Source: Candidatus Cybelea sp. (GTDB lineage Bacteria > Vulcanimicrobiota > Vulcanimicrobiia > Vulcanimicrobiales > Vulcanimicrobiaceae). Taken from it: a stretch of DNA of 52,813 nucleotides. Under the pieces are notes generated by a model. That model saw nothing but the letters and a program-made list of their open reading frames with translations, was not told the origin of the DNA and did not search any database. Of the stretch, positions 1 to 52,813 are shown piece after piece (position 1 is the first letter of the stretch; each line of letters opens with the position of its first letter). Where the stretch lies: the NCBI GenBank assembly GCA_036489315.1, contig DASXFZ010000009.1, positions 1 to 52,813 on the forward strand, read 5' to 3'. Made by a program: the position numbers and the translations under genes.

Positions 1-1
1 G

Positions 2-109
2 CAGCAGCAGTACCAGCAATACCCGCAGCAGCAGTACCAGCAATACCCGCAGCAGCAGTACCAGCAATACCCGCAGCAGCAGTACCAGCAATACCCGCAG
101 CAGCAGTAC
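2..109 (+). repeat. 24-bp in-frame tandem repeat
   Basis: Four identical 24-bp units (2-25, 26-49, 50-73, 74-97) are followed by half a unit at 98-109. Each unit encodes QQQYQQYP. The units are identical even at third codon positions, so the expansion is recent or is being homogenised. The array begins at the window edge and its full length is unknown. There are no spacers, so this is not a CRISPR. Confidence 0.9.
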
Positions 110-157
110 CCGCCCTATCCTCCTCCTCCGCTCCCGCCGTGTTATCCGGGCTGCTAA
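2..157 (+). CDS. C-terminal end of a Gln/Tyr/Pro-repeat protein (partial)
   Basis: The gene enters from the left edge, so its start and most of its domains are unseen. The visible 51 codons are four perfect copies of an eight-residue repeat QQQYQQYP, a half copy, and a Pro/Tyr tail that ends in PCYPGC before a TAA stop. Such tails are intrinsically disordered and common at the end of secreted or cell-surface proteins. Two Cys residues in the last six positions could form a disulphide or a surface attachment. No function can be assigned without the missing upstream part. The frame is clear because the repeat is in phase and free of stops, although a low-complexity run gives weak coding evidence by itself. 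Confidence 0.6.
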   Translation, partial: QQQYQQYPQQQYQQYPQQQYQQYPQQQYQQYPQQQYPPYPPPPLPPCYPGC

Positions 158-755
158 CCTCGCGCCGCCAACGCTGCCGCGATGACGCCCGCCCAGCTAG
201 GCCTTTGCGGCTGAGCGGCGAGCGAGCAAACCGAACGCTCGCCACGACGTGGCGAGGCCTTCGGGCCAGAAAACGGTTCTCTATCGAGTCATGGGTGGAA
301 ACGCTCCTGCCGGCACAACCAACGTCGGCGGCGGTCAGAGTGATGGAACGGTGTACGTCACCACTCTGTGCGTTTGGGCAGTCAGCGGGCGCTAGTGAAC
401 GCTAAAAATGAAATCTCTTCGCCTTGAGGTGCCGTACAGGTTGTAATCGCACGCGCTGCGGTCGACGCTGCCGTTAGGGGCATCATCTACGGCCTCGGGA
501 GCACGCGCCCGATCTAAGACTTTCGCGGTGGCCATCATACTAGTTCAACTTTCCAATCTTGCGGTTGTGTCACTTCGATCGTTACTACCGGAACCAGCCG
601 GTCGAGGTTTCGAAAAACGCCAAATTCTCGTGTAAGTTGCTACTTTTGCCGGTTTTTAGCCACGGTTCTCAAGAATCGAGGTCCTTCGCCCTGAATCTCG
701 AATAAGAAAAGAACGCCTCCGATTTGGAGCGGCGCTGCTCCTGACCCGGGAGCCG
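158..755. other. Gene-poor stretch
   Basis: No convincing reading frame, tRNA, terminator or repeat was found in about 600 bases. Open frames here are short, have random-looking composition and no Shine-Dalgarno sequence. Local base composition is less GC-biased than in the flanking genes. It may hold promoters or a decayed gene. Confidence 0.5.
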
Positions 756-929
756 ATAAGAGTAGACATCATCGAACCCACAGCACCGGTCAAGAAGCGT
801 ACGAAAGTCGCAAAGACGTTCGAGCCGCACGAGCATTTTGGAAGTCCGCTGAATATTTGCCGTATTTGCGGCGAGAAGTACGTATACGTTCAGAGACCGG
901 ACTATCCGATTCGCGATAGTCATAAGTAA
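756..929 (+). CDS. Possible small CxxC protein without a canonical start
   Basis: A reading frame is open from the TAG at 657-659 to the TAA at 927-929 but contains no ATG, GTG or TTG. Its last 40 codons look protein-like: a basic stretch, PHEHFGSPLN, then CRICGEKY, and a hydrophilic end YPIRDSHK. One CxxC suggests half of a zinc site. The left boundary given here is an ATA codon near GGGAG at 748-752; an ATC at 768 is an alternative. It may equally be the 3' remnant of a decayed gene. Function unknown. Confidence is low because only composition and the single CxxC support it. Confidence 0.3.
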   Translation: MRVDIIEPTAPVKKRTKVAKTFEPHEHFGSPLNICRICGEKYVYVQRPDYPIRDSHK

Positions 930-1068
930 CCGTTCGCCGCAAGAGCGAAATAGGCCGATGCGCTCGTAGAAGGCGGCATTCGGTGCTAGCGCGTTTGGGG
1001 CCAAAGGGCCTTGAAGACGCCGTGCCGCGGGAGTAGGCTGCAGGTACAGGATGGAGGCCGACCCCCCA

Positions 1069-1236
1069 ATGGAGATATCCACCACCGTAAACCGCGTTCC
1101 CGCCTACTCCGATAACATCGAGGTGGGCCTCGACATTTACAGGGCAGTGACCATCGTCGAGGTCAGCAAAAAGGCGTTCCACGACCAGGTCGACGGGAAT
1201 TATTGGTCGGCGGACTTCAGCGACACCTTCTCATGA
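1069..1236 (+). CDS. Small hypothetical protein, coupled to the next gene
   Basis: A 55-codon frame starts at ATG 1069, 11 bases after GGAGG at 1053-1057; an in-frame ATG at 1051 is the longer alternative but would sit on the ribosome site. The product (MEISTTVNRVPAY...) is soluble, has a mixed beta/alpha-like pattern and ends DFSDTFS. No family was recognised. Its TGA overlaps the ATG of the following gene (ATGA at 1233-1236), the usual sign of translational coupling, which supports both short genes being real. The two may form a pair. Confidence 0.5.
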   Translation: MEISTTVNRVPAYSDNIEVGLDIYRAVTIVEVSKKAFHDQVDGNYWSADFSDTFS

Positions 1237-1454
1237 CGAAGCTGACGGTGCTCACCAACGATGCGGGAACCATCGTCGCTGCCCACGTCGGCCGCACCGG
1301 CGCGTCATCTCGGAATGGATCCGTCATAATGATCGGAGCGGCCCAGCCCGGTCAAAAGCTTCACAAGACGGAGTTCGAGATGCCCCAGATCACTTCACTG
1401 AGCGAACTCGAACGCTTTCACAAGGAGCTCGCTAAACATCTCTCCGCTGCCTAG
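1233..1454 (+). CDS. Small hypothetical protein
   Basis: The frame begins at the ATG that overlaps the previous stop (ATGA) and encodes 73 residues starting MTKLTVLTNDAGTIVAAHVG. The first third reads as beta strands with conserved-looking Gly and Asp; the C-terminal part (ITSLSELERFHKELAKHL) is a predicted amphipathic helix. The family is not recognised. The stop TAG shares the tetranucleotide CTAG (1451-1454) with the stop of the convergent gene on the other strand. It is probably cotranscribed with the 55-residue gene before it. Confidence 0.55.
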   Translation: MTKLTVLTNDAGTIVAAHVGRTGASSRNGSVIMIGAAQPGQKLHKTEFEMPQITSLSELERFHKELAKHLSAA

Positions 1455-1888
1455 AGATCGCCAAAGTGAAAGCGCAGCGTACCGTCTGCGTTCTTGGAAA
1501 TCGTAAGCTGCTCGCGCCCGCCGTCCATCACGATACGGGTCGTGCGCGTGCGGAGGCAATGCCGGCCGTGCGCGGCGGGAGGATCGTCATAGTCGAGGAC
1601 GCGGGAAAAGGCGTAGATCGTCCGCCCGAAACTCGTTCGCTCGAAGTGCAGCACGTAGGCCCGGCAGTACGCCGCCCCTTCGGAATAGATCGCGAGCCGA
1701 TCGCCGTTCCCATACGAAATCAACGCGCAGAGGTCCGTCGTATAGCAGCGGCTGACGGCCGCGGCGCTGCGGCCGTCGGCGAATGTCACCTCCTGCGAAA
1801 CCGGCGACGCAAATGACGGCGCGGCAAAGCCGTTGGGCATCATGAGGATGCGCGCGGACTGGCGTATTACGGGCGTCGGGGGATGCAT
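1451..1888 (-). CDS. Hypothetical protein
   Basis: This 145-residue frame is the second gene of a minus-strand pair, 6 bases after the stop of the exported protein at 1895-2638. It contains a run of beta strands (VTFADGRSAAAVSRCY, LTISKNADGTLRFHFGDL) and several Cys residues but no clear signal peptide from this start. No family was recognised. The start ATG at 1888 lacks a strong Shine-Dalgarno sequence, so translation may be coupled to the upstream gene; internal ATGs at residues 16-17 (MMPNG) are possible. It probably acts with the upstream gene product. Confidence 0.6.
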   Translation of the reverse strand: MHPPTPVIRQSARILMMPNGFAAPSFASPVSQEVTFADGRSAAAVSRCYTTDLCALISYGNGDRLAIYSEGAAYCRAYVLHFERTSFGRTIYAFSRVLDYDDPPAAHGRHCLRTRTTRIVMDGGREQLTISKNADGTLRFHFGDL

Positions 1889-1894
1889 GGTCGG

Positions 1895-2638
1895 CTACGG
1901 ACTCTTTGATGCGGGGCACGCCGTAACCGATGTGGTTTCACTGCGAGCACCCGTGTAGTTGGGCGTCCCGCTGCCCGTAGCTCCCGCAACGACGTACTGC
2001 TTGAAGAGCTCCGGCGTGCCGGCGGGATCGGAATTTTGAAATTCCGGCACCGGTACGGACAGCGGCTTTACGAGAAGACCCCCGTTGGCACCAAACTGCG
2101 AGTACGCCGCCGCACTCCACGCCCAACGGACCGTAACGCCGGGGCGCGAAGCGCTAAACGTTGCCGTCCAGGTAACCGGGCCGCTATGGCCGGGAATGAA
2201 CGGTTCGGGTGCCCGGTAGGGCATGCCATCAAAAAAAGCTTCGGGAACCTGCGCCGGCGCGTAGGTGACCGACCACGAGGTGTTGCCGACCCACCACCTC
2301 TGCGGTGCGCCGGCTGCCGGGTCGATCGTGATCGTGCTGTCGGGCATGTCGATGACGTACGGCCACAGTCCAAACGTGATACGCGACTGCCGTACGTCGA
2401 TCCGAAGCGGCGCGACTGCCCGCGTACCGGCACTCTGAATGCCTTCGAGCACGCCAGAGAACCAGATTGTCGAACCGGCGGGGATATGCGTCTGGCCGAA
2501 CTGGTTGAAGAGCACGCGAATGCTCGACGTGCAGGGGCTCGCGCCTTGTTGGGGGCCCATTTGTGCAGGGGCGTCGGCGCCGAGAGCCGCGATCAGCGCG
2601 ATAGTCGCAACGGCAGGCAGCATTCGTAAGCTAACCAT
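1895..2638 (-). CDS. Exported hypothetical protein
   Basis: A 247-residue protein starts at ATG 2638, directly after GGAGGG (about 2643-2648); the longer frame to 2674 is rejected because the Shine-Dalgarno and signal peptide fit the inner start. The N-terminus MVSLRMLPAVATIALIAALGADAPAQ is a Sec signal peptide. The mature part is beta-rich with Trp/Tyr-containing strands (STIWFSGVLEG, GPVTWTATFSASRPGVTVRWAWS) and reads like one or two immunoglobulin-like or jelly-roll domains. No catalytic motif was seen. The next gene begins 6 bases after its stop, so the two form an operon. Likely periplasmic or surface exposed; function unknown. Confidence 0.65.
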   Translation of the reverse strand: MVSLRMLPAVATIALIAALGADAPAQMGPQQGASPCTSSIRVLFNQFGQTHIPAGSTIWFSGVLEGIQSAGTRAVAPLRIDVRQSRITFGLWPYVIDMPDSTITIDPAAGAPQRWWVGNTSWSVTYAPAQVPEAFFDGMPYRAPEPFIPGHSGPVTWTATFSASRPGVTVRWAWSAAAYSQFGANGGLLVKPLSVPVPEFQNSDPAGTPELFKQYVVAGATGSGTPNYTGARSETTSVTACPASKSP

Positions 2639-2773
2639 CCACCCTCCGGACGCCTCGATTACACCTCGTCTCAACGCGGTGTTCGATCAAAGCATTCGAT
2701 GCCGAAGGCGCATCTCCCAGGCCGAGATCGGCCCGGTCAGGGGCAACGGGCAGTGCTGCCGGCCTCGCCCGCG

Positions 2774-3025
2774 CTAATGCGTCGCTGAGAGCTCTACCTT
2801 GACATCGACAAGTCCGGGGAACATCGTTTCGCTCCCCGGTTGCTGCGCGATGACGTCTTGCACGTAGCGCGACAAAGACGCGGCGTCGACGGCATGGCCC
2901 TGCTGCACTTCCGAGTCGCCCGCGGCGTCGTAATGGACGACCAACGTCTTTCCATCGAACGAGGATAACGTTAGCCCGCGTTCGGCTAGCAGTGCGGTGA
3001 GCTTCGTTCGAACATCTGCTTCCAT
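2774..3025 (-). CDS. Small hypothetical protein
   Basis: This 83-residue frame starts at ATG 3025 and ends in THR-like tail ELSATH. It begins with an amphipathic helix (VRTKLTALLAERGLTLSSF), then short strands (KTLVVHYDAAG), then a helix (VDAASLSRYVQDVIAQQ). There is no signal peptide or membrane segment, so it is probably cytoplasmic. No family was recognised. It stands alone, divergent from the STAS gene 115 bases away. The Shine-Dalgarno is weak (GAG 3 bases before ATG), so the start is provisional. Confidence 0.55.
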   Translation of the reverse strand: MEADVRTKLTALLAERGLTLSSFDGKTLVVHYDAAGDSEVQQGHAVDAASLSRYVQDVIAQQPGSETMFPGLVDVKVELSATH

Positions 3026-3140
3026 CGGCTCTAGTCGTTTCCGCGAAGCGCGGCGTTCTAAACCGGCGCAACGGCCGCTTGGCCTCCCAAGTGCCTGGCT
3101 GCTGGCCGGAGGGCTTCAAACCAAGCCTGTTTAAGCCAAC

Positions 3141-3473
3141 GTGCCTATGATTCTAATTCGGCTCGATGAGCCTGAATGGGATATTTCCACGGCCGGCAAA
3201 CTGCGCGAGGCGCTCGCCTCGGCGCGCCGGGAGCCCAGCGTCGTCATCGACATGAGCAACGTCACGTACATCGACTCCTCGTGCCTGTCGATCCTCATGG
3301 CGATGTATCAGGAGCGGGTCATCAAGAAGCACTTCGCAGCCGCGCATTTCGCCGCTCCGCCCTACACCGTACGGCGGCTCTTTGAGATCACCGGCTTTGA
3401 CGCGCTCTGGCCGCTGCACGAGCGGATCGAAGATGCGATGAAGGCCGCCCAAGCCGAGGAGCCTTCACGTTAA
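3141..3473 (+). CDS. STAS-domain protein (anti-anti-sigma factor type)
   Basis: The 110-residue product is a single STAS domain, the usual length for SpoIIAA/RsbV-type antagonists of anti-sigma kinases. The signature region VVIDMSNVTYIDSSCLSILM (about residues 35-54) holds the conserved Asp, the Ser pair that is the phosphorylation site in the family, and Cys in place of the usual Gly (IDSSC for IDSSG). Family knowledge: an anti-sigma kinase phosphorylates the Ser, and the unphosphorylated form binds the kinase and frees sigma. No kinase or phosphatase gene is adjacent, so the partner lies elsewhere. GTG at 3141 and ATG at 3147 are both possible starts; neither has a clear Shine-Dalgarno. Confidence 0.85.
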   Translation: MPMILIRLDEPEWDISTAGKLREALASARREPSVVIDMSNVTYIDSSCLSILMAMYQERVIKKHFAAAHFAAPPYTVRRLFEITGFDALWPLHERIEDAMKAAQAEEPSR

Positions 3474-3537
3474 CGGCGGCTCGCTTCGGTCGCCTTCACG
3501 GCGCGTTGAAGGCACACGAAGTCTCTAGAGTTTTACT

Positions 3538-4728
3538 TTACTGCGGGTCGGGTGAAGGGAGCGTACCCGGCGCGACCGCATCGGCGAGCGCGCGAAAGAC
3601 TTGTGTCGCACCGAGGCCGGCACCGCCTTTTTGATCGTACGCGGCGGCCGTGTTTGTCGCCTCAACGGCGATTGTCACCCTCTGCGCCGGGAGATAGCCC
3701 ACCGCTCCGGATGCACCCGCAAACCCCAAGGTTTGTGTAACCCACGGACCGGAGAAGATGACGCCGAGCCCGTAGCTCAGCGCGAGGTCGTTCTTCCGGC
3801 ACGCCGGACAGTTCGGCTGCGGGTGTCCGAAGCCGATCAGCTTCGGCGTGATCTGCGCGGCCGACGACGCCGGCGAGATGAGCTTCCCCGTCCCGACCGC
3901 CTCCAGCGAAATGCTGAGATCGGTGATCGTCGTCGTTTCGACCGCCTGGTCGATGGTCGTCCACGAAGGATTCCAGTAGGTCGACTCTTCGAAGAACGGG
4001 ATCTTCGCGGCGATTCCGAGCGTCTCACGCCGTTCCGAGGTAAACGAGTGCAATACCGGCTGCGGGATCGCCGGCGTCTTGTTGCCGCTCGTCTCCTTGA
4101 GCCCCATTGGATCCAAAACGTATTTCTGGAGCGCATCGATGAGCGGCATGCCCGCGATCTTCTCCAGCACCCGGCCCAGAATCACGTAATTGGTGTGCGA
4201 GTATCCCCAGTTTGTCCCAGGCGCGAACTGCAGGGGTTTGCTGACGCCGATCTGGATCAGCTCCTCCGGCGTCCACTGACGAAACGGATCGAGGTATAAA
4301 CCGTTGAGCAGCTCGTCCTGATAGACGTAATCGGCGTAGCCCGACGTCATCCGCGCCAGGTCCGCAAGCGTGATGCGATCGGCGTCGGGAAGCTCTGGAT
4401 AGAATCGGGAAAGCTTCGTGTCGAGCGTCACCTTCTTCTGATCGCAGAACTCCAGCAGCAGCGTCGCCATGTAAGTGAAGGCTAGCGCGCCGTTGCGAAA
4501 GTGCATATCCGGCGTGGCCGCAACGCCGGTCATCGACTCGCCAAAGGCGCCCGTGTAGATGTTATTTCCGTCCCGCCGAACCTGTACGATCGCGGCCCGC
4601 AGATGATTGGCCGCCATCGAGCTGCGAACGATGCTCTCGATGGCCGCGGGAGAATCGGTACCTGCGGCGCGTGCCGCATACGGCGTCAGGAGCGCGAGCA
4701 ACAAGGCAACGGCGCTCGCGGCGCGCAT
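3538..4728 (-). CDS. Serine-hydrolase (beta-lactamase/PBP fold) protein with lost SxxK motif
   Basis: A 396-residue exported protein (signal peptide MRAASAVALLLALLTPYAARA) has the overall pattern of the class C beta-lactamase / esterase family: the first motif region FRNGALAFTYMAT, the FAPGTNWGYSHTNYVILG region and a PMGLKET segment. In active members the first region reads GSVTK, where Ser is the nucleophile and Lys the base. Here the aligned positions are Ala81 and Phe84, so the protein cannot act by that mechanism. Motif two is Tyr176-Ser-His. It is probably a non-catalytic peptidoglycan or ligand binder in the periplasm. ATG 4728 shares one base with the stop of the upstream gene, indicating an operon; a GTG lies one codon earlier. 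Confidence 0.8.
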   Translation of the reverse strand: MRAASAVALLLALLTPYAARAAGTDSPAAIESIVRSSMAANHLRAAIVQVRRDGNNIYTGAFGESMTGVAATPDMHFRNGALAFTYMATLLLEFCDQKKVTLDTKLSRFYPELPDADRITLADLARMTSGYADYVYQDELLNGLYLDPFRQWTPEELIQIGVSKPLQFAPGTNWGYSHTNYVILGRVLEKIAGMPLIDALQKYVLDPMGLKETSGNKTPAIPQPVLHSFTSERRETLGIAAKIPFFEESTYWNPSWTTIDQAVETTTITDLSISLEAVGTGKLISPASSAAQITPKLIGFGHPQPNCPACRKNDLALSYGLGVIFSGPWVTQTLGFAGASGAVGYLPAQRVTIAVEATNTAAAYDQKGGAGLGATQVFRALADAVAPGTLPSPDPQ

Positions 4729-5492
4729 CACGGTTTCGGTGTCGCGGGCGGCCGCGCGGATTTCATCGAGTCGTGCTTCAGGCTGAAATCGTACTTTGCA
4801 TGGCTGGCCTCGTCGCCGCCGGTCGTCACTACGTCATCGTGAATCAAGGTCGGCACCTCCATCGTGCGGTCGTACGTAATCATCACGTCCGACGTTTGGT
4901 TATCGAAGCCGCCGTTATGCAGCGTCATCTTCTTGACTTCGTGGACCACCGCTCGTTGCTGGCTCGCGTCGACCAGCGTAAAATCTTCCGTCGTCTCGAA
5001 CTGATCGGACTGCTCCGTGCGCTCCCACTGCCCTTGCGCGTTCCACGGCGCAGCGTCTACGAACTGTCGACCGAGATAGCTCAGCAATACCCACTCGGCC
5101 TGGCTCGGCGAGGGCGTCGAGGGACACAGCACCGAGGTGTTTCCATAGACGCTGCAGCTAAAGGCCTGACGAGGGCGCGCATCGCCCCGCACGAGCTCGG
5201 CGATGCGCACGACCAGCGCCCCGTCCGGCGCGACCGAGAGCACGTCGACGTACATCGTCCCGCTTCCGCCCTCCGGCGTGGCGATGTGGCCTCCCTTGTC
5301 GACGGTTTGCACGCCGCTGCCGCCGGGCTCGACGGCGTAGTTCTGCACGCCCTGCACGCCGACGCTGAACGTATACTCCAGATGACGCAACGGCTTGCCC
5401 GGCGTTGGAGTCGGTCCCGGGCTGAGCGCGGGAAGGGGTGTGGGGCTCGGCGTGCTTAGCGCGGCCAGGCCGAAGAGGAAGAGCGCTAACAC
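4728..5492 (-). CDS. Exported hypothetical protein
   Basis: The 254-residue frame starts at GTG 5492, which overlaps the TAG of the gene before it, so translation is probably coupled. The N-terminus MLALFLFGLAALS is a short signal peptide, followed by a Pro/Ser/Thr linker (PSPTPLPALSPGPTPTPG) and a beta-rich domain with repeated strands. No catalytic motif was found. The longer open frame to 5798 is rejected because it reads through the upstream gene antiphase and has arginine-rich random composition. It is the middle gene of a three-gene exported set (5486-6145, this, 3538-4728). Function unknown. Confidence 0.65.
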   Translation of the reverse strand: MLALFLFGLAALSTPSPTPLPALSPGPTPTPGKPLRHLEYTFSVGVQGVQNYAVEPGGSGVQTVDKGGHIATPEGGSGTMYVDVLSVAPDGALVVRIAELVRGDARPRQAFSCSVYGNTSVLCPSTPSPSQAEWVLLSYLGRQFVDAAPWNAQGQWERTEQSDQFETTEDFTLVDASQQRAVVHEVKKMTLHNGGFDNQTSDVMITYDRTMEVPTLIHDDVVTTGGDEASHAKYDFSLKHDSMKSARPPATPKP

Positions 5493-6145
5493 CCCGTCAG
5501 CAGTTCGATCGAGACGAGACGATCTTGGCGGAAAAAGAAACTTTGGAACTGTCCGCACGCATCGCCGCTGGGTTTGGACGGCGTTCCGCGCATCGTCGTG
5601 TAGGAAAGGGTCATCATGCCGGAACGCTCTTTCGCCGCGTGCGGCTTCGCCGCCCCGTAGATCTTCTGCACGGCCGAGCGGCTCATCCCCAGCGACACGC
5701 CGCGCATCGTGTGAACCGCGTGCAGGTCCATGGCGGCGACGGGTGCCGGCGGCCGCGTGACGCCTTGCGTCAGCGCAAAGCCGCGCCACGCGCAGCATCC
5801 CTTATCGTAGAGCACGATTCCGTGCGCGGCGTCGTAGAGAATGTTGACCTTCTTCGGCTCGGGCGTACTGTATGAAAACGACGTCCCATTTTTGACCAGC
5901 GGGCAGGCGCTGCCGGGATAATAGAAGCTCTGCTTCTTCTCGGCCGGCGTCGCGTTGCCGCAGACGAAGTAGTCGTACGCCGAGGACGCGGCCGCCTGTC
6001 CGTTGGCCCAGGCCGTGAAGCCCGTATCCGGATCGGGAAGCCACGCGCCCAACGCGTTATTCGACGCGCCGGCCGCGACGGCGGCGACGCCGGACAGAGC
6101 CGCGAAAGCGACCGCGAGCATCGTTTGTTTTGCGAAAGGCAGCAT
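5486..6145 (-). CDS. Exported Cys-rich hypothetical protein
   Basis: A 219-residue protein begins with a Sec signal peptide (MLPFAKQTMLAVAFAALSGVAAVAAG). The mature domain carries several Cys residues (VCGNATP, GSACPLV, KGCCAW, GDACGQF, TGC at the end) that could form disulphides in the periplasm. The segment HTMRGVSLGMSRSAVQKIYGAAKP resembles the short SmpA/BamE-like pattern in which a protein G-hs-G-M-s-x-x-V-x-x-x-hG helix precedes a strand. That likeness is noted only as a pattern. It is the first gene of the operon; its stop overlaps the next start. The divergent gene at 6231 is 85 bases away, so promoters for both lie between. Confidence 0.65.
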   Translation of the reverse strand: MLPFAKQTMLAVAFAALSGVAAVAAGASNNALGAWLPDPDTGFTAWANGQAAASSAYDYFVCGNATPAEKKQSFYYPGSACPLVKNGTSFSYSTPEPKKVNILYDAAHGIVLYDKGCCAWRGFALTQGVTRPPAPVAAMDLHAVHTMRGVSLGMSRSAVQKIYGAAKPHAAKERSGMMTLSYTTMRGTPSKPSGDACGQFQSFFFRQDRLVSIELLTGC

Positions 6146-6230
6146 TCTGATACGGGAATTCTGCGACGCCGCCGAACATCCGCCTCGCCCTCCCGGGGGG
6201 ATTCGAATCTCCTTGCCAGAAGGCGCGCGC

Positions 6231-7169
6231 GTGGAGCTTCGACCACTGGGCTTCGGCGAAATTTTCGACCGGGCCGTTACGCTCTATATTCGTAACATCG
6301 TGCCGTTCGCCGGCATCGTCATGGTCTTGATCCTGCCGCTGTCGATCTTGCAGTACGTTCTGGATCGCAGTTCCCAGCCGCAGCTCGACCTGATGACCAA
6401 GGTTCTGGAAAATCCCGCACACGCTAAGGTCGAACACGTTCCGACGATTTTGGATTCCCCGGCATCGGTCGCGGCGCTCGGCATCCTTCTCTTCATCACG
6501 TATCTCTTCTGGCCGTTCGCGCTCAACGCGGTCGCCGTCGGCGTCGCGAGGCTTTATCGTAACCGGCGCGTCGAATTTCGCGCGTGCTACGAGGCAGTGC
6601 TGGTGCGCTGGCGCCAGATCATCGCACTGCTCTTCTTTCAGTTGTTCGCCTTCCTGGCTTGGTATCTCGCGGTGATCGTCATCGTCGTGGTGATCGTCGT
6701 CGTCGTGATCGCGCTGGGCGCAGCCTCGAGCACCTTCGCGTTTTGGTTCGGCTTCGCTGCCGGGCTCGCCGGCTTCATCGTAATGGCTCCGTTGCTCGCG
6801 CCACTTGCGGTCTCGCTCGTCTTTGCGATGTACTCGGCGGTCATCGAAGAGTGCGGCGTTGGCGAATCGCTCCGGCGAGGCTTCGCGCGCGTCTTCAACC
6901 GCACCGAGTTCTGGCGTGCGCTGCTCTTCTCGATCGCCGCCGGCGGTGTCGTGCTGGGAGGCTCGATGATGCTGGGAATGCTCGGACTAGTGGCCGCCTT
7001 CGCCCACCAGCCGGCCTTGGAGGCCATCATCGAATCGCTTGCTCGCGCCACGCTTGCGCCGTTCGGCGTGGTGCTGCTCGCGATCTACTACTTCGACGTA
7101 CGCATTCGCCGTGAAGCCTTCGATCTCGAAACCTCGCTCGATCGTTTGACCGGCGCGCAGCCCGCGTGA
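6231..7169 (+). CDS. Polytopic membrane protein of the MoxR cluster
   Basis: From GTG 6231 the product is 312 residues starting MELRPLGFGEIFDRAVTLYIRN, a beginning typical of DUF975/glycerophosphodiester-membrane-domain-like proteins. About six hydrophobic segments follow, including an almost pure Val/Ile stretch near residues 145-160. AGAAGG at 6218-6223 can serve as ribosome site; a TTG at 6213 is an alternative, and the longer frame to 6003 runs antisense to the neighbouring gene and is rejected. Its TGA overlaps the GTG of the DUF4129 gene (GTGA). It heads the five-gene MoxR cluster and probably assembles in the inner membrane with the other products. Exact role unknown. Confidence 0.75.
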   Translation: MELRPLGFGEIFDRAVTLYIRNIVPFAGIVMVLILPLSILQYVLDRSSQPQLDLMTKVLENPAHAKVEHVPTILDSPASVAALGILLFITYLFWPFALNAVAVGVARLYRNRRVEFRACYEAVLVRWRQIIALLFFQLFAFLAWYLAVIVIVVVIVVVVIALGAASSTFAFWFGFAAGLAGFIVMAPLLAPLAVSLVFAMYSAVIEECGVGESLRRGFARVFNRTEFWRALLFSIAAGGVVLGGSMMLGMLGLVAAFAHQPALEAIIESLARATLAPFGVVLLAIYYFDVRIRREAFDLETSLDRLTGAQPA

Positions 7170-7930
7170 TTCTCGCGGTTGCGGCCGCGGCTGCACTTGC
7201 GACGCCATCGCGAGAAGCGCTGATCTCGCGCTGGCTGCAGGCCGATCGGTCGCACAAGGCGGCGCAGCTCGATTCTCCCCGTTCAAACACGCGCGCTCCG
7301 GTGGGCCTTCGCGCGATCGCCCAGCGCGAGTTCGCCATTGCCGGCCGATACCGGCTGAGCGAACCGCCTCCTGCACCGCCGGAACCCGAGCCGTGGTGGG
7401 TGCGCACCTGGCAATGGCTGCGCGATCGCTGGGATCAGTTCTGGCGTTCGATCTTCGCCCACGCCCACATCGGCCGCCGCGGCGCCGCGGCTATCGGCGA
7501 CGGCGTGCTCGCAATCGTCGCGGCCGCGCTGCTGCTGGTCGCATTTCTTCTCCTGCGCAACCTGCCGTTTCGCCGGGCCGTAAAGCGAGTGGTAAGCGAA
7601 CCCCTGGCGCCAAGTACCGATTCGGCGCTGCTCTATGGGGAAGCGTGCGGCGCCGCCAACCGTGGAGAGTACGGAAATGCGGCGCTGTTGCTCTTCGCCG
7701 CCACCGTTGCACTGCTCGAGCGCAGCGGCACGGTGGCGGGGAAGCGCAGCGCAACCGTCGGCGACCTGCGCCGGCAACTGCGCAGCGGATCCGCGACGCT
7801 CGTCCCACCCTTCGATGCGGTCGCCGCTGCTTTCACGCAGAAGGCATACGCCGAACGCAGCGTCGAGGCGGCGCAATGGGAGCGCGCGAGAGACGCGTTC
7901 GGCGCACTGCGACAGGGGGTGCGAACATAA
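7166..7930 (+). CDS. DUF4129-domain membrane protein
   Basis: The 254-residue protein has an N-terminal signal or anchor, a Pro-rich and Trp-rich linker (PPPAPPEPEPWWVRTWQWLRDRWDQF), one membrane segment (IVAAALLLVAFLLLRNL) and a C-terminal DUF4129 domain with the characteristic Y-x-E-A-x-x-A...G-x-Y-x-x-A helix pair. In other bacteria DUF4129 proteins are encoded beside MoxR and DUF58 genes and sometimes carry a transglutaminase; here no transglutaminase Cys-His-Asp triad is present. GTG 7166 overlaps the upstream TGA. The stop TAA lies in ATAA, where ATA may be the start of the next gene. Confidence 0.8.
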   Translation: MILAVAAAAALATPSREALISRWLQADRSHKAAQLDSPRSNTRAPVGLRAIAQREFAIAGRYRLSEPPPAPPEPEPWWVRTWQWLRDRWDQFWRSIFAHAHIGRRGAAAIGDGVLAIVAAALLLVAFLLLRNLPFRRAVKRVVSEPLAPSTDSALLYGEACGAANRGEYGNAALLLFAATVALLERSGTVAGKRSATVGDLRRQLRSGSATLVPPFDAVAAAFTQKAYAERSVEAAQWERARDAFGALRQGVRT

Positions 7931-8879
7931 AAGCACGTCTCGACGTCGCAGTCGTCACCGGCGCGGCCCTGATACTGATCCTGTTGGCGTATGCAAATAC
8001 GACCACGCCGCATCAACCCGTTTCGGTCTTCTCTACCTTCGATACGGGGCCGAACGGCTATCGCGCGCTCTACGAAGTGCTGCGCACGGCCGGAGTACCG
8101 GTACGGCGCCTCGAGCGCGTCGTCGCGGTTCTCGATCCCTCCATAAAGACGCTGGTCGTTACCGGCTACGAGAGCGACCCTTCGGCGAAGCACCTCGACC
8201 AGCACGACGCCTCGGCAATAAAGCGCTTCGTCGAAGGCGGCGGCCGATTTGTGGCGATCGACACCGATTTTGCGGGACGCAACGACATAACGCCCGGCGT
8301 TGGAACGAGCCGTCATGCAATGGCCGCGACGGCGATCGCCCTCGCGCGCAACGCCTATACCGCCGGCGTACGCCGCGTGCTCGGCCCGGTGAGTTCGGTC
8401 TTTCCCTTCAGCTCTGCGCGCGGAACACCACTGCTCGCCAACGATCGCGGCATGGTCGCGGTCTCCTACCGGTTCGGGCGCGGCGAAGTCATCGCGGTCA
8501 CCGCCCCGCAGCTCTTTGGAAACCGGCACCTGCGCGACGCGGATAACCTGCGTTTCGCTTACAACACGATCGCCAACCACGGTGCCGCCGCTTTCGACGA
8601 ATACGTTCATGGTTACGACGACGGCTTGACGATGTGGGGTGCGCTGCCGCAGCCCGTTCGCGCAGCCTTCTGGATCGTCGTGGCGATCGTCGTCCTGGCG
8701 CTGGTCGGCGCCAACGTGCGTTCGGCGCCGCCCTACCTGCCCGCGTTTCTCGACGAGCGCGACTCGTCTTCGTACATTGCGGCGATGGCGGAGCTGCTGC
8801 GCCGCTCACGGACCCGGCCCAGCGATGCGGCCGCGCTGCACGAGGCAGTTCTGGCGTACCGGCGGCGAAAGGAGCACGC

Positions 8880-8883
<4 letters not shown>
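7927..8883 (+). CDS. DUF4350-domain protein
   Basis: The product has an N-terminal membrane anchor (KARLDVAVVTGAALILILLAYA), a soluble DUF4350 domain that resembles a GATase1/flavodoxin-like fold (STFDTGPNGYRALYEVLRTAGVPVRRLE, IKRFVEGGGRFVAID), and a second membrane helix near residue 250 (AFWIVVAIVVLALVGA). It is the DUF4350 partner that commonly sits between DUF4129 and MoxR. The natural N-terminus falls on an ATA codon at 7927, seven bases after AGGGGG; the nearest canonical start is ATG 7876, which would add 17 residues inside the DUF4129 gene. Its TGA overlaps the moxR GTG. The family assignment is firm and the start is not. Confidence 0.8.
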
Positions 8884-9828
<945 letters not shown>

Positions 9829-9836
<8 letters not shown>

Positions 9837-11178
9837 ATTCACCCCGTGGCTCCCGGTATGGGTCACGGCGCGCTTTCTCTGGATCTTGGCGGCGATCGCA
9901 CTGCTGCTGGCGTGCGCCCCCGGCGTCTCGCTTTTCCTGCCGCTGGCGATCGCGCTAGGAGCGGCACTCGCGGTTGCGACGCTCGTCGACGCAGCGATGG
10001 GGTCGCCCGCAAAACTCGTTTCGGTCGTCCGCACCGCGCCCGCGCACTTCGCGCTGCGCGCGCGAGCCGAGCTTTCGTATACGATCGAGAATGCCTCAAC
10101 GCGATCGCTGCGCATCGGCATCATCGAGACGCCGGTTGTTGCGCTGCGCTTCGATGTCGACGAGCTCGCCGGCGAGGTGCCGCCCCGTAGCCGCGCGCGG
10201 CTCGTACGCCCGGTGACCCCGCTCTCGCGGGGTGCCGACGAGCTCAAAACGATGTACGTTTGGTACGAGAACCCTATCGGGCTCTTGCGGCGCCGGCGGC
10301 GGATCGAGGCATCGACGGAGATCCGCGTCTATCCAGATCTCTCCGCCGTCGAACGGTACGGCGCGCTTCACGTCCGCAACCGCGTCATCGAGGCAGGATT
10401 GCGCCGCATGAAGCTTCGCGGTGCCGGCACCGAATTCGAATCCCTGCGGGAATGGAGCGACGGCGACGCCTTCCGGACGATTGATTGGAAGGCCACGGCG
10501 CGGCGCGGGAAGCTGATGGTCGCGCAGCATGAAGTCGAGCGCAGTCAAAGCGTCATGCTTTTGCTCGACTGCGGGCGGCTCATGACGGCGCGCATCGGCA
10601 GTGCGCCCGGCGCACTCCGCAAGCTCGATTATGCGGTAACCGCGGCGCTCTCGCTGGCGACCATCGCCGGCCTTGCAAGCGATCGCGTCGGGCTCGTCGC
10701 GTTCGCACGCGAGATTCTTGCCGCGCTGGCCCCCCGTTCGACGCGCTCTTCGATCGCGCGCCTCTCCGAGGCGCTCTACGACGTCGAGCCGCGCTTCGAG
10801 GAGGCGAACTACGCGCGAGCCTTCGCCTATCTGCGCCACCACCTCCACAAGCGCTCGATGATCGTCTTTCTCACCGACGTCATCGATCCGATCGCCCAAG
10901 CGACGCTGATGGCCGAGGTCACCTCGCTTGCGGCACACCACCTGCTGATCTGCGTCTTTATGAACGACGCGGCGGTAAATACGGCGCTTGCGAACGAGCC
11001 CGAGAGCGTGGGTGAGGCCTATCGCGCAAAAGTTGCGCTCGGCCTGGCGGGAGAGCGCCGCGTTGCGAAGACTATTTTGGAGCGCACCGGGGCGATCGTG
11101 ATCGACGTTCCCGCAACCTCGCTGACGACGGCGCTGATCGACGAGTATCTGCGCGTTAAGCGGCGCGGTCTTCTATAG
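9829..11178 (+). CDS. DUF58-domain protein (VWA-like), MoxR partner
   Basis: From GTG 9829 the product is 449 residues. Two hydrophobic helices near the N-terminus (ARFLWILAAIALLLACAPG, FLPLAIALGAALAVATLV) anchor it. A beta-rich middle is followed by the DUF58 signature GTEFESLREWSDGDAFRTIDW...ARRGKLMV and a von Willebrand A-like domain (SVMLLLDCGR, SMIVFLTDVIDP). DUF58 proteins are the standard MoxR partners. The MIDAS motif is degenerate (LLLDCGR instead of DxSxS), which is usual in DUF58. Its 3' end overlaps the convergent SpoIIM-like gene by 23 bases. Confidence 0.93.
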
Positions 11179-12148
11179 GCACCGGCTCCGCTCGGCGCCC
11201 CGCACCGGAAAAGTACGCGGCCAGCGCCACGGCGGTAACGAGGCCGACCGCGATGCGAATCGCCGGCGGCAGCCGTCGCGGCGAGACGAAGGCTTCGATC
11301 GTGCCGGCCACGACGAGCATCGAGGCAACGCCCACAATCAGCGTGCCGGCACGGCGCGCGTTAGCCGCGATCGCGTCACGGCGCCGCAGGCGCCCGGGGT
11401 AGAGCACCCCCGCGACGATCAGCAGACCGGCGGCGCCGGCAATCTGAATCGCCGTCAGCTCGATAACTCCGTGCGGCGCGATCGTAGCCCAGAAGTCGGC
11501 ACCGAATCCGGCATTGGTAAAAAGCGCCGCGAGCCCGCCGAGCATCAGCCCGTTGAAGGCGATGATGTAAATGGTCAGCGCTCCGAGCGTCACGCAGCCG
11601 GCAAAAGCGACGATCGCGACCTTTACGTTGTTGGTGATGATCAGCGCGGACATCGCCGGCGCAAAGCTCGCATCGACCGCGAAGTTCGAGTCGTGAAGGC
11701 TTTTGCGGATCGCATCCGGGACGAGGCCTGCCGGCAGCAACGCGTAGACGTCGGCCGGGTGATTACGCACCAAGACGTAGGAGACGATCGCGCAGGCGAC
11801 CGTCAGGGCGGTGCAAATCGCGACGTACGGGAGCGATCGCCGAAACTCCCGCGGAAAGACGGCCGCGTAAAAGTCTGAGATCCGGGTCATCCCGCTCTTG
11901 GAGCCCTCTGCGTAGACGAGCGCGTGGGCGCGCGCAACTAAGCGATTCAGATACTCGAGCAGCGGGCGGTCGAAGCCGCGGCCTTGCGCGTAGGCCAGAT
12001 CGCTGGTCGTGGCCCGATAGAGCCGGCCGAGCTCCTCCATTTCGTCGGTTGAGAGCGAGCGTATGCCGCGGCGTCTGATGCGCGTAAGCAGCGCTTCGAG
12101 CCGTTGCCACGTCTCGGACCGCCGCGCGATAAAAGCCCTCTGTGTCAA
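11156..12148 (-). CDS. SpoIIM-like (stage II sporulation protein M family) membrane protein
   Basis: The protein starts with the family pattern FIARRSETWQRLEALL, continues with the helical region ELGRLYRATTSDLAYAQ and the conserved LNRLVARAHALVY, and then has about six membrane segments including NNVKVAIVAFAGCVTLG and PHGVIELTAIQIAGAAGLL, all typical of the SpoIIM/DUF95 family. Outside endospore formers these genes travel with MoxR, DUF58 and RDD genes, as here. TTG 12148 matches the family N-terminus; GTG 12220 is a longer alternative but would overlap the divergent RDD gene. About 330 residues. Confidence 0.9.
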   Translation of the reverse strand: MTQRAFIARRSETWQRLEALLTRIRRRGIRSLSTDEMEELGRLYRATTSDLAYAQGRGFDRPLLEYLNRLVARAHALVYAEGSKSGMTRISDFYAAVFPREFRRSLPYVAICTALTVACAIVSYVLVRNHPADVYALLPAGLVPDAIRKSLHDSNFAVDASFAPAMSALIITNNVKVAIVAFAGCVTLGALTIYIIAFNGLMLGGLAALFTNAGFGADFWATIAPHGVIELTAIQIAGAAGLLIVAGVLYPGRLRRRDAIAANARRAGTLIVGVASMLVVAGTIEAFVSPRRLPPAIRIAVGLVTAVALAAYFSGAGRRAEPVPIEDRAA

Positions 12149-12192
12149 GCCTCCAAGGAGTTGGCGAAAAGCGGCCGTCGAACCTAGCTGCG

Positions 12193-12927
12193 GTGGATCG
12201 TACCGTCGACGTACGTACACCCGAGAGTATCGCGTTCAGCTACGAGCTCGCCGGGCTCGGCAGCCGTTTCCTCGCGCTCATGGTCGATCAGGTGATCCAG
12301 ATCGGCATCCTGATTGCAATCTTCCTGGGAATCGTTCTCGCGGCGTCGCGCGTGCCGGACCGTCACGTCATCGCCGCGACCTCCGATAAGGTTGCGGAAA
12401 GCGCGGCGATCGCGCTCATTGTGGCGGTCGTCTTCATCGTCATGTTCGGTTACTTCATCGTCTTCGAGGCGCTCTGGAACGGGCAGACGCCCGGGAAGCG
12501 GCTTCTCGGTCTACGGGTCGTGCAGGATGGAGGGTATCCGATCGACTTCGGCGCCTCGCTGATCCGTAACCTCATTCGCGTCGGCGAGCAGATCGTCGGC
12601 TATTACATCCTCGCGGCGATCAGCGCACTAATCTCGCCGGAAAACAAACGGCTCGGCGACCTGGCGGCGGGTACGATCGTCGTGCGCGATGCGGGCCTGG
12701 TCGAGCCGCGCGATCTGCCGCTTCGCCGCCAGGAGCCGGTCTACGCCGCAACGGCATATCTCGACGGCGACGAACGCGCCATCATCAAGCGCTTCATGGA
12801 GCGCCGCGACGCCCTTCCCCCGGAGCGGCGCCGAGAACTCGCTGCGCGGCTTGCGGCGCGCGCACGCGCCCGCGTGCCGGCGGAGCTTGCCGCCTTGGAT
12901 GACGAAGCTCTTTTGGAGCGTCTCTAA
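12193..12927 (+). CDS. RDD-family membrane protein
   Basis: The 244-residue product begins with the RDD signature: VRTPESIAFSYELAGLGSRFLALMVDQVI, where Arg and the Asp of MVDQ are the family residues. Later come NGQTPGKRLLGLRVV and the closing NKRLGDLAAGTIVVRD. There are about four membrane helices and a charged C-terminal tail rich in Arg/Ala/Glu (ERRDALPPERRRELAARLAARARARV) predicted to be helical and cytoplasmic. RDD proteins of this type accompany the MoxR/DUF58/SpoIIM set. GTG 12193 fits the family start; GTG 12142 is a longer option. No strong Shine-Dalgarno was seen. Confidence 0.9.
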   Translation: MDRTVDVRTPESIAFSYELAGLGSRFLALMVDQVIQIGILIAIFLGIVLAASRVPDRHVIAATSDKVAESAAIALIVAVVFIVMFGYFIVFEALWNGQTPGKRLLGLRVVQDGGYPIDFGASLIRNLIRVGEQIVGYYILAAISALISPENKRLGDLAAGTIVVRDAGLVEPRDLPLRRQEPVYAATAYLDGDERAIIKRFMERRDALPPERRRELAARLAARARARVPAELAALDDEALLERL

Positions 12928-12944
12928 GGATCGCGCGAAGGGCG

Positions 12945-13355
12945 TTATAGCGGGAGAATTAGTTCGATTTGGTTGCCGGAGGGATCGCGGATGTAGAGGC
13001 AGAGGCTGCGGCCTTCGAGTCCCTCTTCACTGCGCTCTTCGACGACGGCAACGTCGCGCGCAGCGAGATGTCCACGAAGCGCGCTCTCGTCGCAGAGCCC
13101 GAGGCGTAACGCGATGTGATCGACGTTTCGCCCACCCGCGCCGCCGGGGCGCCCCCAACGCCCCTGAGGCGACTTTGTGTCGACCAGATCGATGTGCGAC
13201 CGCCCGACGCGCAACTGCGCCATCGCGTAATCCGGCAGCCGCGACTCGAGGACCGCGCCCAGGACGCCCTCGTAAAACGCCAATGACTCATCCATGCCCT
13301 GCACCAGCAGCAGCACGTGGTCGATGGCATCGATGGCGAAAGGCGGGCGAGTCAT
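12945..13355 (-). CDS. VOC-family (glyoxalase/dioxygenase fold) protein
   Basis: A 136-residue single VOC unit pair: beta-alpha-beta-beta-beta starting at IDHVLLLVQGMDESLAFYEGVLG with His13, then SHIDLVD, NVDHIALRL and the closing SGNQIELIL with a Glu. His13, a His in SHIDLVD or NVDHIAL, and the final Glu are the expected metal ligands. VOC proteins include glyoxalases, fosfomycin-resistance thiol transferases, ring-cleaving dioxygenases and isomerases, and the substrate cannot be told from sequence alone. It is a stand-alone cytoplasmic gene, divergent from the APC permease gene 53 bases away. Confidence 0.88.
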   Translation of the reverse strand: MTRPPFAIDAIDHVLLLVQGMDESLAFYEGVLGAVLESRLPDYAMAQLRVGRSHIDLVDTKSPQGRWGRPGGAGGRNVDHIALRLGLCDESALRGHLAARDVAVVEERSEEGLEGRSLCLYIRDPSGNQIELILPL

Positions 13356-13408
13356 TTGGGGTGCCTACCGGCGGGTGAACTTCCAAAACAAGCGCGAAAG
13401 CACCTGGC

Positions 13409-14956
13409 GTGGTCAATGCGCCAAACGAGGGGGATCGTCTCGCCGCGCTCGGTTACCGCCAAGAGCTTTCGAGAGTACTCTCACTCTTCGATAACTTCTC
13501 AGTAGCCTTCAGCTACCTGAGCCCGATGGTGGGCATCTACTCCCTCTATACGCTCGGACTGGGCACCGGAGGTCCGCGCTATCTCTGGACGATTCCGGTC
13601 GTCGTCGGTCTGATGATGCTCGTAGCGCTGGTCTTCGGGGAGCTCGCCAGCGAGTATCCGCTCTCGGGAGCGCTCTACCAATACGGCAAGTACAACGTCG
13701 GGCCGCGCTATGGATGGTTTATCGGCTGGATCTATGGTTTTGCGCTGCTCGCGACCGTAGCATCGGTCGACTCGGGGGCGGTCGGGTACGTGACCTCGCT
13801 CTCGAACATCTGGTTCGGCACGCACTTCGATCCGGCGAACCATCTCGCGATCTTTACGATCGCCGGGGGCATCATCGTTCTTTCGGCGATCTTGAACTGG
13901 ATCGGCGCGAAGGTCATGGGGCGGGTGGCGCGCTTCGGCGTCTACGTCGAGACGATCGGAACGTTCGGCGTCTTCATTGCGCTTGCGATCTATGGGTTCC
14001 ATCAGCATCCCGGATTCGTCTTTTCCACCCAAGGCGTCGAGCATCTGAAGAGTAACCCGTTGGGGCTGGACTTCGGCGGAAACTGGTGGACCGGTGCGGC
14101 GCTAGTCGCGGTGCTCGCCAACGTCTACATCTTCTACGGATTTGAGTCGGCGGGCGACATCTCCGAAGAGACGATCGAGGCGCAGCGCCAGGTTCCCAAG
14201 GCGATGCGCACCGCGCTGCTCTACGGCGGAATCGCGTCGTTCGTGCTCGTTGCGGGGCTGCTGCTCGCAACACCCGCCGCCGGCATCGGCGGCGTCGTCA
14301 GCGGCGGCATCAACAGCATCCTCGCGGTGCTGCCGAAGTGGCTGCAAGACTTCTTCCTCGTGATGGTGATCGTTGCGTTCTTCAGTTGCGGCACGGCGGT
14401 GCAGGGTGCGGGCGCTCGCGTCGCCTTCGCGCTGGCGCGCGACGGCGCGCTGCCCTTGAGCGCCAAGATCAAGCAGATCTCGCCGCGGCACCGGACGCCC
14501 GGCAACGCGATACTCGTCGGCACGATCGTTCCGTTTCTCTTTCTGCTGCTCGTCCTGGTCAATCCGAGCAGGCCGGTGCACGTGCTCTGGTTCGACTATC
14601 CCGCTAACGTCAACGCGCTCTACGCACTCGTATCGTTCGCAACGTCGGGAATCTATCTCGCCTTCTTTCTGACCGTCTTCGGGGCGCTCATTGCGAGAGT
14701 GCGCGGCTGGCGCCCGAGCGGAGTCTTCTCGCTCGGGCGCTGGGGAGTTCCGGTGACGGTCGGCGGCGCGCTCTACTTGATTCTGATGCTGCTCGACATC
14801 GTCTGGCCCGGCCCGTTATCGGGCGGCCGTGCCGTCTTCAACTACGGCTGGATTACGCTGCTCGTAATGGCGCTGATCGTCGGCGCCGGTGCGCTCTACG
14901 AATCGATCGCGCGCCCCGACCGGCGCGTCGCGGCCCACCGCATCGATCGCGACTAG
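13409..14956 (+). CDS. APC-superfamily amino acid permease
   Basis: The 515-residue protein has about 12 membrane helices with the APC signatures FSVAFSYLSPMVGIYSLYTLGLGTGGPRYLW in helix 1, ELASEYPLSGALYQY in helix 2 and YGFESAGDISEETIEAQRQVPKA in the helix 6 to loop region. The pattern is closest to the GABA/choline-type amino acid and polyamine transporters (ACT family) rather than to the YAT family. It would import an amino acid or amine with a proton. GTG 13409 is the start. The stop TAG shares CTAG (14953-14956) with the stop of the convergent stalk-domain gene. The substrate is unknown. Confidence 0.9.
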   Translation: MVNAPNEGDRLAALGYRQELSRVLSLFDNFSVAFSYLSPMVGIYSLYTLGLGTGGPRYLWTIPVVVGLMMLVALVFGELASEYPLSGALYQYGKYNVGPRYGWFIGWIYGFALLATVASVDSGAVGYVTSLSNIWFGTHFDPANHLAIFTIAGGIIVLSAILNWIGAKVMGRVARFGVYVETIGTFGVFIALAIYGFHQHPGFVFSTQGVEHLKSNPLGLDFGGNWWTGAALVAVLANVYIFYGFESAGDISEETIEAQRQVPKAMRTALLYGGIASFVLVAGLLLATPAAGIGGVVSGGINSILAVLPKWLQDFFLVMVIVAFFSCGTAVQGAGARVAFALARDGALPLSAKIKQISPRHRTPGNAILVGTIVPFLFLLLVLVNPSRPVHVLWFDYPANVNALYALVSFATSGIYLAFFLTVFGALIARVRGWRPSGVFSLGRWGVPVTVGGALYLILMLLDIVWPGPLSGGRAVFNYGWITLLVMALIVGAGALYESIARPDRRVAAHRIDRD

Positions 14957-16029
14957 TTGTTCAGCCGCAGCTGCAGCGTCGTCTCCGTGCTGCGTGAAGT
15001 CGAAGGATCGGTGGCCGTGATGCGTACGCGCACCGACTGCTGGCCCATCAGCGTCGTCAGCGTCACCTTGATTCGAAAGTTGCCCTGGCCGCCGGCGGTC
15101 GTCGAACCTCTAAACTGACCGTTGAGCGACGGCGTCGCACCGGCGGTAACGTCGATCCGCGCGTAGGGTACGGTACTTCCCGCAACGACAAACGTGCGCC
15201 CCACCGCGGTATCGGGAGCCGGCTGATTGATCGTCAGCGTGATCGGTACCGGGGCCGAGCGCCGTACGCTAAACGACCACGCGCGGTCGAAGGGCGCCCC
15301 GCCGACGTCGCGTCCGTCGATACGCACCGTATGCGAGCCGAAGTCCAGCGGCGCCGGGGGTTTATACGAGAATCCCGTCTGCGATACGCCGCTGCGGTCG
15401 GTGATGTTGTTGCCGTCGAGCCGCACGCGAACGCTGCGCGGGGCGACGCGATGCGTAAACTCGGCCGAGATGACGATGAAGCGATCGTTCACGACCGCGT
15501 CGGGCGCGGGCTGGCGCGCGCGCAGATTCACGATGCTGTTGGGCGGCGGATTCGGCGGCGGCGGGGGCTCCGGCGGATACGGCCGCGGCGGAACCGGGCC
15601 CGGGCCAGATGCACCGACGATCGCGACCACGCGCGTCGAGGCATCGTAACCGACCTGCGCGCCCAGCGACTGCGCGACGAAACGCAGCGGCACGTACGTG
15701 CTCGCTCCGACGATGAACGGGGCGACGTCGAGAATCTGCGCCTGGCCGTTCACCGTTGCCTGCGTGGAGCCGATCTGCAGCGAGACCGTCGTGCTCCCCT
15801 TCGTCGCGTTGATCGTGCCCGAAGCGTAAACGACGGCGGCGCCGAGACGCTCAAAGATTCCGCGCAGCGGAACGAAGACGCGACCGCTGCGTTCGATCGG
15901 TCCGGGATTGAGATACATCGGCTGGCCGTTGACCGTCACGGTAACGGTCTGAGCGACGACGGCCGTCGGGCCGGCCGCGAAAAGCGCGGCTAAAAGAACG
16001 ACTACTTGAGTCCGGCGAAATAGCAGCAT
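14953..16029 (-). CDS. Exported stalk-domain (copper amine oxidase N-terminal type) protein
   Basis: The 358-residue product has a signal peptide (MLLFRRTQVVVLLAALFAAGPTAVVAQ) and then the stalk domain: VNGQPMYLNPGPIERSGRVFVPLRGIFERLGAAVVY, VTINATKGSTTVSLQIGS type strands and STYVPLRFVAQSLGAQVGYD. A Pro-rich hinge (PPRPYPPEPPPPPNPPP) leads to two immunoglobulin-like beta domains. Family knowledge: stalk domains are cell-wall or surface modules common in Firmicutes, Eremiobacterota and related groups. The catalytic copper amine oxidase domain is absent. It probably acts outside the cytoplasmic membrane as an adhesive or spacer. Downstream of the GNAT gene by 17 bases in reverse order, with separate transcription possible. 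Confidence 0.88.
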   Translation of the reverse strand: MLLFRRTQVVVLLAALFAAGPTAVVAQTVTVTVNGQPMYLNPGPIERSGRVFVPLRGIFERLGAAVVYASGTINATKGSTTVSLQIGSTQATVNGQAQILDVAPFIVGASTYVPLRFVAQSLGAQVGYDASTRVVAIVGASGPGPVPPRPYPPEPPPPPNPPPNSIVNLRARQPAPDAVVNDRFIVISAEFTHRVAPRSVRVRLDGNNITDRSGVSQTGFSYKPPAPLDFGSHTVRIDGRDVGGAPFDRAWSFSVRRSAPVPITLTINQPAPDTAVGRTFVVAGSTVPYARIDVTAGATPSLNGQFRGSTTAGGQGNFRIKVTLTTLMGQQSVRVRITATDPSTSRSTETTLQLRLNN

Positions 16030-16046
16030 GGGTCAGAAGTTCCCGC

Positions 16047-16550
16047 TCACTTGCTCAAAGCCTCGTACTTTTCGACGTCGCGCCCGAAGTGCCGCGCAAG
16101 ACCGCAGGCCAGCATTCCGCAGTGCTGCATGACGGCGATCGAGGCGCGATTTTCGGGAAACGCAACCGCCACGATCCGCGTCAGCGCGTGGCGCGCAAAC
16201 CCGTCGCTCAGAAATGCGCGCGCCGCTTCTGTCGCCAGACCGCTGCCCCAGAACGGTACGTCGAGGATATAGGCGACCTCGATCTCATCGCCGCCTTCGA
16301 GATGTCCGAGCCCGGCATGGCCGGCCAGGGCGCCGCTGCCCTTATGCACGAGCGGATAAAAGCCGAATCCCTGACGCTCTTCGAGCTCACGCATCCGCGC
16401 GAGGATTTGCCGCGTGCGCTCCGGATTCCAAACGCCTCCGGGAATGTAACGCATCACCTCGGGTTTTGCATAGATGGCGGCGGCCGCGTCTGCATCGCCG
16501 TCTTCCCAGCGGCGAACGATCAGCCGCTGCGTTTCAAGAACGATGCTCAC
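16047..16550 (-). CDS. GNAT-family N-acetyltransferase (RimJ/RimL type)
   Basis: From GTG 16550 the product is 167 residues: VSIVLETQRLIVRRWEDGDADAAAAIY, then VAYILDVPFWGSGLATEAARAFLSDGF, which holds the acetyl-CoA binding pattern with W-G-x-G-x-A-T-E-A, and VAVAFPENRASIAVMQHCGM, the conserved N-x-x-S-x-x-h-x-x-x-C-G-M helix of the RimJ/RimL subgroup. Substrates in this subgroup are protein N-termini or small amines. The start overlaps the 3' end of the ornithine cyclodeaminase family gene by 17 bases, so they are cotranscribed. The frame extends to 16682 but that part is arginine-rich antiphase sequence and is rejected. Confidence 0.9.
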   Translation of the reverse strand: MSIVLETQRLIVRRWEDGDADAAAAIYAKPEVMRYIPGGVWNPERTRQILARMRELEERQGFGFYPLVHKGSGALAGHAGLGHLEGGDEIEVAYILDVPFWGSGLATEAARAFLSDGFARHALTRIVAVAFPENRASIAVMQHCGMLACGLARHFGRDVEKYEALSK

Positions 16551-17445
16551 GGCGTTCGTAAGCGTCGACGACGAGCCGCGCGGCCGCAATGTCTTCGACG
16601 GCGAGCCCCACGGATTTGAAGACCGTCGTCTCCGCCGGAAGGGCCGCTTTGCTGCCCGCGAAGATCTCACCGATCTCAGCATAGATCTGCGCCAGCGGTA
16701 CGATCACGTCGCCGGCTTCGGCCAGCGCCGCCGCGCGCGAGTCGACGACGACCGTATTGCGCATCGCCTCGTCGTCGAGCTCGCGCCAGTCGGGCCGGGA
16801 CGAGCCAACCGCGTTAACGTGCGCGCCGGCTTTGAGCCATGCGCCGCGCAGAATCGGCTCGCGCGCGGCCGTTGCCGTGACGATGACGTCGGCGCCGCGA
16901 ACCGCCGCTTCGGGGCTCGAAACGGCGACCGCGCCCCGTTCGCGGGCGAATGCCGTTGCGTGTTCGGGCGTACGGCTCCAAACGCGCACCTCGGCAAAGT
17001 CGCAGACGTGGCGCAGCGCCTCGAGATGCGCGCGGCCCTGGACGCCGCTGCCGAGAATGGCGAGCACGCGGCTCCCGGGCGCCGCCAGATACTTCGTGAT
17101 CGCCGCCGAGACGGCGGCGGTGCGCATCTCGGTAATCAAGCGGCCGTCCATCACCGCAAGCGGCTCTCCGTTATCGGTGCGGTAGAGCACGATCGTCGCT
17201 TGGTGCGTGGGAAACTCCGTGCCGGCATTGACGGGATAGAACGAAACGAACTTCAGCCCCATCACGTCGCCGGCGACGGCCGGCATCAGTCCGACGTAGC
17301 GCTGCCGTTCTTCGATCGTCAGCACGGTGCGCAGCGGCTGTAGAACCGCTCCTCGCGAAAAATCCGCCAGCACGCGCTCCATCGCGCCGATGAGTTCTTC
17401 CCAGCGCAGCAGCGCGCGTACGGCGGGCTCGTCTAGGAAGAGCAT
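16534..17445 (-). CDS. Ornithine cyclodeaminase / mu-crystallin family protein
   Basis: The 303-residue protein matches the family over its whole length: MLFLDEPAVRALLRWEELI, PLRTVLTIEERQRYVGLMPAV, GLKFVSFYPVNA, the Rossmann motif VLAILGSGVQGRAHLEAL with G-x-G-x-x-G, the region VGSSRPDWRELDDEAM and the closing TVFKSVGLAVEDIAAA. Members oxidise or deaminate amino or imino acids with NAD(P): ornithine cyclodeaminase, alanine dehydrogenase of archaeal type, ketimine reductase, and others. Which one applies cannot be decided here. The GNAT gene follows with a 17-base overlap, so the products may act in one small-molecule pathway. Cytoplasmic. Confidence 0.92.
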   Translation of the reverse strand: MLFLDEPAVRALLRWEELIGAMERVLADFSRGAVLQPLRTVLTIEERQRYVGLMPAVAGDVMGLKFVSFYPVNAGTEFPTHQATIVLYRTDNGEPLAVMDGRLITEMRTAAVSAAITKYLAAPGSRVLAILGSGVQGRAHLEALRHVCDFAEVRVWSRTPEHATAFARERGAVAVSSPEAAVRGADVIVTATAAREPILRGAWLKAGAHVNAVGSSRPDWRELDDEAMRNTVVVDSRAAALAEAGDVIVPLAQIYAEIGEIFAGSKAALPAETTVFKSVGLAVEDIAAARLVVDAYERREHRS

Positions 17446-17474
17446 CCTTCGACTCGGCTAGGACGACACCGGCG

Positions 17475-19529
17475 TTAGATATATTTCTTGAGCCAGTCGA
17501 GGATGAGGTGCAGACGTTCGACTCTGTGGATGGGCGCGCCGGTGCGCGAGAGGTCGTGGTTCTCATCCGGCACGGCAACATACTGGACCGTTCGCCCGAG
17601 GATCTTCAGCGAGGTGAACTCCTGCAGCGTCTGGTCGATCGGGGTTCGCGTATCGTCTTCTGAGTGCAGGATCATCAGCGGCGTATGCACGTTTGCGACG
17701 TAGGTCAACGGTGAGAACTTCGCATAGAGCGTGCTGGCGGGATCCCACGCCGGCCCCATCGTGTAGTAGCCGCCGGCCAAGCCGTTCTTGCCGGCGAAGT
17801 CCGCGGCGAGATTCTCGCTCTGCATGTTGCTGACAACCCGTTCGGCGACGGCGGCTTTGTAGCGGTCGGTGTGCGAAACGACCCACAGCGTCGCGTATCC
17901 GCCGTAGGAACCGCCGAGCACGGCGAGGCGCGAAGCATCGACCTCCGGCCTGCGCACCGCCGCATCCATTACGGCTTGAGTGTCGGCAAACATCGCGTCG
18001 CCGTAATTCTTTTCGAGCGACTCTTCGAAGGCGTAGCCATGCCCCGTGCTGCCGGCCGGGTCGCAGAACACGACGTTATATCCCATCGCGGCGTAGAGCT
18101 GGAACTCTTGGAAGAACGTGTCGCCGAACTGGGTCTCCGGGCCGCCGTGAATGTCGAGCAGCGTCGGATGCTTCTCGCCGGGAGAACCGGTCGTCGCCGG
18201 CATAAACCACGCTTGTACCGCAGAGCCGGAGGGATCTTGCGCGCTGAACTCCTGCGGCGTCGAAAGCGTAACCGAGGCGAGGTATCCGCGATTTACCTCG
18301 GTGATCTGCCGCGGCGTCCCGCCGCCTGTCGGGGCCACGTACAGGTCCGCGGGGTGCAAAAAATCGCTGTAGAGATAGGCTACGCGGCTTCCGTCGTGGG
18401 AGACGGTGCAGCCCCACGCTTCACCCTTGGGCGCCGTGACGTTGGCCAGCGCCCCGCTCGCGAGATCCAGCATGCGCAGGTTCGAATAGCCGGGACCGTC
18501 GACGTTGAGCAGCGCGAGCTTAGCGCCGGGAAGCGGTGAGAGGCAGAGTCCCCCGCCCTCCTTCATGTCGGCGAGCAGCGAATCTCCCCACGAAACCGTG
18601 TTCTTTTCGACGATGACCCGGCGATCGGAGCCGTCGCGATTCGCCGAGACCAAGGCCGGAAGCTCGGCGGAGTCTTTGACGTCGTTGCTCAGGTAGTATA
18701 CGCGGCTGCCGTCGCTCCCAAAAGTAACGCCGAAGTTTGCGGGCAGCGGAGAGGCGACTTTCTCCATCGTGCCGCCGGTCGACGGGATCGTATAGACGTC
18801 GTTTGGCCCGCTGTCGACCGACTCGTAACGCAATGAGTCGAAGAGAATCGTGCCGTCGTCCGGCGACCACGCGTCGAAGCCTTCCGAGTACTTGCCCGAC
18901 GTCAACTGTTTGGGATGGGAACCGTCGGCGTCGACGATCCAAATGTGCGTATGCGTATCGTAGACATATCCTTGGCCGTTGGCTTGGAAAAAGAGCTGAT
19001 CGATAAAGCGGACGTCGCTCTTCTTCTGAGAGTCCTTCGGCGTAAACCCGGCCTTGGCAAAGTCGATCTGCGCGGCGGGCGCGGGATCGGTGTCGCTGAC
19101 GGCCAGCGCGATGCGGTCGCCGCGGTGCGAAACGACCGGACTCGCTACACCCTGCTTGATGTCGGTGAGCGCGACGATTTTTCCGCCGGCAAGCGCGTAG
19201 CGATAGAGCTGCGGTTTCTTCTTCTCGACGCGGCGCACGAAGACGAAGCTTCGGCTATCCGGCATCCAAGCAAAATCGCCGTCTCCCACGTGCTTGGTGA
19301 CGTTGGGCGAAAGCTTGCCCGTCGACACGTCGACGAGCTCGATCGTGCGATCGTATGTGTCTTTCGGTCCGTTCATCCGCGAGGCTTCGACGAGCACGTG
19401 GGCGCCGTCGGGCGAGATCGCGGGCGAACTCAAAAACGTGAATTTGAAGAGATCCTCAGGCGCCACCGGCGCGGCCGAAACGGCCAGGGGATAGAGGATC
19501 AGAGCGAGGAGCAAAACGGCCAGGCGCAT
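17475..19529 (-). CDS. Exported S9-family peptidase (prolyl oligopeptidase type)
   Basis: The 684-residue protein has a signal peptide (MRLAVLLLALILYPLAVSAAP), an N-terminal beta-propeller with repeats such as SPAISPDGAHVLVEASR, FAWMPDSRSFVFVRR and FDAWSPDDGTILFDS, and a C-terminal alpha/beta hydrolase domain. The catalytic Ser541 sits in LGGSYGGYAT, with Asp625/626 in HSEDDTRTP and His658 in DENHDLSR. LLDIHGGPETQFGD is the oxyanion segment of the family. It cleaves oligopeptides, usually after Pro or as a dipeptidyl or acylaminoacyl peptidase, in the periplasm. The short 38-codon gene lies 34 bases upstream and may be cotranscribed. A TATAAA sequence 5-10 bases before ATG could also give a leaderless transcript. 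Confidence 0.93.
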   Translation of the reverse strand: MRLAVLLLALILYPLAVSAAPVAPEDLFKFTFLSSPAISPDGAHVLVEASRMNGPKDTYDRTIELVDVSTGKLSPNVTKHVGDGDFAWMPDSRSFVFVRRVEKKKPQLYRYALAGGKIVALTDIKQGVASPVVSHRGDRIALAVSDTDPAPAAQIDFAKAGFTPKDSQKKSDVRFIDQLFFQANGQGYVYDTHTHIWIVDADGSHPKQLTSGKYSEGFDAWSPDDGTILFDSLRYESVDSGPNDVYTIPSTGGTMEKVASPLPANFGVTFGSDGSRVYYLSNDVKDSAELPALVSANRDGSDRRVIVEKNTVSWGDSLLADMKEGGGLCLSPLPGAKLALLNVDGPGYSNLRMLDLASGALANVTAPKGEAWGCTVSHDGSRVAYLYSDFLHPADLYVAPTGGGTPRQITEVNRGYLASVTLSTPQEFSAQDPSGSAVQAWFMPATTGSPGEKHPTLLDIHGGPETQFGDTFFQEFQLYAAMGYNVVFCDPAGSTGHGYAFEESLEKNYGDAMFADTQAVMDAAVRRPEVDASRLAVLGGSYGGYATLWVVSHTDRYKAAVAERVVSNMQSENLAADFAGKNGLAGGYYTMGPAWDPASTLYAKFSPLTYVANVHTPLMILHSEDDTRTPIDQTLQEFTSLKILGRTVQYVAVPDENHDLSRTGAPIHRVERLHLILDWLKKYI

Positions 19530-19563
19530 GCCCTTTATACAGCACGCGCCCGGCCGCGGTTTC

Positions 19564-19680
19564 CTAGACTTGCGGTCCCCAACCCGGGAAGATGCGGCTC
19601 GACATCATCTCGGGGATGCGGACCCGCGGGCGGGCCTCGCGGGGAAGCTCTTTGGTCGAGGGGTTGGTCTGGTACGTCAC
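19564..19680 (-). CDS. Small 38-residue protein
   Basis: GTG 19680 follows GGAGG (19684-19688) at normal spacing and opens a 38-codon frame ending in TAG. The product starts MTYQTNPSTKELPREARPRV and ends SSRIFPGWGPQV; it is hydrophilic, with Arg/Pro-rich centre and a C-terminal F-P-G-W-G. No signal peptide, no Cys, no family recognised. A sigma70-like promoter in an inverted repeat lies directly upstream, and the S9 peptidase starts 34 bases downstream. It could be a leader peptide, a regulatory small protein, or a substrate of the neighbouring prolyl peptidase; all three are speculation. Support rests on the ribosome site, promoter and spacing. Confidence 0.5.
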   Translation of the reverse strand: MTYQTNPSTKELPREARPRVRIPEMMSSRIFPGWGPQV

Positions 19681-19699
19681 GATGCCTCCATCAGCAGAA

Positions 19700-19762
19700 C
19701 TCTTAAAGATTTAGTTGTATGGTACTGCAGGCCGAAAGCGTTGTCAACTAAATCTTTAAGAG
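19700..19762 (-). promoter_or_regulatory. Promoter inside a perfect 18-bp inverted repeat (candidate operator)
   Basis: Arms CTCTTAAAGATTTAGTTG (19700-19717) and its exact reverse complement (19745-19762) are separated by 27 bp. On the minus strand the spacer holds TTGACA (19742-19747), a 17-bp spacer and TACCAT (19719-19724), so the -35 box overlaps one arm and the start of transcription falls in the other. The arms are AT-rich in a GC-rich region. This is the layout of a promoter clamped by a repressor. It would drive the 38-codon gene and perhaps the S9 peptidase. It lies 10 bases beyond the stop of the HAF gene. Confidence 0.65.
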
Positions 19763-19772
19763 GTGCTTGCCC

Positions 19773-21023
19773 TCAGTTCGGGACGGCAAGCACCGTGACC
19801 AGCGTCGGGTTGGAGGCTGGGCAGGCGCTGCTGACCAGCTCGCAGGCTTGCCCGGCGATCTCACCGCGGTCGCTGATGCCGCCGACGCTGACCAGTCGCA
19901 GTTGCGGATAGGCCTGGGCGAGCAGCTTCGTGAGATCGGTCAGCGATCCGTTCTGCCAGAGGTAGACGTCGGAACTTGGAATCGAGACCCCGAGAACGTC
20001 GCCCCGGTTGTCGATCGAGGTCGGCTCGCTCAGTGAGTCGCCTGAGAGCGTACCGATCTGCGTCGGCCGCGAGTTTGGATTCGTCCAAATGACCGAGACG
20101 AAATCCGGCTGGCCGTGACGATCGGCCTTGCCGCGGCGATTGAGAAACCCGACGATCTGCCCGCGATCGTTGATTGGCGTCGGCGTGTTCCAGGAGCGCC
20201 CGCCGATCGTTTTGAGCGCGAGCGGCTTGTGGTGTCGCCAGAGTACGGCGTGGCGGGCCGTGAAACGCCCGACGGCCTGATCGCAGATGCCGGAGATGCC
20301 GACGACCTCGCCCCAATGGTTGATCGCCGTTGCGGCGCCATCCGGATCGGTCTTGCCCCCAACGGTGAGCGTCGGCAGCGCGGTTGCCTTACGGGTCCTC
20401 GCGTTCCAGGTGGCCGGGAGAAACTGCAGCACCTGCGGCGCGACGCAGGTCGAATCGTGCTTTTTGGTCTCCGCCCAGCCGGCGACTTCGTCCTGATTCA
20501 TGCCGGCGCCGTAACCGTTGTTGCCGCCCAGCGTCGGCAGCCGCAGCATCTTGCCGTCGCGCCAGATAAAGCCGAGGCACGTGTCTCCGGAGCTTCCGCC
20601 ATCGGGAAGAAAGTCGTGGCAGCTCCAGCTCGTGCTCTCGCCCAGCGGATCTTTCATCGAGGTCTCCGCAATGCCCGAGACGTAGCCCGCGTCGTTTTCC
20701 ACCGGCCACTCGACCGCGCTGTTGGGGCCGCCGAGCGTGCCGAGATCGGTGACGCCGCTGCGGCGCCAGAGCGCTGCGTGCATCGTGGTGTTGCCCGAAA
20801 GGAACGACGTCCCCATCGCCTGCCCACGCGAGTCGATCGTGTTCGCCGCGCTGTTCGTGCCGCCAAGCGACGGCAGCACGCTGACCGTGTATTGGGTTCC
20901 CGAGCCGGCCGAAACGACGCGGCTGGGAAGCTCGCCGATTCTGCCGGTATCGCCGGCCCCGGATGCCGAACACCCGCCGGCCGCCAGCACAAGAACCGCT
21001 GCACTAATGATTGCTCGTTTCAC
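19773..21023 (-). CDS. HAF-repeat lipoprotein
   Basis: From GTG 21023, five bases after GGAGGG, the product is 416 residues. The signal VKRAIISAAVLVLAAGGC fits a lipoprotein with Cys as first mature residue. The body is a series of HAF-type units of the form LGTLGGxNSxA...INDxGxVVGxS: SVLPSLGGTNSAANTIDSRGQAMG, DLGTLGGPNSAVEWPVENDAGYVSG, RLPTLGGNNGYGAGMNQDEVAGW, LKTIGGRSWNTPTPINDRGQIVGF, IGTLSGDSLSEPTSIDNRGDVLG. HAF repeats are extracellular beta-propeller-like modules of unknown function. It is expected on the outer face of the inner membrane or in the outer membrane. The divergent AraC gene starts 154 bases away. Confidence 0.88.
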   Translation of the reverse strand: MKRAIISAAVLVLAAGGCSASGAGDTGRIGELPSRVVSAGSGTQYTVSVLPSLGGTNSAANTIDSRGQAMGTSFLSGNTTMHAALWRRSGVTDLGTLGGPNSAVEWPVENDAGYVSGIAETSMKDPLGESTSWSCHDFLPDGGSSGDTCLGFIWRDGKMLRLPTLGGNNGYGAGMNQDEVAGWAETKKHDSTCVAPQVLQFLPATWNARTRKATALPTLTVGGKTDPDGAATAINHWGEVVGISGICDQAVGRFTARHAVLWRHHKPLALKTIGGRSWNTPTPINDRGQIVGFLNRRGKADRHGQPDFVSVIWTNPNSRPTQIGTLSGDSLSEPTSIDNRGDVLGVSIPSSDVYLWQNGSLTDLTKLLAQAYPQLRLVSVGGISDRGEIAGQACELVSSACPASNPTLVTVLAVPN

Positions 21024-21177
21024 GTTTGCCCTCCAGTTCGGTTTTGAGCAAGCGTAACGAGGCGAGCCTCGCCGTCGCTCACGTTTGCCCGCTGCGGAAC
21101 ACAAACCGATTGGAAACTATTCGAAATCGTTAGAATTTGGGCGACGCGGCGTGCTGCAAGGCGCTACGATCGCGGCG

Positions 21178-22095
21178 ATGAGTGTCACGCCGCTTTGCCG
21201 AAGGTTATTTATCTCTACGATGGACGCGCGATCGGAACAACGTTATTGGCTCGATCGGCCGCTCGAGGTTCTCTCGCGCGTCACCAGCGCCGATCGTGGT
21301 TGGGCGGGCTTCTCCGCCTCGCTCATCCGCGTCGCCGGCGGCACGAGCCGGCCGGTGACCCTCGCGCGCCATAACGTCACGATGCTCGTCGGCCGGCCGT
21401 TGCGGACCGTCGCCCGTTGCGACGAAACGATGGACACGCGCCTGCAGCGTCCTGGAGAGTTCGACATCTTACCGGAGCGCTCGTCGGTCGAATGGGTCGA
21501 TCAAGGAAGCTCGCTCTTTCTCGCCGTCGGCCTGCAGCACGACCTCATTGCGACAACCGCGATCGAAATGGGGCTCGATCCCGATCGTGTTGGATTTATC
21601 CCGCAGCTGACGTGCCGGGATCCGCAGATCGAGCATCTGCTCTGGGCGCTCAAGGCCGAGTTGGAGTCGCAGGCGCCGCACGGGCGCATTTACGCCGATA
21701 GCCTCGGCATCGCGCTTGCCTCGCAGCTGCTGCGCCGCTGGAGCCGCGCGTCGCGCGAGCGCCTCGCCGGCGGCTTGCCCGATCGCGAGCTCAAACGCGT
21801 GCTTTCCTACATTCACGAGCAGCTCGGTGCGGAGCTGACGGTAGCGACGATCGCGCAAGTTGCGGGCGTCAGCTCATCTCACCTCAACGTGCGCTTCAAG
21901 CAGTCGATGGGAACCTCCGTGCACCAGTACGTTTTGCGCAAGCGCGTCGAGCGCGCTGCAGAGCTGCTCGCGCGCACGCAGCTCTCGATCTGCGACATCG
22001 CGCTGCAGTCCGGTTTTGCCAATCAAAGCCACATGGCGCTGCTGATGCGCCGGTTCATCGGTGTGACGCCGGGGAGGCTGCGCGCCGCGCGCTAG
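21178..22095 (+). CDS. AraC-family transcriptional regulator
   Basis: The 305-residue protein has an N-terminal ligand or dimerisation domain and a C-terminal AraC DNA-binding domain with two helix-turn-helix units: ELTVATIAQVAGVSSSHLNVRFKQSMGTSVHQYVLRKRVERAAELL and LSICDIALQSGFANQSHMALLMRRFIGVTPGRLR. The second holds the signature D-I-A-x-x-x-G-F-x-x-Q-S-x-x-x-x-x-F. Start is uncertain: ATG 21178 is used; TTG 21085 and ATG 21220 are options and none has a strong Shine-Dalgarno. It is divergent from the HAF lipoprotein gene, which is a likely target. The effector is unknown. Confidence 0.9.
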   Translation: MSVTPLCRRLFISTMDARSEQRYWLDRPLEVLSRVTSADRGWAGFSASLIRVAGGTSRPVTLARHNVTMLVGRPLRTVARCDETMDTRLQRPGEFDILPERSSVEWVDQGSSLFLAVGLQHDLIATTAIEMGLDPDRVGFIPQLTCRDPQIEHLLWALKAELESQAPHGRIYADSLGIALASQLLRRWSRASRERLAGGLPDRELKRVLSYIHEQLGAELTVATIAQVAGVSSSHLNVRFKQSMGTSVHQYVLRKRVERAAELLARTQLSICDIALQSGFANQSHMALLMRRFIGVTPGRLRAAR

Positions 22096-22116
22096 TGCTC
22101 CGGAGAGCCTAGCGGG

Positions 22117-23244
22117 CTAGCATTTCGGAATGCGGCTCGTCTTCGGCGGCTTGTAGGGATCGTGCGGCGTGTAGATCGCGCCCTCGCGCTGCGAACCGTC
22201 GACGCGAACCTCGTAGGTCGGCTCGCGCCCGCACCAGGAGTTGAAATCGAAGGAGTCGCCTTGACGGCTCAGCTTCGTGACGACGAGTCGCCCGGAGATG
22301 AACGGCAGCCCGGGGACGATTTGCTTTGCGGGGCCGCCGCGAATCAGGAACGCGGATCCACCCGTGCCTTGCAAGAGGAGCGTTCCGATGCCGCGTTTGT
22401 CGACCACGATGCCCGCGGCTTCGTCGACGCCGACGCCGAGGACGTCCGCGGACGGCGCAAGCCTTCCGTCGGCGATCTGGCGCGCCATGAAGACCGCGGT
22501 GCGTCCGAAGCGATTGCGCGTTACGAAGTGCTGATCGGTGATGACGTGCCGCAACGCCGGAAAGCGGAAGAAACCGTAGGTGAAGCTGATAATGCGCTCC
22601 CACGGATGGCGCACGGCGTTCTCGGTCCTCGTGTTCCGGTCTCCTTCCGCGACCGCGTCGAAGACGTACTGGCCGAGAATCGCTTCACCAGCGCTCGTGC
22701 CCCCGACGACCCCGCCCCACGCATAAACGTGCTCGACGGCTTGCTGGATCGGCGTGTGCTTCCAAATGACGTAGTCGGCTTGATTGCCGCCGGCGAACCA
22801 AACGGCTCCCGATCGCTCGACGATCGCCGCAGCGGCGCGCAGCGTCTGCGCGTCCGAACACGTCGGGATCAGCAGCGTTCGCACGGAACGGTACGGCGCG
22901 ATCCGGTAGATGTAGCGGTCGTAGTCGTTATTACCCGTCGCCCGCAGGACGACGAGGTCGCCGGCGCGTTTGGTCCCGGCGCCCGCGATCGTATCCTGAA
23001 TCCAAACGAACTCGCCCTTGACGTCGAGCCCGCCGCCGCCCAAGACGAGCCCCGGCCCGTGCAGCGGCTCGCGCTGCGGCTTCAGGGCGCCGCGCGGCTT
23101 GTAGAAAATCGGTCGGCACGGACGCCCCGGCTCGCGGATCACTGCCGGGGCGAGCGGCTGCAACGGCAGCGGAACCGGCGCACCACAGGCAGCGGCAGCT
23201 AGGCTTGCCGTTAGCGTCGCGCCGCGGATCGCTTTGCTTATCAC
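22117..23244 (-). CDS. Cyanophycinase-like peptidase S51 family lipoprotein
   Basis: The 375-residue product contains the S51 core: VVLRATGNNDYDRYIYR, IPTCSDAQTL, VWFAGGNQADYVIWK with Gln155, and GGVVGGTSAGEAIL with the nucleophile Ser174, then the HVITDQHFVTRNR segment typical of cyanophycinase. Family enzymes cut beta-Asp-Arg bonds of cyanophycin or related isopeptides. The N-terminus SKAIRGATLTASLAAAAC suggests a lipoprotein signal with Cys20, so it would act outside the cytoplasm, as in extracellular cyanophycinases. GTG 23244 has GGAGG five bases upstream. No cyanophycin synthetase is in the window. The intergenic region with the CreD-like gene holds two operator-like palindromes. Confidence 0.88.
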   Translation of the reverse strand: MISKAIRGATLTASLAAAACGAPVPLPLQPLAPAVIREPGRPCRPIFYKPRGALKPQREPLHGPGLVLGGGGLDVKGEFVWIQDTIAGAGTKRAGDLVVLRATGNNDYDRYIYRIAPYRSVRTLLIPTCSDAQTLRAAAAIVERSGAVWFAGGNQADYVIWKHTPIQQAVEHVYAWGGVVGGTSAGEAILGQYVFDAVAEGDRNTRTENAVRHPWERIISFTYGFFRFPALRHVITDQHFVTRNRFGRTAVFMARQIADGRLAPSADVLGVGVDEAAGIVVDKRGIGTLLLQGTGGSAFLIRGGPAKQIVPGLPFISGRLVVTKLSRQGDSFDFNSWCGREPTYEVRVDGSQREGAIYTPHDPYKPPKTSRIPKC

Positions 23245-23294
23245 ATCAGCCTCCGAGGCGTGAGTTCCCTTCGAACCCCTTGCTTCCCGGCTTT

Positions 23295-23333
23295 ACTCTG
23301 TGGTACAAAGTATCTAACTTTGCATCGCAAAGT
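23295..23333. promoter_or_regulatory. Two 17-bp palindromic operator-like sites
   Basis: Site one, ACTCTGTGGTACAAAGT (23295-23311), has 7-bp arms with one mismatch; site two, ACTTTGCATCGCAAAGT (23317-23333), is perfect. Centres are 22 bp apart, two helical turns. They lie between the divergent cyanophycinase and CreD-like genes, 27 bases from the CreD-like ATG. The same 7-3-7 palindrome occurs at 42293-42309 next to a winged-helix regulator operon, so they are probably binding sites for that regulator. Confidence 0.7.
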
Positions 23334-23359
23334 ATTCGGACCGCGCTCGAGGAGAGAGC

Positions 23360-24553
23360 ATGTTCAAACGCCTGGCCGCCACCGTTTTCATCTTCTGCTC
23401 GGCCGCCGTTGCCTGGATGATTCTCGGCGCAACCCTCGTCGCGCGCACATCGGACTCCGATTCGAGCCAGCGACAGAAGCTGACCGCACAGTGGGGAAGC
23501 GCGCAAACGCAGCTCGCACCGCAAGTAAGTGCGCGGGTCGCGGTCGACACCTACAACAAAGATAAGCGACGCGTCGAGCGCGGCTACGAAAGCCTCGGGG
23601 TGCCGTTGAACGGCAGCCTCGTCGACGTCAACCTGCACCTCGAGCAGCGTCGCGACGGGCTGCTCTGGTACAACCTTTACGCCGTGGGCTTCAACGCCCG
23701 CTACCGGATCCGCAACGTAACGACGAGCCGCGAGCTCTCGGTCCACTTTCCCTTCCCTTCGACCGACGGCACCTACGCCAACTTTTACTGCACGATCGGC
23801 GGCCGGCGCGTGAGCAATCCCAGCGCGCTCGATCAAGGGTACGTTGCGTTCGACCTCGCCCCCGGAGCCGAAACGACGATGAACGTCGGCTACACGTCGC
23901 GAGGCATGGGAACGTGGGTGTACCGATTCGGAAACGACGTTGCTGCGGTCAACGGCTTCACGCTCACGATGACGACGGACTTCGGTGCGATCGATTTTCC
24001 GCCGCAGACGCTGCTTCCCGATCCGCCGGAGGAGCGCGCCGGCAAAGGGTGGCGTCTCCATTGGCACTACGCGACGCTGGTAACGGGCAACGGCGTCGGC
24101 ATGGCGTTTCCCTATCCGCTTCAGCCCGGGCCTCTCGCCCAGCGAATTACCTTTTGGGCTCCCGTCGCGCTCTTCTTCTACTTCTTCGTCATGCTCGTCA
24201 TCACGACGCTGCGCGGCATCGATCTGCATCCGGTGAACTATTTCTTTCTCGCAGCGTCGTTCTTCGCATTCCATTTGCTCTTCGCGTACCTCGTCGACCG
24301 CATTGCGATCGAGGCGGCCTTCGTCATCTGCTCCGCCGTCACGCTCTTCCTGACGATCTCGTATCTGCGGCTCGTCGTCGGCTGGCGCTTTGCCGCGATC
24401 GAGAGCGGCCTCGCGCAGCTCGTCTACCTGATCCTCTTTTCGTATGCGCTTTTTAACGAGGGCTGGAGCGGGCTTACGATCACGATCGGAGCGATCGTCA
24501 CCCTCTTCGTCGTCATGCAGCTAACCGGCCGGATTCGCTGGAGCGAGCGCTAG
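23360..24553 (+). CDS. CreD-like inner membrane protein
   Basis: The 397-residue protein has one N-terminal membrane helix (LAATVFIFCSAAVAWMILGATLV), a long periplasmic beta-rich part (residues about 30-250) and about five to six C-terminal helices. The region GIDLHPVNYFFLAASFFAFHLLFAYLVDRIAIEAAFVICS fits the conserved CreD part (I-H-P-V-x-Y). CreD is an inner-membrane protein tied to envelope integrity and beta-lactam or colicin response in Enterobacteria. ATG 23360 follows GAGGAGAG. Two operator-like palindromes lie immediately upstream. The CADD-type gene starts 51 bases downstream and may be cotranscribed. The N-terminal half is divergent, so the CreD assignment rests on the C-terminal half. 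Confidence 0.75.
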   Translation: MFKRLAATVFIFCSAAVAWMILGATLVARTSDSDSSQRQKLTAQWGSAQTQLAPQVSARVAVDTYNKDKRRVERGYESLGVPLNGSLVDVNLHLEQRRDGLLWYNLYAVGFNARYRIRNVTTSRELSVHFPFPSTDGTYANFYCTIGGRRVSNPSALDQGYVAFDLAPGAETTMNVGYTSRGMGTWVYRFGNDVAAVNGFTLTMTTDFGAIDFPPQTLLPDPPEERAGKGWRLHWHYATLVTGNGVGMAFPYPLQPGPLAQRITFWAPVALFFYFFVMLVITTLRGIDLHPVNYFFLAASFFAFHLLFAYLVDRIAIEAAFVICSAVTLFLTISYLRLVVGWRFAAIESGLAQLVYLILFSYALFNEGWSGLTITIGAIVTLFVVMQLTGRIRWSER

Positions 24554-24577
24554 CGGCCGATGTGTGCGCGAGGGTCG

Positions 24578-24601
24578 CCCCGGTGACGGGGAGAAGCCCC
24601 G
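24578..24601 (+). promoter_or_regulatory. Two mutually exclusive hairpins over a ribosome site
   Basis: CCCCG (24578-24582) can pair with CGGGG (24587-24591) across GTGA, and the same CGGGG can pair instead with CCCCG (24597-24601) across AGAAG. The shared CGGGG carries the only Shine-Dalgarno candidate (GGGGAG) of the CADD-type gene at 24605. The alternatives could hide or expose it. No known riboswitch class was recognised. Confidence 0.35.
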
Positions 24602-24604
24602 CGC

Positions 24605-25306
24605 ATGCAAACCATTGAATCGCTGACTTTCAAGGAGCAGGTACAGCGCGCCATCGAGCGGCGCCATCTGCTCACGCACCCGTTCTACGTTGCCTGGACG
24701 AAGGGCGAACTCTCGCGCGAGCAGTTGCGGCAGTATGCGGCTCAATACTTTTACCACGTGCTCGCGGAGCCGGCCTATCTGAGCAACGTCCACTCGAACA
24801 CCCCGCACTTCGCTTCGGATGGAACGCCCGATCTAGCCGCGCGTCAGGCCATTCTGGCAAATCTGATCGACGAAGAGTTCGGCCCGAAGAATCATCCGGC
24901 GCTCTGGAAGCGTTTTGCAGCGTCGCTGGGCCTCTCCGACGCGCAGCTCGCCGCCACGCAGCCGCTGCCGGCGACCCAACAGCTCATCGACACCTTCACC
25001 GAGATCTGCCGCAACCGCCCGTACTACGCGGGCTTGGCCGCGCTGCACGCCTTCGAATCGCAAGTGCCGGCGATCGCCGCGGTCAAGATCGAGGGGCTGA
25101 GAAGATTCTACGGCTTCGACGATCCGGCCGGCTTCGAGTTCTTCAGCGTGCACGAAGCGGCCGACGTCGAGCACGCGGCTGCGGAGTGGGCGCTGATCGA
25201 GCGCGCTGCAGACTCACCCGAAAAACGCGCTGAGGTACTCGCAGCGACCAACGACGCCTGCGAGGCGCTCTGGGGCTTCCTCAGCGGCGCCTACGAGGCC
25301 GCATAG
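24605..25306 (+). CDS. CADD-type p-aminobenzoate synthase (heme-oxygenase-like di-metal fold)
   Basis: The 233-residue protein aligns along its length with Chlamydia CADD: HPFYVAWTKGELSREQLRQYA, NLIDEEFGPKNHPALWKRFA, LAALHAFESQVPAIA, KIEGLRRFYGF and FSVHEAADVEHA. All six metal ligands of CADD are present as Glu90, His97, Glu151, His183, Asp187 and His190, and the tyrosine that CADD consumes (its Tyr27) is Tyr28. Family knowledge: CADD makes p-aminobenzoate for folate from its own Tyr side chain and acts once. No pabA/pabB is in the window. The stop overlaps the convergent amidohydrolase gene by 16 bases. Two alternative hairpins cover its ribosome site. Confidence 0.9.
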   Translation: MQTIESLTFKEQVQRAIERRHLLTHPFYVAWTKGELSREQLRQYAAQYFYHVLAEPAYLSNVHSNTPHFASDGTPDLAARQAILANLIDEEFGPKNHPALWKRFAASLGLSDAQLAATQPLPATQQLIDTFTEICRNRPYYAGLAALHAFESQVPAIAAVKIEGLRRFYGFDDPAGFEFFSVHEAADVEHAAAEWALIERAADSPEKRAEVLAATNDACEALWGFLSGAYEAA

Positions 25307-26973
25307 ACCACCTTCCCGCCAAAATACGTCGCGAGGATGGCCGTCTGCATAATCTGCTCGGGCGGCACGGCCATCCAGTCGCGATCCATCACCACGAAAT
25401 CGGCGTACTTGCCGGCCGTTATCGAGCCAATGACGTCCTCCTGAAAGTTCGCGTAAGCCGCCCAGATCGTCATCGACTTGAGCGCTTCGCCGCGCGTCAT
25501 CCGCTGCTGCGGATACCAGCCCCCGGGCGGCTCGTTCGCTTCGTCCTGGCGGGTGATCGAGGCGTGGAACGTCCGCAGCGTATTGACGCGTTCGACGGGT
25601 GCATCGGTGCCGTTGGCGACGATCGTGCCGGTATCGAGCATCGAACGCCACGCATACGCGCCTTCGAGGCGCGCCGCCCCTAACCGCTCGCGCGCCCAAG
25701 CCATATCGCTTGTCTGGTGCGTCGCCTGCATCGAAGCGATGAGCTGCAGTTCTTTAAAGCGCGGAATATCGGCGGCGGCGAGCACTTGCGCGTGCTCGAC
25801 GCGAAACCGGTGACCCTCGGCGGGCACTTTACGCAGCGCCGACTCGTAGGCATCGAGGACCACGCGGTTTCCTCGATCGCCGATCGCGTGAACGCTCATC
25901 TGAAAGCCGCCCCGCAGCGCGCGCTCGGAGACTTCTTCGATGTGCGCCTGCGTCGTTCGCAGCAGTCCCACGTTGCCGGGATCGTCATCGTAGGGCGCGA
26001 GCAGCGCCGCACCGCGCGAGCCCAACGCGCCGTCGGCGAAGAGCTTGATGCCGCGTACCCAAAGCTGCCCGTCGTACGCGCCGGAAACGGGGCCTTCGCT
26101 CAAGACCGTTGAGATCAACTCGGGGTCGTCCTCGACGCGCGTGTAGTTGCGCAGACGCAGCGCGCCCGTCGACGCGAGCTCGCGGTAGAGCCCAAGGTCG
26201 GCCGCGCTCGTGCGCGCTTCACCGATCGCGGTGACGCCCCAGCGATGGCACTCCGCAGCACCCGAGAGCGCGGCGCGGCGCAGTTGCACCTCCGAAGGAG
26301 GCGGGATGACCGCAGAGACGAGCGAGGCCGCGTTATCGATGAAGACGCCGGTTGGATTGCCGGCCCCGTCGCGCACGATGCGGCCGCCGGGCGGATCGGG
26401 CGTCGCTTTCGTCACCCCGGCCAACCGCATCGCCGCAGCGTTGACGAAGAGCGCGTGACCGTCGACGCGCTCGAGCGCGACCGGCCGGTCCGGCAGCGCG
26501 GCGCTGAGTGCTTCATGCGTGGGGAATGCCTCGCCGGCCCAAAGGTTCTGATCCCAGCCGTCGCCGACGATCCAGCGATCGGGCGAGGCTCCGGCAAAGG
26601 CGACCGTCGCGCGGATCAACTCCTCGAACGAACGCACGCCGAAGAGCGGCAGCTCGTGCAGTGAAAGCCCGAGCTGCGTGAGGTGAAGATGCGCGTCGAT
26701 CAGTCCCGGCAGCACCGTCTTTCCGGAAAGCTCGAGCACGCGGGTCTGTGCTCCTCGCAGCTTCGTGACCGCGGCGATGCTGCCGACCAGAACGAAGCGG
26801 CCGCCACGCACGGCGAAGGCCTCGGGCGAAGCGTTGGCGTCGTCGACGCTGTGAATCGTCGCGCCGGTGACGATCAGATCGGCCGGCGCGTTCTGGGCAT
26901 CGGCCCGAGCGGCTGAAAGCCAGGGCGCGCCGAAGAGCGCGAACAGCGAACGAAGGAACCTGGGCCTCTGCAC
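25291..26973 (-). CDS. Exported amidohydrolase (YtcJ type)
   Basis: The 560-residue protein is a complete YtcJ-like metal-dependent amidohydrolase: ADLIVTGATIHSVDDANASPEAFAV at the start of the small beta domain, LPGLIDAHLHLTQLGL with the H-x-H metal motif, GDGWDQNLW, VHAIGDRGNRVVLDAYE with His-Ala-Ile-Gly-Asp, VEHAQVL, and NGTDAPVERVNTLRTFHASITR with the late Asp. N-terminal RPRFLRSLFALFGAPWLSAARADAQ may be a signal peptide. YtcJ relatives hydrolyse N-substituted formamides or other amides; the substrate is unknown. The start is GTG or ATG at 26973. Divergent from the carbonic anhydrase gene. Confidence 0.9.
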   Translation of the reverse strand: MQRPRFLRSLFALFGAPWLSAARADAQNAPADLIVTGATIHSVDDANASPEAFAVRGGRFVLVGSIAAVTKLRGAQTRVLELSGKTVLPGLIDAHLHLTQLGLSLHELPLFGVRSFEELIRATVAFAGASPDRWIVGDGWDQNLWAGEAFPTHEALSAALPDRPVALERVDGHALFVNAAAMRLAGVTKATPDPPGGRIVRDGAGNPTGVFIDNAASLVSAVIPPPSEVQLRRAALSGAAECHRWGVTAIGEARTSAADLGLYRELASTGALRLRNYTRVEDDPELISTVLSEGPVSGAYDGQLWVRGIKLFADGALGSRGAALLAPYDDDPGNVGLLRTTQAHIEEVSERALRGGFQMSVHAIGDRGNRVVLDAYESALRKVPAEGHRFRVEHAQVLAAADIPRFKELQLIASMQATHQTSDMAWARERLGAARLEGAYAWRSMLDTGTIVANGTDAPVERVNTLRTFHASITRQDEANEPPGGWYPQQRMTRGEALKSMTIWAAYANFQEDVIGSITAGKYADFVVMDRDWMAVPPEQIMQTAILATYFGGKVVYAAS

Positions 26974-27050
26974 GAATTACTCGTTGCTTTCTTTCGCGGA
27001 AATTACCTATACCGGCTGCGGCCGCGTCAAAGATGAAGGAGTTTTTTGCT

Positions 27051-27764
27051 GTGAATCAACCCGGATCGGGCGGTCGATTTCGCGTGGACCGTGCGGCCTT
27101 TCTTACCGGTACCCTTGCGGCGATCGGCGCGGGATTCTGCGACACGGCGGCTCTCGCCCAACCACCCTCGACCTCGACCGTGCCCCCGAAGCTGCTACTC
27201 GAACGGCTGATGGCCGGAAATAAGCATTTCGTGAGCAACGATTTCCCGCCGCTGAGCAAGGTCGCCGAAAAACGCGAACTGCTGGTCGAAGGCCAGGCGC
27301 CGTTTGCCTCGATCCTCACCTGCGCGGACTCGCGCGTCGTTCCGAACTTCGTTTTCGTCCAGGGGCTCGGCGATCTGTTCGTGACCCGCGTTGCCGGCAA
27401 CTTCCCCGACGATCTCGTCACCGGTTCGATCGAGTACGCACAGGAGCACCTCGGAACGCACCTGATCATGGTGCTCGGACATCAAAACTGCGGTGCGATC
27501 AAGGCCGTTTACTCGGCAATCGAGAGCAACGCGACCCTCCCACCGCACCTAACGACAATTCAACGGCTCATCGCGCCCGGCATCGCCGACGTCGTGAAGC
27601 GCAAAGGCAGCATCGACGACGCCATCTCCGCCAACGTAAGCGCCGCCGTCGCCAAACTCAAGAATAGTCCGCCCGTCATATCCAAGGGCGTCGGCGACGG
27701 CAGCGTGCTCCTCGTCGGCGGCGTGTATCGTCTCGGCACGGGTGAGGTAAAGCTGGTCTCCTAA
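27051..27764 (+). CDS. Exported beta-class carbonic anhydrase
   Basis: The 237-residue product carries the beta-CA zinc site: Cys91 and Asp93 in TCADSRVVP, His144 and Cys147 in LGHQNCGAI, plus Arg95 of the Asp-Arg dyad. It interconverts carbon dioxide and bicarbonate. The N-terminus RFRVDRAAFLTGTLAAIGAGFCDTAALAQ is a signal sequence, so the enzyme acts in the periplasm. GTG 27051 is preferred to ATG 27033 because AAGGAG (27036-27041) lies nine bases before it. The DUF5069 gene starts two bases after its stop, on the same strand. Likely to be cotranscribed. Confidence 0.93.
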   Translation: MNQPGSGGRFRVDRAAFLTGTLAAIGAGFCDTAALAQPPSTSTVPPKLLLERLMAGNKHFVSNDFPPLSKVAEKRELLVEGQAPFASILTCADSRVVPNFVFVQGLGDLFVTRVAGNFPDDLVTGSIEYAQEHLGTHLIMVLGHQNCGAIKAVYSAIESNATLPPHLTTIQRLIAPGIADVVKRKGSIDDAISANVSAAVAKLKNSPPVISKGVGDGSVLLVGGVYRLGTGEVKLVS

Positions 27765-27766
27765 GG

Positions 27767-28204
27767 TTGAAACCACTCGATTTAACGGTTCGAGCTCCAC
27801 GCAGCTGTTACGCGGAGCTCGACGGTCTGATGTTGCTGCCGCGGACCATCGACAAACTCCGCGCGACGCTGCCGGGCGGCGACCCGGGCCTCTATTTCAT
27901 CAACCGAAAGATCATGGGAATTTCAGGGTATCTGCTCGAGCGGCTCGGGGTCACTGAAGAAGAGCTACGCGATGCCGTACGCGACTGCGCAAGCGAAGAG
28001 GACGTGGCGCGCTGGCTGCGCGAGCGGACGGACGCCACGGCCTATTCCGCCATCAATCAGACGCTACGCCGCATCAGGCCCAAGCACGCACAGGACGAGG
28101 CATATTTTCGGAGCGAGTATGCCCAGACGCTCGCGCAGCATCCGGAGCTGGAGTTCATCGTCGATATCATCGAGGCGGACGATCGGCGGCTTTTTTCGCC
28201 GTAA
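27767..28204 (+). CDS. DUF5069-domain protein
   Basis: The 145-residue product opens with LDLTVRAPRSCYAELDGLMLLPRTIDKLRATLPGG, the DUF5069 signature P-R-S...L-x-G-h-x-x-L-P-R-x-I-D-K-x-R-A. The remainder is helical, including YLLERLGVTEEELRDAV and LEFIVDIIEADDRRLF. DUF5069 has no assigned activity and is found in many soil bacteria, often as paralogues; a second copy lies at 29057-29488 on the other strand. TTG 27767 starts two bases after the carbonic anhydrase stop. The last 38 bases overlap the convergent DUF488 gene. Cytoplasmic. Confidence 0.88.
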   Translation: MKPLDLTVRAPRSCYAELDGLMLLPRTIDKLRATLPGGDPGLYFINRKIMGISGYLLERLGVTEEELRDAVRDCASEEDVARWLRERTDATAYSAINQTLRRIRPKHAQDEAYFRSEYAQTLAQHPELEFIVDIIEADDRRLFSP

Positions 28205-28568
28205 GGCCGGCTCGTCGCGCGAAGAGGCGCTGCAAAACGACGGCCTCGTTGTCCTCGCGGTCTCTCGCGCCGAAGAGCAGCGTGATCGTCTTCGTGCGCT
28301 TGGCCGATGCGAGCAAGGCGTCAACGGCATCGCCGGCCTTGGATTGCCTCAGCTCGGCCCGATAGCGCTTGGCGAACTCTGCCCACCGCGCGGGATCGTG
28401 CGCGAACCACTTGCGAAGCTCCGTGCTCGGTGCCAGATCCTTCGCCCAGGCATCCAGCTGCAGGCGTTCTTTACTGATACCGCGCGGCCACAGCCGGTCG
28501 ACGAGGATGCGAAATCCGTCGCCGGCGGCCGGCTCGTCGTACGCGCGTTTGAGCTTGATTTCAATCAT
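28167..28568 (-). CDS. DUF488-family protein
   Basis: The 133-residue protein matches DUF488 (YeaO type): IKLKRAYDEPAAGDGFRILVDRLWPRGISKERLQLDAWAKDLAPSTELRKWFAHDPARWAEFAKRY. Conserved features are the Arg-Leu-Trp-Pro-Arg-Gly and the A-P-S-x-E-L-R-x-W-F runs. Some members are reported to be linked to stress responses but no reaction is established. A TLLFGARDREDNEAVVL segment closes the fold. The 3' end overlaps the DUF5069 gene by 38 bases tail to tail. It is divergent from the DUF6582 gene 45 bases away, with GGAGG and GGTGAAG before the ATG. Confidence 0.92.
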   Translation of the reverse strand: MIEIKLKRAYDEPAAGDGFRILVDRLWPRGISKERLQLDAWAKDLAPSTELRKWFAHDPARWAEFAKRYRAELRQSKAGDAVDALLASAKRTKTITLLFGARDREDNEAVVLQRLFARRAGLTAKKAADRPPR

Positions 28569-28613
28569 CGCTTCACCGGGTAGGCCGACCTCCTGCAGGG
28601 TACGTTACTTCGC

Positions 28614-29048
28614 ATGAGAGCTACCTGGAAACCTCACGAAAAACACGGCCGGCTTACGATGCGCAGCGACCTGCCGGCCAGCGTCTTCGCGTTCCCCAAG
28701 CAGCGCAAAGAACCGATGACCGACGCCCGGCACGTCCGCAACGCGGTCGCGCGCTTCGACCAGGTCACCGACGCCTCCGCGGAAGACCGCGAACTCGCGT
28801 TTGCCAATATCAAAAAAGCGGCCAGGCACTACGGGGTCGACCTGGGCGAAGGCTCGTGGCAAGAGCTCGGCGTGCATCCTCAGCCCGACCGCGCGGCAAG
28901 CGCGCGTAAGGGATCGGCAACACGCAAGCGCACGGGGAGTGCCAAGAAGGCCGCAAAGAAGGCGGTGGCGACGAAGCGTCGCACGGGGACGCTGCGCACG
29001 GCCGCACGTAAGGCCGCGGCGACCCGCAAGAAACGAAAGTCAGGCTAG
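28614..29048 (+). CDS. DUF6582-domain protein with Lys/Ala-rich tail
   Basis: The first 90 residues follow the DUF6582 pattern: KHGRLTMRSDLPASVFAFPKQRKEPMTDARHVRNAVARFDQV and IKKAARHYGVDLGEGSWQEL. From residue 95 on, the protein is a low-complexity basic tail of Lys, Arg, Ala, Thr and Gly (KRTGSAKKAAKKAVATKRRTG), like histone H1 or HU C-terminal tails. That tail suggests nucleic-acid binding; this is inference. Predicted cytoplasmic. The gene ends 9 bases before the convergent second DUF5069 gene. Confidence 0.88.
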   Translation: MRATWKPHEKHGRLTMRSDLPASVFAFPKQRKEPMTDARHVRNAVARFDQVTDASAEDRELAFANIKKAARHYGVDLGEGSWQELGVHPQPDRAASARKGSATRKRTGSAKKAAKKAVATKRRTGTLRTAARKAAATRKKRKSG

Positions 29049-29056
29049 GAAGACCG

Positions 29057-29488
29057 CTACGAAAACGCTTGCTGGTCATCGGCCTCGATAACGTCGAGAA
29101 TCTTCGATAGGTCGGGGCGCGCCGCCATCACCGGATGACGGCCTCGAACCAGCGCCTGATTCTCGGGTGACATCCGCTCGACGACGAAGCCCTCGAGTTT
29201 AGCGTTGAGCGCGGAGGCCGTGCTCGGATCGACGCGCGTCGCCAGCCACCGCGCGACCGCCGCTTCGTCGGGTGCGCCGGCAACGACCGTTCTGAGCTCG
29301 TCCATATCGAGCCCAAGACGGCGAATGACCCAGGCGCTGAATCCGGTGTCGTGATTGAGGTAGGCGCCAAGGCTTCCGCCGGGAAGTTCGGCGCGCAGCT
29401 TATCGATCGTTCGCGCAAGAAAGTAAAAGCCGAGCAGCTTTTCGCGCACACCGCGCGGCGGCGCTTTTCGCAGATCGAGCGGCGTCAT
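29057..29488 (-). CDS. DUF5069-domain protein, second copy
   Basis: From ATG 29488, nine bases after GGAG, the product is 143 residues: PLDLRKAPPRGVREKLLGFYFLARTIDKLRAELPGGSLGAYL, WVIRRLGLDMDELRTVV and SKILDVIEADDQQAF. It is clearly paralogous to the DUF5069 protein at 27767-28204 (RTIDKLRA, L-P-G-G, D-I/V-I-E-A-D-D). The two flank the DUF488 and DUF6582 genes in a symmetrical layout. Function unknown. The open frame to 29554 has no ribosome site. Confidence 0.88.
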   Translation of the reverse strand: MTPLDLRKAPPRGVREKLLGFYFLARTIDKLRAELPGGSLGAYLNHDTGFSAWVIRRLGLDMDELRTVVAGAPDEAAVARWLATRVDPSTASALNAKLEGFVVERMSPENQALVRGRHPVMAARPDLSKILDVIEADDQQAFS

Positions 29489-29584
29489 CGGGGCCGTTCT
29501 CCTTCGGTAATCGGCGTTCGCTGGGGCCCCGCTTCGCGCGAAGCCCCGGCGCAACGATAAAGCAGTCCTAGGATCCGATAGCGA

Positions 29585-29821
29585 CTAACCCGGGGGCGCC
29601 TGGCCTTGCGGCGGCGGGGCCGCCTGCTGCTGCTTGGCGGCCTTCTTTTGCTTCTGCTTCGGACAGCCTTTTTGTTTGCATTTGCCCTTCTTCGTTTGCT
29701 GTTTGGGCTGGCTCGACGTAGCCGGCTGACCCGGCGGCGGGGCGTTCTGCGCGATGGCGGCGCTCGTCCCGATAAATGACGCGATGAGTACGAAAACGAG
29801 GATGCGCGAGACGTTCAACAT
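29585..29821 (-). CDS. Small secreted Lys/Gln-rich protein
   Basis: ATG 29821 follows AAGGAGG by about eight bases. The 78-residue product has a Sec signal peptide (MLNVSRILVFVLIASFIGTSAAIAQ) and a mature part made almost only of Lys, Gln, Pro, Ala and Gly, with two Cys (KGKCKQKGCPKQKQKK). It is highly basic and disordered, and would bind nucleic acids, lipopolysaccharide or polyphosphate, but this is a guess from charge. Bounded by gene-free spacers on both sides. Confidence 0.7.
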   Translation of the reverse strand: MLNVSRILVFVLIASFIGTSAAIAQNAPPPGQPATSSQPKQQTKKGKCKQKGCPKQKQKKAAKQQQAAPPPQGQAPPG

Positions 29822-29893
29822 GAACTTAGCCCTCCTTGGGTCATCATTCTAGCAAACTCAACCGGGCGCGGCCATCTAGCGAAAGGGATTGCT

Positions 29894-30568
29894 ATGAACA
29901 GTCAGACTACGGCCTACTCGCTTGCGATCCACCGCCAGTCCCGCGTTTACGCGGCGCTCGCCGTGCTCGCGCTGCCGGTGATTCTGGCGATTTTGCCGGG
30001 ACGTTATCAGTTGATGCCGCGGTGGGCACCGTTCGTGGCCGCCGCCCTGCTCGCCATACCGATGGTCGCCGCCGGCATGGCTCCCGGCAGCCTCTTTTGG
30101 CGCCGCGCAGAGGGCGCGACCGCAGCCGTCATCCTGCCCTTCGCCGCACTAATGGAGCTTGTGCTGCTCGCGCTTCTGCTGCGCGACATGGCGAGGGTAC
30201 ATTCGGGAATCAGCGGCCTGACGCTGCTGACGACCTCGATCGCGATCTGGACGCAGAACATCCTGATCTTCGCACTGGCATACTGGCAGATCGACCGCGG
30301 CGGCCCGGCAGGACGGGTATCCGGCTGGAAAGGGCGCACGGATTTCACTTTTCCGCGGGGCGATCCCGAGGACAACGTTCCCGCCGACTGGCTGCCGCTT
30401 TTCGCCGACTATCTTTCGCTTGCGTTCAACACGTCGGCCGCCTTCAGTCCAACGGACGTGCTTCCGCTGCGGCCGCGCGCCAAAATGTTGATGATGCTGC
30501 AGAGCATCATTTCGCTGATCACCGTGATCGCCGTCGGCGCGCGCGCCATAAACCTCCTCGGAAGCTAG
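29894..30568 (+). CDS. Hypothetical membrane protein
   Basis: The 224-residue product has five or six hydrophobic helices (YAALAVLALPVILAILPG, APFVAAALLAIPMVAAGM, ILPFAALMELVLLALLL, SIAIWTQNILIFALAYW, LMMLQSIISLITVIAVGARAINLL). The last part, DYLSLAFNTSAAFSPTDVLPL...LQSIISLITVIAVGARAIN, is like the pore region of two-helix ion channels, as in some DUF1345 proteins; the T-x-G-Y-G filter is absent. A ribosome site GAAAGGG precedes ATG 29894. Not placed in a named family with confidence. Stand-alone gene. Confidence 0.7.
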   Translation: MNSQTTAYSLAIHRQSRVYAALAVLALPVILAILPGRYQLMPRWAPFVAAALLAIPMVAAGMAPGSLFWRRAEGATAAVILPFAALMELVLLALLLRDMARVHSGISGLTLLTTSIAIWTQNILIFALAYWQIDRGGPAGRVSGWKGRTDFTFPRGDPEDNVPADWLPLFADYLSLAFNTSAAFSPTDVLPLRPRAKMLMMLQSIISLITVIAVGARAINLLGS

Positions 30569-30721
30569 AGCACGCGAACGACGCGAACCCGCGGATCGCA
30601 GCACCGTGCGAGCCGGTCACCCAAAGATAAATGAGCCTCAGCCTGGCGAGCTTTAGAGTATTTCGCGCGGTGCGAGGCAAAGATCGAAAAACTGACGAGC
30701 TTAGGAGTGAGGCGAAAAGAA

Positions 30722-31663
30722 ATGAGAGGGACGGCGGCCGTGGACGACATGGTGCGCATCGAAGGCGGAGAGTTCGCGATGGGCTCCAACGACTTCTATC
30801 CCGAAGAGCGGCCCGTGCGGCGCGCCGAAGCCGGCGCCTTTTTTATCGACCGCCACCCGGTAACAAACGAGCAGTTCTCGCGTTTCGCCGACGGGACCGG
30901 CTACGTTACGCTCGCCGAACGACCGATCGATCCAGCGCAATATCCGGGGGCGATTCCCGAAATGTGCGTTCCGGGATCGCTCGTCTTCCGGCCGACGCGC
31001 GGACCCGTCGATCTGCGCGACTGGTCGCAGTGGTGGGCCTGGACGCCGGGCGCCTCGTGGCGCCATCCGCTCGGTCCCGATTCGGCAATCGACGACGCCG
31101 GGTTGCACCCGGTTGTACACGTCGCGTTTGAAGACGTCGAGGCCTACGCAGCCTGGGCCGGAAAGTCGCTGCCGACTGAGGCCGAGTGGGAGTTTGCCGC
31201 ACGCGGCGGTTTAGACGGTGCCGTCTATACGTGGGGCGACGAGATGATTCCCGGGGGAAAGTACATGGCAAATACCTGGCAAGGCGAGTTTCCCTGGCAG
31301 GCGCTCGACCTCGATGGCTTCAGCCGCACTTCACCAGTAGGCAGCTTTCCCGCCAACGGTTACGGCCTGTTCGACATGGCCGGAAACGTTTGGGAGTGGA
31401 CGACCGACTGGTATTCCACGCAGCCCGGCACCGTCGAATCCAAGCCGTGCTGCGGCGGCGCACAAGCGCGCCTGGCGAACATCGGTGAAAGTTACGATCC
31501 CAATCAGCCGAACATTCGCATCCCGCGCAAGGTGCTCAAGGGCGGCTCGCATCTCTGCGCACCGAACTACTGTCTTCGTTTCCGCCCCGCCGCGCGATCG
31601 CCGCAGATGATCGATACGTCGATGAGCCATCTGGGCTTTCGCTGTATCCTTCGCGACGAGTAG
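30722..31663 (+). CDS. Formylglycine-generating enzyme (SUMF1 family)
   Basis: The 313-residue protein follows FGE from end to end: MVRIEGGEFAMGSNDFYPEE, FFIDRHPVTNEQFSRFADGTGY, HPVVHVAFEDVEAYAAWAGKSLPTEAEWEFAARGG, GLFDMAGNVWEWTTDWY and KGGSHLCAPNYCLRFRPAARS. Cys279 and Cys284, five apart, match the redox pair of FGE, so it should convert the Cys of C-x-A/P-x-R motifs in sulfatases to formylglycine, using copper and oxygen. The CTAGR sulfatase at 37909 is the likely client. ATG 30722 is preferred to GTG 30707 by ribosome-site spacing. No signal peptide, so cytoplasmic. Confidence 0.95.
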   Translation: MRGTAAVDDMVRIEGGEFAMGSNDFYPEERPVRRAEAGAFFIDRHPVTNEQFSRFADGTGYVTLAERPIDPAQYPGAIPEMCVPGSLVFRPTRGPVDLRDWSQWWAWTPGASWRHPLGPDSAIDDAGLHPVVHVAFEDVEAYAAWAGKSLPTEAEWEFAARGGLDGAVYTWGDEMIPGGKYMANTWQGEFPWQALDLDGFSRTSPVGSFPANGYGLFDMAGNVWEWTTDWYSTQPGTVESKPCCGGAQARLANIGESYDPNQPNIRIPRKVLKGGSHLCAPNYCLRFRPAARSPQMIDTSMSHLGFRCILRDE

Positions 31664-31672
31664 GGAATCTCG

Positions 31673-31966
31673 CTAAGGAAACGCCTTCGCGATTCCAGCC
31701 GCGACCTCGTCGGGCGTCATTACCGGGGTCAGTTCGACGCTCGCGCCGAGCTCGTTGAAAAATGGCTCGCAAATCGACGGTATGTCGCTGGGATCCTTGA
31801 GATCGAAGACCACAACGCCGCCGCGATCGCCGCCGACGGCGGTAAAGTACGCGGCCTCGGGCTTCCAACGCTCGAGCATCTCGCCGATTACTTTTGAAAG
31901 CCGCCCGTCGGCAACTGCTGCGTTCCCCGCGTCGACCGGAATCTGGATCGTCATCATCATGCGCAT
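31673..31966 (-). CDS. Small hypothetical protein (DUF3303-like)
   Basis: From ATG 31966 the product is 97 residues: MRMMMTIQIPVDAGNAAVADGRLSKVIGEMLERWKPEAAYFTA, then GGVVVFDLKDPSDIPSICEPFFNELGASVELTPVM. This is a compact alpha/beta ferredoxin-like fold seen in small actinobacterial proteins of unknown function. The open frame to 32155 has arginine-rich random sequence before residue 64 and is rejected. It lies tail-to-tail with the FGE gene (9 bases apart) and 58 bases downstream of the esterase gene on the same strand. The likeness to a named family is tentative. Confidence 0.65.
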   Translation of the reverse strand: MRMMMTIQIPVDAGNAAVADGRLSKVIGEMLERWKPEAAYFTAVGGDRGGVVVFDLKDPSDIPSICEPFFNELGASVELTPVMTPDEVAAGIAKAFP

Positions 31967-32024
31967 GTGAGCGCCGCCGTTCAGGGGGAGAGCTGCAGAA
32001 TCCTTGGCCGCGCGGACCTTGCGC

Positions 32025-33038
32025 CTACTGCGAGACTGCCTCCGGGAGGCTGCCACTGCCGGTGAGGCCGGCCGGCGGACGCACGACACCGCGTTCCATA
32101 TCGAGCCACGCTTGCGCGAAAATCGGGCGAAGCGTGTAGATCGAGTGCGTTCCATCGGGCTGCGAATAGAACGTTACGGCGAGCCCCGAGTCGCGTAGGA
32201 AGACCGCGGTGTCGATTGCGAAGGTGGTCGTTACGATCGGATCCCGCGCCCCGGTCAGCACGTAGAACCTGGTCCGAGAGAGGCTCGAGAGGACGTGCCC
32301 CGCGCGTGAGTTCAGCAGCGATCCGGCGATCGACATCACCGCGGACCAATCGTTGGGATGCAGCGGCGCGATCTTGAATACCGAGAATCCGCCCATCGAA
32401 TAGCCGGCGAGGTACCGCCGATGAACGTCGATGTTGAAAGCACCGCTCGCCGCATCGAACGCATCGTAGACGTCGCTCTCCGAACCACTGTAGTCGTAGT
32501 AGCCGCGGGCATACGGCGCCACGACGATCGTACCGGTCTGCTCGGCAAGATCGGCGATGTACTGCGGCGAGAGCAGGTGCGACTCGGCCTGCAGACGGCC
32601 GTGCAAGAAAATCAACAGCGGCGCAGGGCGCGACGGCGAGTACGAACGCGGCACGTAGACGGCGACGGGCTGCATCGTTCCATCTTTAGAGGAACGCACG
32701 AACCTCTCGCCGAGGCCCCGGACCGAAGCCATCGGCGCGTAGGCGCTATCGAGCAGCTGCGTCGCGAGGCTCGAGTCGAGCCGAGCAAAGTTTTGCCTCA
32801 GCTCATCCCAAGACGCAGCGTTCACGCCCGGCGGTGCGGCCGAACCGAACGTCGCGGCGTCGTCGACCAAACGCTGATAGTAATCCATCGTCGAGTCGCG
32901 GCCGGTCGCAACCGCGATCCGCGCCGCTTGCGCGTAGTATTGCGCGGCGAGCGCGCCGAGTTGGCGCGGAAGGCTCGCCGGCTGCGCGCCGAGCAGCACG
33001 ACGCACGCCACGCCGGCCGCAAACCTGCGAAGGTTCAT
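32025..33038 (-). CDS. Exported esterase (alpha/beta hydrolase, PHB-depolymerase type)
   Basis: From ATG 33038 the product is 337 residues with signal peptide MNLRRFAAGVACVVLLGAQPAS. The hydrolase core shows LLIFLHGRLQAESHLL for the oxyanion strand, IDVHRRYLAGYSMGGFSVFKIA with the nucleophile in G-Y-S-M-G-G, FYVLTGARDPIVTT for the acid and PDGTHSIYTLRP for His. VAVYVPRSYSPSRPAPL is the usual entry strand of PHB-type esterases. Substrate may be a polyester or small esters. It follows the CADD-fold gene by 10 bases, so the two share a transcript. Secreted or periplasmic. Confidence 0.88.
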   Translation of the reverse strand: MNLRRFAAGVACVVLLGAQPASLPRQLGALAAQYYAQAARIAVATGRDSTMDYYQRLVDDAATFGSAAPPGVNAASWDELRQNFARLDSSLATQLLDSAYAPMASVRGLGERFVRSSKDGTMQPVAVYVPRSYSPSRPAPLLIFLHGRLQAESHLLSPQYIADLAEQTGTIVVAPYARGYYDYSGSESDVYDAFDAASGAFNIDVHRRYLAGYSMGGFSVFKIAPLHPNDWSAVMSIAGSLLNSRAGHVLSSLSRTRFYVLTGARDPIVTTTFAIDTAVFLRDSGLAVTFYSQPDGTHSIYTLRPIFAQAWLDMERGVVRPPAGLTGSGSLPEAVSQ

Positions 33039-33048
33039 GATGTGGAGT

Positions 33049-33828
33049 TTAACGTGCCGGCGCGAGCTCCGGTGACAGGCGTGCGGCTTCGAGCCCGTTC
33101 CAAAAGCCCGCCACCCCGTCGAGCATCGCTTCTCCGGCGGCCAGAAAGCGCTCGGATGAAAACGTCGGCTTGGCAAAAGCCACGCGCAGCTCGTCATCGG
33201 TGTGGGCGGCGTGATTCTCCTCGAGCGCGTCGTGCCAAGTCCAAAAGCCCAGCGGCAACGCCGGAACGCGAGCCTGCTTCACGACCCGAAGGCCGGCGAT
33301 CAGCTGCTTCCAAAAACCCGCGGCCGCCCAGTGTTCGATCGCATAGGAGGCGCCGGCTGCGGTCGATTCATCCTCGGAACTGTACCAGGCCATCAATGCC
33401 TCGCAGAACGCAAGCGTCGAAGCTCGTCCGCAGCGGCGTTTCCCGACCTGTGCCCACTGTAGACCCAGCGACTGCGCAAAGTGGGCAAGCCACTCGAAGT
33501 GTCCCGCGTCGAAGCGGAACGTCCCGCCTTCGATGCTGCCCGACTTCGTAAAGACGACCCCCAGCTCGTTCATCAGGATCTCCTTGCCGGCGCGGTAGCT
33601 TTGCAGGTCGATCGCGTTGATGCACTTTCGCAACTGCGCCTCGATGAAGAGATGGCTGAAGACGGAGAACTGCACCGTGAAGTCGCGCAGCTCGTCGAGG
33701 GTAGCTTCGCCCCGCGAGAACCAGCTGGTATAAGCGTTGCTCGCGACGATCGGATGACGGTCGATCGTGACGGTGACGGCTCGTTCGAACTCTTCAAGCG
33801 CCATCGAGGGCGGGCACAGCGCGTTCAT
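33049..33828 (-). CDS. CADD-fold / heme-oxygenase-like di-metal protein
   Basis: The 259-residue protein aligns with the CADD/TenA-like fold: RHPIVASNAYTSWFSRGEATLDELRDFTVQF, ILMNELG (Glu88), FDAGHFEW (His110), SYAIEHWAA (Glu155) and FWTWHDALEENHAAH (His199, Glu203, His206, the H-x3-E-x2-H spacing of CADD). The tyrosine at the position of CADD Tyr27 is Tyr33. Members bind a di-iron or mixed metal site. Reaction unknown; it is only distantly similar to the CADD-type protein at 24605. It is preceded by a terminator 17 bases before its ATG and a short Tyr-rich leader frame, which indicates attenuation. Esterase gene follows. Confidence 0.75.
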   Translation of the reverse strand: MNALCPPSMALEEFERAVTVTIDRHPIVASNAYTSWFSRGEATLDELRDFTVQFSVFSHLFIEAQLRKCINAIDLQSYRAGKEILMNELGVVFTKSGSIEGGTFRFDAGHFEWLAHFAQSLGLQWAQVGKRRCGRASTLAFCEALMAWYSSEDESTAAGASYAIEHWAAAGFWKQLIAGLRVVKQARVPALPLGFWTWHDALEENHAAHTDDELRVAFAKPTFSSERFLAAGEAMLDGVAGFWNGLEAARLSPELAPAR

Positions 33829-33844
33829 TTGGCTTTTGACTCCT

Positions 33845-33881
33845 CGTAAAAAAAGAGCCGCCTCGCGTCGGCGAGGCGGCT
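33845..33881 (-). terminator. Intrinsic terminator (attenuator candidate)
   Basis: On the minus strand an 11-bp GC-rich stem (AGCCGCCTCGC paired with GCGAGGCGGCT, loop GTCG, 33856-33881) is followed by a run of seven T with one break. It ends about 17 bases before ATG 33828, leaving no room for a promoter between, so the CADD-fold gene must be read through it. It could also end the met operon transcript. Confidence 0.85.
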
Positions 33882-33905
33882 TTGCATTTTGACGAAACTC
33901 GTTCG

Positions 33906-33989
33906 TTAAAGCAATGGCGACCTGTGCCGGCTCCGGTTGGAGCAGCCGTAATAGCGATAATAGGAAACCGTTGCGATGCGTACGAGCAT
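33906..33989 (-). CDS. Short leader-peptide candidate (Tyr-rich)
   Basis: A 27-codon frame from ATG 33989 to TAA 33908-33906 begins MLVRIATVSYYRYYGCSN and ends RSPLL. It contains four Tyr in five codons (YYRYY). A near-consensus promoter 10 bases upstream places transcription start within about four bases of ATG, so the mRNA would be almost leaderless. The stop is 24 bases before an intrinsic terminator that precedes the CADD-fold gene. Layout equals a ribosome-mediated attenuator, where stalling at Tyr codons would favour read-through. Leaderless short frames doing this for cysteine are known in mycobacteria. Translation itself is unproven. Confidence 0.5.
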   Translation of the reverse strand: MLVRIATVSYYRYYGCSNRSRHRSPLL

Positions 33990-33999
33990 GTTGGGCGCT

Positions 34000-34029
34000 A
34001 CTATACCACACACGCCGGCGCGTCTGCAA
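34000..34029 (-). promoter_or_regulatory. Promoter inside the end of metB
   Basis: On the minus strand TTGCAG (34024-34029), an 18-bp spacer and TATAGT (34000-34005, five of six consensus) lie in the last codons of metB. Transcription would start about 3-4 bases before ATG 33989 of the short Tyr-rich frame. Confidence 0.5.
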
Positions 34030-35194
34030 TCCTTCGAAGCGACCCCCGAGTCGAGTCGAGCGCGGCGCCCAGGTCGGCCAGCAAGTCGTCGCCGTCCTCG
34101 ATACCGACGGAGAGTCGCAGGAGATCGTCGCCGATATCGAGTTCGGCTCGTTGCGCCGCCGTCAGCGAGCCGTGCGTCATTCTCGCCGGACTGCAGATCA
34201 GCGATTCGACACCTCCGAGCGAAACCGCCAGAGTAAAGATCGACGTCGATTGGGCGATCGCGTGCGCCCGCTCCACGCCGCCCTTCGGGCGAAAAGAGAC
34301 GATGCCGCCGAAGCCGCGCATCTGCCGGCGCGCCAACTCGTGCTGCGGGTGCGTCACCAGCCCAGGATAGTAGACCTCGGCCACGTCGTCGCGGGCGGCG
34401 AGAAATTCGGCGACGCGCTGCGCGTTCTGCACGTGCGCGCGCATCCGCAGCGCCAGCGTCTTCGTGCCCCGCAACGTGAGGTAGGCGTCCCACGGCCCCG
34501 GCACCGCGCCCACGCAGTTCTGATGATAGGCAATCTGCTCGGCGATCTCGCGCTCGCTGCTGATGACGATACCGCCGACCACGTCGCTGTGGCCGCCGAT
34601 GTACTTCGTGGTCGAGTGCACGACGAGATCGGCACCGAGCGCGAGCGGCTGCTGAAGAAACGGCGAGGCGAAGGTGTTGTCGACCGCGAGCAGAACGCTC
34701 GCCGGACGCGTCCGCGCAAGCTCGGCGATGTCGCAGAGCCGCAAGAGCGGATTGCTCGGTGTCTCGAGCCACAGCAGGCGCGTGTCGGGTCGCGCGGCCG
34801 CCCAGGTCTCCCGTACGTCGCCCGTATCGACGAACGTAACGTCGATCCCGTAGCGCGAGAGCACGGTCGTGAAGAGGCGGTGCGTCCCGCCGTAGATGTC
34901 TCGCGTGGCGACGATATGATCCCCGCTTCGCAGCAGCGAGACCGCTCCCGCAACTGCTGCCATGCCAGAGGAGAAGGCCGAAGCGAAAGATCCGCCTTCC
35001 AGGGACGCGAGCTGGCGTTCCATCGCGCTGCGCGTCGGATTGACCGTACGCGAGTAGTCGAAGCCCTTGGTCACGCCGATCTGCGGCAGCGTAAAGGTTG
35101 CCGTCTGATAGACGGGGACGATCGTCGCGCCGGTCGCGGAGCAGGGATCCTGGCCGCTCCAGATCGCGCGTGTCGAGAAACCGTGGTTCAGCAC
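34001..35194 (-). CDS. metB: Cystathionine gamma-synthase-type PLP enzyme
   Basis: The 397-residue protein is a Cys/Met-metabolism PLP enzyme of full length. Key regions: PVYQTATFTLP, FDYSRTVNPTRSAMERQLASLEGG, FSSGMAAVAGAVSLL, ETPSNPLLR, VDNTFASPFLQQPLALGADLVVHSTTKYIGGHSD with the PLP Lys197, and the C-terminal SLGGVESLICSPARMTHGS with LLRLSVGIED. It joins O-acyl homoserine and cysteine to cystathionine, or sulfide to homocysteine; the family cannot be split further by eye. GTG 35194 overlaps the metX stop by seven bases. Last gene of hom-metX-metB. Cystathionine beta-lyase is not in the window. Confidence 0.93.
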   Translation of the reverse strand: MLNHGFSTRAIWSGQDPCSATGATIVPVYQTATFTLPQIGVTKGFDYSRTVNPTRSAMERQLASLEGGSFASAFSSGMAAVAGAVSLLRSGDHIVATRDIYGGTHRLFTTVLSRYGIDVTFVDTGDVRETWAAARPDTRLLWLETPSNPLLRLCDIAELARTRPASVLLAVDNTFASPFLQQPLALGADLVVHSTTKYIGGHSDVVGGIVISSEREIAEQIAYHQNCVGAVPGPWDAYLTLRGTKTLALRMRAHVQNAQRVAEFLAARDDVAEVYYPGLVTHPQHELARRQMRGFGGIVSFRPKGGVERAHAIAQSTSIFTLAVSLGGVESLICSPARMTHGSLTAAQRAELDIGDDLLRLSVGIEDGDDLLADLGAALDSTRGSLRRIADAPACVV

Positions 35195-36177
35195 GAAATG
35201 CTCCCAACTGCGGCCAAAGACGGCCGCGCGATGCGGGTTTTCAAAAGCGCGGCGAGCTCGTTCGATTCGGCCAGAAACGCATCGTGCCCGTGATCGGAAC
35301 GCAGCTCGAGATAGGCTGCGTCGAAGCCGGCGCGCGCGAAGCGTTCGGCGGCCGCGCGTACGTCCTGTGCGCGGAAAAGCCAGTCAGAGGTGATGCCGAC
35401 GAAGGTAAGCGCCGGCTTGTGCTCCGACGCGCGCCAAACCGCAGGTCGCACGTCGAAGGAATCCATCGCATGCGTTAGGACCGCATAGCTGTCCGGGTTC
35501 ATTCGCCGCTCGAACCGGTCGGCTTGATGTTCGAGGTAGCCTTCGACATCGAAGAAAGGACGGCCGAACCGATCGGAGCGCCGGTCGTGACGGCGCGCGA
35601 GCAGCTCGTCACTCTTGTACGAGAGCATCGCGAGCTTGCGCGCCAAGCGTAAGCCCCGGGCCGGGTCGAGCTCGATCGCTTCACGCTGCAGCGCGTTGAG
35701 GGCGATGCCCATCGCGCTGTGATGATCGTGCGCGCCGACGACGATCGCGCCGCCGACGCATTCCGGTGCGCAGACCGCCCACTGCAGCGCGCGCATGCCC
35801 CCGAGCGAGCCGCCGATCGTGAACGCGAGACGCTCGATTCCGAGCCTGCGCAGTGCGCGCCGCTCCGCGCGAACGATATCGCGGACCGTGATGCGCGGAA
35901 ACGGCTTGCCCGCCGGACCCGTCGAGCCGTAGCAGCCTCCGAGCGCGTTGATGCCGGCGACGCACCACTCGCTGGGATCGAAGAGCGCGCCGAAACCGGC
36001 AATTGCCGGCCACCAGTCCGCTACGCGGCTCGAACCGGTCAGCGCGTGCTCGATCAGCACGACGTTCGATCCGTCGGCGGCGGGCGTGCCGTAGAGCGTT
36101 ACCAGCTGGTCGACCGCCGGCAAGATCTCTCCGCAATCCAGCGGCAACGCGCCGATCGCGACGCTTTCTTCCCGCAT
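35188..36177 (-). CDS. metX: Homoserine O-acyltransferase (MetX type)
   Basis: From ATG 36177 (sharing one base with the hom stop) the product is 329 residues. It shows the MetX pattern: SNVVLIEHALTGSS, INALGGCYGSTGPAGKPFPRITVRDIVRAERRALRRLGIERLAFTIGGSLGGMRALQWA with nucleophile Ser124 in G-S-L-G-G, LSYKSDELL, and SDHGHDAFL with the catalytic His. It transfers an acetyl or succinyl group to homoserine, the committed step to methionine. ATG is supported by TGATG overlap with hom. A long open frame continues upstream to 36825 but is arginine-rich antiphase sequence. Confidence 0.95.
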   Translation of the reverse strand: MREESVAIGALPLDCGEILPAVDQLVTLYGTPAADGSNVVLIEHALTGSSRVADWWPAIAGFGALFDPSEWCVAGINALGGCYGSTGPAGKPFPRITVRDIVRAERRALRRLGIERLAFTIGGSLGGMRALQWAVCAPECVGGAIVVGAHDHHSAMGIALNALQREAIELDPARGLRLARKLAMLSYKSDELLARRHDRRSDRFGRPFFDVEGYLEHQADRFERRMNPDSYAVLTHAMDSFDVRPAVWRASEHKPALTFVGITSDWLFRAQDVRAAAERFARAGFDAAYLELRSDHGHDAFLAESNELAALLKTRIARPSLAAVGSISC

Positions 36178-37310
36178 CACGCGTTCACCAGAGCGCGCGA
36201 TGACGGCACGCTCGTCAGCTCGTCGTCCCAGATGGGATATCCGGGCAGTTCGGCGGCGTGCGCGAGGCGGTTGAAGAACGGATCGACGCGGATCGCCGGC
36301 TCGAGCGAGTTCGTGCGTCCGCGCAGGTCGAATCCGCGCCCCTGCCCCAGCGCGCGCAAGACGCTGACAACGTCGCCGAGGACGGCCGAACCCGTCGCCA
36401 CGCCGCCGGCGCCGGCGCCTCGCAGCACGAGTGCACCCGCGTCGCGTGCGAGGATTTGGACGACGTTCTCCGCACCGGCGGTACGCCCGAACTCGTGATC
36501 TTCGTCCACGAGCACGGGTGCGACCTCGGCGAAGACTCCGTCGTCCGTCCGCAGGGCTGCGGCGACGAGCCGAATCCGGCGACCGAGCATACGCGCCCGC
36601 GCCACGTCGCGCTGCGTCACTTCGGTGATCCCTATGCGCCGGATGCGCGGTGAGATCACCGATCGGCCGAAGGCCAGCTGGGCAATGACCGCGAGCTTGT
36701 GCGCGGCGTCGATGCCGTCGACGTCGTTGGAGGGATCGGCCTCGGCGTAGCCGCATCGCTGCGCCTGCGCGAGCGCTTCGACGAACGAAGCCCCGTCCTC
36801 CATCGCCGAGAGTATCGAGGTGCACGTTCCGTTGACGACGCCGGCGACGCCGAAGACTTCATCGCCGGCGAGCGCCTCATCGAGCGTCCGCAGAACCGGG
36901 ATGGCGCCGCCGACCGCGGCTTCGAATCGGAGCGCAGCGCGGCGCGACGCCGCCAGCGCCTGCAGGCGCGGCCCATGTTCGCCGATCAGGTCTTTGTTTG
37001 CGGTGACGACGTGCCGCCCGCGCTCCAGAGCGCGCTCGACCAGCTCGGCAGCCTCCGTCGTTCCGCCGATCACCTCGATGATCAGATCGACCTGCGGATC
37101 GTCGACGACCGAACGCGCGTCCCGGGTAAATAGCCGTCGCTCGAGCGAATTCGAGCGCTCCTTGAGTGAATCGGCGATCGCGATCGCGCGAAGCTCGTAA
37201 CGAACGCCGCTCCGGCGCTCGATTGCATCGCGCTCTTGGTGCAGACGGTCGGCGACGTTCGAGCCGACCGTTCCGCACCCGAGAAGCCCGACCCCCACAG
37301 TCGTTTTCAT
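36177..37310 (-). CDS. hom: Homoserine dehydrogenase lacking the ACT domain
   Basis: The 377-residue protein reduces aspartate semialdehyde to homoserine with NAD(P)H. G-x-G-x-x-G is at LLGCGTVGSNV (residues 9-19), TANKDL and FEAAVGGAIPVLR follow, and VNGTCTSILSAMEDGASFVEALAQAQRCGYAEADPSNDVDGIDAAHKL is the conserved catalytic block with Lys. Typical bacterial enzymes are about 430 residues with a C-terminal ACT domain; this one ends without it, so threonine feedback is unlikely. ATG 37310 follows AGGAGG. An upstream Met-rich leader and terminator suggest that expression responds to methionine. Confidence 0.95.
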   Translation of the reverse strand: MKTTVGVGLLGCGTVGSNVADRLHQERDAIERRSGVRYELRAIAIADSLKERSNSLERRLFTRDARSVVDDPQVDLIIEVIGGTTEAAELVERALERGRHVVTANKDLIGEHGPRLQALAASRRAALRFEAAVGGAIPVLRTLDEALAGDEVFGVAGVVNGTCTSILSAMEDGASFVEALAQAQRCGYAEADPSNDVDGIDAAHKLAVIAQLAFGRSVISPRIRRIGITEVTQRDVARARMLGRRIRLVAAALRTDDGVFAEVAPVLVDEDHEFGRTAGAENVVQILARDAGALVLRGAGAGGVATGSAVLGDVVSVLRALGQGRGFDLRGRTNSLEPAIRVDPFFNRLAHAAELPGYPIWDDELTSVPSSRALVNA

Positions 37311-37348
37311 GATTTCCCGGCCTCCTGTTTCGATGGGAAAGCGAGGAT

Positions 37349-37387
37349 AAAAGACGCGCCCCCCGCCGTTTTCGGCGAGGGGCGTGT
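37349..37387 (-). terminator. Intrinsic terminator of a met attenuator
   Basis: On the minus strand a 15-bp GC-rich stem (37354-37368 with 37373-37387, one C/A mismatch and one GU pair, loop of four bases) is followed by a T run (TTTT at 37349-37353 region). It ends 38 bases before the hom ATG, with only AGGAGG between, so hom must be read through it. A short GTGAAGCG in the leader end (37417-37424) can pair with CGCTTCAC (37386-37393) at the foot of this stem. Confidence 0.8.
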
Positions 37388-37420
37388 GAAGCGTTTGTTT
37401 GCGAACTTACTCTGCGCGCT

Positions 37421-37495
37421 TCACGACGACCCCGCCGCATGCATCCGCATGCCGTACATCGGGCACATCGTCGGGCTATAGGCAAAGAAAGACAT
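37421..37495 (-). CDS. Met-rich leader peptide
   Basis: A 24-codon frame starts at ATG 37495 and ends TGA 37423-37421. It begins MSFFAYSPT and contains MCPMYGMRM, four Met codons in nine, five Met overall. The inferred promoter puts transcription start at or next to ATG, so the message looks leaderless. A 6-bp hairpin (GCATGC 37437-37442 with 37447-37452) covers the last Met codons, and an intrinsic terminator stands 34 bases after the stop, just before hom. The next genes all make methionine. Reading: the ribosome slows at Met codons when methionyl-tRNA is scarce and frees the operon from termination. The peptide itself need not have another function. Confidence 0.7.
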   Translation of the reverse strand: MSFFAYSPTMCPMYGMRMHAAGSS

Positions 37496-37500
37496 TGCAG

Positions 37501-37536
37501 GTAACTTAACACCGGGGACCCGGGGTGTCAAGTTAC
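37501..37536 (-). promoter_or_regulatory. Promoter overlapping a 13-bp imperfect inverted repeat
   Basis: GTAACTTAACACC (37501-37513) and GGTGTCAAGTTAC (37524-37536) pair at 12 of 13 positions. On the minus strand the repeat contains TTGACA (37526-37531), a 17-bp spacer and TAAGTT (37503-37508), seven bases before ATG 37495. The layout fits a promoter controlled by a repressor that binds the palindrome, giving a leaderless Met-rich peptide. Confidence 0.65.
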
Positions 37537-37557
37537 GCGAGTGAATACTCGACTGGC

Positions 37558-37788
37558 TTATGCGATCGGCTCGCCGGTAAGAAACGCCAGCGCTACGAAC
37601 GCGGCCGCGATTCCGAAGCGCAGGTTCCCGTAAATCCGGCGGCCTCCGCCGCCGGACCGCTCGACGATCGCCGGCAGCGCAGCCTGCAGAAGCACGAAGC
37701 CGCCGGTCACGGCCCATCCCTCCCAGGTCTTCGGGCTCCAGCCCAGGCCGAACCGGCGCCGCTTGAACCAATATCGCTTGTCGCTCAT
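37558..37788 (-). CDS. Small membrane protein
   Basis: The 76-residue product MSDKRYWFKRRRFGLGWSPKTWEGWAVTGG... has a basic Trp-rich N-terminus and one or two hydrophobic helices (GWAVTGGFVLLQAALPAI and FGIAAAFVALAFLTGEPIA). The pattern YWFKRRRFGLGWSPKTWEGW is seen in small uncharacterised inner-membrane proteins of many bacteria. It lies upstream of the met leader on the same strand, 62 bases away, but the met promoter is between, so it is likely to be a separate transcript. Function unknown. Confidence 0.8.
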   Translation of the reverse strand: MSDKRYWFKRRRFGLGWSPKTWEGWAVTGGFVLLQAALPAIVERSGGGGRRIYGNLRFGIAAAFVALAFLTGEPIA

Positions 37789-37908
37789 GCTCTCTGCATA
37801 CCCTAGTTACCGCCGTAACCCGACGCCGTGCGTTTTTGGGGTAGCGCGGCGCCGTCTTGCTTGCTACGCTAAACTCCCAAGACCACACACCTAGGAGAGC
37901 ATACGGAA

Positions 37909-39423
37909 ATGCCTGACAAAAAGCCTAATATCCTCATCCTTTGGGGTGACGATATCGGCATCTGGAACGTTAGCAAGTTCAGCAACGGCATGATGGGGTA
38001 CCGCACCCCGAATATCGACCGCGTCGCGAATGAAGGCGGCCTCTTCACCGACTACTACTCCCAGCAAAGCTGCACGGCCGGACGCGCCTGCTTCATCACC
38101 GGTCAGAATCCGATTCGCACCGGTCTGACAAAAGTCGGAATGCCGGGTGCGACGGTCGGCCTTCAGCCGGAAGACCCGACGATCGCCGAGCTGCTCAAGC
38201 CGCTCGGTTACGCTACGGGTCAGTTCGGCAAGAACCACCTCGGCGACCGCAACGAGTTTCTGCCGACGGTTCATGGCTTCGACGAGTTCTTCGGCAACCT
38301 GTACCACCTCAACGCCGAGGAAGAGCCCGAGCTGCCAGATTATCCAAAAGATCCAAAGTTCAAGGAGACGTTCGGGCCCCGAGGCGTGCTCCATTGCTGG
38401 GCGACGGGCGCCGACGACTCGACGGTCGACCCGCGCTGGGGCCGCGTCGGGAAGCAAAAAATCACCGATACCGGGCCGCTGACGAAAAAGCGCATGGAGA
38501 CGGTCGACGAGGAGATCACCAGCGCCGCGCTCGAGTGGATGGAGAAGCAGGCCAAGGCCGATCAGCCTTTCTTCCTGTGGTACAACTCGACCGCGATGCA
38601 CTTCCGCACGCACGTGGCGGAGAAGAATCTCGGCAAGAGCGGCCAGGACCCGTACAGCGATCGGATGGTCGTGCACGACGAGCAGATCGGCATGATGCTC
38701 GATAAGGTCGACGAGCTGGGCATCGCCGACAACACGATCGTCATGTACTCGACGGACAACGGTCCCGAGAACGACACCTGGCCGGATGGCGCAAACACGC
38801 CGTTCCGCGGCCAGAAAGACTCCAACTGGGAAGGCGGTTGGCGCGTCCCGTGTTTTATCCGCTGGCCCGGTCTCATCAAGCCCGGTTCGGTTTATAACGA
38901 CATCGTTTCGCACATCGACATGTTCCCGACCCTACTCGCCGCCGCCGGCAATCCGAACGTCACGCAGCAGCTCCTCGACGGCTCCAAAGTCGGCGACAAG
39001 AAGTTCAACGTCCACCTCGACGGCTTCAATCAGATCCCGTATTTTGGGGGAGAGAGCAAGGTGAGTCCACGGCAGTCGATCGTTTACTTTAGCGACGACG
39101 GCGAGATCGTCGCCGTACGAGTCGGCGATTACAAGTTCAATCTAGCGCTCCAGCGCGCCACGACGATGGAGCAGTGGGCCGCACCGTTTGAGAAACTGCG
39201 CGTACCGCACATCATGAACCTGCGGCGCGATCCCTTCGAGCGAGCCGACTTCAACTCAAACACGTACTGGGACTGGAGCGTCGATCACGCGCCCCAAATG
39301 TATCTGATGCAGGCGGTGATCGCCGGTCAGATCGCGGATTTCGAAAAGTTCCCGCCGCGGCAAAAACCCGCTTCGTTCAACCTCGACTCGGTCATGGAGC
39401 AAGTAAAGACCCCGCACGGCTAA
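37909..39423 (+). CDS. Sulfatase (CTAGR, formylglycine-dependent)
   Basis: The 504-residue protein has the sulfatase core: NILILWGDDIG with metal Asp14-Asp15, YYSQQSCTAGRACFITGQ with Cys55-Thr-Ala-Gly-Arg59, GYATGQFGKNHLGD with Lys108 and His110, STAMHFRTHV, MYSTDNGPE with Asp-Asn of the metal site, and GQKDSNWEGGWRVP. Cys55 must be converted to formylglycine, and an FGE gene is at 30722. No signal peptide was seen, so the enzyme works in the cytoplasm, in contrast to most sulfatases of this class. Substrate unknown. It is followed by a methyltransferase gene two bases after the stop; TAGGAGA precedes the ATG. Confidence 0.95.
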   Translation: MPDKKPNILILWGDDIGIWNVSKFSNGMMGYRTPNIDRVANEGGLFTDYYSQQSCTAGRACFITGQNPIRTGLTKVGMPGATVGLQPEDPTIAELLKPLGYATGQFGKNHLGDRNEFLPTVHGFDEFFGNLYHLNAEEEPELPDYPKDPKFKETFGPRGVLHCWATGADDSTVDPRWGRVGKQKITDTGPLTKKRMETVDEEITSAALEWMEKQAKADQPFFLWYNSTAMHFRTHVAEKNLGKSGQDPYSDRMVVHDEQIGMMLDKVDELGIADNTIVMYSTDNGPENDTWPDGANTPFRGQKDSNWEGGWRVPCFIRWPGLIKPGSVYNDIVSHIDMFPTLLAAAGNPNVTQQLLDGSKVGDKKFNVHLDGFNQIPYFGGESKVSPRQSIVYFSDDGEIVAVRVGDYKFNLALQRATTMEQWAAPFEKLRVPHIMNLRRDPFERADFNSNTYWDWSVDHAPQMYLMQAVIAGQIADFEKFPPRQKPASFNLDSVMEQVKTPHG

Positions 39424-39425
39424 CG

Positions 39426-40631
39426 ATGCCGCGCAATACCATTGCAGGGGTGGGTGACTTCTACGAGAGTCACCCCTACCCGCCGCCGGCCGACGACCTG
39501 GAAGCCTACCGGCGCGCCTGCGACGATGCTCGCTGGCGCGCCGATTCCTACCTCTTCTGGCCCGGCGAACGGTACCGCGACGATCGGAGCATTCTCGTCG
39601 CAGGCTGCGGTACGACCCAAGCCGCGCATTACGCGCTGCGCTGGCCCCGCGCCCGCGTCGTCGGCATCGACCTCAGCGCGAGCAGTATCGCCTACACGCA
39701 GGAGCTCAAGCGCAAGCACTCACTGTATAATCTCGACGTGCGGCAACTCGCGGTCGAGCGCGCAGGCGTACTCGGGGAGCGGTTCGACTACGTTATCTGC
39801 ACCGGCGTTCTGCACCATCTGTCGGACCCCGATGCCGGCCTCCGAGCGCTGCAGGAGGCGCTGCTGCCCGGCGGCGCGATGCACGTTATGGTCTACGCGC
39901 CGTACGGCCGCGCCGGCGTCTATATGCTGCAGGAATACTGCCGCCGTCTGGCCATCGGCTGGAGCGAGCACGAAATTGCCGATCTCGCGGAGACGCTCAA
40001 GGCGTTGCCGCCCGACCATCCTATCGTACCGCTGCTGCGCAGTTCGCCGGATTTCACCAGCGTCGCCGGCCTCGCCGACGCGCTGCTTCATCCCCAAGAT
40101 CGCGCGTATACCGTTACGGAGCTTCTCGCCCTTCTCCAGCGCGCCGGCCTGCGCTTCGATCGCTGGGTGCGCCAGGCACCGTACCTCCCCGAGTGCGGCG
40201 CGGTCGCGAGCTCGCCGCACGCGCCCCTGCTGCGAAGGCTCGGCGCGGCGGAACAATATGCGGCGCTCGAGCTGCTGCGCGGAACGATGGTTCGCCACTC
40301 GGTTATCGCCTATCGCGACGACGCGCCGGCGCGCGGCGGCGTCAGTTTTGACGGCGACGCATGGCTGCGCTACGTGCCGCTTCGCCTACCGGGCACGATC
40401 GCGGTTCGCGAACGCCTGCCGGCGGGCGCGGCGGCGGTGCTGATCAACGGCAATCACACGTACACCGACCTTTATCTGCCGATCGACGCACCACGTCTGC
40501 GGCTGTACGAAGCGATCGACGGAAAACGCACGATCGCGCAGATCCTCGGCGAACGTGAAGAGCGCGAGCCGGCTCGCGATTTCTTCGAACAACTCTGGCA
40601 GTGGGATCAGGCCGTCTTCGCTCTGAATTAG
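39426..40631 (+). CDS. SAM-dependent methyltransferase with PqqD-like tail
   Basis: The 401-residue protein begins with a class I methyltransferase domain: ILVAGCGTTQAAHYALRWPRARVVGIDLSASSIAYT (motif I and post I), FDYVICTGVLHHLSDPDAGLRAL and LLPGGAMHVMVYAPYG. The last 70 residues (NHTYTDLYLPIDAPRLRLYEAIDGKRTIAQILGE) look like a PqqD or winged-helix module. Substrate unknown. It starts two bases after the sulfatase stop, so the two genes are cotranscribed. It ends 8 bases before the convergent uppS stop. Confidence 0.88.
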   Translation: MPRNTIAGVGDFYESHPYPPPADDLEAYRRACDDARWRADSYLFWPGERYRDDRSILVAGCGTTQAAHYALRWPRARVVGIDLSASSIAYTQELKRKHSLYNLDVRQLAVERAGVLGERFDYVICTGVLHHLSDPDAGLRALQEALLPGGAMHVMVYAPYGRAGVYMLQEYCRRLAIGWSEHEIADLAETLKALPPDHPIVPLLRSSPDFTSVAGLADALLHPQDRAYTVTELLALLQRAGLRFDRWVRQAPYLPECGAVASSPHAPLLRRLGAAEQYAALELLRGTMVRHSVIAYRDDAPARGGVSFDGDAWLRYVPLRLPGTIAVRERLPAGAAAVLINGNHTYTDLYLPIDAPRLRLYEAIDGKRTIAQILGEREEREPARDFFEQLWQWDQAVFALN

Positions 40632-40639
40632 ATTCCGGG

Positions 40640-41332
40640 TTATGTCCCGTACCGCCGCCGACGCAGCGCAAAATCCTCTAAAGCGGCTCGCAGCTCTTCT
40701 TCCCCAAAGTCGGGCCAATAGGTCCGCGTCGCCCAGAACTCGGCGTATGCGGCCTGGAACAACATGAAGTTCGAAAGGCGATACTCTCCGCCGGTGCGGA
40801 TGACGAGATCGGGATCGGGAAGGCCCGCAGTATAGAGACGGCTCTCGACGGCACGCTCGTCGATCGAATCGATGGAACGCAGCCCGTCATTGACCTCCCG
40901 CGCGAGCGCGCGAACGGCGTCGCCGATCTCGCGGCGAGCGCCGTAGTCGATGGCAAGATTCAAGGTCACCTCGTCGTTGCGGGCCGTCGCGGCAACGAGA
41001 CCTTGCAGCGCGCGGCGCGTCGCCGCCGGCAGCCGGTCCGCGCGCCCGCAGAGGCGAACTCGCACGCCTTCGTGACGCAGCGCGCGCAGCTCGCCGCTCG
41101 CCGCCCTCAGGCAGAGCGCCATCAGCAGGTCGACCTCGGCGGCCGGGCGATTCCAGTTCTCCTCGGAGAACGCGTACGCGGTGACGACGCGAATCTTTGC
41201 GCGCCGCGCGGCGCGCAGCGTGCGCCGCAGCGCGGCGATGCCCTGACGATAACCCACCGCGACCGGCAGCTTGCGCTCCCGTGCCCAGCGGCGATTGCCG
41301 TCCATGATGATCGCGACGTGGCGAGGAATCAC
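40640..41332 (-). CDS. uppS: Undecaprenyl diphosphate synthase (cis-prenyltransferase)
   Basis: The 230-residue protein is a full UppS: HVAIIMDGNRRWARERKLPVAVGYRQGIAALRRTL with catalytic Asp11, VTAYAFSEENWNRPAAEVDLLMAL, LNLAIDYGARREIGDAV, and LPDPDLVIRTGGEYRLSNFMLFQAAYAEFW. It makes undecaprenyl diphosphate from farnesyl diphosphate and IPP, the lipid carrier of cell-wall synthesis, at the inner membrane. GTG 41332 overlaps the TGA of the winged-helix gene (GTGA). The operon also includes a membrane protein, so it is controlled by the operator at 42293. Confidence 0.95.
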   Translation of the reverse strand: MIPRHVAIIMDGNRRWARERKLPVAVGYRQGIAALRRTLRAARRAKIRVVTAYAFSEENWNRPAAEVDLLMALCLRAASGELRALRHEGVRVRLCGRADRLPAATRRALQGLVAATARNDEVTLNLAIDYGARREIGDAVRALAREVNDGLRSIDSIDERAVESRLYTAGLPDPDLVIRTGGEYRLSNFMLFQAAYAEFWATRTYWPDFGEEELRAALEDFALRRRRYGT

Positions 41333-41691
41333 GTCGTTGCCAGCTTCGAGCGAGGCACCGAGTCACGCCGTTCGTGAACGTCGCGAACGACGCTCTCGAG
41401 TTCGTCGACGTAGGCAAGAAAGCGCTGACGCCCCCGCTTTGTGATGCGGTACGACGTAAGCGCACGCCCACCGCCGCGCTGTTTGTCGGTCGCGACGATT
41501 CCGACCTCGGCAAGCGCGTGCAGGTGACGGTTGAGGTTCCCGTCGGTGAGATCGCACGCGCCTTGCAGCTCGGTAAAGCTCAAGCCGTCGGGATGCGCGA
41601 TAAGGCAGGTGCAAATCGCGAGCCGGCCGCGCTCGTGAAAGATGCGCTCGAGCCGAGGATAGGCGAAAGGCGCGCCCTGCTGCTCGCTCAC
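41329..41691 (-). CDS. Winged-helix transcriptional regulator
   Basis: The 120-residue protein is a single winged helix (HTH_27/PadR-ArsR-like type): YPRLERIFHERGRLAICTCLIAHPDGLSFTELQGACDLTDGNLNRHLHALAEVGIVATDKQRGGGRALTSYRITKRGRQRFLAYVDELESVV. The recognition helix is LTDGNLNRHLHALAEVG. Regulators of this group usually bind short palindromes in their own promoter. ATG overlaps the stop of the membrane-protein gene (ATGA) and its TGA overlaps uppS. The perfect palindrome at 42293-42309 is its probable operator. Confidence 0.9.
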   Translation of the reverse strand: MSEQQGAPFAYPRLERIFHERGRLAICTCLIAHPDGLSFTELQGACDLTDGNLNRHLHALAEVGIVATDKQRGGGRALTSYRITKRGRQRFLAYVDELESVVRDVHERRDSVPRSKLATT

Positions 41692-42287
41692 GGCCGGCTA
41701 TCCACCCAAATGAAGTACCCGATGAGGAGTTGTCCGGTGCCGAATCCCAACGGCATCACCCACCAGGTAAGCGCCGCGCCGACGAGCGGCGTAATCAAGA
41801 ACGCGAGCGCGAGCAGCGCGAAGAATGCCGTAACGACGATCGTCGACGGCGGGATCGCACCCCGCGAGGCAAAGAGTCCGATCGCGTAAAACGCAAACCA
41901 CGTTCCCGGCAGAAGCGAATACGCGCCGAGGTCGATGAGTGCAACGCTCAGCGCGCCGCCTAAGACGATGCTCGGGGAGATCGAGATTGCAGCGGTCCGG
42001 AAGCGGCTGCGCGCGCCCGGCGCGCGATGCTTGACCAGCCAGGCCGTCACCGCACCGTAGTTGAGCAGCAAGGCAACCGCGAGACACGAGAGCCAGATCA
42101 GCAGATACGCTTGGTGCTCTCCCAGCGTCCGCGGCATCGGCGCGATCACGCGCTGCACGAGCGCAGCGACGATCGCTACGACGCCGCTCGCCGCAGCGGC
42201 GGGGGCCGAGTACCCCTCGAAGCGCTGGAGTTGGGCAAGGCGATCGCGAACCTCCGCAAGATCCGAAAGCGCCTGCTGGAGTTCCAT
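41688..42287 (-). CDS. Membrane protein encoded with its regulator
   Basis: The 199-residue product starts with a helix (MELQQALSDLAEVRDRLAQLQRFEGYS) and has five or six membrane segments (AAASGVVAIVAALVQ, LLIWLSCLAVALLLNYGAVTAWL, ISISPSIVLGGALSVALIDLG, AFYAIGLFASRGAIP, TIVVTAFFALLALAFLITPLVGAALTWWVMPLGFG). It is not in a named family that I can verify. It sits at the head of the winged-helix/uppS operon. The ATG at 42287 has no Shine-Dalgarno and a -10-like TACAAA ends 7 bases before it, so the message is probably leaderless. Confidence 0.8.
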   Translation of the reverse strand: MELQQALSDLAEVRDRLAQLQRFEGYSAPAAAASGVVAIVAALVQRVIAPMPRTLGEHQAYLLIWLSCLAVALLLNYGAVTAWLVKHRAPGARSRFRTAAISISPSIVLGGALSVALIDLGAYSLLPGTWFAFYAIGLFASRGAIPPSTIVVTAFFALLALAFLITPLVGAALTWWVMPLGFGTGQLLIGYFIWVDSRP

Positions 42288-42288
42288 T

Positions 42289-43314
42289 ATTTACTTTGTA
42301 TCACAAAGTTTCGCATCGAGCAAGCCTCGGAGCCGGCTCTTCGGGCTCGCCGCGGCGCTCGCGATGGCCGCGTGCTCGACGCCTGCCTCGCCGCAACCGC
42401 CCGTTTCGTTCGGCGCGAGCCTGGGCGCGGCGCCCGGACGCATAGCCGCATCGCCCGATAGCGGATCCTCCTGGGAGGACGCCGCCGCCGCTGCTTCCGG
42501 CGCACTTCTCTATCTCTCGGACTTTCGCAACTACGACGTATACATCTACACGGTGCCTGCCTTAAAAATGGTCGGAAAGATCACGGGATTCTTTCAGCCG
42601 CAGGGCGAGTGCAGCGACAACAACGGCAACGTCTGGATTACGAATACCGGCGCGCAGCAGATCCTCGAATTTCGCCCTGGTTCGAAGCGTCCCGTCGCAA
42701 TGCTCGACGACTCGACCGGGTACCCCGTCGGATGCGCGGTCGACCCGCGCAATGGCGATCTCGCGGTCACCAATCTTTTCGATCTCTACGGCCCGGGCGG
42801 AGTGCTCGTCTTCAAGAACGCGCGCGGTACGCCGCGGCCCTATCTCGACTCGAATCAGTTCTACTACTACTTCGCCGGGTACGACCGGCACGGCAACCTC
42901 TTCACCGACGGCCTGACGAAGGACAACGTCTTCACGCTCTCGCTGCTGCCTACCGGAGCGTCGCACATGTCGACGGTAACCGTCCGCGGCGCGACGCTCC
43001 ACTTCCCGGGCACGATCATGCACAGCGGTTCGTCGCTTGTGATCGGCGATCAAGAGTGCGGCGGAAAAAAGACGTCGTGTCTTTACGAGGCTGCGATCTC
43101 CGGAAGGACCGCCGCGGTTACGAAGACGATCGAACTGCGCGGCTCGTGCGACATCGCGCAGACGGTGCTCGCAAACGGCCGGCTTTTCGGCGGCAATTAC
43201 TGTCCGCAAGGCACGAGCGGCACCGACCGCTGGGCCTTCCCCGCCGGCGGGAAGCCCCTGGCGAGCGTTCCGGGCGTGCACGATCCGATCGGCGCGGCGA
43301 TCGTCACCCGCTAA
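42289..43314 (+). CDS. NHL-like beta-propeller lipoprotein, start uncertain
   Basis: The product contains a lipoprotein signal (KPRSRLFGLAAALAMAAC then STPAS) and a six-bladed-type beta-propeller with units such as GALLYLSDFRNYDVYIYTVP, GECSDNNGNVWITNTGAQQILEF, GYPVGCAVDPRNGDLAVTNL and YDRHGNLFTDG. It is paralogous to the lipoprotein at 49434 (same GxCxDxxGxxxIT and GCxVDPxxGxLAV units). No ATG, GTG or TTG lies in frame before the signal; the first canonical ATG (42364) would start inside it. The boundary given is ATT 42289, seven bases after GGAG. The 17-bp operator lies in this start region, so the start may be elsewhere. Surface lipoprotein, function unknown. Confidence 0.65.
   Translation: MYFVSQSFASSKPRSRLFGLAAALAMAACSTPASPQPPVSFGASLGAAPGRIAASPDSGSSWEDAAAAASGALLYLSDFRNYDVYIYTVPALKMVGKITGFFQPQGECSDNNGNVWITNTGAQQILEFRPGSKRPVAMLDDSTGYPVGCAVDPRNGDLAVTNLFDLYGPGGVLVFKNARGTPRPYLDSNQFYYYFAGYDRHGNLFTDGLTKDNVFTLSLLPTGASHMSTVTVRGATLHFPGTIMHSGSSLVIGDQECGGKKTSCLYEAAISGRTAAVTKTIELRGSCDIAQTVLANGRLFGGNYCPQGTSGTDRWAFPAGGKPLASVPGVHDPIGAAIVTR
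42293..42309. promoter_or_regulatory. 17-bp perfect palindrome, probable regulator operator
   Basis: ACTTTGTATCACAAAGT has 7-bp perfect arms around ATC. It begins 6 bases before the ATG of the membrane-protein operon and includes its -10-like TACAAA (42295-42300), with a weak TTGCTC (42318-42323) 17 bp upstream. Binding here would block the promoter. Two copies of the same pattern stand before the CreD-like gene at 23295-23333. The plus-strand lipoprotein gene starts in the same region. Confidence 0.75.
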
Positions 43315-43320
43315 GCGGCG

Positions 43321-45822
43321 CTACGGTGAAAAGCTGAAGATCGCGCCTTCGCTGCCGGCGCCGCCGTAATCGGCCACTCCGTAGAGCTGACCCTCGAACG
43401 ACTCGAGCGCCGCCGCCGGCTTCAACCCGTCCGGGCGGTCGCCGAAACTGTAGAGAAGGCTCTCGCTGCCGTCGCCGGCGATACTAAAAATCGTGCCCTT
43501 TTCGTTCGCTCCCCCCTCGCTCGTCGTTCCGTAGAGCACGCCGTCGAGAGCGGTAAGGCCGTCGAGCGGATTTGCGCCGTCGTGTACTGGTCGGCAACAC
43601 GAGAAGCTGTGCAGTACGCGCTCGTTTCCCGAGCGCTCTATCCGAAAGACGGTGCCTTGCGAGGCCGAGCCCCCGCCGAGCGTCGTTCCGTAGAAGGTCC
43701 CATCGACGTCGAGCAGCCGCCCCGCCGGATAGGCGCCGTCGTGTGAGTCTGGCCCGTACCGAAAACGGTAGACGACCGATTCCGCACCAGTGCGTGGGTC
43801 GAGCCTGAAAACGGTGCCGCAGCCGAGCGAACAAAACGGCGTCCTCGTGCCGCCGTACTGCGTCGCGCCGTAGAGCGCGCCATCGACGTCGATGAGACCC
43901 GCGACGGGTTGGTCGCCATCGCCGCCGCTGTCTTTGAAAGCGTGCAGCACGTGCTCCAGCTTACCGCCGGCGCCGACTCGGAAAACGGTGCCGCAGCCGT
44001 TCGTGCACAGTGCGTTTCGCGCCCCGCCGAACTGCGTGGTGCCGTAGAGCTTATTCCCGAGTGCCAGGAGCCGGCCGTTTGGCGCGGCACCATCGGCCCC
44101 TCCGGCAAAGCGGTAGAGCGTCGTTGCGCCGCTTCCGGCGCGGCTCGCTTTGAAGATCGTCCCGCATCCGCCCGCGCAGTTTGCGTTTGCGCCGCCGAGG
44201 CTCGTCGTGCCGAATAATCCCCCGGCAACTGGCGTTAGCCCCGCGCTGGGAGCGGCACCGCCGTCACCGCCGGCAAAGCGATAGGTCACGCGCTCTTTCC
44301 CCGTCGCGTCGATCGAGTAGATCGTCCCGCAGCCGGAGGGGCAGCGCGAACCGCTCGCGCCGCCGAACTGTGTCGTCCCATAAAGTGCCGATCCGCTCGC
44401 CGTTAGATGCGAGGCGGGCGCTTTGCCGTCGTTGGCTTTCGCTCCGAAACTGTAGAGCTCGCGATACGTCGTGTCGTCGTCGGGAGGACCGCCGCCCAAG
44501 GGGTTCTGCAAGAAGTATTTCGGCGGCAAGGGCGCGGGAATCGTTTTAAACGTACGCGGCGCCTGCGAATAATCGAAGCAATCGGAGAGATCGTCGGCGC
44601 GTTCGTCGGTAGTGTGCAGCGACGGTAAGCCGAACGTTTCTTCGACGTACTTCAAAATGCTGCCGAACTCGTGCTGCCGATGCGAGACGTACCGGCTCTT
44701 GGCGTACGGCGAGATGACGATCAACGGTACGCGGAAGCTCAGTTCGTATGAGTTGTAGCGGGGAGGAGCCACGTGGTCGTACCAGCCGCCCCAGTCGTCC
44801 CAGGTCACGAAGATCGCCGTCGAACCCCAGTACGAACTCTTGCCGATCGCATTGACGATCGCCGCCACCCACGACGGGCCGGAGCCGTTGGTCGAGCGAG
44901 CGTGATCGGAGGCAAGGCCGGTCGGCGTAATCCAAACGACGTCGGCGAGCCTTCCGCCGGCGATGTGTTTGAGCACCTGTGCGGACGGCCTGACGACGTC
45001 GCGTGCGAATTCGCGGCTATCGCGGACGCGCACGATCGCATCGGGCGCATTCCATAACCCCGCGCCGGCACTCGCCTGATAGTAGCGCCAGGTCAGCGAT
45101 TTCGCATCGATCAGATCCATCAGTGCGATCCGGCGGAAGCACGGATAGACGTACTGATGCTCCGCTCCTTTCGCGTCGATCAACGCAACGAGCGAACCCG
45201 CCGGCGAGTCGCACCCTCCGGTCGGCACGCCGGCGAGCGTAAAGGGATTATCGGCAGCGCGCAGCGAGGAGCCGCTGCCGACGCTCGAGGTCCCGCTGAC
45301 GATGTACTGATGCGCCGGAAAGCTCGGGCCTTCGTTCGTCTGGAACATTCGGTCGGCAAACGCGTACTGCTCGGCCATAACGAAGTACGGTGCGGCCGCT
45401 TTGCGCGGAACGTAGCCGTACGCGCGGATCTGCGGGGCCGGACAGAGATTCAGGTTGAAACAGCGGCCGGTCACCTTGTCGAAGCCGTCGAGCTTGCCGC
45501 CGTCGTACTCGGTTTCAAAGGAGCCGTGTGTGTGGCCGAGATCGTACGGCGTCGTTAAGCCAAAGGGCCGCAGCGGGATGCGTAATCCCTTGGAATTGAG
45601 TCCGCTGTGCACGGTGTCGGCGCCGGGAAGGCCGTTGAAGAGATTGTCGACCGTGCGATTTTCCTGAACGATGATGACCACGTGCCGAATCTTCGAAGCC
45701 GCCCCGGCATGAAACGGGCCAGCCCGTAACGCCGGCGTCAGCGCGCCGGTACCGGCGCTGTGGCAGCCGGCGAGGACCGTGAGAAGCGCGAGCCTACGGA
45801 GAGACGACGAGGGCGACCGGAT
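43321..45822 (-). CDS. Exported phosphoesterase fused to GloVer tandem repeats
   Basis: The 833-residue protein has two parts. The N-terminal half is a phospholipase C-like phosphoesterase domain: HVVIIVQENRTVDNLFNGLPGADT, HTHGSFETEYDGG, FVTWDDWGGWYDHVAPP and RVPLIVISPYAKSRYVSHRQHEFGSILKYVEETFGLP. The C-terminal part is about seven GloVer-type units (LYGTTQFGGA...GCGTIFxxxxxGxxxxLYRFAGGADG). The signal RSPSSSLRRLALLTVLAGC suggests a lipoprotein. It would cleave phosphate esters or phospholipids at the cell surface. No canonical start lies near the signal; ATC 45822 is used, eight bases after AAGGG. TTG 45906 is the nearest canonical one. It overlaps the upstream gene by 29 bases. Confidence 0.85.
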   Translation of the reverse strand: MRSPSSSLRRLALLTVLAGCHSAGTGALTPALRAGPFHAGAASKIRHVVIIVQENRTVDNLFNGLPGADTVHSGLNSKGLRIPLRPFGLTTPYDLGHTHGSFETEYDGGKLDGFDKVTGRCFNLNLCPAPQIRAYGYVPRKAAAPYFVMAEQYAFADRMFQTNEGPSFPAHQYIVSGTSSVGSGSSLRAADNPFTLAGVPTGGCDSPAGSLVALIDAKGAEHQYVYPCFRRIALMDLIDAKSLTWRYYQASAGAGLWNAPDAIVRVRDSREFARDVVRPSAQVLKHIAGGRLADVVWITPTGLASDHARSTNGSGPSWVAAIVNAIGKSSYWGSTAIFVTWDDWGGWYDHVAPPRYNSYELSFRVPLIVISPYAKSRYVSHRQHEFGSILKYVEETFGLPSLHTTDERADDLSDCFDYSQAPRTFKTIPAPLPPKYFLQNPLGGGPPDDDTTYRELYSFGAKANDGKAPASHLTASGSALYGTTQFGGASGSRCPSGCGTIYSIDATGKERVTYRFAGGDGGAAPSAGLTPVAGGLFGTTSLGGANANCAGGCGTIFKASRAGSGATTLYRFAGGADGAAPNGRLLALGNKLYGTTQFGGARNALCTNGCGTVFRVGAGGKLEHVLHAFKDSGGDGDQPVAGLIDVDGALYGATQYGGTRTPFCSLGCGTVFRLDPRTGAESVVYRFRYGPDSHDGAYPAGRLLDVDGTFYGTTLGGGSASQGTVFRIERSGNERVLHSFSCCRPVHDGANPLDGLTALDGVLYGTTSEGGANEKGTIFSIAGDGSESLLYSFGDRPDGLKPAAALESFEGQLYGVADYGGAGSEGAIFSFSP

Positions 45823-46837
45823 CGCTGATGCCCTTGGTAATCGTCCGCTGCAGGCGCAGGCCGGACGCGGAGTACTCCGTGACGCCGCTCGGACAGGTGC
45901 TGGCAACGTAGAGCGAGCTGTCCTGGTTCATCGTCATCGTGCTCGGGCACGCAATCCCCGTCGAGGTCGCCGCGACGCGTTTGAGCGTCTGCACGTCGTA
46001 GGCGGCCAGCACGTTGCGCAAGTAGTTCAGCACGTAGAGCGTAACACCGTCGGTGCGGATCGCGATCGGCTGGTGAATCCCCGCCGTGAGCCGGCGCGGC
46101 GTGCTCCACTGGCCCGGCGTGTAGACAGTAATCGAGTTGCCGCGCTCGTTAGCAACGTAGAGATTGTTGGCGGCATCGATTGCAATCGACGAGGGGCCGG
46201 CCATGCCGGCTTTGATGATCCTCAACGGTTCGTTCTTCGTGGGCGGATAGACGCTGACGCTGTTAGCGGCAAAGTTTGCGACGTAGAGATTCCCTTTGCC
46301 GTCGAACGCGAGGCCCTGCGGGTTGCGAATATCTCGCACGATCGTTCTTACCGGCGTATTGCTGCGGCCGGAATAAACGGTGACGGTATCGTGGCCGTTA
46401 TTCGCGACGTAAAGCCGGCCGGCGTTGTCGACTGCCATCGTATAGGGGCCGAAGATTCCGTTGCTGATCGTCCTCGACGGACTTCCGCCGCCGTGCGGGT
46501 AGGCGGTAACCGTGCTCGTGAAGCTCCCGCTTGGTGAGCCGTAATTGCCGGCGTACAGCATTCCGGATTTACCCTCGGCGAGCGAATCGGGGTAGCTGAC
46601 CCCGTTTGAGATCGTCCGCGTTGGGGCTTTGAAGCCCGGGGGCACAACGGAGATCGTGCTCACGTAATAGTTCGCCACGAAGAGCGTCCCGTGGCTGGTT
46701 GCATCCGGGGCGGCGTTGCCCTGCAGTCCGGTTGGCGCGAGCGGAGTCGCCGGCGGGATGCTTCCATTGTTGCTCGCAGAGCAAGCAACGAGGAAAGCGA
46801 GGAACGATCCCCGCCAAACAGAGGCGCAACGCCGCAT
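45794..46837 (-). CDS. NHL-like beta-propeller lipoprotein
   Basis: The 347-residue product has a lipoprotein signal (WRGSFLAFLVAC then SASN) and a repeated propeller unit of the type GPYTMAVDNAGRLYVANNGHDTVTVYSGRSNTPVRTI, IRNPQGLAFDGKGNLYVANFAANSVSVYP and GPSSIAIDAANNLYVANERGNSITVY, about six copies. These units fit the NHL/SMP-30-like YncE propeller. It probably sits on the outer face of a membrane and binds a ligand or partner. It is transcribed just before the phosphoesterase-GloVer gene with which it overlaps by 29 bases, so the two products may act together. Confidence 0.85.
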   Translation of the reverse strand: MRRCASVWRGSFLAFLVACSASNNGSIPPATPLAPTGLQGNAAPDATSHGTLFVANYYVSTISVVPPGFKAPTRTISNGVSYPDSLAEGKSGMLYAGNYGSPSGSFTSTVTAYPHGGGSPSRTISNGIFGPYTMAVDNAGRLYVANNGHDTVTVYSGRSNTPVRTIVRDIRNPQGLAFDGKGNLYVANFAANSVSVYPPTKNEPLRIIKAGMAGPSSIAIDAANNLYVANERGNSITVYTPGQWSTPRRLTAGIHQPIAIRTDGVTLYVLNYLRNVLAAYDVQTLKRVAATSTGIACPSTMTMNQDSSLYVASTCPSGVTEYSASGLRLQRTITKGISDPVALVVSP

Positions 46838-46916
46838 TCAGACCCTTTCTTACCGCATGAAAAAAAACGTTGCTCTCCGCTTCGAGTTTCCGTTGCGTAG
46901 GCCTCCGGCGTTCGGG

Positions 46917-47330
46917 TTAGACGAACGCTACCACGGCGGCTGCGGCAAGGATCGCTGCGGCGTCCTCGAGCAGCGCCGCGGGGAGGCGTCCGAGTCGCTC
47001 GATCGCGAGCTTTCGGGCGGCCAATCCGGCGAAGGCTCCGCCCACCGCGGCGAGGGCGCCGAGCAGCACGCCGGCAAAGATCGGGGCGCCGCCCAGCGCG
47101 GTTACCGTCCAGCCGCAAAAGGCACCGCTGCAGGCTCGCGCGATCAGCCCGAGCGGTTGCGTGCGCGCCGGTGCGCCGGGGTGCAGATCGCCGGCGTCTT
47201 CGAGCAGCGCGAGCACGGCGAGCACATAGGCAAGCGGGCCGGGCCGCCGCATCAGCCAGAGGATGGCCGGTGCCGTGAAGGTGCGCAGCCCAGCCAGGAA
47301 ACCGAGGAGGACCGCCGCGACGAGCGCCAT
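46917..47330 (-). CDS. DUF4126-family membrane protein
   Basis: The 137-residue protein has four hydrophobic segments and the DUF4126 signature: MALVAAVLLGFLAGLRTFTAPAILWL (the G-L-R-x-F family motif), YVLAVLALLEDAGDLHP, ARACSGAFCGWTVTALGG and AGVLLGALAAVGGAFAGLAARKLAIERLG. Members are small membrane proteins of unknown function. A 44-codon frame with GGAGG ribosome site ends 18 bases upstream of its start and may be cotranscribed. Divergent from the lipoprotein at 47565. Confidence 0.88.
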   Translation of the reverse strand: MALVAAVLLGFLAGLRTFTAPAILWLMRRPGPLAYVLAVLALLEDAGDLHPGAPARTQPLGLIARACSGAFCGWTVTALGGAPIFAGVLLGALAAVGGAFAGLAARKLAIERLGRLPAALLEDAAAILAAAAVVAFV

Positions 47331-47348
47331 TGGCTTACGGCTTTTCGA

Positions 47349-47483
47349 TCAACAGGCTTCCGGGTGACCGGATGCTGTTGATCGGCGGAGCGTACGGCGA
47401 ATATGGCGTGTCCCAAAGTATGAAGACGCCGAAAAGTATGAAGATCCCACAAGCAAAGGAGCCAGGCGAATGTCATTGCGCAT
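47349..47483 (-). CDS. Small 44-residue protein
   Basis: ATG 47483 follows GGAGG (47490-47494) at six bases. The product begins MRNDIRLAPLLVGSSYFSAS and ends TASGHPEAC, with the repeat SSYF occurring twice. It is basic in the middle (RHIRRTLRRS). No family, signal peptide or membrane helix is clear. The DUF4126 gene starts 18 bases after its stop, so it may be the first gene of an operon. Support is the ribosome site and spacing only. A different frame on this strand can be read through the region, so this remains a candidate. Confidence 0.35.
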   Translation of the reverse strand: MRNDIRLAPLLVGSSYFSASSYFGTRHIRRTLRRSTASGHPEAC

Positions 47484-47564
47484 GAAGGACCTCCGATCGA
47501 AATAGCTCGCGCGAAGTAAGCGCTGCTTCGAGGCAAATTTCGCCAAGGCCTCGTAAAGGAGAGC

Positions 47565-48425
47565 ATGCGCGCGTTATACGTTCCCCGGCTCGCGGCCGCA
47601 CTTGGATGCGCCGCGGCAATCGTTTCGTACGGCTGCTCGAGCACCACCACCACACAACTCCCCCCGCCAGCGACCTCTGCCGCCCGCGCACATCCCGACC
47701 AGCTGCTGCTGTGGTACAACGGCGGCGCCGTGCTGACCGCCCCGAAGCTGTATCTCGTCTTCTGGGGCTACAAGAAGTACGGCGACCCGAACAAAGTGCA
47801 GAGCCTGCTCGAATCGTACGCCAAGAGCCTAGGAGGCAGCGCACACAACAACATCTATACGCAATACTACGAGACCGTCGGCAAAAAGAACGTGTACATC
47901 ACCAATCCGAAGGATCAGTTCGGCGGAACGTGGAGCGACGAATCGGCGGTGCCCAGCAGTCCGACCGATCAGCAAGTGGCCGCGGAGGCGATCAAGGCGT
48001 TGTCTCACCTGAAGTACGATCCGCAGGGCGTCTACCTCGTCGCGACGCCGCACGGCCGCAGCATGCAAGGTTTCCCGGCGAACTGGTGCGCCTATCACAG
48101 CTATACCTACTACAAGAAGAACGATCTGCTGGCGTATATTAACTTCCCGTACACGCCCGACTCGGACGGCTGCGGCAAAAACAGCATCAAGCCCCCCTCT
48201 GACGAGAGCGGTGCCGATGAGGGCGTCACGATCATGGCCGGCGACGAATACGGAGAGGCGATCACCGACCCGCAGCCCTTCAGCGGCTGGCGCGGGGTCG
48301 ACGGCGAGATCGGCGACGACTGCGCCTGGCACAATCTCGCCAACGATCGCTTCGGCTCTAAGCAGTACACGACGCAGCCGGAGCTGAGCGACGCTACGCA
48401 CACCTGCGTGCAGACCTACAAGTAG
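47565..48425 (+). CDS. Secreted lipoprotein (phosphate-induced/EXORDIUM-like)
   Basis: The 286-residue product has a lipoprotein signal (LAAALGCAAAIVSYGC then SSTTTT) and a domain with LLLWYNGGAVLTAPKLYLVFWGYKKYGDPNKVQSLLESYAKSL, WCAYHSYTYYKKNDLLAYINFPY and GVTIMAGDEYGEAITDPQPFSGWRGVDGEIGDDCAWH. The last block is like bacterial PHI-1/EXORDIUM-type proteins where a H-E-x-x-E-A-x-x-D-P motif precedes a W-x-D...E-I-x-D-x-C; here the first His is Asp (GDEYGEAITDP). It may be a secreted inactive or altered metallo-domain. The assignment is by motif only. Start GTG or ATG 47565 follows AAGGAGAGC. Confidence 0.65.
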   Translation: MRALYVPRLAAALGCAAAIVSYGCSSTTTTQLPPPATSAARAHPDQLLLWYNGGAVLTAPKLYLVFWGYKKYGDPNKVQSLLESYAKSLGGSAHNNIYTQYYETVGKKNVYITNPKDQFGGTWSDESAVPSSPTDQQVAAEAIKALSHLKYDPQGVYLVATPHGRSMQGFPANWCAYHSYTYYKKNDLLAYINFPYTPDSDGCGKNSIKPPSDESGADEGVTIMAGDEYGEAITDPQPFSGWRGVDGEIGDDCAWHNLANDRFGSKQYTTQPELSDATHTCVQTYK

Positions 48426-48454
48426 GGCGCGCCTCGGTCGACGGTGACTTTCAG

Positions 48455-49426
48455 CTAAAGTAGGGCCGCCGCGGTGTGCATGGCGTTGGCTCCGTTGCGC
48501 CAGAGCACGTACTGCAGCGGCATCTTCGCGTTCATCGAGGCCGCGCCGATCTCACCGTGCGTGTCGATCGCGATCACGCAGTATTCGCCGCCGTGCAGAT
48601 CGGGCGCGCTCTTGGCCATGAAACGCATCAAATCGTTGCAGGCTTCCTGCGGGTGCGCGCCGGCGGCCATTCGGGAGACGATGTAGATCGACGTGCAGTA
48701 GTTAGCCATCACGTCGCCGTTGCCCGTGGCCGAGGCTGCCCCCGCAGACGCATCGGCGTAGTAGCCGCAGCCGACAATCGGCGAGTCGGCGACGCGTCCG
48801 GGGATCTTCCACTCGAGCCCGCTCGTCGAACACCCCGCGACGACCTGCCCCTTACCGTCGATTGCGACCATGCCGATCGTATCGTGATGATCCGCGTCGA
48901 TCCAAAACGTCTTGTGGTTGGGCGTGTTCTTCCACTTCAGCCATGCCTCGAGGCTGTTTGGAGTCAGCAATTGCATCGGTTTGAAGCCCATCTCGATCGC
49001 GAACTGCAACGCGCCTTCGCCGGCCATCGTCGTGTGCCGCGTCTTCTCCATAACCAGTCGCGCGACCGAGATCGGGTTCTTGATCTTGTGGAGGTTACAG
49101 ACCGACCCGGCGCGATGCGTCGTACCGTCCATGATGCCGGCGTCGAGCTCGACCTCTCCCTGCGCGTTGGGCAACCCGCCGTAGCCGACGCTATCGACGT
49201 TCGGATCGTCTTCGACCAGGTTGATGCCTTTCTCGAGCGCGTCGAGCACCGACCCGCCGGCGGCGAAGACTTGCGCCGCGCGCGCGTTGGCTTCGATGCC
49301 CCATTTCCAGGTCGAAAGAAAGACTGGGCCGCTGCCGCCCTGAGCCGCCGCCGGCGCCGTCGCCGCGAGCGTCGCGGCCGCGCCGGCAGCGAGTAAAAAG
49401 TCGCGTCGGTCGATACCTTCCATCAA
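48455..49426 (-). CDS. Exported N4-(beta-N-acetylglucosaminyl)-L-asparaginase family hydrolase
   Basis: The 323-residue protein is an Ntn hydrolase of the aspartylglucosaminidase family: SVLDALEKGINLVEDDPNVDSVGYGGLPNAQGEVELDAGIMDG, CNLHKIKNPISVARLVME, the autocleavage and nucleophile region HHDTIGMVAIDGKGQVVAGCSTSG with Thr183, and GCGYYADASAGAASATGNGDVMANYC. It cuts the GlcNAc-Asn bond of glycoasparagines or related isoaspartyl bonds. Residues RRDFLLAAGAAATLAATAPAAAQ at the start are a twin-arginine-like signal, so it acts in the periplasm. It overlaps nothing and lies 7 bases downstream of the lipoprotein at 49434 on the same strand. Confidence 0.93.
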   Translation of the reverse strand: MMEGIDRRDFLLAAGAAATLAATAPAAAQGGSGPVFLSTWKWGIEANARAAQVFAAGGSVLDALEKGINLVEDDPNVDSVGYGGLPNAQGEVELDAGIMDGTTHRAGSVCNLHKIKNPISVARLVMEKTRHTTMAGEGALQFAIEMGFKPMQLLTPNSLEAWLKWKNTPNHKTFWIDADHHDTIGMVAIDGKGQVVAGCSTSGLEWKIPGRVADSPIVGCGYYADASAGAASATGNGDVMANYCTSIYIVSRMAAGAHPQEACNDLMRFMAKSAPDLHGGEYCVIAIDTHGEIGAASMNAKMPLQYVLWRNGANAMHTAAALL

Positions 49427-49433
49427 TGCTCTC

Positions 49434-50372
49434 CTACAAACTCACGGCGTCCGAAACGGGAAAGACGAAAGAACCGAAACTGCGCTGGGGCTTTCCGCCC
49501 GCCGGATACTTCCAAACGCGAACGACCGCCGAGCTCACCCCCTGGTCGGGCCCAATGAGCTTGCCGCCGTCGATCCAGAAATCGTCGACATCGCGCGAGC
49601 CGCGCAGCGCGACCTTCGAGACGGTCGTTCCCGAGCTGCCCGAAATCGCGAAACGGTAGACCGTCGAGCCTTGATAACCGACACCCTGATCGTCGACCGC
49701 GAGGTAGGTTCCGTCCCAGTGCAGGCCGCCGGCAGCAGCGATCGACTCGTCGAGCGTAATCGTCACGAACGCTTTGCTCTTCGCCGGCAGCTCGGCCAGC
49801 GCAAACTGGGCGTGCCCGTTGGAGCCATCGACGAAAAGATCGCCTTTATCATCGTAGGTGCAGTGACTGGGAAGGTAGACGGGCGAGCCTTCGAACTCCT
49901 TGGGTTTGCCCTTTGCGTGCGTGAAGATGGCGACTCCGCCCGGACTGCTGTCGCGCGGCTGGGCCGCCACGGCGAGATTTCCGCTGACCGGATCGACCGA
50001 ACAGCCGAGCATATAATCCTGCGTATCTTTGAGGCGCTTGCGGATTGTTCTGCTGCCGTGAGCGAACTCGTCGAGCTCGGAGTTGTGACTATCGGTAATG
50101 AAGACGTCGCCCTTCGCGTCGACGCACGAGCCGTTGACCGAACCGAAGCCCGTCAGCGTGCCGAGCGTCTTGCCCTTGGGATACGAAAGATAGGAGACCG
50201 TATTGGCGCCGTTGTCGACGACGTAGAGCAACGCATCTCCCGCTGCCTTTGCGGTTGCCGGTTGTCCGGGGTAGGCAACGGGACCGGCTTGATTTCCGGC
50301 CGCGCTGCACCCGGTAAGAAGCGCAAGCGTAACGAAAACGCCGCTCGCGCGCGAGCCGAGAGTGAGCTTCAT
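49434..50372 (-). CDS. NHL-like beta-propeller lipoprotein
   Basis: ATG 50372 has AGGAGG at a spacing of eight. The 312-residue product carries a lipoprotein signal (SRASGVFVTLALLTGC then SAAG). The body is a propeller of units such as DALLYVVDNGANTVSYLSYPKGKTLGTLTGF, GSCVDAKGDVFITDSHNSELDEFAHGS, MLGCSVDPVSGNLAVAAQ and HCTYDDKGDLFVDGSNG. It is a paralogue of the lipoprotein at 42289. Its stop is 7 bases before the asparaginase-family start, and it follows the S9 peptidase by 5 bases, so all three form one unit. Function unknown. Confidence 0.85.
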   Translation of the reverse strand: MKLTLGSRASGVFVTLALLTGCSAAGNQAGPVAYPGQPATAKAAGDALLYVVDNGANTVSYLSYPKGKTLGTLTGFGSVNGSCVDAKGDVFITDSHNSELDEFAHGSRTIRKRLKDTQDYMLGCSVDPVSGNLAVAAQPRDSSPGGVAIFTHAKGKPKEFEGSPVYLPSHCTYDDKGDLFVDGSNGHAQFALAELPAKSKAFVTITLDESIAAAGGLHWDGTYLAVDDQGVGYQGSTVYRFAISGSSGTTVSKVALRGSRDVDDFWIDGGKLIGPDQGVSSAVVRVWKYPAGGKPQRSFGSFVFPVSDAVSL

Positions 50373-50377
50373 CGTAA

Positions 50378-52225
50378 CTACCTCCTGACGTAACGGTCGA
50401 ACCAATCGAGCCAGCGGCGATAGACGTCGGCCGTTCGCACCGGCCCACTGGGCAGATGGCCCGAAGTAGGATAGGCGTAGAACTCCACGGGGACGCCTCG
50501 GTCGCGCAGCGCGTGAAAGAGCTCGTAGCTCTCCACGATCGGAACGCGAACGTCGTAGACGTTGGAAAACATCAACGTCGGCGTCGTGATTCGCTCGAAG
50601 TACGTCAACGGCGAAGCGGTCCTCCACTGCGCGAGCGCGCCGGGCGCAAAGGGCGAGCTTCCGAGCGAGTTGCGATCGTCGTCGATATCGTCGGCGGTCG
50701 CATAATCGACGACCAGGTCGTCGACGGCGGCTCCCGCGACTGCCGCTTTGAAGCGAGTATCGTGGCCGATCAGCCAGGTCGTCATCTGACCGCCGTACGA
50801 CCAGCCCGAGACGCCGATCCGGCCGGGATCGACGATGTTGCGCGCGACGACCGCATCGATCGCCGCGAGCACGTCGTTGCCCGGGCCGACGCTCGGATCG
50901 GCGAAGATCGCGTGCTGGAATGCATTGCCGCCATTGGTCGAACCGCGATAGTTCGGCGCCAGGACGAGATACCCGCGCGAGGCCGCGTATTGATAGAACG
51001 GATCGAAGGCAACGAACGACGAGAGATTGGGGCCGCCGTGAATTCGCACCAGCAGCGGATACTTGCGGTGCGGATCGTAGCCCGGGGGATAGGTGAGAAC
51101 GGCGTACTGCATGTAGCCGCCCGAGGCGTACGCAATCTCGGTTTGATGGGCGAGATCGAGCGCCGCGATCGTACCGTTGTAGTTCGTGAGCCGCTGGGGA
51201 GCTGCGGAGGCCGACGGCAGATAGTAGAGTTCGTCGGGGTGCAGCGGCGTCGAACCGGTAAATGCGATGGCACCATTGCGCGCGGCGCACTGCGCTTCGA
51301 TCGAAGCGTCGGCGACCTCACCCGTGCTGACGTCTTCAAAGCCTGCACGCTCCGTCCGTCCGAGGACGAGGCGAACGCGCGTGCGGTCGTAGACGCGCAT
51401 CAGCAGACGCGAGGAATCGTACCAGGCGAAGGCCTCGCTGTGGCGGTCGAGGCCTCCGGAAACGTCGCGCGGCTCGCCGCCCGCCGCCGCGACGGTAAAC
51501 ACCTCGGACTCATTAGCGGGATCACCGTCGCGCGGATAGAGGTAGGCGACGCTCGACCCGTCGGGCGCGTAGAGCGGCCCTTCTTCGAAATGGCGTTGCG
51601 GGGTCAGCGCGTGGCGCATTCCGCTTGCCGCGTCGACGCGCTCCACGAAGGATCGGTCGCGTAGGCTGTAAGCGACGCCGTCGGCGTGAGCGTACACGAT
51701 CGAGCGGCCGTCGCTCGACCACGAGGGAAGGTCGTCGCGCAGGCTCCAATCGCTGCCAGAGGTCAAGCGCCGCTCGCGCCCCCGCAGGTCGACGAGCCAG
51801 AGATGCGCCGGCACCGGCGCCTTCGTCGCGAGATACGCGTTGTCTCCCACGGCAAAGCCGTCGAGAAAACTCGCGGCGCCGGTGCGTACCGGCACTGCGT
51901 CACGGCGAACGAAGGCGAAGCGCACGCCGTCGGGTGCCCAGCTCGCATCCATCACTTCGGTGCGGCCGGCGGTGATGCGCTGTTCCCGACCGCGCGCATC
52001 GAGGGCGAAGATCTGATCGGTCTTCGTTGCCGGATCGTCGGCGATATAGGCCAATCGGTCGCCGGACGACCACATGAGGTTCGAGTACGACTCGTGTACG
52101 AGAGAGAGCCGGCGGTCGCGCCGGAGCTTTAGGTCATACACGTGCAGTTCGTCTACCGACGTGTTTCGCTCCACGACCGACCGCGAGACGACGTAGGCGA
52201 TGCCCCGGCCGTCGGGCGAGATCAC
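50378..52225 (-). CDS. S9-family peptidase (dipeptidyl/acylaminoacyl peptidase type), N-terminus unusual
   Basis: The 615-residue frame starts at GTG 52225. The beta-propeller has units like ISPDGRGIAYVVSRSV, DASWAPDGVRFAFVRRD and LPSWSSDGRSIVYAH; the hydrolase domain has PLLVRIHGGPNLSSF, GVSGWSYGGQMTTWLIG with Ser476, NVYDVRVP with Asp558 and SGHLPSG with His590. It cleaves peptides. No signal peptide is seen and the start falls inside the first blade; upstream the frame stays open to a TAA near 52332 but has no ATG, GTG or TTG. Either the N-terminus is made from a non-canonical codon (an ATC at 52273) or the gene is N-terminally shortened. It follows the TonB-dependent receptor gene by 57 bases. 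Confidence 0.85.
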   Translation of the reverse strand: MISPDGRGIAYVVSRSVVERNTSVDELHVYDLKLRRDRRLSLVHESYSNLMWSSGDRLAYIADDPATKTDQIFALDARGREQRITAGRTEVMDASWAPDGVRFAFVRRDAVPVRTGAASFLDGFAVGDNAYLATKAPVPAHLWLVDLRGRERRLTSGSDWSLRDDLPSWSSDGRSIVYAHADGVAYSLRDRSFVERVDAASGMRHALTPQRHFEEGPLYAPDGSSVAYLYPRDGDPANESEVFTVAAAGGEPRDVSGGLDRHSEAFAWYDSSRLLMRVYDRTRVRLVLGRTERAGFEDVSTGEVADASIEAQCAARNGAIAFTGSTPLHPDELYYLPSASAAPQRLTNYNGTIAALDLAHQTEIAYASGGYMQYAVLTYPPGYDPHRKYPLLVRIHGGPNLSSFVAFDPFYQYAASRGYLVLAPNYRGSTNGGNAFQHAIFADPSVGPGNDVLAAIDAVVARNIVDPGRIGVSGWSYGGQMTTWLIGHDTRFKAAVAGAAVDDLVVDYATADDIDDDRNSLGSSPFAPGALAQWRTASPLTYFERITTPTLMFSNVYDVRVPIVESYELFHALRDRGVPVEFYAYPTSGHLPSGPVRTADVYRRWLDWFDRYVRR

Positions 52226-52281
52226 CGCGCCCGAGACGCCGGCGATGCGATTGCCGGCGTCGAGCGAGTAGATCGCGGGGA

Positions 52282-52813
52282 CTACAGCTTCACCTGAAGG
52301 GCGAAGTAGAAGTTCAACGCAAGCGGATAGTTACCCGAAGACGAGTCGCTGTACGTCGGCACGAAACTCTGCGCGAAGTACGGATTCTCTTTGACGCCGT
52401 TGGCGGCGAGATCGTTGGGCCCCGTGCCGTTGTAGAAGTGGCCGCCGTTGTAGAACGTGTTGGAGACGTAGCCGCAGATCACGGAGTTGGGAGGGTAGGC
52501 CGCCGTCCACGGCGCGCTTGAACCGCCGAAGCAGCGGTTGAGCAGGTTGGTGACCATGAGCCGGCCGGTCACGCGCGGGCTGAAATCGTACGACGTCTGC
52601 ATGCCGAGATTCAGCTGCCACGGCTGGCGAAACTGCCCGAACGTATCGAACGTGCCGGTCTGCGGATTGGGAATGTACAGCGTTCCCGGATCCGATCCGT
52701 CGCTGGTCAGGGCGTGTCCGCACGACGTGTAGTCGGCGCTGAGGGGATTACCGGATTTAATGCCGATGCTGCGCAGGTTTGCGCTGCAGCTTCGCGGATC
52801 GAGCCCCACGACG
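52282..52813 (-). CDS. TonB-dependent receptor, C-terminal end (partial)
   Basis: The gene runs off the right edge. The visible 175-odd residues are amphipathic beta strands of a barrel (QLNLGMQTSYDFSPRVTGRLMVTNLLNRCFGG) and the protein ends YPLALNFYFALQVKL, the aromatic C-terminal strand of outer-membrane beta-barrels recognised by the BAM machinery. NLLNRCFGGSS is the conserved pattern of Eremiobacterota and Acidobacteria-type oar-like receptors, although this cannot be checked here. Shows that the organism has an outer membrane. The S9 peptidase gene follows closely, as is often found for receptor/peptidase pairs. Confidence 0.75.
   Translation of the reverse strand, partial: VVGLDPRSCSANLRSIGIKSGNPLSADYTSCGHALTSDGSDPGTLYIPNPQTGTFDTFGQFRQPWQLNLGMQTSYDFSPRVTGRLMVTNLLNRCFGGSSAPWTAAYPPNSVICGYVSNTFYNGGHFYNGTGPNDLAANGVKENPYFAQSFVPTYSDSSSGNYPLALNFYFALQVKL

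Follow-up and report, generated by a model that had tools for sequence, protein, structure and literature searches.

How might a methionine operon be controlled in an uncultured bacterial phylum, when a tiny reading frame packed with methionine codons lies directly before its genes? The question was raised by a 52,813-nucleotide stretch of DNA (hereafter the window) of Candidatus Cybelea sp. (assembly GCA_036489315.1, contig DASXFZ010000009.1), a member of the Eremiobacterota (Vulcanimicrobiota), in which such a frame precedes hom-metX-metB. An initial annotation, made from the sequence alone, proposed that the frame was part of a methionine-specific attenuator translated without a leader, its start site falling at the ATG. 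Our analyses confirmed the elements on which that proposal rested and supported its interpretation, with two refinements: the leaders carry Cys as well as Met codons, so that "methionine-specific" is too narrow, and the antiterminator is longer than the 8 bp that had been noted and uses the terminator's own 5' arm. The unit is most probably a ribosome-mediated transcription attenuator that senses methionine, and probably cysteine, as charged tRNA, although the start site, the leaderless initiation and the response to Met are inferred from sequence.

The locus

The elements of the unit are all present in the sequence and are collected in the table below. The exact promoter-to-ATG pattern, TTGAC-N14..16-TGnTAnnnT-N7-ATG, occurs only once in the 3.09-Mb genome, at this leader, and the Met codons of this leader alone give P=4.5e-4. 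The pairing of GTGAAGCG with CGCTTCAC is present, but is only the core of a longer alternative helix, formed by GCGGCGGGGTCGTCGTGAAGCG with CGCTTCACACGCCCCTCGCCG. Since methionine operons are often under SAM riboswitches, and the unit has both a terminator and an alternative helix, a SAM- or methionine-binding riboswitch, with the short frame and its Met codons incidental, had to be considered. However, there was no match to any Rfam family in the window at gathering scores, SAM riboswitches and T-boxes included, and no relevant match at E<=10. In addition, the SAM riboswitch RF00162 was found only in distant families of the phylum (f14-f16 in our numbering) and was absent from f1-f3.

Features of the methionine locus in the window
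Feature	Position	Strand	Details
Promoter	37503-37531	-	-35 TTGACA (37531-37526); extended -10 TGTTAAGTT (37511-37503); ATG follows after 7 nt
Leader ORF (inferred leaderless)	37421-37495	-	24 codons, MSFFAYSPTMCPMYGMRMHAAGSS; ATG at 37495, TGA at 37423-37421; control codons Met10, Cys11, Met13, Met16, Met18
Hairpin, possible pause hairpin	37437-37452	-	6 bp, GCAUGC-GGAU-GCAUGC, over the last two Met codons; part of the MFE
Region 2	37417-37437	-	3' end of the leader frame including the stop codon; antiterminator 5' arm
Region 3	37373-37393	-	shared 3' arm of the antiterminator and 5' arm of the terminator
Intrinsic terminator	37346-37387	-	stem 37387-37354, core 37384-37357 (12 pairs, 11 GC); T-rich tail CTTTTATC
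Conserved block	37321-37345	-	CTCGCTTTCCCATC-n-AGGAGG, between terminator and start codon
Shine-Dalgarno of hom	37321-37326	-	AGGAGG
hom, homoserine dehydrogenase	36177-37310	-	PF00742 1.3e-51; NF004976 3.8e-110
metX, homoserine O-acetyltransferase	35188-36216	-	start approximate; NF001209 5e-80, below its curated cutoff
metB-type PLP enzyme (cystathionine gamma-synthase family)	34001-35194	-	PF01053 8.9e-140; best NCBIfam model PRK07811 cystathionine gamma-synthase, 506 bits against a cutoff of 513
Sulfatase gene	37909-39423	+	PF00884; divergently placed next to the methionine operon

Conservation of the leader before hom

The initial annotation had suggested aligning the region upstream of hom in related genomes, and this was done. 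A search of 149 genomes of the phylum found hom in 91 of them, and upstream of hom 38 genomes in 15 genera carry a homologous leader with Met and Cys codons, for example MSRLASSMMMSSMCGMRMHVAGSS, MLRRMTTMCPMCCMPMMHAPRAVVWSET, MFVDRAPMMCSMCRCMQMPTARIVVRSRN and, in another family, MNLTSMSAMMCMCETCMVSHAEARALSK. The Met codons, the ATG-adjacent promoter and the terminator are conserved, the other leader codons vary, and the ATG follows the -10 by exactly 7 nt in nearly all of these leaders, which suggests that their leaderless translation is under selection in this group. Taking one leader per genus, Met is 63 of 389 codons (16%) and Cys 36 of 389 (9%), against 1.6% and 1.1% in seven proteins of the window (P=1e-42 and 1e-21). 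ATG triplets occur 63 times in frame and 5 times out of frame (p=2e-25), which a pure RNA element would not explain, and, together with the absence of any conserved domain between the codons and the terminator, this made the riboswitch reading very unlikely. Cys is kept with both of its codons (TGC 44, TGT 29), although the count of out-of-frame TGY triplets, being inflated by ATG followed by C or T, said nothing about Cys.

The device is not universal in the phylum, as the leader is missing or replaced before hom in some genera. In two genomes the hom promoter is joined directly to the conserved block that precedes the hom SD, leader and terminator being absent either by natural loss or by misassembly; this block lies upstream of hom in many relatives, is kept even where the leader is absent, and was also seen near one of the cysH leaders. 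No hom was detected in four genomes of the window's own genus, although these are 95-98% complete, and they are possible methionine/threonine auxotrophs. A search of 79 hom loci from other phyla for Met leaders gave nothing convincing.

Conservation of the peptide also bore on whether it is the nascent peptide itself that stalls the ribosome in response to an effector such as SAM, as in plant CGS1. The target here appears to lie in the same pathway as plant cystathionine gamma-synthase, and the window's close relatives share the C-terminal residues MRMHxAGSS. Between genera, however, the peptide is not conserved outside the Met/Cys cluster, and the conserved 3' residues coincide with region 2 and the hairpin, which pair as RNA. 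Parallel Leu, Thr, Trp and Cys leaders would each need a separate arrest peptide, and we consider this explanation improbable.

RNA ALTERNATIVES

The terminator region of the window folds at -29.8 kcal/mol (z -4.8), and its stem covaries: 9 of 12 pairs have double changes across 25 leaders, matched by 0 of 500 shuffles. The last codons of the frame plus the bases after the stop (region 2) are complementary to the terminator's 5' arm and foot (region 3), and in the window this antiterminator folds at -29.9 kcal/mol (z -3.4); the two structures are balanced and mutually exclusive. Across 18 genera, region 2 pairs better with its own region 3 than with those of other genera (mean -26.2 against -20.2 kcal/mol, p=5e-5). 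Counting antiterminator pairs in one fixed alignment register showed no covariation above shuffles, probably because the register shifts between genera, and support for the antiterminator rests on energies that allow the register to vary. The hairpin over the last Met codons is paired in 86.7% of cells in 25 leaders, with modest covariation. A region 1:2 hairpin, which would determine the fate of RNA with no ribosome, had some support across genera (p=2.5e-4), but not for the window's own leader.

In a simple masking model, with all RNA upstream blocked, the terminator 5' arm was captured with a mean probability of 0.50 when the ribosome sat on the last control codon and 0.14 when it sat on the stop, the difference being in this direction in 30 of 31 leaders. 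These results bear on a further possibility, that the leader acts mainly on translation of hom (coupling or polarity), as proposed for leaderless poly-Cys ORFs in mycobacteria, with the terminator secondary. Leaderless Cys-codon ORFs do attenuate operons in mycobacteria (PMC9031893, citing Canestrari 2020), and hom has its own SD close downstream. Nevertheless, a strong, covarying intrinsic terminator separates leader and hom in nearly all units, and region 2 targets the terminator arm, not the hom SD, leaving this possibility an unlikely one.

A search on promoter geometry alone

The strongest evidence was independent. A covariance model of the leader, and then a pattern that knows only the promoter and the ATG spacing, were run on the phylum and the family. 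A second hit of the covariance model in the window's genome (contig C57, 24252-24360) proved to be a plain terminator without a leader. The promoter pattern gave 91 hits in 99 family genomes, against 4 for the reversed pattern, and most of the short ORFs it found are followed by a terminator and an amino-acid or sulfur gene, with codons that match the downstream pathway: Met before metB (MNFSAGLMMRMMRTRESGRRCFRSG), Met plus Cys before metX (MSRRLVAMIMAMCAVPRGPV) and metY (MSAHARMMTMAMCCFPRGSA), Cys before cysH (MQYVLCCCPCRCFGDSVGPA), Leu/Val/Ile before ilvB (MFAHNLVLVVVILISRSATDRYGLATA) and leuA (MLVTSLLLLALALVGRSASNRLGLTTA), and Trp/Tyr/Phe before DAHP synthase (MSHTAFGYWYWYTARSVPVR). Leaders were likewise found before a sulfite/nitrite reductase (MFSAHAIMMMCCISPLRGSA) and an SsuA-type sulfonate binding protein (MIFIRDARCCCFGAAPPNRVR), and branched-chain leaders in two further genera use short ILV runs before ilvB (MSGNILILVGLITRHPDFR) and leuA (MNGQAGSIGLLLSGTPSA). 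The covariance model and the hom search added thrC-thrB (MTIFGLAATTTTTTTTLRAFGVGLM), other hom genes with Thr-rich leaders, prephenate dehydratase-DAHP synthase (MAVTSWFYRYFYAECAALRRGRPLP) and EPSP synthase (MRASFWYRSYYGYTEPVSVELGVA).

For 32 leaders from the promoter search, codon content names the gene class in 28 (label permutation p=2e-5), and three of the four misses are Met/Cys exchanges between sulfur genes. The balance moves from Met to Cys along the pathway, with 3.5 Met and 1.0 Cys per leader before metB, 4.6 and 2.4 before hom, and 1.0 and 4.3 before cysH. That the same architecture with other amino-acid codons precedes other pathways counts further against a riboswitch. It also bears on the idea that a Met/Cys/His-rich peptide binds copper or another metal, to which the unit would respond: MCPMYGMRMH and MCCMPMMH may resemble metal-binding motifs, but the downstream genes are those of Met and Cys biosynthesis and sulfur uptake, and leaders for other pathways lack these residues, making a metal response highly improbable.

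Cys-rich leaders of this kind also lie before an AhpC/TSA peroxiredoxin and before an FAD-binding oxidoreductase, suggesting that these are unrecognised members of a sulfur regulon. In five genera, a conserved leaderless 9-codon ORF of unknown function, MLAL-x3-DC, without a terminator, lies just upstream of hrcA-type genes (PF01628, tested in one of the loci). trpE in the window's own genus has no Trp leader within the 650 bases examined; two genomes of another family do have WWWW leaders before trpE, but no adjacent -10 box was found for these, and they may not be leaderless.

A model for control of hom-metX-metB

The simplest account of these findings, and one in which we have high confidence, is ribosome-mediated attenuation of the trp/thr type. 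RNA polymerase is inferred to start at or next to the ATG, and a ribosome to start on the 5'-terminal AUG without a Shine-Dalgarno sequence. When Met and Cys are plentiful, the ribosome would reach the UGA inside region 2 and cover it, the terminator (region 3 with its 3' arm) would form, and transcription would stop before hom. When charged tRNA-Met or tRNA-Cys is short, the ribosome would stall in the Met/Cys cluster, leaving region 2 free to pair with region 3, and RNA polymerase would read on into hom-metX-metB. Met shortage also lowers initiator fMet-tRNA, so leaderless initiation itself could fall, which counts against this account. A Met leader raises a neat question, because the sensed amino acid also starts every protein and initiation and elongation signals may interact. 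In the window, RNA without a ribosome is predicted to form the antiterminator, so failure of initiation, as under severe Met shortage, might also give read-through.

More broadly, it is probable that a whole bacterial family within Eremiobacterota controls amino-acid and sulfur genes by one modular device, a leaderless codon-counting ORF plus terminator, whose codon content is retuned for Met, Met plus Cys, Cys, Thr, Leu/Val/Ile or Trp/Tyr/Phe, and that the methionine version is the first terminator-based ribosome-mediated Met attenuator. The leaders give a readable code in an uncultured phylum, in which codon content predicts the pathway of the downstream gene, and this helps to annotate sulfur and amino-acid genes.

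Comparison with known systems

Methionine operons are textbook cases for SAM riboswitches, T-boxes and repressors, and PMC1262725 lists methionine under the S-box, not under leader-peptide attenuation. Leaders are described for Trp, Leu, Ile/Val, Thr, His, Phe and Cys. Our literature searches found no tested methionine attenuator, although they covered only open-licence papers and an earlier report in a subscription journal is possible. SAM riboswitches resemble the unit in regulating methionine genes and in that they may end in a terminator, but no aptamer match was found here.

The one close precedent is Streptomyces lividans metL (SLIV_29928), which precedes metNIQ and was proposed as an attenuator (PMC8079986). 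It is a leaderless leader peptide, as is inferred for the unit here, with clustered Met and Cys codons (MSTTSDRTPATEATTTPGARCMCRRMCAF; CMCRRMC), but it precedes a Met importer, has no clear terminator, and is an untested proposal from a single genome. The cysteine-responsive leaderless poly-Cys ORFs of mycobacteria (Canestrari 2020, via PMC9031893; candidate leaders in PMC1262725) share with the unit a short ORF and a sulfur amino acid, together with the leaderless translation and the control by codon-dependent ribosome speed that are inferred for the unit. They have a Cys run near the stop codon and no conserved terminator (PMC1262725), whereas Met dominates before hom, the window's leader has a single Cys, its Met codons lie mid-frame, and an intrinsic terminator follows. 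A transcript beginning at the ATG of its leader is also known from S. meliloti trpL (PMC7298713).

Of the classical ribosome-mediated attenuators (the trp, thr, his, leu and ilv leaders), the unit has the short ORF rich in codons of the regulated amino acid, the antiterminator and terminator that share an arm, and the structural operon directly downstream, and the Thr leaders of its relatives (e.g., MPALCVIMTTTITTTTTLGEGRSGSTSA) look like thrL. It differs from them in that region 1:2 pairing was not supported for the window, in its occurrence in Eremiobacterota, in its control of Met/Cys genes, and in a leader that is inferred to start at the RNA 5' end with no SD.
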